DNA from: Cheilinus undulatus
Lineage: Eukaryota > Chordata > Actinopteri > Labriformes > Labridae
Assembly (NCBI RefSeq): GCF_018320785.1
Contig: NC_054877.1
Span: 22,364,329 to 22,428,328 of the forward strand
Direction: 5' to 3'
Length of the DNA: 64,000 nucleotides
Shown here: positions 1 through 64,000 of the stretch, piece after piece
Numbering within the stretch: the first letter of the stretch is position 1
Layout of the letters: each line of letters starts with the position of its first letter
The notes under the pieces: generated by a model
The model's database searches: none
What the model was told of the DNA's origin: nothing
What the model saw: only the letters and a program-made list of their open reading frames with translations
Program-made: the position numbers and the translations under genes

Positions 1-979
1 TTTTTGCCACTGATAAATGTGTGAAAAATACCTTACCTGCTTAAGCTTACACATTTTATTAGAGGCACCTGGCTGCAGACATCAGACATCCATGTACTCA
101 TGCACACTCAGACATCCCAGATTTTTTATTTATTTTGTATTCCATAATGTAAGGTCCCACTTAACACGTCAGAGTCATGATGTACAAGAGATGATCCAGG
201 AGCTGTTCAATTTCTCATTCAAAGGCACAGGCGATCTTATGGGCATTGTGCTCCACCTATGTCAGTTGCCTGCTTGAGGTGTCTTTTCATTGAAGTCTTT
301 GTAAAGTGATTGTTAAAAAAAAAAAAAATTAGGTTTGTTGTATGACAGGCCACTGTAAATTGAATCCCAAGGCCAAATTTCAGTCATGAAAAACATCTCT
401 AAGTTTATAAAAGAAGGCTTCAAAATCATTAAAAATGAGTTCATAAAATTTGCTCTAGGATGGTATGGGCGTGTCGGTTGAATGAGCTGAAGCCACACCC
501 ACTCACAAGAAATATAATCTTCTCCAATTTTAAAAATGGCTTCTTATTAGGGCATGGCTGTCTGGCTCTGTGCCAGAGCAGAGACAGAAGTTGGGGATTA
601 AATTTACTGTTTTCTGGCACAAATCTCTCTGTTAATGATTTTTTAATGACTCGTAGACCACCGTGGCTAAAAAATTTGGGAAATTTACCTCACAATGAAA
701 AAAACAGAGCATGTAACAAGCTGTTAAGTTTCAATGAAAGCAGTGACATCAGTGAACAACAGACTGTACTGAGATGAACTGTCTTGTGATTTTATATCGT
801 AGTGTTACCCACAATTTCCACATACAGCAGCTGTGCCGCGATCCTCTGTCAACTCAAACTGCAGAGCAAATTGCTCTCTCTCTTGTTAATCAGAGATGTT
901 AAACACTTTACTAGAAAAGTAACTAAAAAACTGTAATGACCAGGTGAGCACTTTATCATATTCCAACAGACACTCTTAC
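1..979. other. Intronic or downstream sequence of the meprin gene, no exon recognised
   Basis: The meprin gene reads leftwards out of the window, so this stretch is probably intron. The next expected meprin exon, which would carry the start of the astacin catalytic domain, was not recognised here on the minus strand. A run of 13 A lies near 316-328. An open frame at 460-777 on the plus strand has no recognisable family and looks like chance or old repeat sequence. Confidence 0.5.
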
Positions 980-1357
980 CTAAGTCATCTTCCATGTAGT
1001 AAGGTATGGTCTTTGGCCACCTGTACTCATCCCCGATGATTGAGTTGCGGGTTTGCCTCTGTGAGAGGAAGCAGAGGTAATCAACACAGAGGTTTAGCTT
1101 TATTCCACAAGCTTCACCTGTACCTGTGAAAATTAGCTTAATCATAGTAAGATCAACATACCTCATCAAGCACAATATCTCCCTCTACAAGATTGAGCCC
1201 TGCCTCTGTGAAGCACAAAGAAAATGGGTTTTTCAGTTGTTACTTAACAGTTTAATTTGGTCAATGAGGAGGGGAAGTTTCTTGTGCTCCCCCTTCTCTT
1301 GAATACCTTCATTGATGTCAAAAATGTCAAGGTCCCGTCCTCCGTCCACGTCATAGT
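980..1357 (-). CDS. mep1b: Meprin beta-like astacin metalloprotease, three 5' exons (partial)
   Basis: Meprins are membrane-bound or secreted zinc metalloproteases of the astacin family that cut peptides, cytokines and matrix proteins at epithelial surfaces. Three minus-strand exons join in frame: 1357-1307, 1205-1162 and 1058-980, each with AG/GT borders. They encode VDGGRDLDIFDINE, then EAGLNLVEGDIVLDE, then RNSIIGDEYRWPKTIPYYM. This is the propeptide and the start of the astacin domain, and it follows human meprin beta (DGG-DIFDINE, RNSIIG-YRWP-TIPY) much better than meprin alpha. The introns between them are only about 100 bases. The zinc site HExxHxxGxxH, the MAM, TRAF-like and EGF domains and the membrane anchor lie off the left edge. 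The signal-peptide exon should be above 1357 but was not found with confidence. The family call is firm; the beta assignment is likely. Confidence 0.85.
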
Positions 1358-2200
1358 CTGTAAGGAAAAGAGACTTAAATTAGCAATAGAAAGGAAGTGT
1401 AGTCAGCTTAAAAAAATTAATGAATAAAAATACAAACCTTGTAATTTTTGAGTGGGCTGAACAAAGAGAAATAAAATGAAAGTATTATGGAATTGCAAGG
1501 GTATCAAAAATGACCAAAATCCTGATTAAAAATGACATAAATTTGTTAGAATAATCCAGTTTCTCACCAAACACAGGGTAAAACCACATAAAAGGGTAAT
1601 AATGTGAAGAACAAGTACAGCCAAAGGAATTCCTCCTGCCATGTCCCAAAATGTCCCTCAACACATGCAGATGAAAGCTACAGAGACACTCAGAAAGTAG
1701 AAATAAGAGAGGGGCTAACAGAGAATAAATAAGATACACGTGATCCCAGGTTGTCAATTGATAGAGCTGTAAAGGGTCAAAGTTACACAACAACTTGAGT
1801 CCTCGGTATCTGCCAACAGATGTTTACACATTTGCAGATATGCTGCAGTGACACAGCAGGTGGGAGCAGTAAACCTGAATGCATAAAACACAAACACTAT
1901 CACATGCAGAGGCAGCAGTATTTGTTTGGTCAATTACAGACATATCTATTGAGATCTAAAATGATAACACCCTAGGTTTGTTTTTCAACCTTCTCTTACA
2001 GTTTACACTCATTTTTTGCACAAAAGAAACAAAATGTGTCCCACTGATATGCTTGGTCAGATGCATGTTCTTAAGAAACATGCAGGCAGTTTACAGCTCA
2101 TTACAAGATCACTTTATTCTTACCAGAGGTAAACATTACCATGGGTGTCAAAGGTGGAGGATAATAGGGCTGAACAATACTAGAAAGAATTACATTACAC
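1358..2200. other. Upstream of the meprin exons, no feature resolved
   Basis: The first exon (5' UTR and signal peptide) of the meprin gene should lie here or further right. A minus-strand ATG near 1888 opens a short frame, but it has no convincing signal peptide and no clear donor. Nothing else is recognised. Confidence 0.4.
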
Positions 2201-2214
2201 TTTATTTTCTTTCT

Positions 2215-2625
2215 GTAATGTACAAACCTCCGTTCCAAAATAGTTGGGACATTGTACAAAATGTGAATAAAAACCGTATCCAGTAATTTGCTAATCCTTT
2301 TCAACTTATATTTAACTGGAAACAGCACAAATAAAATATATTAAATGTGACATGACATGTTTCAAAAAAAACTGGGACAGCAGCCCATTTTGAATTACCT
2401 TTTCTTCTAGCTTAGCTATTGTATTCAAAGTGGAATTCATATCCTTTGTTCCTCAACAGTGCAGGGTTTCCATTGTTGTATTTTGTGCTCTATAATGTGC
2501 CATACATTTTCAGAGGTAAACAGGTCCGGACTGCTTCTAGACCAGTCTAGTGCCCTTGATCTTTCAGAATATGCTTTGGCATTTTCCTGCTGAATAAGGA
2601 GGGGGGTCTGGCTGCAGACTGTTTT
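2215..2625. mobile_element. DNA transposon fragment with 'ttccaaaatagttgggacat' end
   Basis: The stretch starts with an A/T-rich end containing ttccaaaatagttgggacat and repeats a related phrase (aaaactgggacag) near 2367. This end is a widespread fish repeat, probably Tc1/mariner-like. Related sequence recurs at about 14785-15000 and 48450-48845. No intact transposase frame is present, so this is a relic. The right border is uncertain because A/T-rich sequence follows from 2625. Confidence 0.5.
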
Positions 2626-3160
2626 AATTAATTAATTTATTTGATTTATATATTTCATTCAATAAAACAAAAAACAATTCATATCCAACATAAAAATCTT
2701 CTACTTTGAATGAAAAGCAGCAGAATGAAGAATAGTCCTATAATATCTGCCCCGTTTTCACAAAACATTGATCAACAAATCATAACATGCATAGTAAGAA
2801 ATCAAAATAAAACAGACAAGCTGCAGGCCAAAACAGCGGCTTATATCCTGGCACTAGTTAATAAGTAAGAATACCAATCAGAAAATCAATATTATGGCAC
2901 CATGGCCCCGAACACAACTTAACTTTTTTCTTCATACTTTCTAATCATACTAGCTTTAATGTTTCTTTTAAACAGAATTATTGACTTAGACTCTTTAGTT
3001 TCTCTGTTGAGATTATTCCATAAACTGATTCCTTCACAGAAACACAACGTTCCATCAGTTTGGAACGATCTGTGAAATTGGCCGCGAGGAATGTAGGGTC
3101 TGTAGCCAGACCCGTCTCGATCTCAGATGTCCCCTCTTTAACCACTATGTAATTTGCTAG
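2626..3160. other. A/T-rich intergenic DNA, probably an old repeat
   Basis: There is no open frame or TIR that I can support. The 2940-3150 part reads like a decayed interspersed repeat, but I could not name the family. Confidence 0.3.
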
Positions 3161-3165
3161 TACAA

Positions 3166-3290
3166 GTAGGGCTGGGTATTGCCACTGACTGCCTGAATCG
3201 ATTCAATTCTGATTCTTAAGGCCCAGATTCGATTCAATTCTCGATTCGATTCAATATCAATTCATGTAGGGATATTTCAGTAAAAAAATC
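3166..3290. mobile_element. hAT-like element, left end only
   Basis: The sequence begins agggctgggtattg and continues with repeated GATTCAATTC/TCGATTC words. The complete element at 49128-49666 begins the same way (tagggctgggtat) and has the same internal words. No matching right end was found here, so this copy is truncated. Confidence 0.5.
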
Positions 3291-3614
3291 TGTCTGTGAA
3301 GTGTATAATATAGACAGACACCTATGCAAGTAACAGACTGAACCCACTTATAAAAAAAAACATGCATCATGTTATCTATCATATTATGTACATTGTATGT
3401 TTTTGTGAATGTTATATTATGCTAACTTTATAGAAAATCTACTTGAGATGCAAGTTTATTACTGATATCTTTCTAAATGACAGAGCGTTCTTTTCCCTAC
3501 TGTAAACCACGTGGCTGTGCGTAATTTGCATGGCTGTAAAACTGAAGAACAGGGGGTCTTAAATTAAAGCACACTGTATGTTGCGATGGGGGTTTCACAA
3601 AACACTCATGTTTT

Positions 3615-4135
3615 GCTCTAACCTGGCACGCCAGATGGTTGTGTTTCACACAGCCATCTGAAAAACCACTCAAGACAGTTTTTGGGAAAGGGCAGAGCCT
3701 TTGAAAAACAACTCGGAGTGTGATTGGATGAACACTCTGTCTGTCACATCTTTACAGTCCAATCAGAACAACAAACACGTGACGTAACCGCTACCAAAGG
3801 AGTAAACTCCATAGAGAGCTGCATAACGCGAACCATGGTGACTGTTGACATGTCAGTACATTATTTTTGTCGTTTTTGAAAAGAAAACAACTCAGTGCTG
3901 TTCTTTGTTCTTCTTTTACAGAGAAATGTCGTCAAGTTCTGATAAAACCGGCGCTTTAGCAGCAGCCTCTCGTTGCTGCTTGCCTACGTCACAACTTCGC
4001 CGCGCCCAAAAATATTTCCCTTTGACACTGATTGGTCCTGTCACCGTACGGTTCAGACGGGAGCTTTACAAGACAGATTTGCCAGTGAGAAACACGGAAA
4101 CAGGCGTGTCAATCTGCTTTGCAAGGTTAAGGTTT
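3615..4135. repeat. Hairpin-ended interspersed repeat, copy 1
   Basis: About 520 bases match 16834-17372 in the same orientation through several long blocks, for example ccatagagagctgcataacg near 3810 and 17000. The left end holds a short palindrome (CCAGATGG...CCATCTG, 3630-3662) and the right end finishes gcaaggttaaggttt. No transposase is encoded. An open frame at 3845-4213 crosses the repeat and is probably spurious. Confidence 0.65.
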
Positions 4136-4615
4136 GCTCCTCTTGAACGTAGCATCCCAGACGATCACTGTTGTGTGTGTGAGTCTGCCCGGTCTGTAGC
4201 AGCAGCAGCTTAAGTTCTCTACACTGAGTCACCTGCAGAGCTGGGCTGCTCACACAGCACCAACAGAGGTTTACGTTTGAGGGAGAGATATCTAGCTTGT
4301 ATTGTTAACATGCCCAGATATCCAAAATTAGATGACTGGGCATAAGATTTAAACCTTGAATCAGTCTAAATGCTTTTATTCTACAATAGCTATATAATTA
4401 ACATTACCACATAGGCAGATACAGCTGCGCTACAAGGTGAGCTTTGGCAAATATAGCTGAAGCTAACGCATCTTTGTTAGCTTTTTAGCCAACGTTAGCT
4501 ATGTATCTAAAACTAAAGCTAGCACAGCTATAAAGCAAGGCTGTCAAAATTGACACGTTATTGCAGATTAATCCATCACCATGATTAATCTGATTAAAAA
4601 TTTTAAAGCAGTTAA

Positions 4616-6312
4616 AGGGATACTTCAACATTTTGGCAAATTCACCCATTGCCATAATTCCTATAGTCTTAGTAATAGGTCCGTTTCCTTTAGTTGTCGG
4701 TGCAAGCTGTTTCTAGATCTGGGGGGACCGATATACCAGCTGCACCGCAAACGTTATGTTAGCAGATGGAATTTTTGCTTTCCCTCATCAAACTCATCAA
4801 ATACACAATCCAACAACTCCAAAACGCTCTCGTGGACAAGTTGTGACCTGTACATTCGCCATGCTATGAAATAATCAAGGAACATTACGAGACGGAGATG
4901 TTTTAAAGTTAAATTCAAAGCCAGTACTACACTCCAGAAATGGCTGCTGCACTGTGTCACTCCGCCCAGTGGTTTACTCAAGAAATAGTTCCACGTATTT
5001 GCTTCATGTGTCATAATGTTACATAATTATACGTTTTTATTTCATAGTGTGGTGAATGTGCAGGTCACAACTTGTCCACGAGAGCGTTTTGGAGTTATTG
5101 GGTTGTGTATTTGATGAGTTTGATGAGGGAAAGCAAAAATTCCATCTGCTAACATAGTATTTGTGATACAGCTGGTTTAACGGTCCCCCCAGATCTAGAA
5201 ACAGCTTGCACCGACAACTAAGGGCGCACTCACGCTAGGCTATCCGTACTGTTCCGTATTCTAACCGTGCCGAAGCCCATTTGACCCCCTCACGCATCCA
5301 GGCCTGGGCACGGATATGTCACTCGCATGCAAGCATGGACCGTTGATGACTCAATATGCATAAGTGTTGTTTTTTAGGCTGTAAAATAGTTACAGATTTA
5401 TACGATATCTGATCTGACATCTGAATTATTTACTGACCTGGAAGCTACATTAACTACACAGAGACAGTGAGGAGAGAGAGAGAAAAAGCGGTTCATAGCG
5501 GAGAGTTTACCTTTATGCGCCAGGAACTGTACATTTTCTCAGCGTAATCCTGGCTGCCTGATGCACCAAACAAGCTCTCATGTGTCCAGAGCAGGATTAA
5601 ATTTTCAGCTAAAAGTTGTTTTTACCGTGACAAGAGCAATTTTAACCATCTGGTGAGAGCTGAAGGCGAAAACGCTTCAGGATTAATGAACGATGGCTTA
5701 GAGGTAAGTTATTTCAGTGGATGATAGTTTGGCATTATAATTTTTTAATAAGAGAGGTTACATCAGCCATGTGAGTAACCCCGGCACACACTTGTCCGCG
5801 TATTTGGCACTGCTTTACGCACGGAAGATGAAAGGTGTTATGCTGTGAGCTGCTGTTTGTGACTAAAACAAGGGAAGAAGCTTTATTTTACAAACCAAAA
5901 ATCCTCTCACAGTTGTTAAAGCCTAACTTTGCCAGAAACTGGTCAGAAATGTGGACTGGACTGGGTCTTTGCTGTCTCTATCATGCAGCTGCTGCCTGGT
6001 GGGCTCTCTGAGGCAGGTCCTCTTGTTGTTACTTCATGTTATGTCACATTCCCGCGCTTGTGCTCCTTCATTTGCATCCGTACCGTGCTTAGGCCCACCT
6101 TGTCCATCCGTGCCGGGGCCGCGAAGTGTGCCGCACCGCAGCACGGAACGATTCCACTCACACTGGCCAAACGTACCAGACTTTAGGCTAAAACAGGCCT
6201 AGGCACGGTACGGATGGCCTAGTGTGAGCGCATCCTCAAAGAAGCAAACCTATTACTAAGACTATAGGAATTATGGCAATGGGCGAATTTGCCAAAATAT
6301 TGAAGTATCCCT
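4616..6312. mobile_element. TTAA-flanked foldback DNA element (piggyBac-like ends)
   Basis: TTAA flanks both ends (4612-4615 and 6313-6316), as in piggyBac-type insertion. The termini are inverted repeats starting AGGGATACTTCAA. The inverted arms are very long: about 4616-4868 pairs with 5040-5220 plus 6236-6312, making most of the element a palindrome around a short spacer (4869-5039). The right arm is broken by the Harbinger-like insertion at 5222-6235. No transposase frame is seen, so it is non-autonomous. Confidence 0.75.
5222..6235. mobile_element. Harbinger-like non-autonomous DNA transposon
   Basis: The ends are inverted: left GGGCGCACTCACGCTAGGC, right (inverted) GGATGCGCTCACACTAGGCC. 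The flanks TAA (5219-5221) and TCA (6236-6238) fit a 3-base TNA target duplication with one change. The host sequence before insertion can be read from the other arm of the enclosing palindrome (caactaaaggaa) and supports TAA as the target. The interior is G/C-rich near the right end and has no recognised protein. Its ends resemble those of 30196-30989. Confidence 0.65.
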
Positions 6313-7009
6313 TTAACCCATCTACAGCGCAGAATGACTCAAAATCCCTGAAACATCTCTGGCAACGCATTTCAGGCAGTTTGTCCAAGTAAGGTCAGTG
6401 TCGAGCATGTGCAAATGGGCCGTTGATCTGGTAGTAACCAACCAACTCAATATGGAAGACGCTTAACAGCACATTGGCCCTCTCAATGGGACATTGGAGT
6501 ACAAAAAAAAAACAACACGGAACAGTCGACTGACATAAAGTAGCCTACTATGCACATTCTGCAGGAAGGTGTTTTCTTTTCACCAGAACACTTACAGCTT
6601 AAAATACCACATTAACGTGAAGCATACGTTCGTCTGGGATTCTGCTAGCACTTTGGCTAATGCTTCGCCAAACTTGCGGAACATCGGGGTTTCAGTAGGT
6701 CTCTCGGACAAACTGACTGACACAATTTCCAAGTGGATTGCAACGAACTGCAGACCCATTAATAACATGTCTGGCCCGGCTACATTTCTTGTTTTAAAAA
6801 TTTGGCCCAGTCGACTATGTAATTGAATAGACATGGCATAAATATTCCCTTCTTTCTTGAGTCTGTTTGCATATGCAAAATGAAATGCGATTAATATAGA
6901 TTAAAAATGAATGATATTTAATCATGATTAATTGAAATCAATCCACAGCAACCCTGTGATTAATCTGATTAAAAATTTTAATCGTTTGACAGCACTACCA
7001 TAATTGATC

Positions 7010-7889
7010 TGACCGGCTTCTCTCTGGTCCGAGCGGACTGGGGAGACAGAGCGGTCAGAAGAGGGAGGTGGTCTTGCCGTCTTTGTTAACAGTGGTGTAA
7101 CTCCGGACATATTAATGTGAAGGACTGTATCTGCACTGGAGCGTGGACGTGGAGCTTCTGGCGGTGGGATTATGACCCTATTATCTACCCCGCTGTCGTC
7201 GTCTACATCCCACCTTCAGCAGCTGCAGCCAGCGCGAGTGATGTCATCCATGCAGCGATTGCTGGGCTGCAAACTCAACATCCCAGCGCCCTCATCCTGA
7301 TCAGCAGGGACTTACATCATGTCTCTCTCTCTCTCTCCTGTCCTGACAAACTTACACAATATGTGGACTGTGCAACAAGAGAGAACAGGACCCTGGACCT
7401 CCTGTATGCCAACATGAAGGGAGCACACAGGTCCTCTCTTCTCCCTCCTCTGAGGAAACAGACCACAACCTGGTTCATCCTGAGACCACCTTAAGGCCAG
7501 TGGTGAAACAGCAGAGGGCCAGCACAAGGTCTGTGAAGGTTTGGTCAGCCCTGCAGAAGTGCTTCAATGTCACCAGCTGGGAGCTTTTTCAGGAGGACTT
7601 CGATGAGGACATTGAAGGTCTCTCTTGTTGCATTACTGACTACATCCACTTCTGTGAGGACAACATTGTCCCAACTAAAAAGGTTCACTACTTCTCCAAC
7701 AACAAACCCTGGAGTACTAAGGACATTAAATGCCTTCTTAACCGGAAGAAGAGGGCCTTCATGGCTAAGGACCATGAGGAGCTCAGGGCTGTACAGAAGG
7801 AGCTGAAGAGGAAACAGAGAGAGGCCAAGAACACCCACAGGGAGAAGACTGAGGCCAAGATGGGGCAGAGCAGCACTAAGGAGGTGTGA
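7010..7889 (+). pseudogene. LINE endonuclease and linker remnant
   Basis: The frame at 7117-7494 contains YPAVVVYIPPSAAA and, further on, REN-RTLDLLYANMKGAHRSS. These are typical of the apurinic-type endonuclease of fish LINEs, which nicks target DNA. The usual GDFNH motif reads SRDLHH here, so a catalytic region is altered. A second frame at 7500-7889 continues with the basic linker (CEDNIVPTKKVHYFSNNKPW, then Lys/Arg-rich helices) that precedes the reverse transcriptase. The two frames differ, so at least one frameshift separates them. Confidence 0.75.
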
Positions 7890-9596
7890 ATGGGATGAAG
7901 CAGATGACAGGCTGCAGCAGGCCTGCACCCAGAGTTAAAGGAGGCCCAGACTTTGCTGCTGAGCTGAACCTATTTTTCAATAGGTTTGACACAACCCCCA
8001 CTCCTGTGAGCTCAGACAGCGGGTCGGTGTCTCCACCCACCACCTCAGCCCCCATTCACACCTCTGCAGAAGTTTCTGCTCCCCTCCCCACCACAGACTT
8101 GTCTTCATCTCCTGCTCTCAGTTCAGCCCCCCCTCACCCCGCAGCCCTCACCTACATGACAATGGACAGCTTCCTGCAGCCCCTCCCCCCACCCTGTCTC
8201 ACTCTGACCTCCAGCCAGGTACAGAAGGAGCTCTCCAAACTCTGTACCAACAAAGCCAGTGGGCCAGACAACATCAGCCCCAGGGTCCTCAGGGTGTGTG
8301 CTGGGCAGCTTGCTGGAGTCTTTCAGCACCTTTCCAACCTCTCCCTGAGGTTGATGAAGGTGCCTGACCTGTGGAAGACCTCCTGCATTGTCCCAGTACC
8401 AAAGAGAGGACGTCCCAGCTCTCTCAATGACTACAGGCCTGTGGCTCTCACGTCACGTGTCATGAAGACCTTTGAGAGGCTGGTTCTTCAGCACCTGAGG
8501 ACCCTGCTCACTGCTTTCCAGGATCCTCTGCAGTTTGCATATCAGCAGCACATCTGTGTGGAGGATGCCATCATCTTCCTCACCCACAAGGCCCTGTCAC
8601 ACCTGGAGAGGCAGGGGAGCACTGTGAGAGTCATGTTCTTTGACTTCTCCAGTGCTTTCAACACCATCCAGCCCTGTCTCCTGAGGGACAAGCTGCTGGA
8701 TATGCAGCTACACCCCAACATCACTGCCTGGATCCTGGACTACCTCACAGTTAGTCAGAGTGGACAGCTGTGTCTCTGAGGTGGTGAGGAGCAACACCGG
8801 AGCACCCCAGGGAACTCTGCTGGCACCATTCCTCTTCACCCTCTTTACACTGGACTTCCAGTTCAACTCTTGATCATGCCACCTCCAGAAGTTTTCCGAT
8901 GACTCCTCCATAGTTGGATGTATCAGCGACGATGACGAGGAGGAGTACAGAGGACTGATAGAGAACTTCGTCACGTGGTGTGACAGTAACCATCTGAAGC
9001 TTAGTATCAGCAAAACCAAGGAGGTGGTAGTGGACTACAGGAGGAACAGGAGCCCCCCTGTCCCTGTCATCATCTCGGGGGAGGGAGTGGAGTTGTACAA
9101 GTACCTTTGGGTCTACATAAACAATAAACTGGACTGGACTCACAACACTGACGTCCTCTACAGGAAAGGACAGAGCAGGATGTTCTTCCTGAGGAGACTC
9201 AGGTCGTTCAGTGTTTGCAGCAGGCTCCTGAAGATCTTCTACCAGTCTGTGGTGGCCAGTGCACTCTTCTTTGCTGTGGTGTGCTGGTGGGGTGGCAGCA
9301 AGACTGGTGAGATCAACAGGCTCAACAAACTGGTGAGAAAGTCTCGCTCTGTGGTGAGCCTAGAAGTGGACTGTCTGGAGACAGTGGCTGAGAGGAGGGT
9401 GAAGGACAAAATCACCTCCATCTTGAATAACCCCTCTCACCCTCTCCACAACGAGCTGTGGCAGATGGGCAGCTCATTCAGCCATCGCCTCATCCCACCC
9501 AGGTGTAAAACTGAGCGCTTCAGATGCTCCTTTGTTCCCACTGCCATCAGACTGTTCAACAGCAGTGGGAGTCACAGTCTGTCATATCTGTCATAA
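7890..9596 (+). pseudogene. LINE reverse transcriptase remnant
   Basis: The first frame (to the stop at 8779) carries NKASGPDNISPRVLR, then PVPKRGRPSSLNDYRPVALT and the catalytic-block motif MFFDFSSAFNTIQP. The second block, F-S-D-D (8892-8903), is in another frame, which continues at 9024 with VVDYRR, the thumb region and the conserved tail (DCLETVAERRVKDKI). A shift between 8779 and 8892 therefore splits the polymerase core. In a working element this enzyme copies the RNA into the nicked target site. Confidence 0.8.
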
Positions 9597-10320
9597 CTTA
9601 AACTATCAGTCTCAGCTGGATGTACTATGCTGTAATATTACAATTACTGTCATTTCAATCAGGAGAGACAAAAGAAGCGTGATCATTCGTTTGTTTTACA
9701 AATAAAATTTTTTTATAATATTTTATGATGAATCAAATGTCTTTGGCGTAACACTCCATTGTGAACCCTGTCAGTTCAGAAAAAGGGGTACCGGCCGTCA
9801 GCTCAGACAGGAAACCCCCGGAGTCTTGACACTGGTGGTGGGAGAGGGATCCGAAACTTCTGAGCTGAACTGACTTGAAGTTGAGAGTATTCTGAATACA
9901 TTATACTGTACTATTTTATAATATATTATTTATTTGCACCTTAACTTTATATTGATATTCACTTACAATACCAACTGCACTGTTATCTGTTTATCTTGTA
10001 TTACTTATAATCTTGTCCAATACTGCACATGTAACAGACCATTCTACTTGACCTCTTTGCACTACCTCATGTTCATGGCATAACACTTCTCTGTAAATAA
10101 CTTGCTGCCAACAAGTGTACCATTTCACCTTCACTTACACAAACACGTCACTTTGTTTACTATCCCTGAAAAGGAATGTGAATTGTATATACATACTGTC
10201 CCTTAATTAATTAAATTTTTATTTAAGTCTTATTTAGTTATTTCTTCAATTCTATTGTATTTTTTACTACCGGCTGTGTTGCTACAATGCCAGCATTTCC
10301 CCTCTGGGGGATCAATAAAG
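9597..10320 (+). other. LINE 3' untranslated region
   Basis: This A/T-rich tail lies between the reverse transcriptase stop and the (TCTTA) repeat. It ends with cccctctgggggatcaataa, a typical 3' end of fish jockey-group LINEs. Confidence 0.7.
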
Positions 10321-10390
10321 TCTTATCTTATCTTATCTTATCTTATCTTATCTTATCTTATCTTATCTTATCTTATCTTATCTTATCTTA
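10321..10390. repeat. (TCTTA)14 tail microsatellite
   Basis: Fourteen uninterrupted copies of the pentamer TCTTA directly follow aataaag at the LINE 3' end. They are best read as the element's tail repeat. Confidence 0.95.
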
Positions 10391-11830
10391 TTAAACATTT
10401 TGTAATCAGGTTTTGCTGGTAAGTTTTTTGTCTTTTAACTCTTGGTATCTTAACCCTTATTGTAACCCTTACCCAAAACCTAACCAGAAGCTTTATGCAA
10501 TTTTATTTTGAAAGTTTTAGTGTGTATTCCCAGCCTGTCAGAGGCAGTGTCTCACAGTTGTGGTCTGCAAAAGGGGGCGTTTGATACTGTCTTGGAAATA
10601 ACAGGAAGATCCCTAAAAAATGTCGTCTTGATTGCTCCAAAACCCAAATGTACCTTTCAGTATTAATGATGCTTTCACAGATGGGCAAGTTACCAACACA
10701 TACTAATACACTACTAATACACCACCACATCATGATAGTGCTGAATTTTAAACCTTGCAGAGACCTTGGGACTCAACGCCCATTATTATCAAAAACAATA
10801 TCAGACCACAGTGCACTTTTTCCACTTTAGGTCAGCCCATCTTAGATGAGTTTGGGCCAAGAAAAATCAGCAGTGCTTCTGGATATTGTTGATATTTGGC
10901 TTGTGGAGTCTTAACTTGCATTTGTAAAGGCAGCAGTGGATTGTGTAAACTGATGGTAGCTTTGGGAGGTGTTCCTGAGCCCACACTGTTACATTTAAAT
11001 CACAATTGCAGACTCATTTACTTTCCATGCCTGTAGATGGTGCACTTCTTCATAAATACACCCACAAGTCTGATGCAATCCTTTTTTGCTATATTTCCTC
11101 CAGCCACACTGTGTCTAACTGTCTGGACAACTGGTCACTGATAAATTTGCACTCCTATAGTGATAGAGGAAACCTCTTTTCCTTAGTATTGTGGTTTCTT
11201 AAATATAAAAATGGCTAAATTGAAACAAGGTTACTCACTTTAGCCTAGAAGATGCACTTATAAAAAGATTCATTCACCAGAATTGAGATAATCCAAACCA
11301 ATGACACTAGGCTGGTTGTCCATCTTGTGAGATCCCAGCTGGCATAGTCCTGTCTCATGCTGAACAGCTTTGAATGCTTATTTCCATTGCTCCCTTGTTG
11401 CTAGTTTAACTAGGACAAAGAAAACTAAAACAATTAAGCAGCTGACACATCATGTAAACTCGAAGGAGTGTACAAGTGTCATTTTTTATAGGTCTGTGGT
11501 GATTACTTATTGATGTTTTCTGGCATCTGCTTTATATTACTTAAAAGATGGACTCATGCAATAGAGAGAAGTAATGGAGCTGAACTGATGCACTGAAGGC
11601 TCTGACCATATTTACCCTCTCACTGACCACAGGAGGACTTTAAACAAGGATGCCAAGGTGCTCCAAAAGTTGGAAGGAACAGGAGAAAAAATATGAATAG
11701 AGTAATTTCTAACACACATACTAGTACTGCTCTGAAAGTGGCTCATAACCTTACTGTCAGAGTATTGACTGATGAATGAATCAGCCTTTGGCCAGAATAT
11801 TAAGTGCTTGAGGGCATTACAGTTGAACAA
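10391..11830. other. Intergenic DNA, nothing recognised
   Basis: No coding exon, TIR pair or RNA gene could be supported. The short frames here are scattered and unlike any known family. Confidence 0.5.
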
Positions 11831-11867
11831 ATTTATTCGGTCAAACAAATTTATTCATTTTCTACAT

Positions 11868-12765
11868 TTTTTTATTCAATAAGCAATCCCCATAACTGGC
11901 AGTCAGTTTTTCGCATCGCTGTGGAGGAATTTTGGCCCTCTCTTTTTTGCAGAATTGTTGTAACTCAGCCATATTGGAGGGTTTTCCAGCATGAAAAGCC
12001 TATTTAAGGTCATGCCACAGCATCTAAATTTAATATAAGTACATACTTTGACTAGGCCACTCCAAACCCCTTATTTTGTTATTTTCAAGCCATTCAGAGG
12101 TAGACTTGCTGGTGTGTTTCGGATCATTGTCCTGACTTCTGCTGCATAATCCAAGTGTGCTTGATTTTGAGGTCACGAAATAATTGCCAGACATTCTCCT
12201 TCAGGATTTTCTGGTTATGAGCAGAATTCATGGTTCCATACAGCAAGTGGTCCAGGCCCTGAAGCTGCAAAGCACCCTCAGACCGTCCCACTAGTACCTA
12301 CATGTTTGGCTGTTGGTGTGATTTTCTTTTTTATGAAATGCAGTGTTAGTTTATGCCAGATGTAACAGGATAAACACCTTCAAGAAAGTTCAACTTTTGT
12401 CTCTACAGTCCACAGAATATTTTCCCAAAAGTCTTGAATCTGGGTTCTTTTGTGACCTCCTGGATGAGTTGTGGATGTGCTCTTTGGTAGGCAACTCCTG
12501 AGAAGATTTATCCTTGTTCCAAGTTTTCTCCATTTGTGGATAATGGCTCTCACCATGGTTCACTGGAGTTCCACAGCATTAGAAATGGTTTTTGTAACCC
12601 TTTCCAGACTGATAGATGTCAAGAACTTTGTGTGTCTCTGTTCTTGAATTTCTTGAGATCCAAGCATGATGTGTTGCTTTTTAAGGTCTTTCAGCCTACT
12701 TCACTTTGTCAGACAGGTTCTATTTATGGGATTTCTTGAGTCAGCAAGTCTTGCAGCAGTCAGGC
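11868..12765 (-). mobile_element. Decayed Tc1-like transposon
   Basis: The stretch shares many phrases with the Tc1-like element at 51751-53300, for example tggagggttttccagcatga and gccattcagaggt-gacttgctggt. The transposase reads on the minus strand but is broken by stops. The terminal repeats are not clearly present, so the copy is truncated and old. Confidence 0.7.
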
Positions 12766-14150
12766 CTTGGTGTAGCTTTCATAAGACCAGGTAGTTTGGA
12801 GGATTTTTGATGATCTGAAAGATTTAAGTGCAAAAAATAAGCAAAAAAATAAGATGTCAGAAGGGGGTAGAAATTTTGCACTGTGCTTACAGAAGCCCTT
12901 AGAGAACATGTTTCCACTTTTTTTTTTTTTGTTGCTATATTTCATAAAATTTCATTTTCTTGCCTTTCTGTTGCCTTTTAAGCTCTTAAATTTTATAAGT
13001 TGGCTGTTTTTATCTCTGTAAAGTACTTTTGATGAAATGCTCTGGGTATAAATTGTGCTCTAACTTGACTTTCCTTACAAGACAGCAGCACAGGTTTACA
13101 CCCAAAATGGACACATTAGTTACACTACAAAGGACTGACCCACTTGAAGATGTATGGTACTTAATGTGGGCCTGCCATTTGTATTGTCAAGAAATAAAAT
13201 AGATTTAAAAAATGTGTTAATTGAGGCTGGCACCTCCATATCTGCCTTACATCTCAACAACTATCATAGCTTCAAGGGTAGAACATTTTTATTGACTTAT
13301 ACCCACTTATACCTCACATACTACCGGTATCTTTCAAATATTAATAGGATATATAACTGCAGGCTTTAATTGGAAGTTACATTCTGCTTTTCCACAGATC
13401 CCACAGCTATAATAGAGTTTATATCTAAAGGGATTTAAATGTGTGAAATGCTTCTGTGCCTGTTATCTGTTATTTGATGGAAACATGGATGTTTCCCCCC
13501 GCTGGTTAACAGAATCACAGGGATTTATACAACACAGTGAAGGAGAGTTGTAAATATTTTAGTGCAAACATAAGCTGGACTGCAGTTGCTTAAGGCTCCT
13601 GTAGGGAGTATTTATCTGGTTATGTAACAGATTGAATTTAATAATGAGATACAAAAGCAAATAAGACCATAACTAGTGGACTGACTGTTCCTATTCTCAC
13701 ACAAAATGTCTGATATCAGCATAGATGATATAAAACTCTGCTAAATGAGGATTGTTTAACATTTCAGTGGTATGGATTAGTGATATATTAGACTGTTAAA
13801 AGGCAGCAAGATGAGATTTTTTTGTCAGAAACACAACTTAAACATACAGAATCAAAATCAGTAAAGACTTCAGTTTTTAGGTAGTCCACAGGGTAGCCAG
13901 GATCCACACAAGCCAAAAGTTTGTCACTGTAGCTTTAACACTTATTCAATAATTGTAGAATTTGTGCATTAAAAAAACAGCTCAAATTAGAGCATTTATT
14001 AAATTCTTTAAAACTGAATATGTCTTTTTTTACTGATGTCGGTGTCATGTAGTTCAGTTGTCTTCTAGGTGTGGTCAAAATAGTTTTCATTTGTATGTAT
14101 TAACAGGTTCTGCAGTTGTGTATTAGTTTCATATCCATCCAGCTTTATGC
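12766..14150. other. Intergenic DNA, nothing recognised
   Basis: A/T-rich, with a T run near 12918-12931. No gene, TIR pair or structured RNA could be supported. The first 130 bases may include the decayed right end of the preceding Tc1-like copy. Confidence 0.45.
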
Positions 14151-14151
14151 A

Positions 14152-14768
14152 CTTAGGGTCAATCCCATTTCTATGCCTTAGCCCTTATCTTAGCTCTTCC
14201 CTTTGGTTTTGCACATTCACTTCAGGTGAAAGGGTCTCCCGTCTGTCTGCTTAGGACCAAGGGCTATATAGCCCTTGAAACAAAGATTTTTCAGGACCAC
14301 ACTTGAAACCGAGGTGTATGATGAATTTCCCTCCATGGACTAAGTTCACTTATGAAATGGCATTAGAGACTATGAAAAAGGTGCCTAAATGTAATTATTT
14401 TGGCATTTATCAATGATCATAGAAAGTACAACAGTTGTGTTTTTTCATTTTCAGTCTTAAGTTACTGGGGATGGGAATTCATTATTTCCGGTATGTACAT
14501 GCGAAAATGAGAGCTATTAACTGTATAAATATATGGAGAAGAGCAACATGGAGATCCATTGTATGAATGAGATCGTTGAAGCTTGGTTGTCACGTCTGTT
14601 GACGCAGCTGTTTGAGGCAATGTGTGTTGATGAACAGCAATCAATTGGCACCTTTTTTCTTAAGGGAAGGTTTTCACCCCTGATCCTCACCACTCTTTTT
14701 CAAGGGGCAAGGGGAAGGGGTAAACGAAGGGGAAGGGTTAAGGGGTAGAAGTGGGATTGGACTTTACT
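14152..14768. mobile_element. Short-word TIR DNA transposon (AATCCCA..CCCTT ends)
   Basis: The left end reads agggtcaatcccatttctat followed by gccttagccctt. The inverted right end reads aaagtccaatcccacttcta followed by ccccttaaccctt. These ends belong to a very common fish DNA repeat. The right end is rich in AGGGG words. A 71-codon frame at 14533-14748 has no recognised product. The superfamily and target duplication were not determined. Confidence 0.6.
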
Positions 14769-14784
14769 ATCAGGTGCATATATA

Positions 14785-15110
14785 ATCCCAAGTCCAGAAA
14801 AGTTGGGGCACTATGAGCTTTGATCCTGAGAAGATGGTGGGGTTTCTGGATCGTGTTCACATATGGCTTCTTTTTTGCATGATACAGCTTTAACTTTCAC
14901 TTGTGGATGGTGCAGCCAACTGTGTTGACAATGATTTCTGGAAGTGTTCCTATTCCCATGCAATGATTTCCAGCACAGAATCACGCCTGTTTTTAATGCA
15001 GTCTCTCAGGCTAAAACAATCGTCTTGCATAGATGCAAGATGCATGGAGAGTCATGCATTTCTGCATGACTCTCCATGCAGAAATGCAGCCAAAAGCTGA
15101 TTCACACAAA
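14785..15110. mobile_element. Fragment of the 'agttggg' transposon family with a perfect hairpin
   Basis: The start (aagtccagaaaagttgggg) and following text belong to the family seen at 2215 and 48450. Within it, 15041-15058 and 15063-15080 form a perfect 18-base inverted repeat around a 4-base loop. Confidence 0.45.
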
Positions 15111-15384
15111 CAGATAGGTGCTTTGTAAACCAACAACAATCTTTTGGTTGGTTTGGAAGTTCTGTTGTTTCTTCTTGAGTGGCATTTGTGCATACCTGCC
15201 AACATATAGGTTTCAAAATACAGCAGGTGGTGGTGGTGTGATGTTGTTGTACAAGTTACAAGATATGTATGGCCTCAGTTTGGATGGGGATGCCTAGTTT
15301 TGCATGAGGGGAGGATTTTGATCATTAAACACTGTATTTCCTGTATTATATTTCTCTTTTCTCTGAGTTTCTCTGAGTGTTCTT

Positions 15385-15540
15385 TTGTCTTCATGGTGTA
15401 ATGGTAGCCAGGAACACTGATTAACAAAGTGACTGGACCTTCCAGACACAGGTGTCTTTATACTGCAGTCACTTGAGACACATCACTCAGGTGATCCCCA
15501 ATTTAATCAGGAGAGACTAGTGACTGATTAAAAGATAACA
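15385..15540. repeat. Interspersed repeat shared with 41725-41905
   Basis: The block beginning ttcatggtgtaatggtagcc, with ccttccagacacag further on, is nearly the same as part of the element at 41575-42090. It looks like an internal piece of that Tc1/mariner-related repeat left next to another MITE. Confidence 0.6.
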
Positions 15541-15554
15541 TTTTATTTTACATA

Positions 15555-16104
15555 CAGTGCTTAACAAATTTATTTGACCACCTGTCATATTTGTCTCAGA
15601 GACCATCCAGCATCATGAAGTGCTTTAATGCGGACTCTTTCATTTTCAATAAGCTCTCCACGTTTTACCATTTTGAACAGGAATGAGGAATTTCAAACTG
15701 AATTCACCTTTTTATACCCAAATTTGAGCTGGCTCACTGGGCTTCTCTGAGAAGTCAGAAATGAATCAAGTATAACATTCAACCACTCTAATTTTTCTGT
15801 TCAGCAATGCAAGTAAATAACTATAATTTGACATATTCATCAAGAAATATTAATGTGCTTTACTATTTTATCAGTTTTTTTGAAAATCAGTAAATTAGAA
15901 AATTCATGGATAACAATGATTATTATATTTTAGCATTAAAAATATCATTTCGGTTAAAGAGCTTCTACATATTGGTGCATTAACCATTGCAGAAACATAA
16001 AAAATGATTTTAGTTTTACCAATTTTTACAAGTGCTGTTAATTTAGGGAAGCTGTGGCATAAACCTTACTTTGGGTGGTGGTCTAATAAATTTGTTAAGC
16101 ACTG
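15555..16104. mobile_element. Tc1/mariner-type MITE, long copy
   Basis: TA dinucleotides flank both ends (15553-15554 and 16105-16106). The termini are inverted: CAGTGCTTAACAAATTTATT at the left and its complement at the right. The interior of about 550 bases has no transposase. A shorter copy of the same family is at 45292-45575. Confidence 0.85.
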
Positions 16105-16830
16105 TATGTGATAATGAAATATATTTATTAACATAGATGTGATATTGAATTGCTGTCAAAGTCGCTTTGGCACTTGAACTCCACACGGACATAGCGTGAT
16201 CAAAGGGTGGCAGAAAGATCTATCCCTCGATGGAGTCCAGACATTGTTGGCGGTGATGGCTGAAGATGTCATCTAAGGCTGATTAGATGAACATTGATGA
16301 ACTTGTAGACTTGGCAGTGATGGGGAGGTGGAGGGTTGCTCAGAACCATGCCATGAATGAACTGGTGGAGGAGAAAGCCACATTTAAAAGGAGCAGCACA
16401 ATATGATAGGCTAACAATGTGGGATTAAAGCAGTGCTATTGGATAGGTGTGACCAGGTGATGTAAACAGCTGTTTATGTGAGAGAGAGCGTGAGTGAGGG
16501 AGTGCATGAAATAGTGCAGGGATGAACTACTAAACCAGCGTGGAGAAAACACAGCCAAATTATATTGACAATGATTGGTTTATGAAATCAACAAAAGGCT
16601 ATTACATTAAGGATATTACCTTAATGTTGGGCCCATGCCATCCCTGGTCACCTTCTGGATAGGCCCCTGGTTTGGGGGCTTTCCCAGGATACAAATCCTC
16701 TCTCCCCTGGACTGGATTTGATGTAGATGCCAACAGATGTTTTCCAGGCCAAACCTCTTTCACAGTCAGTTTAGCTTACACATGAACATAGATACATGCA
16801 AGAAAAGGAAAACAATCAGTCCTCAGGTTT
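16105..16830. other. Intergenic DNA with a short Tc1-related piece
   Basis: Near 16553-16610 the text attatattgacaatgattgg resembles the end region of the element at 41575-42090. No gene is seen. Confidence 0.35.
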
Positions 16831-16833
16831 CCC

Positions 16834-17372
16834 TAACCTAACACACCAGATGGATACGTTTCACACATCCATCTGGTAAACCTTCCAGAGACGGCGTTTG
16901 GGAAAGGGCAGAGCTCGGAGGGTAATTGGATGAACGTTCTGTCACATTTTTATGGGTCAATCAGAGCAACAAAACACTTTGCTCGAGTAAACTCCATAGA
17001 GAGCTGCATAACGCGAACCATGGCGACTGTAGACATGTCAGTACACGACTTTTGCCGTTTTTGAAAAGAAAACAACTCACTGCTGTTCTTTGTTCTTCTT
17101 TTTAATGAAGAAATGTCATCAAGTTCTAATAAAACTGCCGCTATAGCAGCATTCACGCTAATGTCTTCTGCCACAATTGCACCGGCCTCTTGTTGCTGCT
17201 TGCTTACGTCATGACTCTGCTGCGCCCGAAAGTACTGCCCCTCTTCTCTGATTGGTCCTGTCACTTTCTAACTGGGCCCAAAACAATTCAGATGGGAGCT
17301 TTGCAAGATGGATTTGCCAGTAAGACACACGGAAACGGGCAAATCCATCTGCTTTGCAAGGTTAAGGTTTCC
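16834..17372. repeat. Hairpin-ended interspersed repeat, copy 2
   Basis: Second copy of the repeat at 3615-4135. Both ends form stem-loops: CCAGATGGAT with ATCCATCTGG (about 16848-16880), and GATGGATTTGCC with GGCAAATCCATC (about 17307-17350). Compared with copy 1, this copy has small deletions and extra bases (about 17145-17180). Confidence 0.65.
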
Positions 17373-18970
17373 CAGTGTTAGCTCATGAATTCATGAGAAG
17401 CAATACCAGCAGAGCTGCTGCTGATCAGACCTGCTGTGAGTGTTTCAGCACAGTGTGGCTCCAGCTCTTTCACCATAAGCTCATTCCCTTCATTGATCTC
17501 ATGATCACAAGCTGCCTGAACCTCTGAATTTCTTATGCACTCATTTCTTGATGTAGATTTGAACTCACAGAGCATGCATTATTGGGAATAGAGTGTTTAA
17601 AGCAATGAGCTGGTAGATGGTAAGATTACATGATGCCATCACATTTCAGTCTTTATTCAGAGGAGGTTTTTTGGAACGCTGTAATACTTTAATTTAAACT
17701 TACTGTGTTCATGACCACCAGCATTAGGACAGTGTCCACAGTTGAAGGTAACAGTTAGTTAAAAGTAACTCATGCTTTAATTGGTGGGGCCAACTTCGAA
17801 CAAACATTTATTGCTACCTAAACAATTGTTAAATGCACAACTAAGAATGGCAGCTTATTGTAGAAGAGTCCAAAGACAAGAGACATTCAAAGGGGAAATG
17901 AATGGATTATTCTGAGACCTAAAGACAGTTAATTACTTCTTTATACTGCATTGGACTCAACTCCATGCCATAAAGTATTATTCAGCTCCTCCACCTGAAA
18001 TGATCTGTACTGAAAGCCGCTCTCCTTCATGCTCTGTTGGTGTACACATGCAATTACCACCAGATTACACGGTCAGTTCTGAGAGGGGACTTCACAGATC
18101 TACAAACACTGAGTGCTAACAGCTAATCTATCTTCAAAGCAGTTCTGTAAGATACAGTGACTGTGCATGTGACGTAGTGAAGTCAATTCTACCTGCCTGC
18201 CAAGGGGAATCAATGTCCCACAACTTCACAGACGGATAATCAATTGATGAACCTGAAGCAATGATGGGTGTAATTCATGCAAGGTGAAAACAACCTGTAG
18301 TTAACCAACTACACTAGATAGATTCTTTCTGTGTTATTAATTGGTTTCCTCTCTTTGGTTTCCAAAATTTAGACTTTAAAGAGTTTCTGCTGAAGAGGAT
18401 GCAAGGTAATGCAATGAAACTCAGACTTTTCATTTGTATTGGATTCTTGCATAAGTTTCAAAGAGCTGAGTGAACATCATACAATTACATCTCTAATGAT
18501 CTGGAAAACCTTTTTTACTATGTCCTTTCAAAACCATACAGTATCTCCTACCAGTTCAGATACTGCCAAACATTTTGTTTTATATTACAGAGAGGAAACA
18601 CAAAAGCTGCACTATTTAAGTCATATGTCATGTTGTGAGGGTGCACTCACACCAGACAATCTGCACCACACCCAAGCACACCTGACACACAAAATCTAGT
18701 TTGTTTGACCAGAGAGAGTCTTTAACGTATGTAATGCTACCTGTAGCGATCTTTAGAGAGTAAAAACATAAAATAGTTATGGGTTTGTCAAATGTTTAAA
18801 AACAGTTCAAATTTCTCATTGGACCGTGTTTTAAACACATTGCATTACCAATAGCATTAGCTCAAAAGGCTGAATAACTGACTTATCATTCCTGACGTCA
18901 ATCCCCAGGATAAATAAAAAAAAACTCCTTGTAGTGCATGACTTTTCAAGTATGGATCAGCATGTATGTT
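17373..18970. other. Intergenic DNA, nothing firm
   Basis: No gene was recognised. A phrase near 18637-18660 (gggtgcactcacaccagaca) recalls the end of the Harbinger-like elements at 5222 and 30196, but no partner end was found. Confidence 0.4.
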
Positions 18971-18977
18971 GTAACAC

Positions 18978-19560
18978 AATAGTTCCAAAACTGGAGTCCG
19001 GGGACCCATGGGGGTCTGCGAGCCACAGCTTGGGGGTCTGCAAAATGATTTAAAATAGTTCATTAAAGTAATACCATGCTACCAAAAAGCAAATAAATAC
19101 CACAGTGCCATAAAACAACCATACTAAACCAATGACTCCCACATAAGTCCACTTTGGGCCAATAAAAACTCAGATATGATTGTGACATGTCACGTAAATT
19201 TATCACTCGTAACGCATCAGTCACTTTGCCCAGGACGCATTTGATTTGCAGGTCCAGCTAGCAATGATGGATAAATATTTAACCGCATCCACTTCATCAA
19301 ATAATGTTAGGCCCAAACCAGCGAAACTGAGAAAATATGATGACAGCTATCTCGTGTTTGGGTTTATTGAGGACAGGGACAGAAGACCAAAATGTGTTGT
19401 GTGTCTACATGTGAAGCCATGAAGCCCGCCAAGCTAAAGTGTCATATGATAGCAAAGCATGCAGAGTTTAAGGACAAAACAAAATATTTTTTCAGATGAA
19501 ATGGCAAGGAATACATCAGCCAGAAAACATGAATGGTGAACCCAACCACAACCTCAGAAA
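18978..19560 (+). mobile_element. hAT (ZBED/SCAND3-type) transposon fragment with BED finger remnant
   Basis: The left end (agttccaaaactggagtccg) matches the ends of ZBED-type hAT elements. A frame from 19264 begins MMDKYLTASTSS and continues with KLRKYDDSYLVFGF. A stop near 19420 follows, although the finger resumes in another frame with AKLKCHMIAKHAEFK. This is the N-terminal BED zinc finger of a hAT transposase, broken and truncated. Confidence 0.6.
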
Positions 19561-20180
19561 AAGCACAGAGGGCTTCTTAATTGGCTGCTCAAAGGATCAC
19601 AGCCACACTCAACTGGACAAGAGCTTGTATTTAAGTTGAAAAGTTTAAAATACAGCATCCAGGAGTATAAATGGAAGTTAACATATGTTTAATCAGCGTG
19701 ATGCTTGTGTGGGGTTTCTTGGAAAATTTTCTGCCCTGTAAGGGGTCCCTAGCCCCTGCTGTAACAAACATTAGAGAGTTGTTTCGGCAGTTTCGCCCAT
19801 GGATTTCAAGCAAAGCTGAGCATATGCAGAAAATGTGAGAGAAGTACTGTATGTAGTAAATGCATGTCTTAACAGTTTACCATAAACCGTGACTCTGGGC
19901 TACAGAGAAGAGCAGATGAATTGTGTATATAAAGGAATAATTCTGCTCCGGCAATCTCTGGGTGTAAAACAGGATAAATAAAGTAGAAAAATGTTACCCA
20001 GTTGGACACTGAGGATGGTAGAAGAGCAGTGTTTGCTGGAGCACAGAAACCTGAATGGATCTCCTTCATGTCTGCACAGCTATTAGGTTGAATGAATAAA
20101 ACATGAATCTAGTTTCAGAGTTGTCACCAATTGTTTTCTGCAGAGTTGTAGTGAAAGCTACAGGGATGGTGATCAGCGTA
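19561..20180. other. Intergenic DNA, nothing recognised
   Basis: No exon or repeat border could be supported. Confidence 0.4.
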
Positions 20181-20408
20181 CTGAAAATGCTGTCTCCGGT
20201 TAAGTTATGTTTAACCATTTGTGACCAAAGCTGGTAAAAAACTCCTGCTAGTCGTCCAAGGTCATTTTTTAGTTTTTTACACATCATGAAAGCATAGATT
20301 CCAAGCTTTCAAATGGTGTATCATACACCTTAATCTGAGCATATTTTACAAAGATATGCTCATTTGAATGTTAACTTCTAGTTCCTGTTTGTTCTAAAAA
20401 AAACTGGC

Positions 20409-20786
20409 TCAAAGTTTCAGGACTTTTCCTACCTTCAGGCAGGCCAGGTAATGGGCGTGAACAATAGGGCCACATTTACATAAAGTCCACCCAAACCAAG
20501 CTTCTGAATCGGACTGGTGATGCTCATCAAAATATTCCCATAGGAAATCCACCTTCATCAAACTTTTACTGTCGAGTGATCCTGAAGTTGTCCCAAGTCT
20601 GTTGATAATTCTTGCCACTTCTTCGTCTCTTCTACTTTCCTTCGCTGAAGGGTGCATCTTGAGGCTTGTTAATAAAAGGTGATAACTAGAAACAGCTGTA
20701 TTTACGTGCCGGGGGAGGGGTGGCATTTGAGCCATGCGGTGTTTGTTATTGTCCATCTCAATGGGCGAAACTGGGAACAATGCCAT
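20409..20786 (-). CDS. Unrecognised 125-residue open frame, probably repeat-derived
   Basis: An uninterrupted minus-strand frame starts MALFPVSPIEMDNNK, has a polar middle (SAKESRRDEEVARIINRLG) and then DFLWEYFDEHHQSDSEAWFG. Local G/C content is higher than its surroundings, and the nearby DNA (20180-21080) reads like a long interspersed repeat. I do not recognise the family. No acceptor or donor was needed to keep it open. It may be the N-terminus of a transposon protein or chance. Confidence 0.25.
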   Translation of the reverse strand: MALFPVSPIEMDNNKHRMAQMPPLPRHVNTAVSSYHLLLTSLKMHPSAKESRRDEEVARIINRLGTTSGSLDSKSLMKVDFLWEYFDEHHQSDSEAWFGWTLCKCGPIVHAHYLACLKVGKVLKL

Positions 20787-21677
20787 GCTGAGTGGCCAAT
20801 TATCATCCCGCGGTTTTGCTTTCCCCTCCCCTCAATCTCCCCGCAGCAAATCTGAAAACAGTGCATTTTAAAACCCAAAATTAACGCTTTTAAATGTCAC
20901 ATTTGTGTTACTTTTTTCATCGAATGAGTAGATTAAATGTCGGACTTGAATAAAATGAGAAAAAACAAAAAATGATCATTTTGAAGAAAACAACTTTGTA
21001 TCCATCTTTCTCAACCAATGGAATGCCAACTTGCAGGAACTTTACCTGGCTTCGGTCACATTTGGTTGACATCGGCCAAAATGATACCTTGGGTGGTGAA
21101 ACATGCCCATCTTGCTCGTCATCAAACTAGCATATAACAATTAAACATAGACCAAGCAAAAGTTAAAGTCAGTAGTGGTATACCAAGCTTTTACCATCTA
21201 TTATGAATGCCTATTATGATTATAAATGCCTCTTAATCTTAAAATTGATCAAACTAATGAGTAATAAATGGTTTTGCACAAATGACCTCAGGGTCTAACG
21301 TGCTTATTCTTCAAGGACATGAACGCTGCAGTATCTCACTTCTCCTATGTTGTAATGAGTAAGTGTGTATGTGTTGAGAGAGAAAGAAAGAGAAGCATAC
21401 TGGTGCAGAACTGAGTCAAGCAGATAGGAAAAATGCAGGAAAGTAGCTGATCTTTCCATAGCTTTACATTTAACATTATGCTTGGGTAAAAATAAACAAT
21501 CTGGGAGAACATCAGCTCTCTCTCAGAAGGAGTTAGCCTGTCTGACTGTATACTGCCTCTGCCTTGATGGCCCTTGATTCATACGGCCTAAAATAATTGC
21601 CTTAATGCAAAACCACCAATACTTTAATTTTCTTGACATAATATCCTGAAATCAACATCAAAATGACATCAGATCAG

Positions 21678-21962
21678 TCAGGGCCTCTGTGCAGAGGTTA
21701 CATGTTCTCCCTGTGCATGCGTAGGTTCTCTCCAGGTACTCTGGCTTCCTCCCACCACCAAAAACATACTTATCAGGTTAATTGGTGACTCTAAATTGAC
21801 TGTAGGTGTGAATGTGAGCGTGCTTGGTTGTCTGTCTCTGTATGTCAGCCCTGCGACCGACTGGTGACCAGTCCAGAGTGTACCCTGCCTCTCGCCCAAT
21901 GACAGCTGGGATAGGCTCCAGCCCCCCACCCCGGGGTATGGGAAATGGATGAATGGATACTG
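21678..21962 (+). mobile_element. 3' fragment of a common fish LINE/SINE repeat
   Basis: The sequence holds atgttctccctgtgcatgcg, gtgactctaaattgactgta and ggctccagcccccc, and ends atgaatggata. This order is typical of a very abundant fish retroelement 3' end. An inverted fragment of the same family is at 42790-43022. Confidence 0.75.
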
Positions 21963-24260
21963 TAGTGTCAGTTCCCAACAAATTGTTCCTAGTATTAAGC
22001 ATATGGATATTACAGTATTTATCCTTATGTGGCTGAAAAGCAAGGCTGCCTTTTACCCTTTATTCCCAGTCTTTCAATCAACCTAATGGACCTCGTGTTG
22101 CGTTGTTTTCCCTGAACAATTAATCCAAGGTCAAGGAGTGAATGCAACAACATAGGCTTACATTTCAGCTGAGGAAACACTAATCATTATCAAACAGCAA
22201 AAAGGCAATTTAATGAACTGCTAACAAGAGAAGTAAAAATGCCCGGGGGTTGTACTGTACTGTGGTATTACTGCAGTAGAAATGAGTAATACAGAGTTTT
22301 CTTCAGCTGTAGTGTTATATTTTTACAAATAAAAGTCTATGCTTATGATTGGTATTCTCTCCCCTCCTCTTTGGTTATGACTGTCTGCAGCTGAGGCCTG
22401 TCTTTGTGATTGTTAAATGCTGATTCTGTATTCCCATCAGACCACTTTGATGTTTATGCTGTGTTTTATCTTATCGCGACCATTCATTTCTTTCTCCCCT
22501 CTGTGGCCATAACAATTAATTTTTCGACATTGCCATTACACTTCTAATACTGCTTTCATCTCAGGCTTTGGCTCAATTTGTTCCAGCCTCTACCTCTGTA
22601 TTTGTGTGAATTCACACCCAAGAAAGGAGCGCAAGTGGCAAGTGAGGCGATATTTCTACTGTGTGTAATCCTTTTGAAGATAAATCATGGCTGCTTTCAA
22701 GGTGTGACAAACCAGATTGTTTCCCTTTTTTGCTTTTTCTGAGGCAAACTCAGAATCAATTTACAAGAGCGACCACGTGTGCCTTTGAGTCACTTTTGGT
22801 GATTTTATATGGTTGTGTGTGGGTTAGTTAACATCAAGCTGTAAGAGACCATGGCTAGCTTAGAACAGAATGGGATGCTCACCCCATCACCCACTGCATT
22901 GCTTAAACAAAATGATTCAAACTTAAACATTTCATTGGCATGTGTGAAAAGGGGTGCCTCATACCACAGCAATTTCCATTTAAATTCTAATAAAGGCCAC
23001 AAGGTCTCCAGAGATTGAGTATTTCAGAAAGTCATGGAAAAAATAGAGCCTTATAGTGTGTAGTCTTAGTATTTGTACATACACACAGTTGGAAGAAAAA
23101 AGTGACAAAGGTTAAGATACTAAATTCTTTTAATCTTCTTCAGAGGATGGGGGTGGATGTTATCCAGGCTGTTTGGTTCAAGGTGACAATGGGTTTTGAT
23201 TAAGAACCTTGAAGACAGCTCAAGTGGAGACTGTTCAGCTGTGGAGGGTCAGCGCCTTTGAAAGGCTTCTGTTACCAGGAATTTTAAAGCAACAGGATGG
23301 TAGCCTCATGGGATTGCTTTTAATGGAAATTTCATATAATGTCAAATGGAGAGAAAAAATTTCTCTATTCATGGCGTTTATGTCATGTTAACACTTATGT
23401 AATAGCTCACCTTGTGTACAAGGAAGGCTTTCTACTGCTGTTCACCACGAAGTGGCTGCGGGGTCTCAGATGCTGCCTATGTTCTTTTTTTTTTTTTTAA
23501 CTTTAATTGGATTTACTCACTGAAAATGAGACAACTCCAGGTTATGCTTCAACAAAAGCATTGACTTAGAAAGAAAGGAGAGGGTGAAATAGATGTCTGT
23601 CAGGTCCACGTGATTTAGGATAATAGTGTCTACTACTTGACATTGTAACATTGTAAGTAGATTAATGCTGTAAGATGCTCCCTGGACAAAAGACTTTTAA
23701 TAACCCTGCCATCTGTGTTAACTTTGAGCAAAATATCACTGCCTTTTAACTAACCTTACTGCACCAGAACGCTAGAGAACTGGTTCTCATCCTGATAAAA
23801 CTGCCGTTGACGCTATTGATGCCTTTGAATCCTGTGGGCAGCATATTCAGTGAGCCTGGAACTCATATAACTTTTGGGGACTTTAATGATTAAATCCATA
23901 CAAGTAACTCCCATATAGAATGTCTTTTTTATCCATTTTAATTGAACTCCGAACATTTATTACCGCTAGCTAGAATGCTAACTCAAAGGCTAACCGCCAT
24001 ATTGTTTTCCCTTTGCGATGGTCTTTTAGCCAGTTGCAGGCTGCTCCGTAATCAGAGAGCATAATGTAAAGAGAGATAGAGAGAGCCTGTGATGCAGCCC
24101 CCTGTATTATTAGTTTAATATTTAGCAGTAAAACTCAGTAATCATTAGAAAACAACTTTAGGGTCACAGAGATGCTGTATATTATGTATCAGCCCATACC
24201 CAACACCTTGGTATCAGAAATTGGTAAGGAAAAAATAGTATCGGAACATCCATAATTAAA
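21963..24260. other. Intergenic DNA, nothing recognised
   Basis: No exon, TIR pair or RNA gene could be supported. A T run lies at 23486-23500. Confidence 0.45.
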
Positions 24261-24261
24261 G

Positions 24262-24266
<5 letters not shown>

Positions 24267-24310
<44 letters not shown>

Positions 24311-24311
24311 T
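24267..24311. repeat. (GT)n(AT)n microsatellite
   Basis: About 32 bases of GT repeats pass directly into about 12 bases of AT repeats. Confidence 0.95.
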
Positions 24312-25750
24312 AAACACTAATTTAGACAAGCCTACAGTCATACATGATATGTTTCATTTATACCAAGTTTGCTATGCTAAATAATACTAAGCCAAATATT
24401 ACACACTGAATCTTTAAGGACCAATGGTGTACTTATTTTTCACCACTGTGGCTGCAGGTGTGCTAAAAGTGACAATAAAACATGCAAGTGACACACTTAA
24501 AAAGTAAATAATACACTTTTAATGGATCTTAATTAATCGTAATAATGCATTAATTCTGACAGTGTGATGATTTGCAGAATGGGACCCAGAAGTAAAGCAT
24601 GAACCAAGGTTGTAGGTACAAAGGAGTTTTATTTTACAGAACATAATGGTTCAAAACGAAGGTGAGTGAGCTGGCTGGTCGCTGGCAGAGGCTGTGCAAG
24701 AGAAGAAGACAGGGTATTAGAAAAGACAAATAGTAACTTAAAAAATAATAATTTCTGAAAAAAAAAACCCCCAGAACTAAACATCGAATTGGAGATTGAG
24801 AGAGCCGGGTTACCACACAGAAGGCCGTAGGAATACTCTGGCATCTGGAGACTCCATGAGGTAGTAAAAAGGAAATCTTGATTGCCCAAAGATTGGCTGC
24901 AGCCAAGACTGCCCAGTGCTTGTGCCCTCTCCAACCAGCCTACAGTGAGAGGGAGACAAACACACAGAGCCGCCTCTCTAAAACAAAACAAAACAAAACA
25001 AAACATACAAAAAAACCCCCATCAATCTAAACACTGAGAAATCACAAACAAAAGCTTTTGTAAATCGCTTTGGTTCAACTGTTAAATGTATCATCTATTG
25101 TATGGAAAATGTAAATGTTTGACACCCACCCCTGGCAGTGAATTTAGGCATTAAGATTCATGGAATAAATAATAAATCTTGTTTTTGGTGATATTGCTTT
25201 TGAACGTCATTAAGAGGCATCAGTTCTTATTTCAGTTTTTAAGAATGTTTTGTCTTCTTACAGGGTTTTGATACTAGGATTTTGATTTGGAATTAAATGT
25301 TTAAGCCAGCACACAGCAGGTAGTTAACAACTGTCAGACCCATAAGAAAATAGATCCAGCATGATGCCAACTTGTTAACATTTGATTTTAGACTTTACGA
25401 GAGAAATATCCTCTTTATTTTGTTAAAAACAACAACAACAACACTGTGCCCACGCTTGGCCTTATTTTTCACTGGCCACGAGTCACACTTCGCCTTAACG
25501 GAGTCATAAAAATATATAGCGTTTTTAAATAAACAGCATAAATAGCTCTAGGTAATCAGGCTTTACAGAGTTTCGCGCATTTATTCGTGTGGTGGGTCGG
25601 TGGATCGTTTTTGGTCATACATACAAATGAGTTTTCTAACGCTTCGGGCAACATATTGCCTACTCACGCACCCACTCCAAAAAAGAAAAATCTCCCCTAA
25701 TTTTAGTCAAAAATAAATACAAATCTATTAAAGACATAATTTGGCTCCAG
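24312..25750. other. Intergenic DNA with (AAAAC)n
   Basis: A short AAAAC repeat lies at 24978-25003 and ACA repeats at 25430-25443. No gene was recognised. Confidence 0.5.
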
Positions 25751-25799
25751 TTTATTCAGACCCAGAAATGAACCTAGCAACCGAGAGCGCGTGAGCGTG

Positions 25800-26042
25800 C
25801 GTTTATGAAGTGTAAATTGACGTCATTGATTGATTAGGTCTTATCCACCTCCCCATAGATAGTCCTCGTGCTCCTCTGTGCACACAACCATACAGTTACT
25901 GTAGCCAGCCTCATTGTGGGTGCACATCTCTGACTCTCTCTGACAAAAAGCAAATGTAAAAGAGGTTTAAAGTTGTTTTTTGAACGTTTTCCGGGATCTT
26001 AATTGCACGTGAGGACGCGGATTAAAGCAGCTCAGCACTTCG
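25800..26042 (+). promoter_or_regulatory. Candidate opsin promoter and non-coding first exon
   Basis: This is a more G/C-rich stretch about 1 kb upstream of the opsin start codon. It holds a full palindromic CRE, TGACGTCA (25819-25826), and a GGATTA word near 26019, the core of OTX/CRX sites known from photoreceptor genes. A donor-like sequence (cttcg/gtgagg) at 26042/26043 could end a non-coding exon. The coding exon at 27114 begins immediately after a good acceptor (cccttttcag), which implies such an upstream exon. All sites are motif matches only. Confidence 0.35.
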
Positions 26043-27113
26043 GTGAGGTGAGGCAAGTTTATGATTTAAGGGGGAATAACGTATTTTGCCGTTGGTGAAT
26101 TTTAGGCGCAAATTAGGCGAACATTTTCCCAAGGAGAGCTGGAAGGCTGCTTTTTAAAAATCTTCATTGGTATCCTAAAGTCATCTTGTGTTGTTATTCT
26201 AGAACTGCATTACTTTTGTCTTGTGTCAGCGTTGTATTGTAGGCAGCATCCTGTTTGAGTTGCTAATCTTAATAGGACCCAAAACGCCAGATACACGTTG
26301 TCATTAAAAACAAATAAACAGAACAAGTCTTTCTGTCACTCACTCACTCACTCTCCCCTTTTTCTCTCTAAACTTTTTATTCTGGGGCAGAAGTCTTAAT
26401 AGTTATTCCCTCTACCTCACTGCCTTATGCTGACACATTTATCACTTTCAGGTGAGGCATGGCTGAAAATGACGTAGACATCTAGATATATCCTAGGAAA
26501 AAAGATTTAACTTGTTGTAAAACTGACTATTTGTAAAATTGCTTTTGTTGAAGAAGTATTAGTGTGACCTCAGTTTTTACAGAAAAGAATTTTGAAAAAT
26601 GTTTTTGGAACTTGAATTAAAGGGACATTGACATGTCTTATTTTTATTCAAAGACTTAATTTTGCAGTTCAGCTGTTAATCTGTGGCAGTGAGCAAAAAT
26701 TGAAATCCCAGAAAAACGTGCTGCTGAGAAGAGGAAGAGCGCATTGAGATGCACATGGTTGTGTTGAGTTCAGGCTCAGAAAGCTGGAAACCTACTTCCA
26801 CTGGTATCTTGTGTGTGCCTGAAATGTTGGAGTTCAGGAGAGGCATTAGTTATAAGACATCTACCTTACTTTCTCTGTATGAAAACATGTGAAACGACCT
26901 TTTGACCCACACTGTTGGAGGAGGTTAGCACTGGTTTTGTAAACATCCACCTGAAGGACACATACCTAAATGAAGTTAACTGATTATTGGCACCTCCCTG
27001 TCACATAAAAAATACCCAGCTGCAGTGTAAAACTACTACTGTGTACTGAATCGTCAGTTAAGGTAAAACATTTTTAGTTGAAGCACTTCTAAAAATCTCT
27101 AATCCCTTTTCAG

Positions 27114-30100
27114 ATGGCACTCTTAGAAGACGTTGCATTCAACTCCAACATACCTGTACCTCTGGATATAACAGTAGCAGTGGTCTACTCCATTTTTGGT
27201 GAGTTAATCTTCATGGATTCAAACTAATTTAGTCTTTTTCCCCTCTTAACAGAAAATAAAGAGCTAATAATGACACTAATGATGCTGTCAGTAATGAGAT
27301 TTCTACTTTCTCTGTTAAGGCTAAATGAGAAACAGCATGAAATGAAAGAGCACATTATGATGCCTTGGAAGCGTGCTACTTTAATATTTCTACTGTTACT
27401 GAGTAAATCACTCCAATATCATCTCTTTAATAACCACTGTGTATATGAATAATTCTTGTTCTCACCTTTCATCAGAGATGCACACAGACTTAGAGAGGGC
27501 CGAGTGTTACAGCTGCAGGTTCAACTACATAAGGGGCCTCTGTTAGTAAAACACTTTGCCATGTGCTGAAGAAAAAAATCCTACCCTTATTACCTTTCAT
27601 CTCAGTCTTTGATCTTCACAGATTCCTGACATTTAAGGTTACCAGCACACTTTTTAAAGGTGACCAAACACATACAGTTTGGATTTTAGTGTGAATCATT
27701 ACTTTCTACGAAGACCTTAAGGGGGCAACACCAGAGAAAGAGAGGTTTCTGGTATGGATATATGCACTCCTCCATGTGTTTGTGCACCAGAAAGTTCTGC
27801 CATTTTGTCTCAGATTTTCACATATGCATGACAAACTTTGATATAGCACACGAATCTTGTCTGTGAGCATGTGAAACTTTATTGTGAAAATATATAATTT
27901 TCTCATGAGCCTGTAAATCTTAATTGTGAGCACCTAAAACGTACCTGTGAAGGTGCTTGTTTAGTTCAGTTGGTAGCAGGTGCTCATATACAGAGGCTAC
28001 AGTCCCTCATGTACTGGCAGCAGGACTGGATCCCAGGCTTGATGCTGTTTGTTGCATTTATAAGAGAATTCCATCTGGGTACTTTTCCCAAACAATACCA
28101 GCTCATCTCTATCTGAGTCCGTGTTGTAGTCGAGTCACCAAACCTCGAGTCAGAGTCGAGTCCTGAATCCCTAGTGTTCAAGTCCAAGACAAGTCTGAGT
28201 CACCAAAGAAAAATCTGAGTCAAGTCCGAGTCGAGTCCTCTTTACCTGAGCCCGAGTCAAGTCCCCATTACCTAAAACCTAGAGTCAAATTAAATTAAAT
28301 GATCAATTATTTTTAAGCCATCCCAGCTTTACAGCTGGGTTACGTTGATGTGTTTCATTAATGTATGTATTTCCTCAACTTTTTATTCTAAAGGGCCAGA
28401 GGAGCTATTACACTCTTCATCTATATTAGTTATATTAACAGGATTATTTGTGTATTTAGGGTGGAAAAATGAGACAACATGTTTTTAACTGCACTCATAC
28501 TCTACATCTATCTTATATTAAATATTCCTCCTTTAAAATGACTGGATTTATTCAGATTTCTCATTAAAAACTAAAATTCCAATTTTCTCCTTGGGACATT
28601 TGAACACATCATTAAAAGGTCTTAAATACTCTAAAGTCTGAGCTGTAATTAAACACATCATAATTTTTCAGTATGCCACCTCGTTTAGCTCACTAATCAG
28701 CGTTACCTCACCATTGGTAACGCAGATTTCAACGATGGATTGATATTTTTATAACTGACAGGACTCACTACAGGGTTTAAGAGTTTTTGTCACTCCGTCC
28801 AAGACTGAGGAGGATTACTGTACAGCAGCAACAGCAGCTAATATGACGAGTCTGAGCAGCTGATGGAGATTTTCTGCAATTCAAAGGTAGGCTGGCTGCG
28901 TTTTAGTTTAATTTCTTGTAAAGATTACCGCGGGAATACAGAGAAGAGCCACAGGTTTAAGCTACCTATCAACCTATCACCTCCTCTCTCTATCACCCAG
29001 GCTCCCCCGCTCCTCCTGCTCTCTCTCCTCTGGTTGTTTTCACAGACAACAGGTTAGACACGCGTGAACACGCATGCAGGTGAACACACACTGGGCGCTG
29101 CGTGAACACTGATCAGTTATATGGGGTTTTCTCACACAAAAACAACAAATATTACAGAATAAAATAGTCTTCAGCAAAAATGGTTCGAGTCCTCCACTTC
29201 ATCCTCGAATCCTGACGCAGTTAAAGCTCAAGTTCGAGTCCAAGTCCGAGTCACGAGTCCTCCAAATCAGGACTCGAGTCCGAGTCCTGTTCTCAAGTAC
29301 TACAAGACTGATCTGATTGAAAACACTCCATCAAATAAATGGTGTTGAAGGATGGGGTCTTTAGGGATTGAAAAGTTTGAAATATAAAATTATAGTTATT
29401 GGGAGCCCAAGTCCACTGGTCAGTAAGTCAAACATAAAAACTGTGATTTCTCTGAATATGGATTGACATTGTAACATGATAAAATAAACAAAGTGATAGG
29501 TGCATCCATCTTATTTCTGGTGGCTCTACTAGATATTATATTGTGGTTGGAACTACCAGTGACATAAAGGCAATAGAAGCATGTTTCTCCTAATGGCATA
29601 CTGTCTTGAGATGAAAGGAAAAAATCCTCAATTTAGTTAGTATTGCTTTATTTTTTTTTAAATCAAGCATTCAGCTAAATGTTTTGGTAAGCTCACAGTT
29701 ACAGTATGTTAAATTTATGAAACACCTGGTACCTGTTATTGTACATCAACCTGAAAAGGTCACAACATGAATCATAGATATCATTAAAGTAAACTTAAGA
29801 AGGACTATTTGGTGAAATAATAGTTTCTAAAAATCCACAAAACTAGAGAAAAACGTTAAAGATCTGACTGGGCTTTGCATCTCTGCATTACTGTGCGAAT
29901 ACTGATATGAAGCTACAAAAGTTGGTTAATACAATGGTGGACTCAGAGCCCCCCTTGGTGCCCTAATGTTTAAGAAAATTCATGCAAAGTGCCCTCTTGT
30001 ATGCCACTATGGTAGATGAGAACAATAAAGTGCCCTCTATGGTGCTTTCTGAGTGACAACATTTGCCAGATTGGTCCATTTAATGCTCTCTGAGTGGACA

Positions 30101-33100
30101 AAATTATACAAATATTCTTTATTTATTTCAACTTCCCATAAGCACAACAATCTCCTTTTGGTAGTAGAAGATATCATTAGTAAACATTAGTCTTAGGCCG
30201 CTTTCACATTAGGCCCAGTAGTTTTGAGTCGCGCCGCGATCCTCCCCCTCCCCCTTCCCCCCTGGCTTGCTTTCACACTGGCAATATCGAACAGTGCCAG
30301 GGCACACTTGTGTATTTACTCGGTCTGAAACAGCAGGTGGCGGTATGCACGTAGCTGGTTTACAACCCCGCAAAGGAGAAGAGAGAAGAAGAGGCTGCCA
30401 TGGCAACCACTGGGGTCATGACCTGAGCGAATATTATTTTTGTTTTGACCTGGCAAAAAGTCCATCCTGCAGCCATGGATGATTAAAATCACTTTTAGGA
30501 TGCCAGCAACTTCGTATCTGCACATCTACTACAGCTCAGAGGATTAAATGGGCTCCAGCTGAGTAGACACAACGGTTTTTGAGGTGACAGGAGACTTTTA
30601 TTGCCACTGCACCTCCTCTCACTGACTCCAAATTGTGTTCATCTGTAAGGTGAGTCACAACAGACTGTTTATTGGGTGGATTCTGATGATTTCCGCCCTT
30701 TATTGAGGAAAAATTTGAACAAACTGCCGCGCTGTGGAAAGAAGTTTAGCTTTTATGATGATGTCATAAAGGTGACACGACGCTCTGTCCTGTATCCGAG
30801 TGCAGTTGCATTCACATCTCATCTGAACCGTGCCAGAGTCCACTTGAATCATGCCCAAGACCACCTCCCCAAGTGGGCCCGGGCCCGGTGCCCCGGTGCA
30901 TTTCATTTGCATTCACACTACCCAAACAACTGGACTTTGGGCTCAAGAGCACTCGGATCCGGGACGAGGCCCCTAGTGTGAAAGCTACCTTAGCAATCTC
31001 AGTCACATATACTACAGTACCCATAATCTTAGAGTGGTACAGTGACGTCAATGGTTGGTTTGCTGTGTGTGGAAATGTCTACTACACCTGTGAATATGAC
31101 TGTCAGCAGTTGATTATAACAATAAATGCCATCTGAGCCACAAATTATGATATATTCAAAATGTAGCCTAAACACTATAATATAGATACGTTTAGAAAGT
31201 AGGTATGTGAATGGTTTAAATAAAGCCTATCATTAACAATGAATTAAGTGAACCACTGTGGATTCTGGGTTAGTACGCAGTCTTGAACCATTTCCTCCAT
31301 TTTACAAGTGCTATTTTTGTGCCAGAAAAATCCCCACAAACATCAAGGAGATTTCCCCAATCTCTTCCTAGTTCCATATAATTCACAAAAAATTCTCCAA
31401 AACATCCAAACAAATTTCCTAACATTTCCAAGGAAATATTTTGAAAATATAAAAGGGCAACTCCCCCAAATTCCCAACCAAATTTCTCAACAAGTACAAA
31501 TAAGTTTCCCAAATATCCATGAAAGTACCTAAACATTTCAAAGCAACAAAAAATGCAAATCAGATTTCCCAAAATTACAAATATACTTTCCAAAGTCCAT
31601 GGTAATATCAATAATTTCCAAACAAAATTTACCAGACATCCTGGTGAGTCTCTCAAATTCTCTTGAAATCAAAATAAATAATGATTAAAAAAAAAAAAAA
31701 CAAAGCAAGTTTCCTGAATAACTTCCAGTGAAATTCTCTAAAATATGCAACCCCCAAAAATTTACATGAAAATTCCAGAAAATTTCATTGCAAATCCTCC
31801 CAACATTTCAAACAAGTAACATGAACTTTAATGGACATTTTTAGCAACTGTCTCAGAAAAGAAAGAAGAAATTATTACTATATTGTATGGAAGCCAAAAT
31901 ATAATATCCTCATATGTACATGCAGGGTCTTAGGAGGTTGAAGTAAATCCTGGCCAGTGTTAGTTTTGGCAGCTATTTTTAATTTTAGTCTTCGTTTTAA
32001 TCTTTAAATGAAATGCATTTAATTTGTAGTCACATTTTGGTCATTTCTATCCTTTTTAGTTTTAGTCTAGTTTTAGTCCATAAAAAGTTCTCGTATTTAG
32101 TCTTAACTTTTGGTCCAAGCATTTATTCTCTTGCCTAAATCTGGTACCAAATCATGGCACTGTGCACCCTGCCAAACCTGGGGTCCCTGCTCTCTCTCTC
32201 AGCTGAGAGTCAGTAGAGATACAGCTACATTGTCTTTTAACAGATTTACCGACATCAGAGAAATATCATGGATTTTGAATGATGAGAACTACAGTAGTCT
32301 AGTTTTAGTCATCTTGATGAAAACTAAACTTAGTTTTTGTCAGTTTTAGTCATCACAGATCTATTTTTGTTAGTCTTAGTCTAGTTTTCATCACAGAAAA
32401 AAAGGCTGTCGACAAACATTTTTAGTCATAGTTTTAGTCGACAAAATTAACACTGATCCCTGCCATTAGGCTTCTAAGCCCCAGAGTTCATGTAATGTCC
32501 ACATTCAGGGCTTTTGTCTGTTTATCCTATAGGAGTATGTTCACTGTTTGGAAACAGCACGCTGCTGTATGTCTCCTACAAGAAAAAGCACCTCCTGAAA
32601 CCTGCAGAGTACTTCATCATCAACCTTGCTGTTAGTGACCTGGGCCTGACTCTTTCCTTATACCCAATGGCGATAACTTCAAGCTTCTACCACAGGTACT
32701 ACACTCTGCATCTACAGTAGCAAAGAGACAAAATGAAAACTTGAATGCCAAAAAGCTATAATGTCAAATTTTGCCTTTAGTTCAGACTCTATTAAGAGGT
32801 TATTTTATTACATTTGTTTAGCAATATGTTGGCTTGTGAGTTCACAGAGAGTGTTAATTCTCCTGCTACTCTCTTCTCAACTTCTCCCGGATCGATTTTC
32901 CTCTCTGCCTCTGCTTTGCACCCTCCTCTTTCCCTTTCTCACACCCCCTTGCCCTCCTACGCAGGTGGCTGTATGGGAAAACAGTGTGCTCCGTGTATGC
33001 TTTCTGCGGCATGTTGTTTGGGATCTGCAGTCTGACCACTCTCACCCTACTGAGCGTGGTGTGCTTTGTGAAAGTGTGTTATCCTCTCTATGGTAAGTCT

Positions 33101-36100
33101 TCAAAGGACCTATTTTTTGCCCACTGAAATGACAAAGGATTAACCATCACATTCCTAAGTGGCTGAGTGTTGATTTATCTGCAGAAGGAAACGAAGTGAT
33201 AATCCCTCCACAAAGCAGTGCACATTAGCCTTTCTTTGAGGACCGACAAGTCTGAGGGCTCCACTCAATACCCATTACTGTGTGATGTTGGTTAATGCAG
33301 TGCAACGGGGCCCTTAATTTGAACTCACAAAATCATGATTTCCCAGGCAGTGTCACAGGAAACTTTTTGAACTCAACTCTCATTTACAATCTAATGGTAT
33401 TTTTTGCCACTTTATCGTTGACAAATGATTAAGTGACAACGTTCCTAAACTGCAAAAATATTTTTCCTTTGGTTACTGTATTTTGATGTCTCATTGTGGT
33501 TTCTAACCACCTGTACTTTAAAAACAAACCCCTCAGTATCATTACTTAATATGCATATATGCACCAGCAAAAGTGGTAATGTCTGTATGTCACATGCACA
33601 GAGGCTTCTGTCTGTGGGCACAGAATCAAATAAAACCTGTGGCTTTTTGTTCTCTACATGAAATTCCTAACTCACTCTCTTTCTTCCCAGTTTCAAAAAG
33701 TAATAAATGTATACGTATAATTTACTGAAAGTTAAGTCAAATTCCAGTTGGTTTTGTTGATCTCAGCTTTGTGTTCATAGATAGAACAGCTCTTACTTTA
33801 GCTGTTGCTAAAATGTTCAAACTTTGTGTTTTTTCAAATTAAGACCTCCCTATCTGACTGTTGGCCTTACAATGGTGTGGAGAAAGAGGGACACCGTGTC
33901 TATGAGCATAATAAGAAAGTGTCTAAGAGTACAACAGAAAGAGAACCAGCAAACTTTGAAAACAGAAAAATGATCCTCTTTGAGATGCACATTAATCAGT
34001 CTATTGTTTCAGCATTTGTCTGCAGCTCTCTGGGGCAGAAATGTGATGACAGGAAGGGAGAGGAAGCTTGGGGGTGACAGGGCTGTGCCAAAAGAGAGCA
34101 TTTTATTTTGCTCTGAAAATCTGCTCTGAAAGTTGCATTGAAAGCCTTTAAACAGGTAACATGACTCGTCCCTCACTCCAGTCACACCATATTTATTGGA
34201 CTTCTTTCTATTTTTTTCAGTCTGAAGTCATCCAACCTCTTGCTCTACCTGAGGTTGCTTGATATCTATCAGTGCACCTTTTTTCCATCAGCGCTCTAGC
34301 TAAAAGGATCCAGGATCTAAGGGATGAGAGATTTTAACATATCACTGCAACTGCAAAATCAAAACTCCACAACTGCTCTTGCTAGAGGACATCCACAAGA
34401 CAGAATGTTCAGGGTTCCCTAACACCCTCTAAAAAACCCTGGGTGCCATTGGATCTTGGTTACGTAAAGATAAATCCTTTTGATGTAATGTGCCAAGCTT
34501 CGCTGAGAGTGAGGAGAATATCCCTATTACATCCCATAGAAACCAAATCCAGGATAATCTTGTTTGGAGGTTTGATGCAGTACGAATGGCTGCATGCTGC
34601 ACATAAAGCCATTGGTTGTATCCTCATTCACCATGAATTACCAAGGAAGTTCATGCTTTAAGGAAACTTCAGCCAGTCTGAACCTATAGACAAATGCTGT
34701 GGCTGATTATTGGGTTCTGCCATCTTGGATGGCTGCCACAAATGCAGTGACAACAACAGAAAGTTGGATTTAAAGTATTAGACAGCTGCTAATAAATGTT
34801 CATTAATACAATTATCTTACACTTAGTTAGATTTTACATTGGAGGCATCATTTACATGTAGCATTTACCAATATGTCAAATATCTGTTTGAGAAATAGGG
34901 GCAGGCCTTGACTGCCTGCCATATATTTGTAATGAAGTACTGTGTAGTATACCATTATTCTGCTAATTTGTTAGCTAAATATTAAACACTGGCTGACAGT
35001 GTGGGTCAACACATTTATTTAAATGAATGTCAATGACAACATATTTCTCATGTACCTGCAGGCCTTAATGCAGCCCTTAGTCAATAATGTTCCCTGTTTA
35101 GTAAAAGAGCAATACAAGATTGCCTTATGAATTGCCTGGAAATCAACAATAAAATGACGTGTCTCCCTATCCTTGCTCTGTTTTCCTGCTTTGGTAATCA
35201 GCTGGAATGGGTGTCTTTTCACTAAAGGTCTAAGCCAATCCCATTCTGCCACAATTTTATCATCCTACTATTGTTTTATTTTAAACTCTGTTGTTTCTGT
35301 GTGACTGTTGCAACCCTCCTCCACCCCAGCCACCTCCATTACATCTCATCAGTGTCCAGGTCCAGCTTCTCCATGCCATCCTGCATCTCTTCATCACCAT
35401 GTCATCTTATTAGTGTCCGGGTCAAGCTTTTCAGAAGTCCACTCCTCATCTTAACCGTCCTTTCTTCATCCCCACTACCTGTGTCTGGAATCTATAGGGG
35501 GTATCCTTTCCTGTTGTCAGCCTCACTACTCCTTCAAGTATGTAAAAACATCACCTTGGAGTCTATTTACCAAAAACAATTTATATTTTCTAAACATGAA
35601 AGGAAAAAAGGGGGAAAAAAGCTGTCATTCAAGCACGTGTTTGAATGTTCTTGTAATCGAGTGTCTTACCTGCTGCGATTCCTCCAGCTCTGTTAAAAGT
35701 AAACAGGAGTCCTTGGACCTTTACTTTTTCCTCAGCTGTCTTTTGCTAATTCTGTATGCAAGTATATCCATATCCTTATATAAAGACGGCCCTCCATGGA
35801 GGACTGTCCAGATACAGTATTTACACCAACATCTTTAAGAGAACAGTGAGCTCAGCAAACCCTTAAACTGGACAGCCACCTCAAGAGACAAAAACACACT
35901 TAAACTATAGATACAGTAAGATTAAACCATAAACTAGCTTTGCTCAAGTAGACTGTAGGCTGACATGGAGAAGTCCTTCTGGGAAAACCTCTGACTATAA
36001 AACATGCAGTACATGCTGCTTTGCAGATTTGACTATTAGCCATAATGTCATACACTTCAAGGTAGACTTTCCACAAGCTAACTTTCTATATTATCCACTT

Positions 36101-39100
36101 CATTTGAAGAAAAGCATGGTTTATTTGCAATAGCAGTCAACAGCACTACAATCTACAGGGATGTCTCTGGCATATTTTGCTTTGATGCGCAAAACTTTTA
36201 CGTTCTGTCCATTTCTACAATATCTTTTTTCACCAAAAGATGTGATGATGATAAATTATCATTGTCTTGTTTGTACAGAATGCTTTTATTCTGGATTTGT
36301 TAGATGTATTAAGGTAAAACCAATGAAGAAAAGTCAAACTGTGGGGTACACAGATGGCCTAGTGGTCTAAGGCACGACCCATGTACGCAGGCGGACCAGA
36401 TCCTGTATCTGACTCTATCCACAGTCCTCTGTCAAATAAAGGCACGAAAAAGCCCAAAAATAAATCTTAAAAGGAAAAAAAAAAGAAAAAAAAGAAAAGA
36501 AAAAAGCCAACATGTTGCACATAAGCACCTAGGAGGAGAGCGGTGACAGCGTCAGTCAGATTGGACAGGCAGAACAGCAGAACAGCAGTCACAGAGTAAA
36601 CGCACACCCAGTTTGAAAAGGGTTTAAGTAGCAGTGCTAGTAGCTCCCTCTGCCCACACTGGAACATCTCAGCACTGAAAGACGTTTAGTGTTAGGGACT
36701 GTAGCCCAGGGGTTCCCAAACTTTTCAACCCATGACCCCAAAATAACAGTAACAAAGACTGGGGACCCACACTGTCCCAAAGCTTGGTTGTGGCATATCT
36801 GAACATAGCCATGCACATTCCAGATATTTTGTGCAGGACTTTATTAAGCAATGCTTTGGTTTCAGCATATATCTCAATAAATGACCATGCTTTTATTTTT
36901 TGTTTTAACCAATTTTATGCATACATTTCTACAAAAATGCGCAAAGTACACAACTTAAAACCATTTAGATATACTCTCTGTTTTCATCGCGACCCCCACT
37001 TAGTGTCTCATGACCCCCCAGGGGGTCCCAACTCCCACTTTAGGAACCACTGCTGTAGCCTGCATAGCCATCAAACTAGTGACTCAATGTATTTCCCCAT
37101 AAAATGATTTTTTTTTTTTTTTTAAGATTTATTTTTGGGCATTTTTGTGCCTTTATTAGATAGAGGAGGACAGTGCATAGAGTCGGAAACAGGGTCAAGA
37201 GTTGGGGAGAGACATGCTGTAAAGGGCCTCAGGCCAGATTCAAACCCGGGCCGCCTGCGTACATGGGGAGCGCCTTTGACCACTAGGCCACCTGCTCCCC
37301 CATAAAATGATTGTTATTAAATTCCAGTTCTACTGTGCCCCCCACTGGATATGTAGTTATTTGACTTTGCACTGTGTATGAATGAGTGATTTCTTTTACA
37401 ATCTTTGTTTTAGGTTTCTAAAGCAAATAAGATTATAGGCACTATAGGTACCTAAAAGTTTCATATGCATTAAAAAATGTCATATTTTATGATCTGCAGC
37501 CTGTACCTTTCTGATTTTGAAGAACTGTACTTTTCAAACCCACAAATAATACAAAATTAATGTAATGTGTTTTCACAGGGAACAGGTTTAACTCGGTTCA
37601 CGGCTGTCTGCTCATTGCCTGTGCTTGGATCTATGCCTTGCTGTTCGCATGCTCCCCGCTGGCCCACTGGGGGAAATATGGACCAGAGCCCTACGGTACG
37701 GCTTGTTGCATTGACTGGCGCCTGTCCAATCAGCATACCACAGCGCGCTCATTCACCGTGGCACTGTTCATCTTCTGCTACATCCTTCCATGCTGTGTTA
37801 TCGTAGCTTCCTACACAGGTATTCTGGTCACAGTGCACGCATCCCGCAAGAATATGGAGCAGCATGTTTCAAGGCAGACACACATGAGCAGTATCCAGAC
37901 AGTTATTGTGAAGGTGAGAGGAAAGTTTGACACAACACATACCTGTGTTATTCTGTAATATATTTTGTAACATGTTATGTGGCCTGATGGTGGGGTCAGA
38001 GGTTGGGGGTTGCATGCTGTAGTTTATGGCTAGATTATCTCAGCACCTCCTCATAGACCAGAGTCTTCCGGAGAGCTTCTCTCCCATCCATTTGTTTCAG
38101 AAATTGGCGTTGACCTCAATAGATCCTCCAGTGATGCAGCTGCTCATTAGCAGGTAGTAGCTGTGGCTGTACTGTGATGGATGAGAGGCTACTGTTGCCT
38201 TTGCTGATAAATGATCATTATCATTACCCTGTCTCTCTGATAAAAATAACTAATTCATACAAACTTAAGGGTACCAAAAAGTGCCTTACCTCCTGCACCA
38301 TCAGAATGCAGTTGTGGGAGTCTAATAAAGCACTTGCAAGGAATAAGCCTGGTGAGATATTTTATTTATATCTTTTAACCTAAAGGTAAACAGTAGGCAT
38401 ATATACAGTTAAAAAAAATAATAAATATTGTGTTATTCCAATTAAAACAACTTTAAAATGCATGTTAACATTTTAGTTAAAAACATACTAATTTGAATTC
38501 CTTGTTGTGGGAGGCACCTATATAATTTTGGGGGGGGTCAGTTTACTCTTGCACCTCAGTTGCACCAAAACTGGACTACATGTCTTGCTTATTTGCCACA
38601 ATTTCAGTGCCAAAACAGCATAAATGTGTTGGAGAAAGCCAGGGAGAAAGTTAGACAAAGTTATCATTACTGTGAGATCTAGAGCTGAAACAATGCATGA
38701 CTGAACAGACAAAAAGACACTTTGTTGTGCCAGATAAAGGACTTAAAGATTTTGAAGTGCATGGATGAAGAAATTGAGATTTGCTTGGAATGAACTGATT
38801 AGGCCATTAAGAAGTCCAGCTTAGTGGCCTAATCAACTATAATCATACCTCAACTATCAATACATGTAAATATACAGGGCCTATATAAACTATTCATCCC
38901 CTTGGATGTTTTACACTTTTATTGTTTTATTAAATCAATCATGGTCAATACAATATGGCTTTTTTTTAAGAGAAAATTACAAAAAACCTCTTTAATGTCA
39001 AAGTAAAAAACAGATTAACTAATGCTAATTAAAAATATGTAATGTAAAATAAGTGACTGCTTAGATATTAACCCCTTTCAAGTCAGTATTTAGTAGTTGC

Positions 39101-40532
39101 AACTTTGACTGCAATCAGAGCACTGAGTCTGTGTGGATAGGTCTCAGTCAGGCTTCCACATGTGGACACTACAATATTACTCCATTCTTCTTTGCTCAAG
39201 CTTTGTCAAATTGCATGGGAATCAAGCTTGAAAAACCCTCTTCTATTCCAGCCACAAAATCTCTTTTAGATTGAGGTCTGGTTCTCAGCCACCCCAGAAC
39301 ATTCACCTTGTTGTCTTTAAACCATTTCTGTGTAGCTTTGGTAGTATGCTTCGGGTCGTAGTTTTGCTGGAAACTAATCTTCTCCCAAGCTGTATTTCTC
39401 TTGCAGACTGAATAAGATTGTCCTCCAGGATTTTTCTATATTTTGCCACATTCATTTTACCCTCTACCTTTATAAGCCTTCTTGGGCCATGATTGATTGA
39501 TGAGCTCAATAAAAGGATAAAACATCTAAGGTGAGGAATACTTTATAAAGGCACTGTAAACATACAAGCAGTGGCTTTGTTTACAAAGATGCAAATAACT
39601 GGAAATGAAGCTTTACGTGAATAACAATGGGACATGTAAAGATGCCATTCGGAAGATTCTGATCCAAAACAGCCCATTCAGAATGAAGTTTTATTTCACA
39701 CAGGAGAGGTGGTTCATGTTGATTGTTATTCCGTTCGATTACCATGTACACACTTGTTCTGAACATTTCTTTTTGGTCAGGGTTAAATTGCTCTTACTGT
39801 ACATTCCTGCTTCTTTCTTCACCTTCAGTTTGATTTGGGAGAACAGTAGAAAAATAACAGAAACATTTCCCCCTTTTCTCTTGTACCCATCAGCTAAGTG
39901 TCGCTGTCTGCATCGGTTTCTTTGCGGCATGGAGCCCATATGCCGTGGTGTCCATGTGGGCAGCCTTTGGACGCATTGAAAACATCCCCCCTCTTGCATT
40001 TGCCATGCCAGCCATGTTTGCAAAGTCCTCCACCATCTACAACCCCATCATCTACCTGATGCTGAGGCCCAACTTTAGAAGGATAATGCGCAGGGATCTG
40101 GGCACCCTCTGCCACTGCTGTGTGAAGAGCTGCCTTTGCCCTGAGGGTCCATGCAAGTGCTGCTCCAAGCTGGAGATCAGGGTCAGGCTACGCAAAATCC
40201 ACAGACAAACCAATAAATTCCCCTCTTCTAACTCCTCTGCACAACCTCCTTCAGCATGCCTAAAAGACCACAACTGTGAGAGGTGTAAGGATGCTTTTGA
40301 ATGCTTCAGACACTACCCCCAGATGTGTGGTGTTACCAACCCAGCAGTCAGTGAAGTCTTATCTAAGGACCACAACAACCCAGTTCAGCAAACAAATAAG
40401 CAAAAGACCAAAAATGTGTGCCACAAAAAGTCTCTGCTGGCCAGCATGTGTGCAAAAAGAACTACAGAAATAGACAACTTACATATTAATTTAGAGATGG
40501 TTCCAGGGCATGCTAAAGTGGCTTGGCCCTGA
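27114..40532 (+). CDS. Neuropsin-group (OPN5-like) opsin, complete, five coding exons
   Basis: A light-sensing seven-helix receptor of the OPN5/opn6-opn9 group. Coding exons are 27114-27198, 32533-32695, 32965-33092, 37579-37913 and 39894-40532. All junctions are GT-AG and in frame, giving 449 residues. Start: the ATG directly follows an acceptor. Visible features: helix 1 GNSTLLYVSY (N36), helix 2 NLAVSDLG, helix 3 cysteine C91 paired with C168, Glu162 at the position of rhodopsin E181, helix 6 AAWSPYAVVS, retinal Schiff-base lysine K281 in MFAKSSTIYNP, and NPIIY at 287-291. PEPYGTACCIDW in loop 2 closely follows human OPN5. Odd points: the D/ERY motif is V115-C116-F117 in a well-conserved context (LLSVVCFVKVCYPLYG); the amino end is very short; and a long cytoplasmic tail has eight Cys between 310 and 327. 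I could not place it within the opn6-opn9 subgroups. Confidence 0.9.
27952..28090 (+). mobile_element. tRNA-derived SINE fragment
   Basis: The text tagttcagttggtagcagg is a tRNA A-box-like start. A degenerate B-box-like stretch (ggactggatccc) follows about 50 bases later. It lies in opsin intron 1 and is too decayed to be a tRNA gene. Confidence 0.5.
28110..29310. mobile_element. DNA element with CGAGTC-rich inverted ends
   Basis: The left end (28120-28265) is crowded with GAGTC and CGAGTC words. The right end (29185-29310) is crowded with the same words, and the outermost parts (gttgtagtcgagtca / inverse of cttgtagtacttgag) are inverted. The interior is A/T-rich without a transposase. It lies in opsin intron 1. 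The superfamily was not determined. Confidence 0.55.
29311..30192. other. Opsin intron 1, nothing further recognised
   Basis: No repeat border or exon could be supported. Confidence 0.4.
30196..30989. mobile_element. Harbinger-like non-autonomous DNA transposon
   Basis: The flanks are TTA on both sides (30193-30195 and 30990-30992). The termini are inverted: GGCCGCTTTCACATTAGG at the left and, inverted, GGTAGCTTTCACACTAGG at the right. A 3-base TWA duplication fits PIF/Harbinger. The interior is about 0.8 kb with no intact transposase. Open frames on both strands near 30676-31136 look incidental. Confidence 0.65.
31290..31810. repeat. Degenerate short-period repeat (AACATTTCC/AAATTTCCC words)
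   Basis: The words aaatttccc, aacatttcc and aaatttccaa recur at irregular 20-30 base intervals over about 500 bases. It is strongly strand-biased in C versus G. It looks like an old tandem array or the interior of a hAT element similar in style to 63014-63930. The open frames in it are products of the repeat bias. Confidence 0.45.
31955..32455. mobile_element. hAT-like non-autonomous element with TTTTAGTC words
   Basis: The ends are inverted: CAGTGTTAGTTTTG at the left and the inverse of CAGTGTTAATTTTG at the right. The flanks atcctggc and atccctgc fit an 8-base duplication with mismatches. TTTTAGTC/TTAGTC words recur throughout. The element stops about 77 bases before opsin coding exon 2, so it supplies most of the sequence next to the branch-point region. 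Confidence 0.65.
33093..36340. other. Opsin intron 3 (left part), nothing recognised
   Basis: Several open frames occur (33805-34077, 35271-35696), but they have no known family and no splice support. The 35290-35470 part is pyrimidine-rich with two similar phrases (catctcatcagtgtccagg / catcttattagtgtccggg). Confidence 0.4.
36343..36507 (+). mobile_element. tRNA-derived SINE with A-rich tail
   Basis: The start ggggtacacagatggcctag followed by tggtctaagg is a tRNA-like A box. The body ends aataaaggcacgaaaaagcc and then an A-rich tail (36468-36505). The same family is inverted at 37110-37296 and direct at 55077-55215. Confidence 0.75.
36707..37052. mobile_element. hAT non-autonomous element with perfect 8-base target duplication
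   Basis: The direct repeat ctgtagcc flanks both sides (36699-36706 and 37053-37060). The termini are inverted: CAGGGGTTCCCAAACTTTT at the left and, inverted, CAGTGGTTCCTAAAGTGGG at the right, typical of hAT/Charlie ends. The interior (346 bases in all) carries no transposase. It lies in opsin intron 3. Confidence 0.85.
37110..37296 (-). mobile_element. tRNA-derived SINE with perfect target duplication
   Basis: Read on the minus strand, the element has the A box (gcctagtggtca), the B box (gggtttgaatc) and the end aataaaggcacaaaaatgcc, followed by an A tail that shows as the T run at 37108-37123. A direct repeat ccccataaaatgatt flanks it (from 37095 and from 37297), the mark of target-primed insertion. 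The short interval to opsin exon 4 (37579) makes it intronic. Confidence 0.88.
37914..38870. other. Opsin intron 4 (left part), nothing recognised
   Basis: No repeat border or exon could be supported. Confidence 0.4.
38875..39556. mobile_element. Tc1/mariner-related non-autonomous element
   Basis: TA flanks both ends (38873-38874 and 39557-39558). The termini are inverted: CAGGGCCTATATAAACTATT at the left against CAGTGCCTTTATAAAGTATT at the right, then TTGGATGTTTTA against TTAGATGTTTTA. The minus strand keeps decayed transposase-like text (39303-39509). It lies in opsin intron 4. Confidence 0.7.
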
Positions 40533-40586
40533 TATTTCACTTTATTTTTGTTTACATAATATCTCTGGACATATGTTACGGGAAAA

Positions 40587-40592
40587 AATAAA
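40587..40592 (+). terminator. Opsin polyadenylation signal
   Basis: AATAAA lies 55 bases after the opsin stop codon. It is the first canonical signal downstream. Confidence 0.7.
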
Positions 40593-40599
40593 ATTTCAG

Positions 40600-41570
40600 A
40601 AATAATGATCTTATTCAGGAATGAACTATATGCAAAAGAGTTTGGGCAGGTGCCATGGAAACCTATTTATTTTTGTATGACTCACTCTGCTTTCTTCTTA
40701 CTCTGAGTTTTATTTTAGCAGACAGATATTTAAGGGATGTTTTGTATGCACTATTTTACACAAATGCTTTGATGTACAGTGGACAGCAAGTGCAGGGGTT
40801 GGGTAACGGCTGTAAGCCTTAATTCAAGAATAATGTGCAGAATACTTAGAAATGGAGCAACTCAAAAGGTAAATGAAAGTAAACAAAGAAGTCCAAAACT
40901 AATGCAATGGTTGAAGTGTGCTGCAAACCAAGCAAGGAAATGTCAGAGACAACCTTCATTTTGATGCCTGGCATGAGAGAGCTGAGCAGGGGTTCTATTT
41001 CCCTGGAGCTAGGGCGAGCTGTGAGGCTAACTGAGCTCCCAATAACACAACCTTCTGCCCTAAGTTACAGCCACCTTTAAGTGTTTCTTAACGTAAGTTT
41101 TTTTACCGAGCCTTTGCACAGGTCAGTCACTGTACATTAACAGTCTTAGTATTTTTTCTTATTATTATTAAATCTATTTATTTATTTGCACTAATGTATC
41201 CCTTTAACTGTATTTTGTTTTGGCATTGCGGAGCAATGTGCTTTTTTTGTCAAACAAGCCTCAAAACCACTGCACAAGGACTTTGTGAGGTAAAACTTGT
41301 GTTTAAGTCTTTGTCACTTTACAAAATGCAAGTTTTGAATTCAAATATCTTTTAAAATAACGGCACTCCAACACTGTATTTTCAGATTTTGCAATATCTT
41401 AAAAACATGAAGCCCCAAAAGCATTATTACACAGTTACTGTAGGTCTGTAAGTATTTGAACAGCAACTTTTCTTTTTGATTGAAGTGTAGACATTCAGCT
41501 TTAATTTAAAGGATTGCATATGAATTTGGGACAATTAACTCATGAGCATCTGATGTAAAAGGGAAAAAGA
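40600..41570. other. Convergent intergenic DNA, nothing recognised
   Basis: This lies between the opsin and ripk1 3' ends. A phrase near 41443-41470 (taagtatttgaacagcaact) recalls the end of another fish Tc1/mariner repeat, but no pair was found. Confidence 0.4.
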
Positions 41571-41574
41571 TTTC

Positions 41575-42090
41575 TACAAAGTAAGTAATTAAAAATATGA
41601 AATGTAAAATAAGTGACTGCATAAATATACACCCCTGTAAAGTGACTGACCAAGTTCAGCAGAGGTCCAGCTGATTAGTGTGAGTAGTCTCAGATTTAGT
41701 TAAATGGGGATGTTAGTGTGTTCTTTTCTCTTCATGGTGTAATGGTAGCCAGGAATACTGATTAACCAGTGACTGAACCTTCCAGACACAGATGACCCTT
41801 TAGGTTACAATCCCCTGAGACACATTCCCTGCACTCAGATGATCCCGATTTCACTAATTGTGAGACTGCTAACACCAATCAGCTGACTGTTGAACTAGGT
41901 CAGTCACTTTAAAAGGGGTGAATATTTATGCAGTCACTACTTTTACATGACATATTTTTATTTTATTGACTTTGTAGAAATCTGGTTTCACTTTGACATT
42001 AAAGAAGGGTATTTTGTAATGTTTTTTGTAAAAAAAAAAATTATATTGACCATGATTGATTTATAAAATCAATTAAAAGATAAAATTATA
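41575..42090. mobile_element. Tc1/mariner-related repeat with internal inverted repeats
   Basis: Gtgactgcataaatatacac (41614 onward) is inverted near 41915-41940 (gaatatttatgcagtcac), enclosing the block ttcatggtgtaatggtagcc. The right flank (attatattgaccatgattga) matches, inverted, the left end region of the element at 38875. It is non-autonomous. Confidence 0.6.
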
Positions 42091-42724
42091 AAACATATTT
42101 CATAGCTAAAAAGACACATTGTACTTAAAAGCCAGTTTTATCGGTGCATGCTACTCCTGGCAGCCTGAGTCTTGAAAGTTGAAGGTGCAGGATTTTGGTT
42201 AACTTGATGATCTATGCTCATGTGTTTTGAATATATGTTCCCCCTGTAAGAACTAAATGAGGTCTAAGTTTTTGCACCAGTGATAAGATAAAATAGTGTT
42301 TTATCACAGAACCTGAGACTATTGCAGTAGCCTGTTATAAGCTAAAAGGTTTTTCTGGTATATTTATGTGCCCAGGTTTTGATCTTCAACCCTTTTAGGA
42401 CTGTCTAACAGGGAAAATCTTCCACCTGTGAAGTGCATGTGTGAAAGAGCAACTCAGGAAGAGCTGTGGAGACAGGTTGTCCTAAAATATGCAACAAATT
42501 TTCAGAAATTGTTGTGTGAAAAGGGTTTCAGTCACCCTCCTTTTAGAGCTGTTAAGCCCATCTTTTCCCTGGTCTGCCTGCATTTTGTCTACAGAAATAT
42601 TGTGGTGCTAGATAAATTACCCATGAACTGCTGATGCACACTGCTATTACTATGAAACAGCTACCTATTTTCTGAGAACTTTAGCTTGATTTTACACAAT
42701 GAAAACTGAATATTACTTTCATCC

Positions 42725-42786
42725 ACTGTATACACCCCGTGTGTGGGGGGGTGTAAGCGTGTGTGTGTGTGTGTGGGAGGGGGGGC
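42725..42786. repeat. G/T-rich low-complexity run
   Basis: Imperfect GT and G runs (gtgtgtgggggggtgtaagc, then gtgtgtgtgtg and ggaggggggg). Confidence 0.85.
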
Positions 42787-42789
42787 TAG

Positions 42790-43022
42790 AGCTGATCCCG
42801 TCAGTCATTGGGTGACAGGCAGGGTACCCCCAAGTCAATCACAGGGCTGACATGTAAAGGCAAACAACCAGCCACATTCACACTCACACCTACAGGCAAT
42901 TTTAAAGTCGCATCCACGGGGAGAACATGCAAACTTCACAAAGAAAGTCCCGTCCAGTCAGGATTTAAACCGGGAACCTTCTTGGTGTGACCCAACAGTG
43001 CTAACCCCTGTGCTACTGTGCA
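42790..43022 (-). mobile_element. Inverted 3' fragment of the common fish LINE/SINE repeat
   Basis: The minus-strand counterpart of the family at 21678-21962: it holds acattcacactcacacctac and acggggagaacatgcaaact. Confidence 0.65.
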
Positions 43023-45285
43023 ACTCTGAATATTAATAGATATTTTTCCCTTCAAAATGAAAGAGGGTTAAAATAACATAATGACAATGATGCAGCTGTA
43101 GATAAATCCTAAGTGGAGGAGGGATGTTGTGATGTTTTGTTTGTAGTTGCTGTTCAGTGTTAATCTATTGTGCATTGTAAACACGTCTTGAATGGGAACT
43201 GGGCAATAACTCAGGATAAAAAAATCTGTTGCTTCAGTTTCTTGGCTTATCTCATAGGTCTACAGCTGGCTATTCTTTTTAAAAGTAGTGGTTTAAAAAG
43301 TTCTTAAGACTTATGACTTATGTTTAATAAAGCAAGGCACAGTGTTTCAGATCAACAGAGGTAATTATGAGATTTTATCAATGATTCATCAGGGAGCCTT
43401 TTATCAGCATGTAAGTCTGAACAAAAACAAACATAATTACTTAGGTCTTCAATCAAACCAATCAAACTTTATTTATAAAATTTATTTATAATTACTTAGG
43501 TCTTGAAACTGTCCACGTCTTTCTGAGAATGATTCATTAACATGGAGGGATTCAATTTCTTTGGTTGAGAGAAAGGATTACCAAACTCACCAGGTAAATA
43601 ATAACATCTGCTGAAATGTTAAGGAGTCTTTCGTCCAATCTGTAGTCCTTTAAAAGTTTCATTAAAATTAGTTTTCAAAAGCATTAAATGTGATAATGTG
43701 TTCACCTGTCTTGTGTATTCAGACGTCTAGTTGTTCTTATGTTTATAGTAAATTCTTATTTAATGAACATTGTGAATAACATAAGTAAGATTGGGAAGAA
43801 ATGCTGAAAAAGAAACAATAAAAAGAGTTGTGTGGTGCAATTTATTCAACACATAAACAACAAATCAGTCAGGACTTACAGAAAAACTACACAAACTTTA
43901 TTGAGATTTGGGTAAAGGTTTTGGAGTAACGGAAAAGCAAACAGGGTGAAAAAGTCCTTTATGATGCTGCATGTCTCTTTACTACTGTGTAGTAAAACAA
44001 ATGAACACAAATATAGGGTGAGATTATCATTGGTGCTCAAACAGGTAGCTCATTGTCCATAACATTGAACACAGGATTTCATCAGCCTGAATAATAGACA
44101 TCAGCAGTCAAACTCTTTATTATCTGCTGACCCCTACTGGACGCATGATACTTGTGTTTTATAACCCTTCTGTTGATGTCTTTAAAATTTCTGTATTTTG
44201 TTTTATTTTGTTTATATTGGGCGGGATTAAATGTCTACCACTCTCTCTTTGATTTTTCCCTCATTATTAGCTGAGTATTTAGTTAAAAGCTACAGCACAC
44301 ATGTAAAAACTCAATGGCTGTTTTATAACATCACACAGACAACAATTTCTTGGCAATGTTTGTATGAAAAATAATTTCTTTGTAATTATACAGCTTGCTT
44401 TATAAAATACAGAATGACTGAATAAGAAATACTGTTTTATGCCTTGACTTCTTTATAGTTGATTAAAAAATGAACAACGATTTTGAAATTTCATGACAAG
44501 AAGAACCCTAACCTTGACTAAATTTTATTTCTACTGCTAATAAAGAGAAATATGGTAGAAGAAGTAATATAGTAACAAGATCAGTTTTTAACTAAATACC
44601 AATTCTGACCAAGTGATTTCATCACAACAAGAAAAGAACGATAACCACACCCCAAAAGAAAGTTCACTTATGAATACAGAGTATCAACAATTGTCTTTCT
44701 GCAAAGACAAGTTTTGCATGAATATTTTTACTGCTTTGGACTGGAGCCCAACTTATCTTGAATTTTTGAGTCACATTTGGATTGTAGGGGCACAGTATAC
44801 ACAGATTACCAACATAAAGACTGACAGAAAATACTTCCACTACAATAACAAATGTAATCAATCTTTTCAAAGGCAGAAGTTTGTTTTCTGAAACAAATGC
44901 ATGTTGACAGGATCCCCACATGATAAGACAAGTTCATCTTAGTGGATAGATATCAGTATCTCTTATATGTGTGTTGAACAAAAAACTCACTAGATATCTG
45001 CATTTTAAGATAATCTGAAGTTATAAATTCTCCACCATAAAATCAGCTCCACCCACCATCTTTTTGCCACTATGACTACATTCACTTTGATTTGCACTGA
45101 GAGTAAGGTCGTCATGATTTTCTCTTCACTAACAGAGCCATCATGTTCATAATATAAAGATCTGATGGGCAACTAATGCATAAAAATAGTATGGACAGAG
45201 GACTGCCGAAGCCCCATAACGTCAAACTACCAAGAGTGCATTGTGGACTAAAATGAAAGCAGGTATCTAGTGAGATTTTTTGTTC
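43023..45285. other. Intergenic DNA, nothing recognised
   Basis: Very A/T-rich. No gene, TIR pair or RNA gene could be supported. Confidence 0.45.
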
Positions 45286-45291
45286 AATATA

Positions 45292-45575
45292 CAGTGCTTA
45301 ACAAATTTATTAGACTACCACCCAAAGTAAGGTTTATGCCACAGCTGCCCTAAATAAACAGCATTGGTTAAAACTGGTAATTACCAAAATCATTTTTTTA
45401 TGTTTCCTTAATGGTTAATACACCAATATGTAGAAGCTCTTTAACCCAAATGATATTTTGAATGCTAAAATATAAATATTATTTGTATCCATGAATTTTC
45501 AAATTTACTGATTTACAAAAAAACTGAAAAAATGGTCTAATAAATAAGGTGGTCTAATAAATTTGTTAAGCACTG
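45292..45575. mobile_element. Tc1/mariner-type MITE, short copy
   Basis: TA flanks both ends (45290-45291 and 45576-45577). The terminal inverted repeat CAGTGCTTAACAAATTTATT is identical to that of the copy at 15555-16104. The interior is about half as long and reads in the opposite direction. Confidence 0.85.
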
Positions 45576-45577
45576 TA

Positions 45578-47191
45578 CATGTCAGAGATACAAATATCTA
45601 TCCAATATGACGAATTTGTTTGATCATGTAGGGTTCCATTTAAAAAACATGCAACAGACAGCTCTGAAAGTGCACTGTAGTGGAGCATCTTCTGGAGCAT
45701 GATTTTCAATTAGCAGGATAACTTCAGGGTGAACTCTGGGGTTTCTGTACTGTGAAGGTAGTTTACTTTTTACCAGGGTGGACCGCTATGCTAACTTAAA
45801 GCACGATATTTGCATTTTTATATTAGTATCAGGTGATATTAGCTTAAAAAGTTAATTAGTACTGGCAGGTATGAACATTTCTGCTGAAGTTTAGAACCAA
45901 CATATTAACTGTGAATACTTTGTGGACTTTTATGTGGGACCAACAGGCCTACATCAGCTAAAAGTCTTTTACTATCTTCATTCCATAAATTTTAAAGTGT
46001 ATTTTTAGGACTGAAGTTTAAGGTTTAAATTGCATTTATTTGTTGGTATTGATAGCAGTATCAACTAAAATGATCTTCAACTTTTTTATGTATAAGAAAT
46101 AAAAATAAGCATTCTTATGCTTTCAACTAAGAATTCAAATTTGTTTTCATGAGAGCCATACTGCTTGGTATACTATGGGAGCTGCAGTAGGTATATTATT
46201 TCTTAAAATATCATACCAGATACCACTGGTGTCAGACCAAAACCCTGTATCTCTAATTTCATATATATATATATATATATATTTTTTTTTTCTTCATACG
46301 TCAGCGCCGTTGGTCACCTTTAACATCTGTCACCAGGTTTTAACACATTTTATTGCAATAAAATGGATGCTAACTACGATAATTCACTATTTAATTATTC
46401 ATGTTTTCATTTCTTGAACAGTGGTGATTTTGGCGATAAAAGGTTTTGGCCCAAAACCAGCAATATGAGAAAATAGTTAATCTAAAGCAGGAAACAGAAG
46501 ACATTTTACTCTGATTTATTGCCCTGTAATGACGATAAAGTGATATCATGAGAATTAATATGTAGATTCATATTCTACAACGTGTTTTTGGCACAAAATT
46601 TTCCAGCAGCTTTATGTTTTTAATCTAGGGTATTTTTAATTTTGCCACACTTTCTAATGTCATAAGTTGCTCTGACTTTGTGAATATGTCAATCTACTGA
46701 TAGCAGACATCATGTATTCATGTGTGCACATGGTCATGTGCTGTTAACTGCAGCCCTTTAATGTAAACAGTTCATACTTACCCTGGTTTGCTTATTGAGT
46801 TGATAAGCAGCTTTTTTTGACTGCGTGGCTTGACCTCCTTTGTTAGGGTTAGTGAAGATAAACAAAAAATACCCTGGGTTTTCTAAACGTGCTTCATAGT
46901 AAAGGCCTTTGTTGTGTAAAAGAGAGAAGTTCTGAAACAGGGTATATAAGAAATTACTGATACTTATATGTGTTAGGCCCTTATTGGCCAGTATTGATAC
47001 TGATTGAACAATCTATCAGTCGGGCTCCATTTTGACCAACACAGTTAAAATCATTTCCTTGACAAAATGCAATCCCAGGGTCAACAAGAACCAAAACAAG
47101 CTCAGCTGGTTTTGGCTTGACCAAAATGCTGCCCTCATGGGCAGATAGTCATTTAGGGTGAATAAGAAAGATCCGCCAAAGTTTGTGATAT
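45578..47191. other. Intergenic DNA downstream of ripk1
   Basis: An (AT)n run followed by T lies at 46261-46292. The ripk1 3' UTR should occupy the part nearest 47191, but its end was not fixed. Confidence 0.4.
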
Positions 47192-50100
47192 CTATGAAGA
47201 ACCGCAGGAGTCCAGAATTTTCTGTATGACATCTACCTTTATGTTGCCTTCCAGAGCTCGACAAAGCTTCCCTACTGTGCAGCCAATACTTCCCTCCTTC
47301 ATTTTCCAACGATCCAGCATCTGGTGCACCATCTCTGGCAGGCCATCACGGTAATAGTCATGCTCAATGGTCTCTATTTCCACAGTGGTCAGACCCAGGC
47401 GCCGCCCGCAGCGCTTCCATCTGTTCCCTATGTTATCCCTCAGCAGGTCAAGATGCTCCTCTGTCACAGCATGGTCCTCTGAGTGACACAAGAGAAACAT
47501 CTGTAAGGGCAAACTGCACTTCAACTCTAATGAGACAGTGTTGAAATACTTCTGTTTTTGACTATTTGAAATCTGTTTTGTTGTTGTTGTTGTTGTCTGC
47601 ACTACTCACCTGATCTGTGAAGAATTTGTACTATGTTTTCAAAGCTCCTGTGAGTTTATAATGATTTTGGCTAACCCAGTGGTGAAAGATGTACATCCAT
47701 CTCTGTGCCTCCTGGTCTTTACAGGTTTATAAGTATTGTCTGATAAAATCAAGCTATGTCATCTTTTTACAGTTGTTTATTGCTGTAATGATTAAATCTA
47801 AAGTTTCTGTGTCAACTTTTCACTTCAGGCTCTTAGGGGGTGTGATTTTCCTCCATGAGAATAAGAACAGAGGACCTATTTCCTCCATTTGTTTTTCATA
47901 TTAGCATCAAATCTAATGATGGACAACATGGCAGTCCAGAAATATATAGTTAAGATATTTTGATTGCCCATAGGCAATAGGGACTGATCTGTCTGTTAAA
48001 ACTTGAAAGAAAACATAGATACCAAAAAAATTACATAGTATTTGGACCAACATTTTTATTTTGTTTAGGTAATTTGAAAGTCTGGCCACCAAGGTGACTG
48101 TCAAAACAAAATCTGGCCCTCATATAAATGTAGTTGATGACCCCTGATATACAGTGCACATATAATAGCTGACAGGTGGATTTCTGTCAAAATAAAATGA
48201 ATCAAACATTTATTTATTCCTGATAAAACTGTTGCAATCATGATCATTTTGGGGTTTATTTGATAGCTGTAGGGATTTAAAGACAAAAGATAGCCTAAAA
48301 ACCACAACATCTCTTTTCCTCCCCCACATTTTCCGAATTTTATAATCTTCTGGGGGCTGGATGGGGAGATTTGTGGGGCCTGATGTGGTCCCTGGGCTGC
48401 CAGTTGATCATTGAAATAGAGGTTTTCAAGCGGCACATGCTCCCATCCATACAACCTCTCTCAGGAAGACCTTGCAAATTTCAGCAAGACAATGCTAAAC
48501 CACATATCACATTAATAAAAAATAAAATGCAGGAACTGGCCTGCCAGCAGTCCAGATCTTTCACCGACAGATAACATTTGGTACATCATACAGAAGGCCC
48601 AGGACTGTTGAGCAGCTAGAACCCTACATCAGACAAGTATGGGACAACATTACGCTCCCAAATCTCCATTAACCGGTCTCCTTACTTTCCAGATGTTTAC
48701 AGACTGTTGTTAAAAGAAGACGTGAAGCTACACAATGGTAAACATGGCCCTGTACCTGCTTTTTTTTTTGCTGCAATTAAATTCAAAATGAGCAAATATT
48801 TTTTATGAAATGGTAAAATGTCTCAATTTCAACATTATGTTACATTATATATATTTTTTGAATTGAGGTTGTACTATTAATACAAAATACTATACAAACT
48901 ATTCATTACCATGCTGTTGTAAATTCATAGAGAACCGAACTGAAAGAACTGTTTTGTGTTACTGTTGGTAGATTGTGAATGAAAACCAAGTCTGAATTGT
49001 AAACTTCTGTAAGGAACTGTTCCCTAATCATAAAGCATGTTAAGCTACTTTCCTCTGTTTGTGGTGCTTTATTTGTCACCAGTGAACCTTTATGTTGCTG
49101 TTTATTTGTGTATTTTTGGGTTCTTAGTAGGGCTGGGTATTACTAAGAACCTCACGATTCAATTCAATTTCAATCTTTAGGTTGCGATTCAATTTGATAT
49201 TGATTCGGTTTTGATTTAAATGCTTTGATGTTGATTCAGTAAGAAGCAGAAATACACAAATGACCTGTTGACAATTTTTAATAATTATTTTCATGCCCAT
49301 ATGAACAAATGTAGTAGGTCACCTCACATTTTTTAGCAATAAAACATCTGAAATAAAAAATTGCACAATAATAACTTACTTGTGCATAAGGAGTACAAAA
49401 GTAAAAAGCATGCCAGTTCTGTATAAACACTGAAAAATTAAAGTGCATGTAAACTTTAATAATATTTCTTTCCACTTGGAAATTGTGATAAACCTCACAT
49501 AACATGGTTATGGTTGGTTGTTGTTTGGTCGAGTGCAGCCTCCGTCCATACAACGCAAATCCCACGCCAGGAGGTGAATTGATTCAGAGGATTCACTGAA
49601 TCGATATTGAATTGAGGGGGGAAATATTGCGATGCATCGATTAATCGATACTTTTACCCACCCCTAGTTCTTAGTGAGTTTTACTTTTACGATCTCTGTG
49701 TGGTGGACTATTTTGGAGAAAAAGAAACCAAGTCACAAACCCAGACTTCAGTGTTAGGCTTCAAACCTAACTGCACCCTGGCCCAGAGTCAAAATGTTAT
49801 TATATTACATGAGAGAATTGATGTTATTTACCATATTTCAGGAGGCCGTCTTTGATACGGAAGATAGCTGAGCCATTTGCAGTTTGAGACGACAAACTAT
49901 GAGTGGAGTCGTAACCTCTGATACTCATCAAGTTGTTGCTCCCGATCTGGATCCCGCTGGCATTATGAATGTAAAGAGATCCTGGAAAAAGGACAAAGCA
50001 GATACATTAAACACTGCCTCTCTTGTACTTTTAGAGAAACAACTAGTGACATCTTGGATAGCTACAATGGCAAGTTTCTTAACAGTGCTGTGTTGAAAAG

Positions 50101-53100
50101 ACAAATTTAAACGTGCCTTGATCTTGTACCGAACCGCCCTTGCAAGGTGCTAGAAGACGGCCAGGCATGGCGTCAGGAGCAGAAGTATCAGACACTGGAT
50201 AAGCTGGCCAGGACTGCTGACGGTCATAGTGGGAGTTGGGATGTTGCTGGTTATACTGTGGTAGACAGGAGGTGCTGGCAGACATTGGCAGGTGTGATGA
50301 AGCAGGTATGGAAGAGCTCATGGACTCATAGAGACCAGCAGTCGGGTGGTACCAGGCTTCCTCCTGGCTTGTGGGTTGCACTGGCTCAGCTTTGGTCCAG
50401 GACTGGACTGAGGACGCATAAGATGGTCTGTCTGGTTCTGGTTGCCTTATTGCGTGATCAGGAGTAGTGAAGTGATTTTGCAGAAAAGGATTTGAATTTT
50501 TTTGATGATGGCCGTTTGCAGCGTCAGGCTGGTTCTCACAGTTATAGCTACCATATTTGTGGTACTGTAGCTCCCGATCTAACTTCTCCTCCAGAGCTGA
50601 AGGGGTGCAAACTACCTTTGCATCTGCCTGGAGAGACCCGACACATGGATCATACTGGGTGCCATGCAGATCCTCGATACTGGCTTCAACTGGCACAGAA
50701 GCACCTCTTTCTGAACTCAGCAAAGGAGCAGGGCAATCTGCAAAAAGAAAACAAGGCAATAAAACTACCTTTGTTCTAACTGTTTATCTAATTTTTCTAG
50801 GAATTTAGAAAAGGTAACTAAAGCCAAAATGCCATGCAGTGTAAAGAGTATCAAGGCTGTTGAGATTATAAACAATGCTCACCTGCAGACAAACATTCAT
50901 AGGTCATTGATAGAGATTTCATTTTCTCAACAAGGTCATCTGGACCTTCATATGATTCCTAGATGAAAATGACAATTTTAACAGGGTATAGCCAACACCT
51001 TCTAATTTTTTCTATCATAGTTTAGCTTCAAATCAGCTGTTAAGCATCTTTACTGTGGATGCAAGCCTATAGCTCAGTTCTACTCTATACGACAAAGATT
51101 TACAGAAAATATAATCCTGCAATTTCCTTCACAACTGTACAGTTTTAAATGACTCTTATTGCACATATTTTGTATCATACTGCCCATCTGTTTTGTTTTT
51201 CCCCGGCTAATTCTATCCTATAAACCCCTGTTGCCTTACTTTCTGCTTTTCTCAAGTTAGAATCCATATATGTATGAATGCACTTATCAATAAGCTTGGT
51301 TCTGCTTCTGATCACAAGTCCTACAGAAAACATACTTACCTTCAGCTCAAGTAAATCTTCCTCTACATGTGGTTCAAGCTTCTGCGTGTAGAAAGGAAGG
51401 AAGAGGTTGTAGGCCTCTGCAAGACAAAAAGAAATGGAGGTGAGGGTGAGAAAAAAAAATGAGATAAAGAGAAATTTAAGCGAGACAGAAAACACAGTAC
51501 ACCATTATAAACAACTTACATTGACCAAAGTGCTGGACATTGGGGGGAGACATTAAAATTTAGATTAAGTTACAATAAAAGACCTACAAACATAATAATA
51601 CTCAAACAAAATGAAATACAGTCGGCCACTAGATCAAACTAAGAGCAAAGATAAGAAAATAAAAGTATAATACAAAAGAAGAGAACAGAAAAAGCACTTC
51701 ATATTTGATTATACAGTTCCTATATTTCAGACAACATACAGAGCTTTGAGTAAGTAGTTGCCACATTCCTAATTTCTTGTTTCTTTGCATATTTGTCACA
51801 CTTATTTTTTTCAGATCATTAAATAAATTTTAATATCAGACAAAGACAAACTGAATAAATTAAGATGTTTAAATGATGATTTCATTTATTAAGTGAAAAA
51901 AGCTATCCAAACCTATCTGGCCATATGTGAAAAAGTATTTGTCCCCTGAGCCTCACAACTGGTTTTGCCACCCTTGGCAGCAACAGCTCCAACAAAGCAT
52001 TTGCAATAGCTGTTAATGAGTCATTCACATCACTGTGGAGGAATTTTGGACCACTGTTGTTTGCAGAATTGTTTTAACTCAGGCACACTGGAGGGTTTTC
52101 CAGCATGAACAGCCAGTTGAAGGTCATGCCACAGAGTCTCAATCAGATTAAAGTCCAGACTTTGACAAGGCCACTCCAAAACCTACATTTAGTTTTTAAG
52201 TTTTTAAGCCATTCAGAGGTGGACTTGCTGGTATGTTTCTGGTTGTTATCCTTCTGCATAACCCAAGTGTGCTTGAGCTTGAAGGCATGAACTGATGGCT
52301 GGACATTCTCCTTCAGGATTTTTTAGTAGTAACAGAGAGCCTAATTTATGCTTCCATCAATCATAGTAAGTGTTCCAGGTCCTGAAGCAGCAAAGCAGCC
52401 CCAGACAATCACTCTACCACCACCATGGTTGACTGTTGGGATGATTTTCTTTTCATGAAATGCTGTGTCATTTAACTGGCCTCTCACCTTTCAGAAAGTT
52501 CAACTCGTCAGTCCACAGAATGTTTTCCCAAAAGTCTTACAGATCATCAAGATGTTTTTTGTCAAATGTGCAACAAGCCTTTGTGTTCTTTTTGGTCAGC
52601 AGTGGTTTTGGCCTTTGAACTCCCCCATGGATGCTATTTTTGCCCAGTCTTTTTCTTATTGCTGAATCATGAACAGTGACAACTGAATCAAGTGAGGCCT
52701 GCAGGTCGTCAGATGTTCTGGGTTCTTTTGTGACCTCCTGGATGAGTCGTTGATGCACTCTTGGAATAATTTTGTAGGCCTGCCACTCCTAGTAAGGTTC
52801 ACCACTGTTCCAGGTTTTCTCCATTTGAGGATAATGGCTTGCACCCTGCTCCACCCTGCTGGAGTTACAAAGCCTCGGAGATGTCAATGACTTTGTTACT
52901 CATCTTTTCTTCAATTACTTTAAATGGCGGCATGATATGTTGCTTTTGAGATCTTTTAGCTTACTTTTCTTTGTCACACAGGTTCTATTTTAAGTGATTT
53001 CTTGATTCAACAGGTCTTGCAAGAATCAGGCCTGAGAGTGGTTGGTGAAAATGAACTCAGCTTTCCAAAAATTCTGGTAAATTCCAGTTAAATCATGATT

Positions 53101-56059
53101 TAACAAGAGAAGAATTTTTTTTTACATAAGGCCAGGTAGGTTTGGATACCTTTTTCTCCTTGATAAATGAAATCATCATTTAAAAACTGCATTTTATATT
53201 TACTCAGATGATCTTTGTCTAATACTAAGATTTGTTTCATGATCTGAACCAATTCACAAATATGCAAAAATTAAGAAATCAAGAAGTGGGCAATTACTTT
53301 ACTTTACATACAAAAGAGAATAATTTTATTAACTCAACTGATAATCTCTTTTTTGTGATTAAACTGCACTGGGCTGTGGTTGATAATGATAACAACACAA
53401 ATAAGAAAAGAAAAAATGCACCTTTAAATGTTGGTCGTTGCGCTGGATTGTGATCCCAGCACCTCTTCATGAGCTCAATAATCTCTGCAGGTGTGTCAAC
53501 AGGAATGAGGTCCTCTGCTGGTCGATCACCCTTTCGGACACACTGGATCATTTGATCTTCACTCCTTGCATCTAGAATAAGAAAAAAAACACTTTATTTG
53601 ATTATCTATACTGGGTTTAACTGATAATATAACAATTAAGATGCTAAATCAGCATCAAAGTTTACTTATCAATCGACAAAATGTATCATACTCACTGGCG
53701 TATGGCTCCTCTCCTGTGAGGATGACCCAAACCACAATTGCAAAGCTGTAAACGTCAGACTTCTCGGTGGACAGTGTATGTATACTCTCCAGGTGCTCAG
53801 GAGCCATGTAGCTCAGTGTGCCGGCACCCCTTGCCCCGGATGAAAGCCCCATACGACTCTTCCTGCGAGACTCCTCCCTGGTGAGTTTGCTCCATGTCTG
53901 ACAGGTGGCCAGGCCCAGATCTGCAATCTGGAAAACATAAAGTTCAATATACAGCTGTTAAATGCATTATTGTGGCAGAATCTTGAACGTGTCCTGGTTT
54001 CATCTGTACCTTGATGTGAAAATCCTTGTCCACTAAAATATTTTCAGGCTTGATGTCTTTGTGTACGACGTGTCTTTCTGTGAGGTAAACCATCGCCTCC
54101 AAAATCTCCAAGATGATTCTCCCCTTTATCGATACTGGAACGGAAACCTAGGGATGGGGAGAATTTAGAGTCTATATGGCTAAAAAATGGTTTTAAAACT
54201 CATAATATGAATTGTAAAAGGTTAAAAAGAATAAGAGACAACTACTAAGACTACAGAAATACAGGTTTTAGCCCTCTTACCTTCTCTAGCATGACCAGCA
54301 GGTTACCTCTGGGGATGAGCTCCATAACTAGAGAGCAGTCTCTATCCTCCATGATCACACCCAGCAGCTTCACCACACGCTCATGGTTCAGGCTTGCCAT
54401 GATGTTCCCCTCCTCCAGCAGTGATCTTTTATTCTCCCTGGAAAGCAGAGCAAAAAGTGTGAGATTTTTACCTCAATTTTATTGTCCCTGAAGGGAAATG
54501 TGATTTGCAGCCAGGCAAAACCATAAAACATAGAGGACGTAGGTACAGAGACGCTTGAAGTTAAAAGAAAAATAAATATCCATAAATACAAATATACAAG
54601 GTAAAATGAGAGACGGTGCTCATTTAGGGCCTTTGATGGTGCTAACATAGAGCCTTCACTATTAGAGATGGGATTTATGGCTCTTTGAAGGGAGCTTTTA
54701 TTTTTTGAAGAAGTTAGCCAGGGGGTAACTCATATTATCTGGGAAATAATCACTGGAAGGGATGATAGGGGACAATTTGGCTCAGAATCATTCAAACATA
54801 GACATCCCACATGTTTTTGTCTTGTAAAAGGAATGAGACAAATCAGGCCATTTCTCATGCCACTGATTTTACAGGCAACCTTAACAATGCTTTCCTTTTT
54901 CTTTTTTTTTTTTTACATCCGTAGAAAATTTTCTAGTGCACAGGAACAACATCCTGTTAAGTCTTTGAACAAACTCAAAGAGACTACTTCTTAATGCAAT
55001 ATGTAAATACATGTTGGAAGCAGTTCACATATCAGCCACAATATGACTGAGCAACGACTGAAACAGTGTCCTTATTGGGGCGCATATGGTCTAGTGATTA
55101 GGTCGTAACCCAGGTATGGAAGCTAGTCTTCCAAGCGGACAGTGCAGGTTTGGCTCAGACCTGTGGCTCCTATCCTTTTTGAATAAAACCAAACAAGCCC
55201 CCAAAAACACATCTTTAAAAGAAACAGTGCTCTTATGAATGCCGGCCAAAATTCCAAGCTTGTGTTGCCTTTACAATCATCCAGACAAACTGTATCATAG
55301 AAATGTTATATAAAGATATTTGCTTGTAATGAATTACAGACCCTAAGCTTACTTGGAGGTTTATAGAATACTTTTATAATAGATCAGCAACCAGTTTTCT
55401 ATACCAGATAAGTCAGAGTTTAGATACAATTTCGTCCTTTGAAATAAAAGCTGTAAATTCCCATGCTAACACCACAATAAAGGGTCAACAGAGAAAGCAA
55501 AGGGATCTAAGAGTACAAAGGTAACGACAGAGAAGATATCTGATCTAAAACAAACGGGGGCCATACGAACATCCGTTTTTCACGCATCTCTTTCTAGTAA
55601 GTAGTGAAAAAGGAAGTATGAAGAAATCAGATCATGCCTTTTCAAAAGGAAAAGCCTGAAATGGGCTCACAAACAAAGCTTATAAATAACTTTACAAAGG
55701 AAAAATTCTGTTGTCTGTATCATATAATATTGTGCAGTTAATGTACTTTGTATTAGCTGCCAGGAAGGGAAAAAAACACTAGTCTGAGTTGTGCAGACAG
55801 CCTGGATGGTAATGTCCTGCTGAGGGCACATGACTGTAGTTAGCATTTAGGGGAATACCCAGCTCACAACAGCAAAACCAGATTCACTCATTACTTACTC
55901 GCTACGAAGAGGGCCAGTGTACATAGTCTTCAACACCACTTGCCCGAGGGTTACGTGGTAGCACAGGTAAACTTCTCCAAATCCTCCATAGGCCAGGGGC
56001 TCTTTTTTAATGAGATCAGTCGATCTCATTTGTAGTGAGGAGTGTGGCGCGGTGGCCAT
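47192..56059 (-). CDS. ripk1: Receptor-interacting serine/threonine kinase 1, complete, ten coding exons
   Basis: RIPK1 is the cytosolic kinase and scaffold of TNF-receptor, TLR3 and death signalling (NF-kB, apoptosis, necroptosis). Exons, 5' to 3': 56059-55899, 54437-54281, 54147-54010, 53927-53696, 53571-53422, 51416-51340, 50958-50883, 50737-50117 (or 50135), 49981-49832, 47478-47192, giving 682 (or 676) residues. Kinase: GGFGEVYL loop, K44, the V-V-H-K-D catalytic loop (HKD, D137), DLG (D155), [14 protein letters not shown]. The intermediate region keeps the RIPK1-specific YHKYGS. The RHIM core is IQIG (548-551) in [11 protein letters not shown], and the death domain occupies 588-682 ([16 protein letters not shown]). 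All four parts align with human RIPK1 in order. The ATG at 56059 lies just after an acceptor (aaaacag); the frame upstream is open but probably intronic. The donor of exon 8 is ambiguous. Confidence 0.95.
48440..48850 (+). mobile_element. 3' part of a Tc1/mariner-type transposase relic
   Basis: The frame at 48371-48574 includes [20 protein letters not shown], the conserved middle of a DDE transposase. The later DNA (gttgagcagctagaacccta, then gtttacagactgttgttaaa) is typical of the fish family whose ends lie at 2215 and 14785. It is broken and lies in the last ripk1 intron. Confidence 0.6.
49128..49666. mobile_element. hAT non-autonomous element with perfect 8-base target duplication
   Basis: The direct repeat gttcttag flanks both ends (49120-49127 and 49667-49674). 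The ends are TAGGGCTGGGTAT and, inverted, TAGGGGTGGGTAA. Just inside are ATTCAATT/TCGATT words. No transposase is present. It lies in the last ripk1 intron; a truncated relative is at 3166. Confidence 0.88.
51751..53300 (-). mobile_element. Tc1-like transposon with long terminal repeats, decayed
   Basis: Long inverted ends of about 200 bases (51751-51965 against 53100-53300) share aaatgatgatttcatttat and tatccaaacctacctggcc. The minus strand encodes a Tc1 transposase with its paired DNA-binding helices ([19 protein letters not shown], then [20 protein letters not shown]) and later catalytic-domain pieces, but it is broken by stops and shifts. It lies in ripk1 intron 5 and reads in the same direction as the gene. 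Confidence 0.85.
54438..55070. other. ripk1 intron 1 (3' half), nothing recognised
   Basis: There is a C/T-rich run at 54890-54916 (minus-strand purine). No exon or TIR could be supported. Confidence 0.4.
55077..55215 (+). mobile_element. tRNA-derived SINE
   Basis: The start ggggcgcatatggtctagtg is an A-box-like head. The text then diverges from the copies at 36343 and 37110 but ends similarly (caagcccccaaaaacacatc). It lies in ripk1 intron 1. Confidence 0.55.
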
Positions 56060-56343
56060 CCCTGTTTTACGATAAAACAGCTGAACAATACACACATCCA
56101 CCCACAAAAACACAAGACGAAAACTGACAAAATGCGCTAATACTATTGATGAACTAAGTATCCAAACGTTTATGTAACAGGCTAGGAGGGTAAGATAGCT
56201 AAATAGCATCCATATTCTTAAATTTAGGCAACTTGACAAACTCAGCCCTCGAAATGTAGACCCCTCTGTTTAAGCAGAAAACTTTAAAGACTGAATTCAC
56301 TTCCACAATTAGAAACGGAGGTAAACTGAAGTAAAGTTGTTAC

Positions 56344-56510
56344 CTGAAGCTCCCGTGCGATCCAAATACGACACTTTGTTTGTAGTTCCGGTATTTCTGC
56401 GACGTTTTGCTTGGACAAAGTGAAACTAGACTGAGGGAAAACTACAACCAGTCCTACAAGTCGATAACAGATAAGGTTGAGAGGAAACGTCATGTAAAAC
56501 TTGTGTCCGA
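56344..56510 (-). other. ripk1: Probable non-coding first exon of ripk1
   Basis: The minus strand has a good donor at 56344/56343 (gagcttcag/gtaaca). The coding exon at 56059 is preceded by an acceptor. Human RIPK1 also begins with a non-coding exon. The 5' limit is guessed from the TATA-like box at 56533-56539. Confidence 0.5.
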
Positions 56511-56553
56511 AAAGGTCTGAAAATACGACCCATATATAAAAAAAGTGAAACTA
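56417..56553 (-). promoter_or_regulatory. ripk1 promoter with TATA-like box and two ISRE-like sites
   Basis: On the minus strand, AGTTTCACTTTT (complement of 56542-56552) lies just before a TATATA-like box (56533-56539). A second AGTTTCACTTTG is at 56417-56427. Both approach the interferon-response consensus AGTTTCNNTTTC. They would put ripk1 under IRF/STAT control, which fits its immune role. These are motif matches only. Confidence 0.4.
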
Positions 56554-56929
56554 ATGTTATGATATAATGTGGTTTTCCTCCTATGATCACTCTAAATAAG
56601 TTTGGAAGACACAAAACTCAACTCAGGTAAAGACCACTGTCCAGAAATAGACTAAGACGTTGCCGCCATCTACTGGTCAAAGTAGTCATCGCAGACCAAT
56701 CAACTTTGCTTCACTTTTTTTAGTTAAGCTTTTTAAGATGCATACATGGTGCTGTATAGCTGTTTTATTCCCCTCAACCTCGCGATATCAGCAATATGAA
56801 AACAGCATCTCTACCGTAGACCTAACACATAAACTAAAAAGAGGAGGGAGTTTGCAGTTGTAGTTATTAATCAAACTTAGTAAAAATAACCATAATGTCT
56901 ATCAGTAAAATGTAAATATACTTTATTTA

Positions 56930-57350
56930 CATAGCACTTTACAACTCCCCACAGGTGCTTTCAAAATCCAATAGCATTAATAACACAGGAAAAACAAGCT
57001 CAATAGAAAAATAAAAGCATTAATGATTAAGTTAAAATCTTAGATACGACAGGTCAAGGCAATATAGAGCTTTAAAACAAACGTTAACATTTTTAAATAA
57101 ATTCTGAAATGGAAAAGAGCATGGGAGTAATGTGCTCTTGTCTTGTTGTGTTGGTTAAAATACATGTAGCTGCATTTTGCCCAAGCTGTAGGCATTTTAT
57201 TGAAGAGTGGAAGAAGCCAACAAAAAAAGCATTGCAGTAATCCAGTTTGGAATTTATTAAGATGTGCATAGCTTTCTTGAGGCTGTGATGACTCAGAAAA
57301 GGCTTGCATTTGGCAAGAAGACAAAATTGATAAAGCTCACCTTAAGTACG
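56930..57350 (-). mobile_element. Decayed retroelement 3' part
   Basis: The text tttatttacatagcacttta and, further on, gcattgcagtaatccagttt are typical of a common fish LINE-related 3' repeat read on the minus strand. No coding domain remains. The family was not resolved. Confidence 0.45.
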
Positions 57351-58790
57351 TTATTAATTTGTTTTTCAAATCTTAGGTGGTAAAGATAACTCCCAGATTT
57401 CTGACAGTTTGACTGAACCTAAAGGACAAGGCGCTAAAGCCAGACATCACAGCATCCCCAAACACACTGTACACTGTAAAGCCAAACAAGATAAAAATAC
57501 TCAAAATGTGTGTCAAAGCTGGTTAAGTAAAAGATGAGTACTTTGTTGATTACTTAGCTATGGAAATATTTTTAGAAGTAATTTAAATTCAAATACACAA
57601 TTTACATGTTTCTCATTGACTGCAATTTCCTTTATGTCTTCCACATCATAAATAGAAAAAAAGGTTAACTGAGCAGTGTTTTTTTTCTGTGAGGCTGTAG
57701 TGGGAAACCACCTGAAGTGCTGTCACTGACAGTGTGGGAACTGTATGGTAGAGATTGGCCTTCATTGCAGGCGACATATCTGTCAGCAAGTTTCCGGGTT
57801 TCCAGTTTCTCACAATCTTTTCTACTATCAGCATTAATTGTCTGAAATCCATACCATACATTTCTGACTGAAATTTTAACACTGAATAAAACTGATTGAT
57901 GATCTTTAAAGACTAAAAATCAATCATAAAAGTGCAACAGTAATCTTTTCATGTTTTCATGCTTTCTTCCTCCAGCAGTAGTACAAGATGCCATTAAAGC
58001 TACTCCTGCTGTAGAACAGCAAATCACTATGAAGTAGAACCATCAGGTGCCTGTAGTGTGAATGTGCTGATCATGTGGGGCATGGGAAGCAGCAGAACTT
58101 CCTGTTAATGTTTTCATTCTGATGAGTGTCAGTAAGGAACATTATAATGGCTCTGCAGCAGCAATATAAGGCCAAAAAAACATCCATTAATGTTAGTTGC
58201 CTTGCAGCATCATGCTGTTTTTCAGTCTAGATTCCTGACTTTAGGATGGAAGAGATTTTTGGGAGGGAGGTGTAAAGCATAAAGCTTATGTCTCTATTAG
58301 CAGTGCTACTGCATGGCTTCCTATTGGTTGGAACTGTCCCTCAGGTTAGGGTGGTGTCTTGACATTTAAGTCAGTGGTGTCAAATCCCAAATTGTGCTCT
58401 GATAATGGACACGGTATTGAATTTCAGGTGCTTCTTTAACAGAGTGCAAATCTACAGTCTTTTCTCCACATGATAGAAGTGTGCATGGATGCTACTTTAA
58501 AGATGCAAAGAACGTTTATATGACCACGAACCTCAAACTTTTGACGAAAAAAGTCTATCCCCACCCTTTCACAATATATGATTAAATATATCTTCATGAT
58601 GGTAAATTTCAGTTCAGTATTTCCACGTTTGCTAGATTAGTTTTCCTTTGATTTGTTGACATTTCAAACTTTATTTTGTAGGAGTAGCCTATTTCCTGGC
58701 AGCGGATGAGTGTGTGGTATAAAGTAAACTATTAATATATTGTGAGGAAAAAGTCAGATTGACGCAACACATGCCTAACCTATTCAAAGG
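57351..58790. other. Intergenic DNA between ripk1 and dusp22
   Basis: A minus-strand frame at 57646-57882 includes the exon-like phrase NWKPGNLLTDMSPAMKANLY, but no family was recognised. Nothing else could be supported. Confidence 0.4.
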
Positions 58791-58794
58791 CATT

Positions 58795-59016
58795 TTCCCT
58801 GAGCTCAACACGTAGCGAATCAGCAAACTTCATTTCCCAGCATTCAACGCCTGCAGCTAGGGCAGCGGTGCTCGGCTCGCTTGGACGCGGAGCTGCTGCA
58901 TTTGCGCCCCTACAGCGGGTTTGGGAAGCCGTGGAGCCGCTGGATAAGCGTTTTCCAACAACGAGGGAACACGTTATAGCGTTTCTTTAACCGTTTTTCC
59001 TCAGACGTTTTCCAGC
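58795..59016 (+). promoter_or_regulatory. dusp22 promoter and 5' UTR, CpG-rich
   Basis: This is a local rise in G/C and CpG (for example cggctcgcttggacgcggag at 58873) directly before the start codon, as in CpG-type vertebrate promoters. No TATA box is evident. The transcription start is not fixed. Confidence 0.55.
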
Positions 59017-62000
59017 ATGGGGAATGGTATCAATAAGGTACGATCGCTTCTGTTGCACGCGACTGGTGTTGAGTCCACGTACGTGTACGTAGTCTGCATT
59101 TTGAGTGTAATTGAGGAGGTGGGGTGCTTGTCATTAGAACCTATGCCACAATTAGCAGAAGGAAAGTTGTGTGCGTCCATTAGCATGGCTTGTTTCACTT
59201 AGATAATCGCATTTAATTTATTAAGGTACAAGCAGGATTAACTGCAGGGGTTTAACTGTGAGTATTTAGCAAAATCGACTCGTTTTTTGTAAGTTTTAGG
59301 TCTTCCATTTTCCTAATGTTTGAATATAATAAACGTTTCCCATCATACACTCAAGCTTCCATTTAAGTGGGGTGATTCTAATCACTTCAGCTGCTTTTCA
59401 GGACACCATACAATCATTCTAAGACCATTTGATGCTCTGCATTGCTTCCAATAGGTCCTTCCTGATTTGTACTTGGGAAATTTTAAAGGTGAGTTCATGT
59501 GCATCTCTATATTATTCTTGTTTTGAAACTGGCTGTTAACGTGCATACCTGTCATCCTTATTTGAGTGTATTTTGTTCATTTTAGATGCCAGAGACCGAG
59601 AACAATTAGCCAGAAACAACATCACACACATCCTTTCCATTCATGACAGTGCAGCTCCCATTCTCCAGGTGAGAAACTCTTCTTGTTGATATCTTCATTC
59701 ATCTTTAATAGAGTAGTCAAGCAAATAATGCAGAATAGATCTGATTTCCAGGGACCCTCTTGGTCTGGCACTGTGCATTGCACATGACTATCCCAGACCA
59801 TAAACCGGTCTGTCAGGTTGTGCAGGATGAGTTTCCACCATGCTGCCGCCTGACTGAGCAAACACTTCTCATTTTCCAGTGAGTTACAACAAGTGGAGAA
59901 GTTTCTCACTCATGTGATAGTTGGAGAATCATGAAGAATGCCAGTCAACAACAGTTGGTTTGGTCAGTGTCCTGAATTGTGCACTTGTGTGGGTTTGAGC
60001 GTAGGCGGTTGTTCTTGCTCAGTCATTGTGGACTCTGCAGTCCTGCTTCTTTACTTTATTTTCAAGGTTAGTCACATGGATGTAAAGTTTCTGTGCAAGT
60101 GCGGAAGCAGCTTTTAGTCTAATCATGTTAGGTTAAGACATGAGTGTGTCTACAAATCAGCTTCATTCTTCAGTTGCACAGCTTGTATTTGCCTTCAGCA
60201 ACATACACATGAATCAATCTGCCACCTGCTGTGTATTGATTTGTGTTAAGTGCATTACAGGAAGTGACTGCTGCTGCTGACAGGTAACCAGTACACTTTG
60301 TCCCTCAGGAGATGACCTATCTGTGCATTTCAGCAGCTGACCTGCCCACACAAAACCTGTAAGTACCAAAAAATGTGCAGCACAGCAACACATACACACA
60401 AACACATAGAACAATGAAAGGCTGAGGCAGAAAGACAAGAGAGAGAGAGAGTACCTCATCCATTTGAGGCTGCGCTGTGTGGGCAGTGAGGCTTATTTTC
60501 TCCAAGCTAACGTGTAAATGATATGCTTTAGCAAGGTTTTACTGGGAACTTATTGTCAGACTAGATCACAGTCTCATCCAGCTTTTTGTGTGTAGTAGAC
60601 ACATGCCAGGGTTTTTACTGCAGTATACAAAACGGAGTGAAGGAATCCCACATTTGGTGCATACACCGAGGGATTCCCTGATTCACATGCATGCTTAAAA
60701 ACATTCCCATGTCAGGAAGCTTCTTTCCTGAGGAGGAAGCATAGCAGCTCAGTTTTTGCAGTTTAAGCATAAAGGTAGGTGCTGCACCTCTATTTATACC
60801 CACATCCTTACCTCCTAATTTGCACATACAAATGCACTGTACATAGTGCCCCTGCTGCTCTCTCTGCCCCTGTTGCCTCACACCTCTTATGTCACAGTGT
60901 GAGGTGTTTGAAACCTGTTCAGGGAAATATGACTCCAGCTCTCTCCAACCTGAGATGAACACGCCCCCATCCTGATCCATCCAGGATAAGAAACTAAACA
61001 GTTTGACAGGTTGGATGCCAAAATGATACACGGCATGTACAAAAAAAATATACAATAGTCTGCCTCTAGATGTGTCAGTAGGACAAATAACAGTGCTGAT
61101 AATGCTTCACTGTGGCTATGGCCTTTCATGACTCACCTTTTCTTTAAATCCCACAGAACCCAGCATTTTAAACAAAGTATAATGTTCATGCATGAGTCCC
61201 GCTTGAAGGGAGAAGGCTGCCTCGTTCACTGGTAAGACCAGCAGGGCTTGTATATTTTTATCAACGCTGGAAACAAGCTTCACTCACACACTGTTAAAGC
61301 AAGATAAGCTTCTTGAGTGACTAAACTAGCTACAGTTCTTCATCTATCTTGCTCAATTCTAAATCTAGAGCTGAAAAATGAGCTCATGTACGATGCACTC
61401 AAGTGAAGCCATGTGTATCTGCTGCACAGAGGAGATTAAATGATAAGCATGAAGCCTATTCTTGAACTTCCCAAAAACAGAGTGCTGTAACAGTAGAGCC
61501 TCATTGTGTGTTTGCAGTATAGTAGCTGACCATATGTTCACAGGGGAGAGAGTTATATTTGGGTTGACAGAGGGTCTTCTCAAAAATATACTGGAACAGG
61601 AGGCTTCTTACAAAACCTACAAGGATTCATGCTTAATGTATGGGCTAAAAATAAGGTTTTATTCTGATCAAGCTCATTTTTATAACACTATTCTCACTGT
61701 CAGTATATGTAGCCTGCCTATAGTTGCCTAATTGTGTATTCATAATAATAATATGACGTATTTTGCATAACAGAAACATGGGATTGCTTTTAATATTGCT
61801 TTACACGTATAGGATGTGTTGTTAGTATTAACAGAAGCCATAAGCTGGCATGCATCCATATATTTTACCTCCTCTGTTACTCATACCATAGAGTAATGTC
61901 TTTAGCTCCTGACTCTTTTTATCTTGTATACAGAGCTAAAAAGCAAAACACAAGCATAGTAACAGGCTTAGCTTGCCACGTTAGTGTGGGCAATGGCAGC

Positions 62001-62789
62001 ACAGCTTGTCGTAGTCTGACCTTTAAGTGACCAGACAATTGTTTTGTTTCTTGATCGCCAGAAAATGATCCCATTATCACAAGAAAACATGCTCTGTTAT
62101 CTCCAGATAATAAGATAAATTCATCTCTTACAGTGGGAAAACTAGCTTTGTTATCTTTAGATGAGGAGATAACTAAGTCAAGTTCTTGAGAAAACTTGGG
62201 AAATTAACTTATCATGGGGAAACCAGTGTTTATCTCAAGAAAAGGAGACACATAAGTCAAAATCTCATTCACAAAGAAATAATTATTACAGGAAAATGTA
62301 GTAAGTTAATTTTTAGATGCATGTCTGCTGTTTGTTTTACCCTAAATGGCTGTAATTTTTGATGGATTAATATCCTAAAACTAATTTTCTATCATAGAAT
62401 ACCATAGAAATAACGAAACATATACTCATTATTTGTATACCATTATGGAAGTTTATAATCAGCACTGGTTGAACACACAACACAACAAAAACTACCATCA
62501 CTGAGCTGCTCATGTGCATGTTAAAACACTCACTGATTATTGTTTTTACACCTAATAAAAATGGAAATGCTTTACTGTAGTTACAGAGTTTCTTGGTCAA
62601 TCCTTGTCTTTTTACAGTTTGGCCGGTGTGTCCCGCAGCGTCACCCTCGTTGTGGCTTACATCATGACAGTGACAGGACTGGGCTGGCAGGAGGCGCTGG
62701 CTGCAGTCAGAGTGGCTCGGCCCTGTGCTGGCCCTAACATTGGCTTTCAGCGGCAGCTCCAGGAGTTTGAGGTCAATCAAGCAGATCAG
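59017..62789 (+). CDS. dusp22: Dual-specificity phosphatase 22, six exons, 3' end off window
   Basis: DUSP22 (JSP1/JKAP) is a small atypical dual-specificity phosphatase acting in JNK and T-cell receptor signalling. Exons: 59017-59037, 59455-59488, 59586-59668, 60309-60358, 61157-61231 and 62618-62789, all GT-AG and in frame, giving 145 residues so far. The start MGNGINK has the Gly2 myristoylation signal. Next come LPDLYLGNFKDARD, THILSIHDSA, the general-acid D57 (SAADLPTQNLT) and the catalytic H-C88-LAGVSR94-S loop; C88, R94 and D57 sit at the same numbers as in human DUSP22. FQRQLQEFE ends exon 6. Human DUSP22 has one more segment (about 40 residues), so the last exon is beyond the window. 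NFKDARD and HDSA fit DUSP22 rather than DUSP15. Which teleost duplicate this is was not determined. Confidence 0.94.
59669..62617. other. dusp22 introns 3-5, nothing firm
   Basis: Short microsatellite-like GA runs occur near 60441-60452. No mobile-element borders were resolved. The minus-strand frame at 60615-61055 has no known family. Confidence 0.4.
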
Positions 62790-63013
62790 GTAAGGAAACT
62801 GGAAACTGAGTGGAGGTAACTTTGAGTACAGGAGAGGGGCCAATGCATTAATATCTAAATGAATAGAGCTCAACAGTGCCTGCACACTTTCTTGTCAGTT
62901 CTGGTTTTGAAATAAAATTTGTCATTCATATCCTCTGTAGACATTTCACAAAATCCTTATTACAACACTTTCAATGTATGAACCAAGCTAACCAGCTACC
63001 TGATACTCTAAAA

Positions 63014-63930
63014 CAGTGTTACTCAAGCCTTCTCAACCAAAGAGCCAAACTGTTGAAAGAAACTTTGCAAGAGCCACAATCTAAGTGGGGAAAAATGGCA
63101 AAAATAGTTTAAAGTGGCAATTAAAATAAGGTAAAGGTAGCAAAAATGGTCAAAAAGTGGCAACAAAGTGGCAGAAATGTGTGAAAAAGGGCAAAATTGG
63201 CGTAATATGGCAAACAACTTGGTGAAAAGTGGCAAAAATAGGGAGAAAATGGCAAAAGTGGTTAAAAAGTGACAAAAAATAAGTTACAAGTGGCAAAATG
63301 GTCTAAAAGCAGCAAACACATATCAAAAATGTGTGAAAAGTGACTAAAATGGACAAAGAACAGCAAAAAGTTACAATAATGGGTATAAAGGGCAAAATTG
63401 GTATGAAATGGTAAAAATATGGGTGAAAAGTGGCTAAAATGGGGAGAAAGTGGCAAAAATTGGTAAAAAAAAAAAAAGAGTCATAGGTGGTTAAAATTTT
63501 CAAAAAGCGGCAAACATAAAAACTGAGTGAAAAATGACTCAACTGGACAAAAAGCAGCAAAAAGTGGCAAACAATGGGAAAAAAAGCGGCATTTTATAGC
63601 AAAAGGCAGCTTAAATAGATGAAACACTGCAAAAATTGATTTAAAGTTGCAAAAAATGGAAATAAGGGGCAAAATTGCAAATAAGGACAATTGAAATATA
63701 AAGACAAAAAATATGGTTTACAATTAAGTTTGACATTTAAAGTCTACTGTTTAAGTGTGGGAAGCAAACTGATTATGACTTGTGACTTGCAATGGATAAA
63801 TTCTGAGGTCAAAGTTTCCCTTTTTTAAGGTTTTCTGGGGGAATAATATTTTAAAATAAGATGTATAAGAGCCACAAATCATCACAAAAGAGCCACATGT
63901 GGCTCTAGAGCCACGTGTTGAGTAACACTG
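63014..63930. mobile_element. hAT-like element enclosing a degenerate minisatellite
   Basis: The ends are inverted: CAGTGTTACTCAAGCC at the left and, inverted, CAGTGTTACTCAACACG at the right. The flanks ctctaaaa and ctttaaat fit an 8-base duplication with two changes. AGAGCC and CCACATGTGGCTCT words lie near the right end. From about 63080 to 63690 the interior is an irregular array of aaagtggcaaaaatgg-like units, almost free of C on this strand. No transposase is present. It lies in the dusp22 intron after exon 6. Confidence 0.7.
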
Positions 63931-64000
63931 CTTTAAATATTTGATTTGGTGCAAAAATAGCATTTGAAAACAGAAAGAAAGTTAAAGGTACAGGTCTGTA

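Follow-up and report, generated by a model that had tools for sequence, protein, structure and literature searches.

A probable fish Opn5L1-type opsin in Cheilinus undulatus with Val-Cys-Phe in place of the D/ERY motif

A single opsin gene of Cheilinus undulatus is, with a probability that we put at roughly 0.86, an intact fish Opn5L1 (Opn8); judged from its sequence and by analogy with the chicken protein, its product would bind all-trans retinal, signal through Gi in the dark and be switched off by light. The D/ERY motif at the end of helix 3 is replaced by V115-C116-F117, and the missing motif is a known trait of the Opn5L1 subgroup and no surprise of this genome. The deciding feature, and the pointer to the subgroup, is Cys169 at bovine position 188, which was overlooked in the preliminary description of this DNA. 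The window, meaning the whole stretch that was analysed, comprises 64,000 nt of contig NC_054877.1 (positions 22,364,329-22,428,328 of the forward strand, assembly GCF_018320785.1).

The opsin gene is found on the forward strand at 27114-40532 and consists of five exons (Table 1) that join into a single open frame, with 449 codons ahead of the stop. All four introns start with GT and end with AG. The encoded protein is a member of the rhodopsin family (Pfam 7tm_1, PF00001, E 2.5e-43) and has K281 at the position of the retinal-binding Lys296, the combination that defines an animal opsin of the class A GPCRs. When the window was searched with tblastn for a second opsin copy, the significant matches were restricted to the five exons, the best of three other matches having an E value of 1.9. 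An AG is found immediately 5' of the first ATG used (27112-27116); exon 1 possibly follows an intron in the 5' UTR, or it may start at a splice acceptor with the true N-terminus upstream. Shortly after NPIIY there is a cysteine-rich stretch, CHCCVKSCLCPEGPCKCC (residues 310-327, 40110-40163), which from its composition may include several palmitoylation sites.

Table 1. Exons and key residues of the opsin gene, in positions of the window.
Feature	Position	Strand	Remarks
Exon 1	27114-27198	+	first ATG used; N-terminus and start of helix 1
Exon 2	32533-32695	+	helices 1-2; joined frame, tblastn
Exon 3	32965-33092	+	C91 at 32987; helix 3 with V-C-F
V115-C116-F117	33059-33067	+	GTG TGC TTT, codons at 33059, 33062 and 33065; 3.49-3.51, the D/E-R-Y position
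Exon 4	37579-37913	+	helices 4-5
F148	37644	+	exon 4
E162	37686	+	exon 4
C168	37704	+	exon 4
C169	37707-37709	+	bovine position 188, the retinal-adduct cysteine of Opn5L1
Y193	37779	+	exon 4
Y204	37812	+	exon 4; 5.58
Q232	37896	+	exon 4; 6.30
Exon 5	39894-40532	+	helices 6-7, W250, K281 at 40023, NPIIY, cysteine-rich tail, stop

With C91 (bovine 110) as the reference point, V115 is residue 3.49, C116 is 3.50 and F117 is 3.51. In the phmmer comparison with solved structures the V-C-F stretch aligns without gaps to ISIDRY in 4ww3 and to LAIERY in 1f88, which we take to be squid and bovine rhodopsin, respectively. Among the best 60 of 533 matches, 4ww3 was at the top (E 9.5e-45) and 1f88 came after it (E 7.9e-42). 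No opsin named as Opn5-type was found among these best 60 of 533, and the nearest comparison for helix 3 was squid rhodopsin, the protein to which structure 2z73 also belongs (PMC8766551). The alignment to bovine rhodopsin is gap-free from query residue 36 up to the third intracellular loop; V-C-F is thereby fixed at 3.49-3.51, and the pocket and loop positions can be counted directly. The preliminary description had placed the loss of all three D/ERY residues between 33050 and 33080 in an otherwise intact receptor. Both statements are borne out, the first by the alignment of helix 3 to the rhodopsins, with the three codons inside that interval, and the second by the presence of K281, NPIIY (287-291), C91, C168 and E162. 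The gene structure, V-C-F, Cys169 and the kept K281, E162, Y204 and NPxxY are direct observations.

A single base change would turn each of the three codons into one for D/E, R or Y, so few mutations are needed for the change, and this proximity would also fit a decaying gene or an error of the assembly or gene model. Such an origin is extremely improbable: no stop or frameshift interrupts the 449 codons in the five exons, the third codon positions of the opsin gene have a GC fraction of 0.587 against 0.394 for the window, and V-C is shared with the published V-C-C of chicken Opn5L1, which makes sequencing error or chance very unlikely. Of the five alternative frames of exon 3, four contain stops; the remaining one, forward frame 0, is open, is mismatched to the exon phases and gives a non-opsin reading. 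On this check and the open five-exon frame we reject a frame or assembly error.

The fish opsin belongs to the same neuropsin group as Opn5m, the mammalian-type neuropsin, and the two have Lys296, Glu181 and the disulphide cysteines in common. Opn5m differs in carrying DRY, as described for human and mouse (PMC12579811), and in having Trp167, Thr188 and Leu212, while Opn5L1 is given as having Phe or Tyr at 167, Cys188 and Phe212 (PMC8766551). None of these four Opn5m features is found in the fish protein, which has V-C-F, F148, C169 and Y193 at the corresponding positions. The Opn5L1 pocket residues are matched in two of three cases (F148 and C169), the third being Tyr193 for Phe. C169 lies beside the disulphide cysteine C168 (bovine 187), one residue past it. 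The second extracellular loop (ECL2) reads YGPEPYGTACCIDW, and around C169 13 of 14 residues are identical to a chicken Opn5L1 peptide printed as YGEEPYGTACCIDW with an engineered lysine (PMC5871776), the comparison being limited to these 14 residues.

Chicken Opn5L1 has Val-Cys-Cys for DRY and activates G protein all the same; such a replacement is described as characteristic of the Opn5L1 proteins (PMC12579811). The view of V-C-F as a peculiarity of one gene has therefore to be given up, since replacement of DRY is a published trait of the subgroup. Searches among open-licence PMC papers turned up no fish opsin described with V-C-F. The fish protein, known here from its sequence, resembles chicken Opn5L1 in the V-C start of a non-DRY helix 3 end, in Cys188, in Phe/Tyr167 and in ECL2. 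What counts against the assignment is that it has Phe and not Cys at 3.51, and Tyr193 at position 212 where the chicken protein has Phe. The photocycle is determined by position 188 and not by 212 (PMC8766551), so Phe212 was not treated as defining by itself. The substitution T188C alone gives Xenopus Opn5m all-trans retinal binding and a photocycle (PMC8766551), and Cys188 is reported to be completely conserved in the Opn5L1 subgroup, which ranges from cartilaginous fish to sauropsids (PMC5871776).

Zebrafish Opn7b is likewise a neuropsin-type fish opsin; it is described as Gi/o active in the dark and inactivated by blue/green light, with a cycle said to resemble that of Opn5L1 (PMC8302595). 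This is the behaviour predicted for the fish protein, and a gene of the neighbouring Opn7 clade, in place of Opn5L1/Opn8, would be expected to give similar dark-active, light-inactivated behaviour. We consider that placement improbable. Opn7b is reported as a separate clade with about 42% likeness to chicken Opn5L1 overall (PMC8302595), against the 13 of 14 ECL2 residues found here in one short stretch. The dark activity of Opn7b makes reverse behaviour plausible in a fish.

With assignment to Opn5L1 preferred, the gene is probably opn8. The chicken protein is written 'Opn5L1 (Opn8)' in PMC9368030, and opn8 genes are given a range from Holostei to birds in PMC10547888, whereas a statement in PMC8814574 has opn8 absent from 'avian reptiles'. 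Because of this conflicting usage the gene is called Opn5L1-type, probably opn8, and the a, b or c copy is left unassigned.

The published behaviour of chicken Opn5L1 is that of a dark-active, light-inactivated and self-regenerating photoreceptor: after trans-to-cis photoisomerisation Cys188 forms a thio-adduct with retinal, followed by thermal return to the all-trans form (PMC5871776). It takes up all-trans retinal exclusively (PMC8766551, PMC5871776), and its visible absorption is at 510 nm. Its Gi activation is given as about fivefold above that of chicken Opn5m and 100-fold below that of bovine rhodopsin, and all-trans retinal is the agonist behind its dark activity; for the retinal-free protein the same account gives zero detectable activity (PMC5871776). 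It follows that loss of DRY alone gave no ligand-independent activity in the chicken receptor.

By analogy we infer that the fish protein behaves like chicken Opn5L1 in photochemistry and Gi coupling. In the dark, K281 would bind all-trans retinal, and the receptor so occupied would activate Gi without Arg3.50. Light would convert the all-trans retinal to the 11-cis form, and signalling would stop. The thiol of Cys169 would then add to the retinal and allow thermal rotation back to all-trans, upon which the receptor would switch itself on again. V-C-F would be the fish form of the DRY replacement that is V-C-C in chicken.

The preliminary description had proposed that an opsin without D/ERY may be constitutively active. 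Dark activity is indeed likely, but its cause in chicken Opn5L1 is the all-trans retinal agonist and not the loss of the motif. The proposal gains something from chicken Opn5L2, another neuropsin that lacks a typical E/DRY and keeps G protein activation; it has I-R-F, to which its authors suggest that some agonist-independent basal activity may be due (PMC3279408). Unlike the fish opsin, Opn5L2 keeps the Arg and has Thr188, and it is UV-sensitive and bistable (PMC3279408, PMC8766551). As to the unusual coupling that was also suggested, the partner of chicken Opn5L1 is Gi. The further proposal of action without a G protein is unlikely in the light of these relatives, as Opn5L1 with V-C-C and Opn5L2 with I-R-F both activate G proteins.

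The ionic lock of class A receptors is formed between 3.50 and 6.30, and their active state is supported by Tyr5.58 and Tyr7.53. According to the alignments, position 6.30 is Gln232 in the fish opsin and Glu in squid and bovine rhodopsin; together with V-C-F this leaves the receptor with neither partner of the usual ionic lock. It retains Tyr204 (5.58) as well as Tyr291 (7.53, in NPxxY). The Gi-coupled state might be reached and held through these two tyrosines without Arg3.50 in a manner not identical in its details to that of chicken Opn5L1, with a possible change in basal activity or choice of G protein; we offer this tentatively and regard it as rather doubtful. If true, G protein activation would have a naturally occurring route that dispenses with the Arg. 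The replacement of all three D/E-R-Y residues and of Glu 6.30 would also suit a receptor that has left G protein signalling and serves as a retinal photoisomerase or retinal-binding protein. This is highly improbable, given that chicken Opn5L1 and Opn5L2 activate G proteins in spite of V-C-C and I-R-F (PMC12579811, PMC3279408) and that Y204 and NPxxY are kept here.

For the subgroup, the question raised by the missing motif is thus largely answered by a Gi-coupled receptor working in reverse. With this gene, a small opsin subgroup that is on in the dark and off in the light gains a fish sequence; Opn5L1-type receptors signal in the absence of the Arg that is most conserved among class A receptors. 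In genome annotation a V-C-x triplet at this position is to be read as a signature of the subgroup and not as damage.

Scanned against Rfam, the 64-kb window yielded nothing at the gathering score. Portions of a RIPK1-like gene lie tail to tail with the opsin gene: a death domain at 47195-47605 (-), for which RIPK1 is the best solved match (E 4.8e-26), and a kinase part at 53658-53957 (-), also matching RIPK1 (E 3.9e-20). The translation of a frame at 55898-56269 (-) resembles the beginning of the kinase but has no Pfam match. A reverse-transcriptase ORF at 7880-8776 (+) (RVT_1, E 1.6e-10) is probably a non-LTR retrotransposon and is adjoined by an open frame at 8874-9593. Two diverged repeat elements are found at 38858-39573, in the last opsin intron, and at 41557-42085, beyond the opsin gene. 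Their inverted arms are 87 nt with 77% identity and 55 nt with 85% identity, respectively. The two elements are 88% alike over 58 nt and look like non-autonomous DNA transposons.
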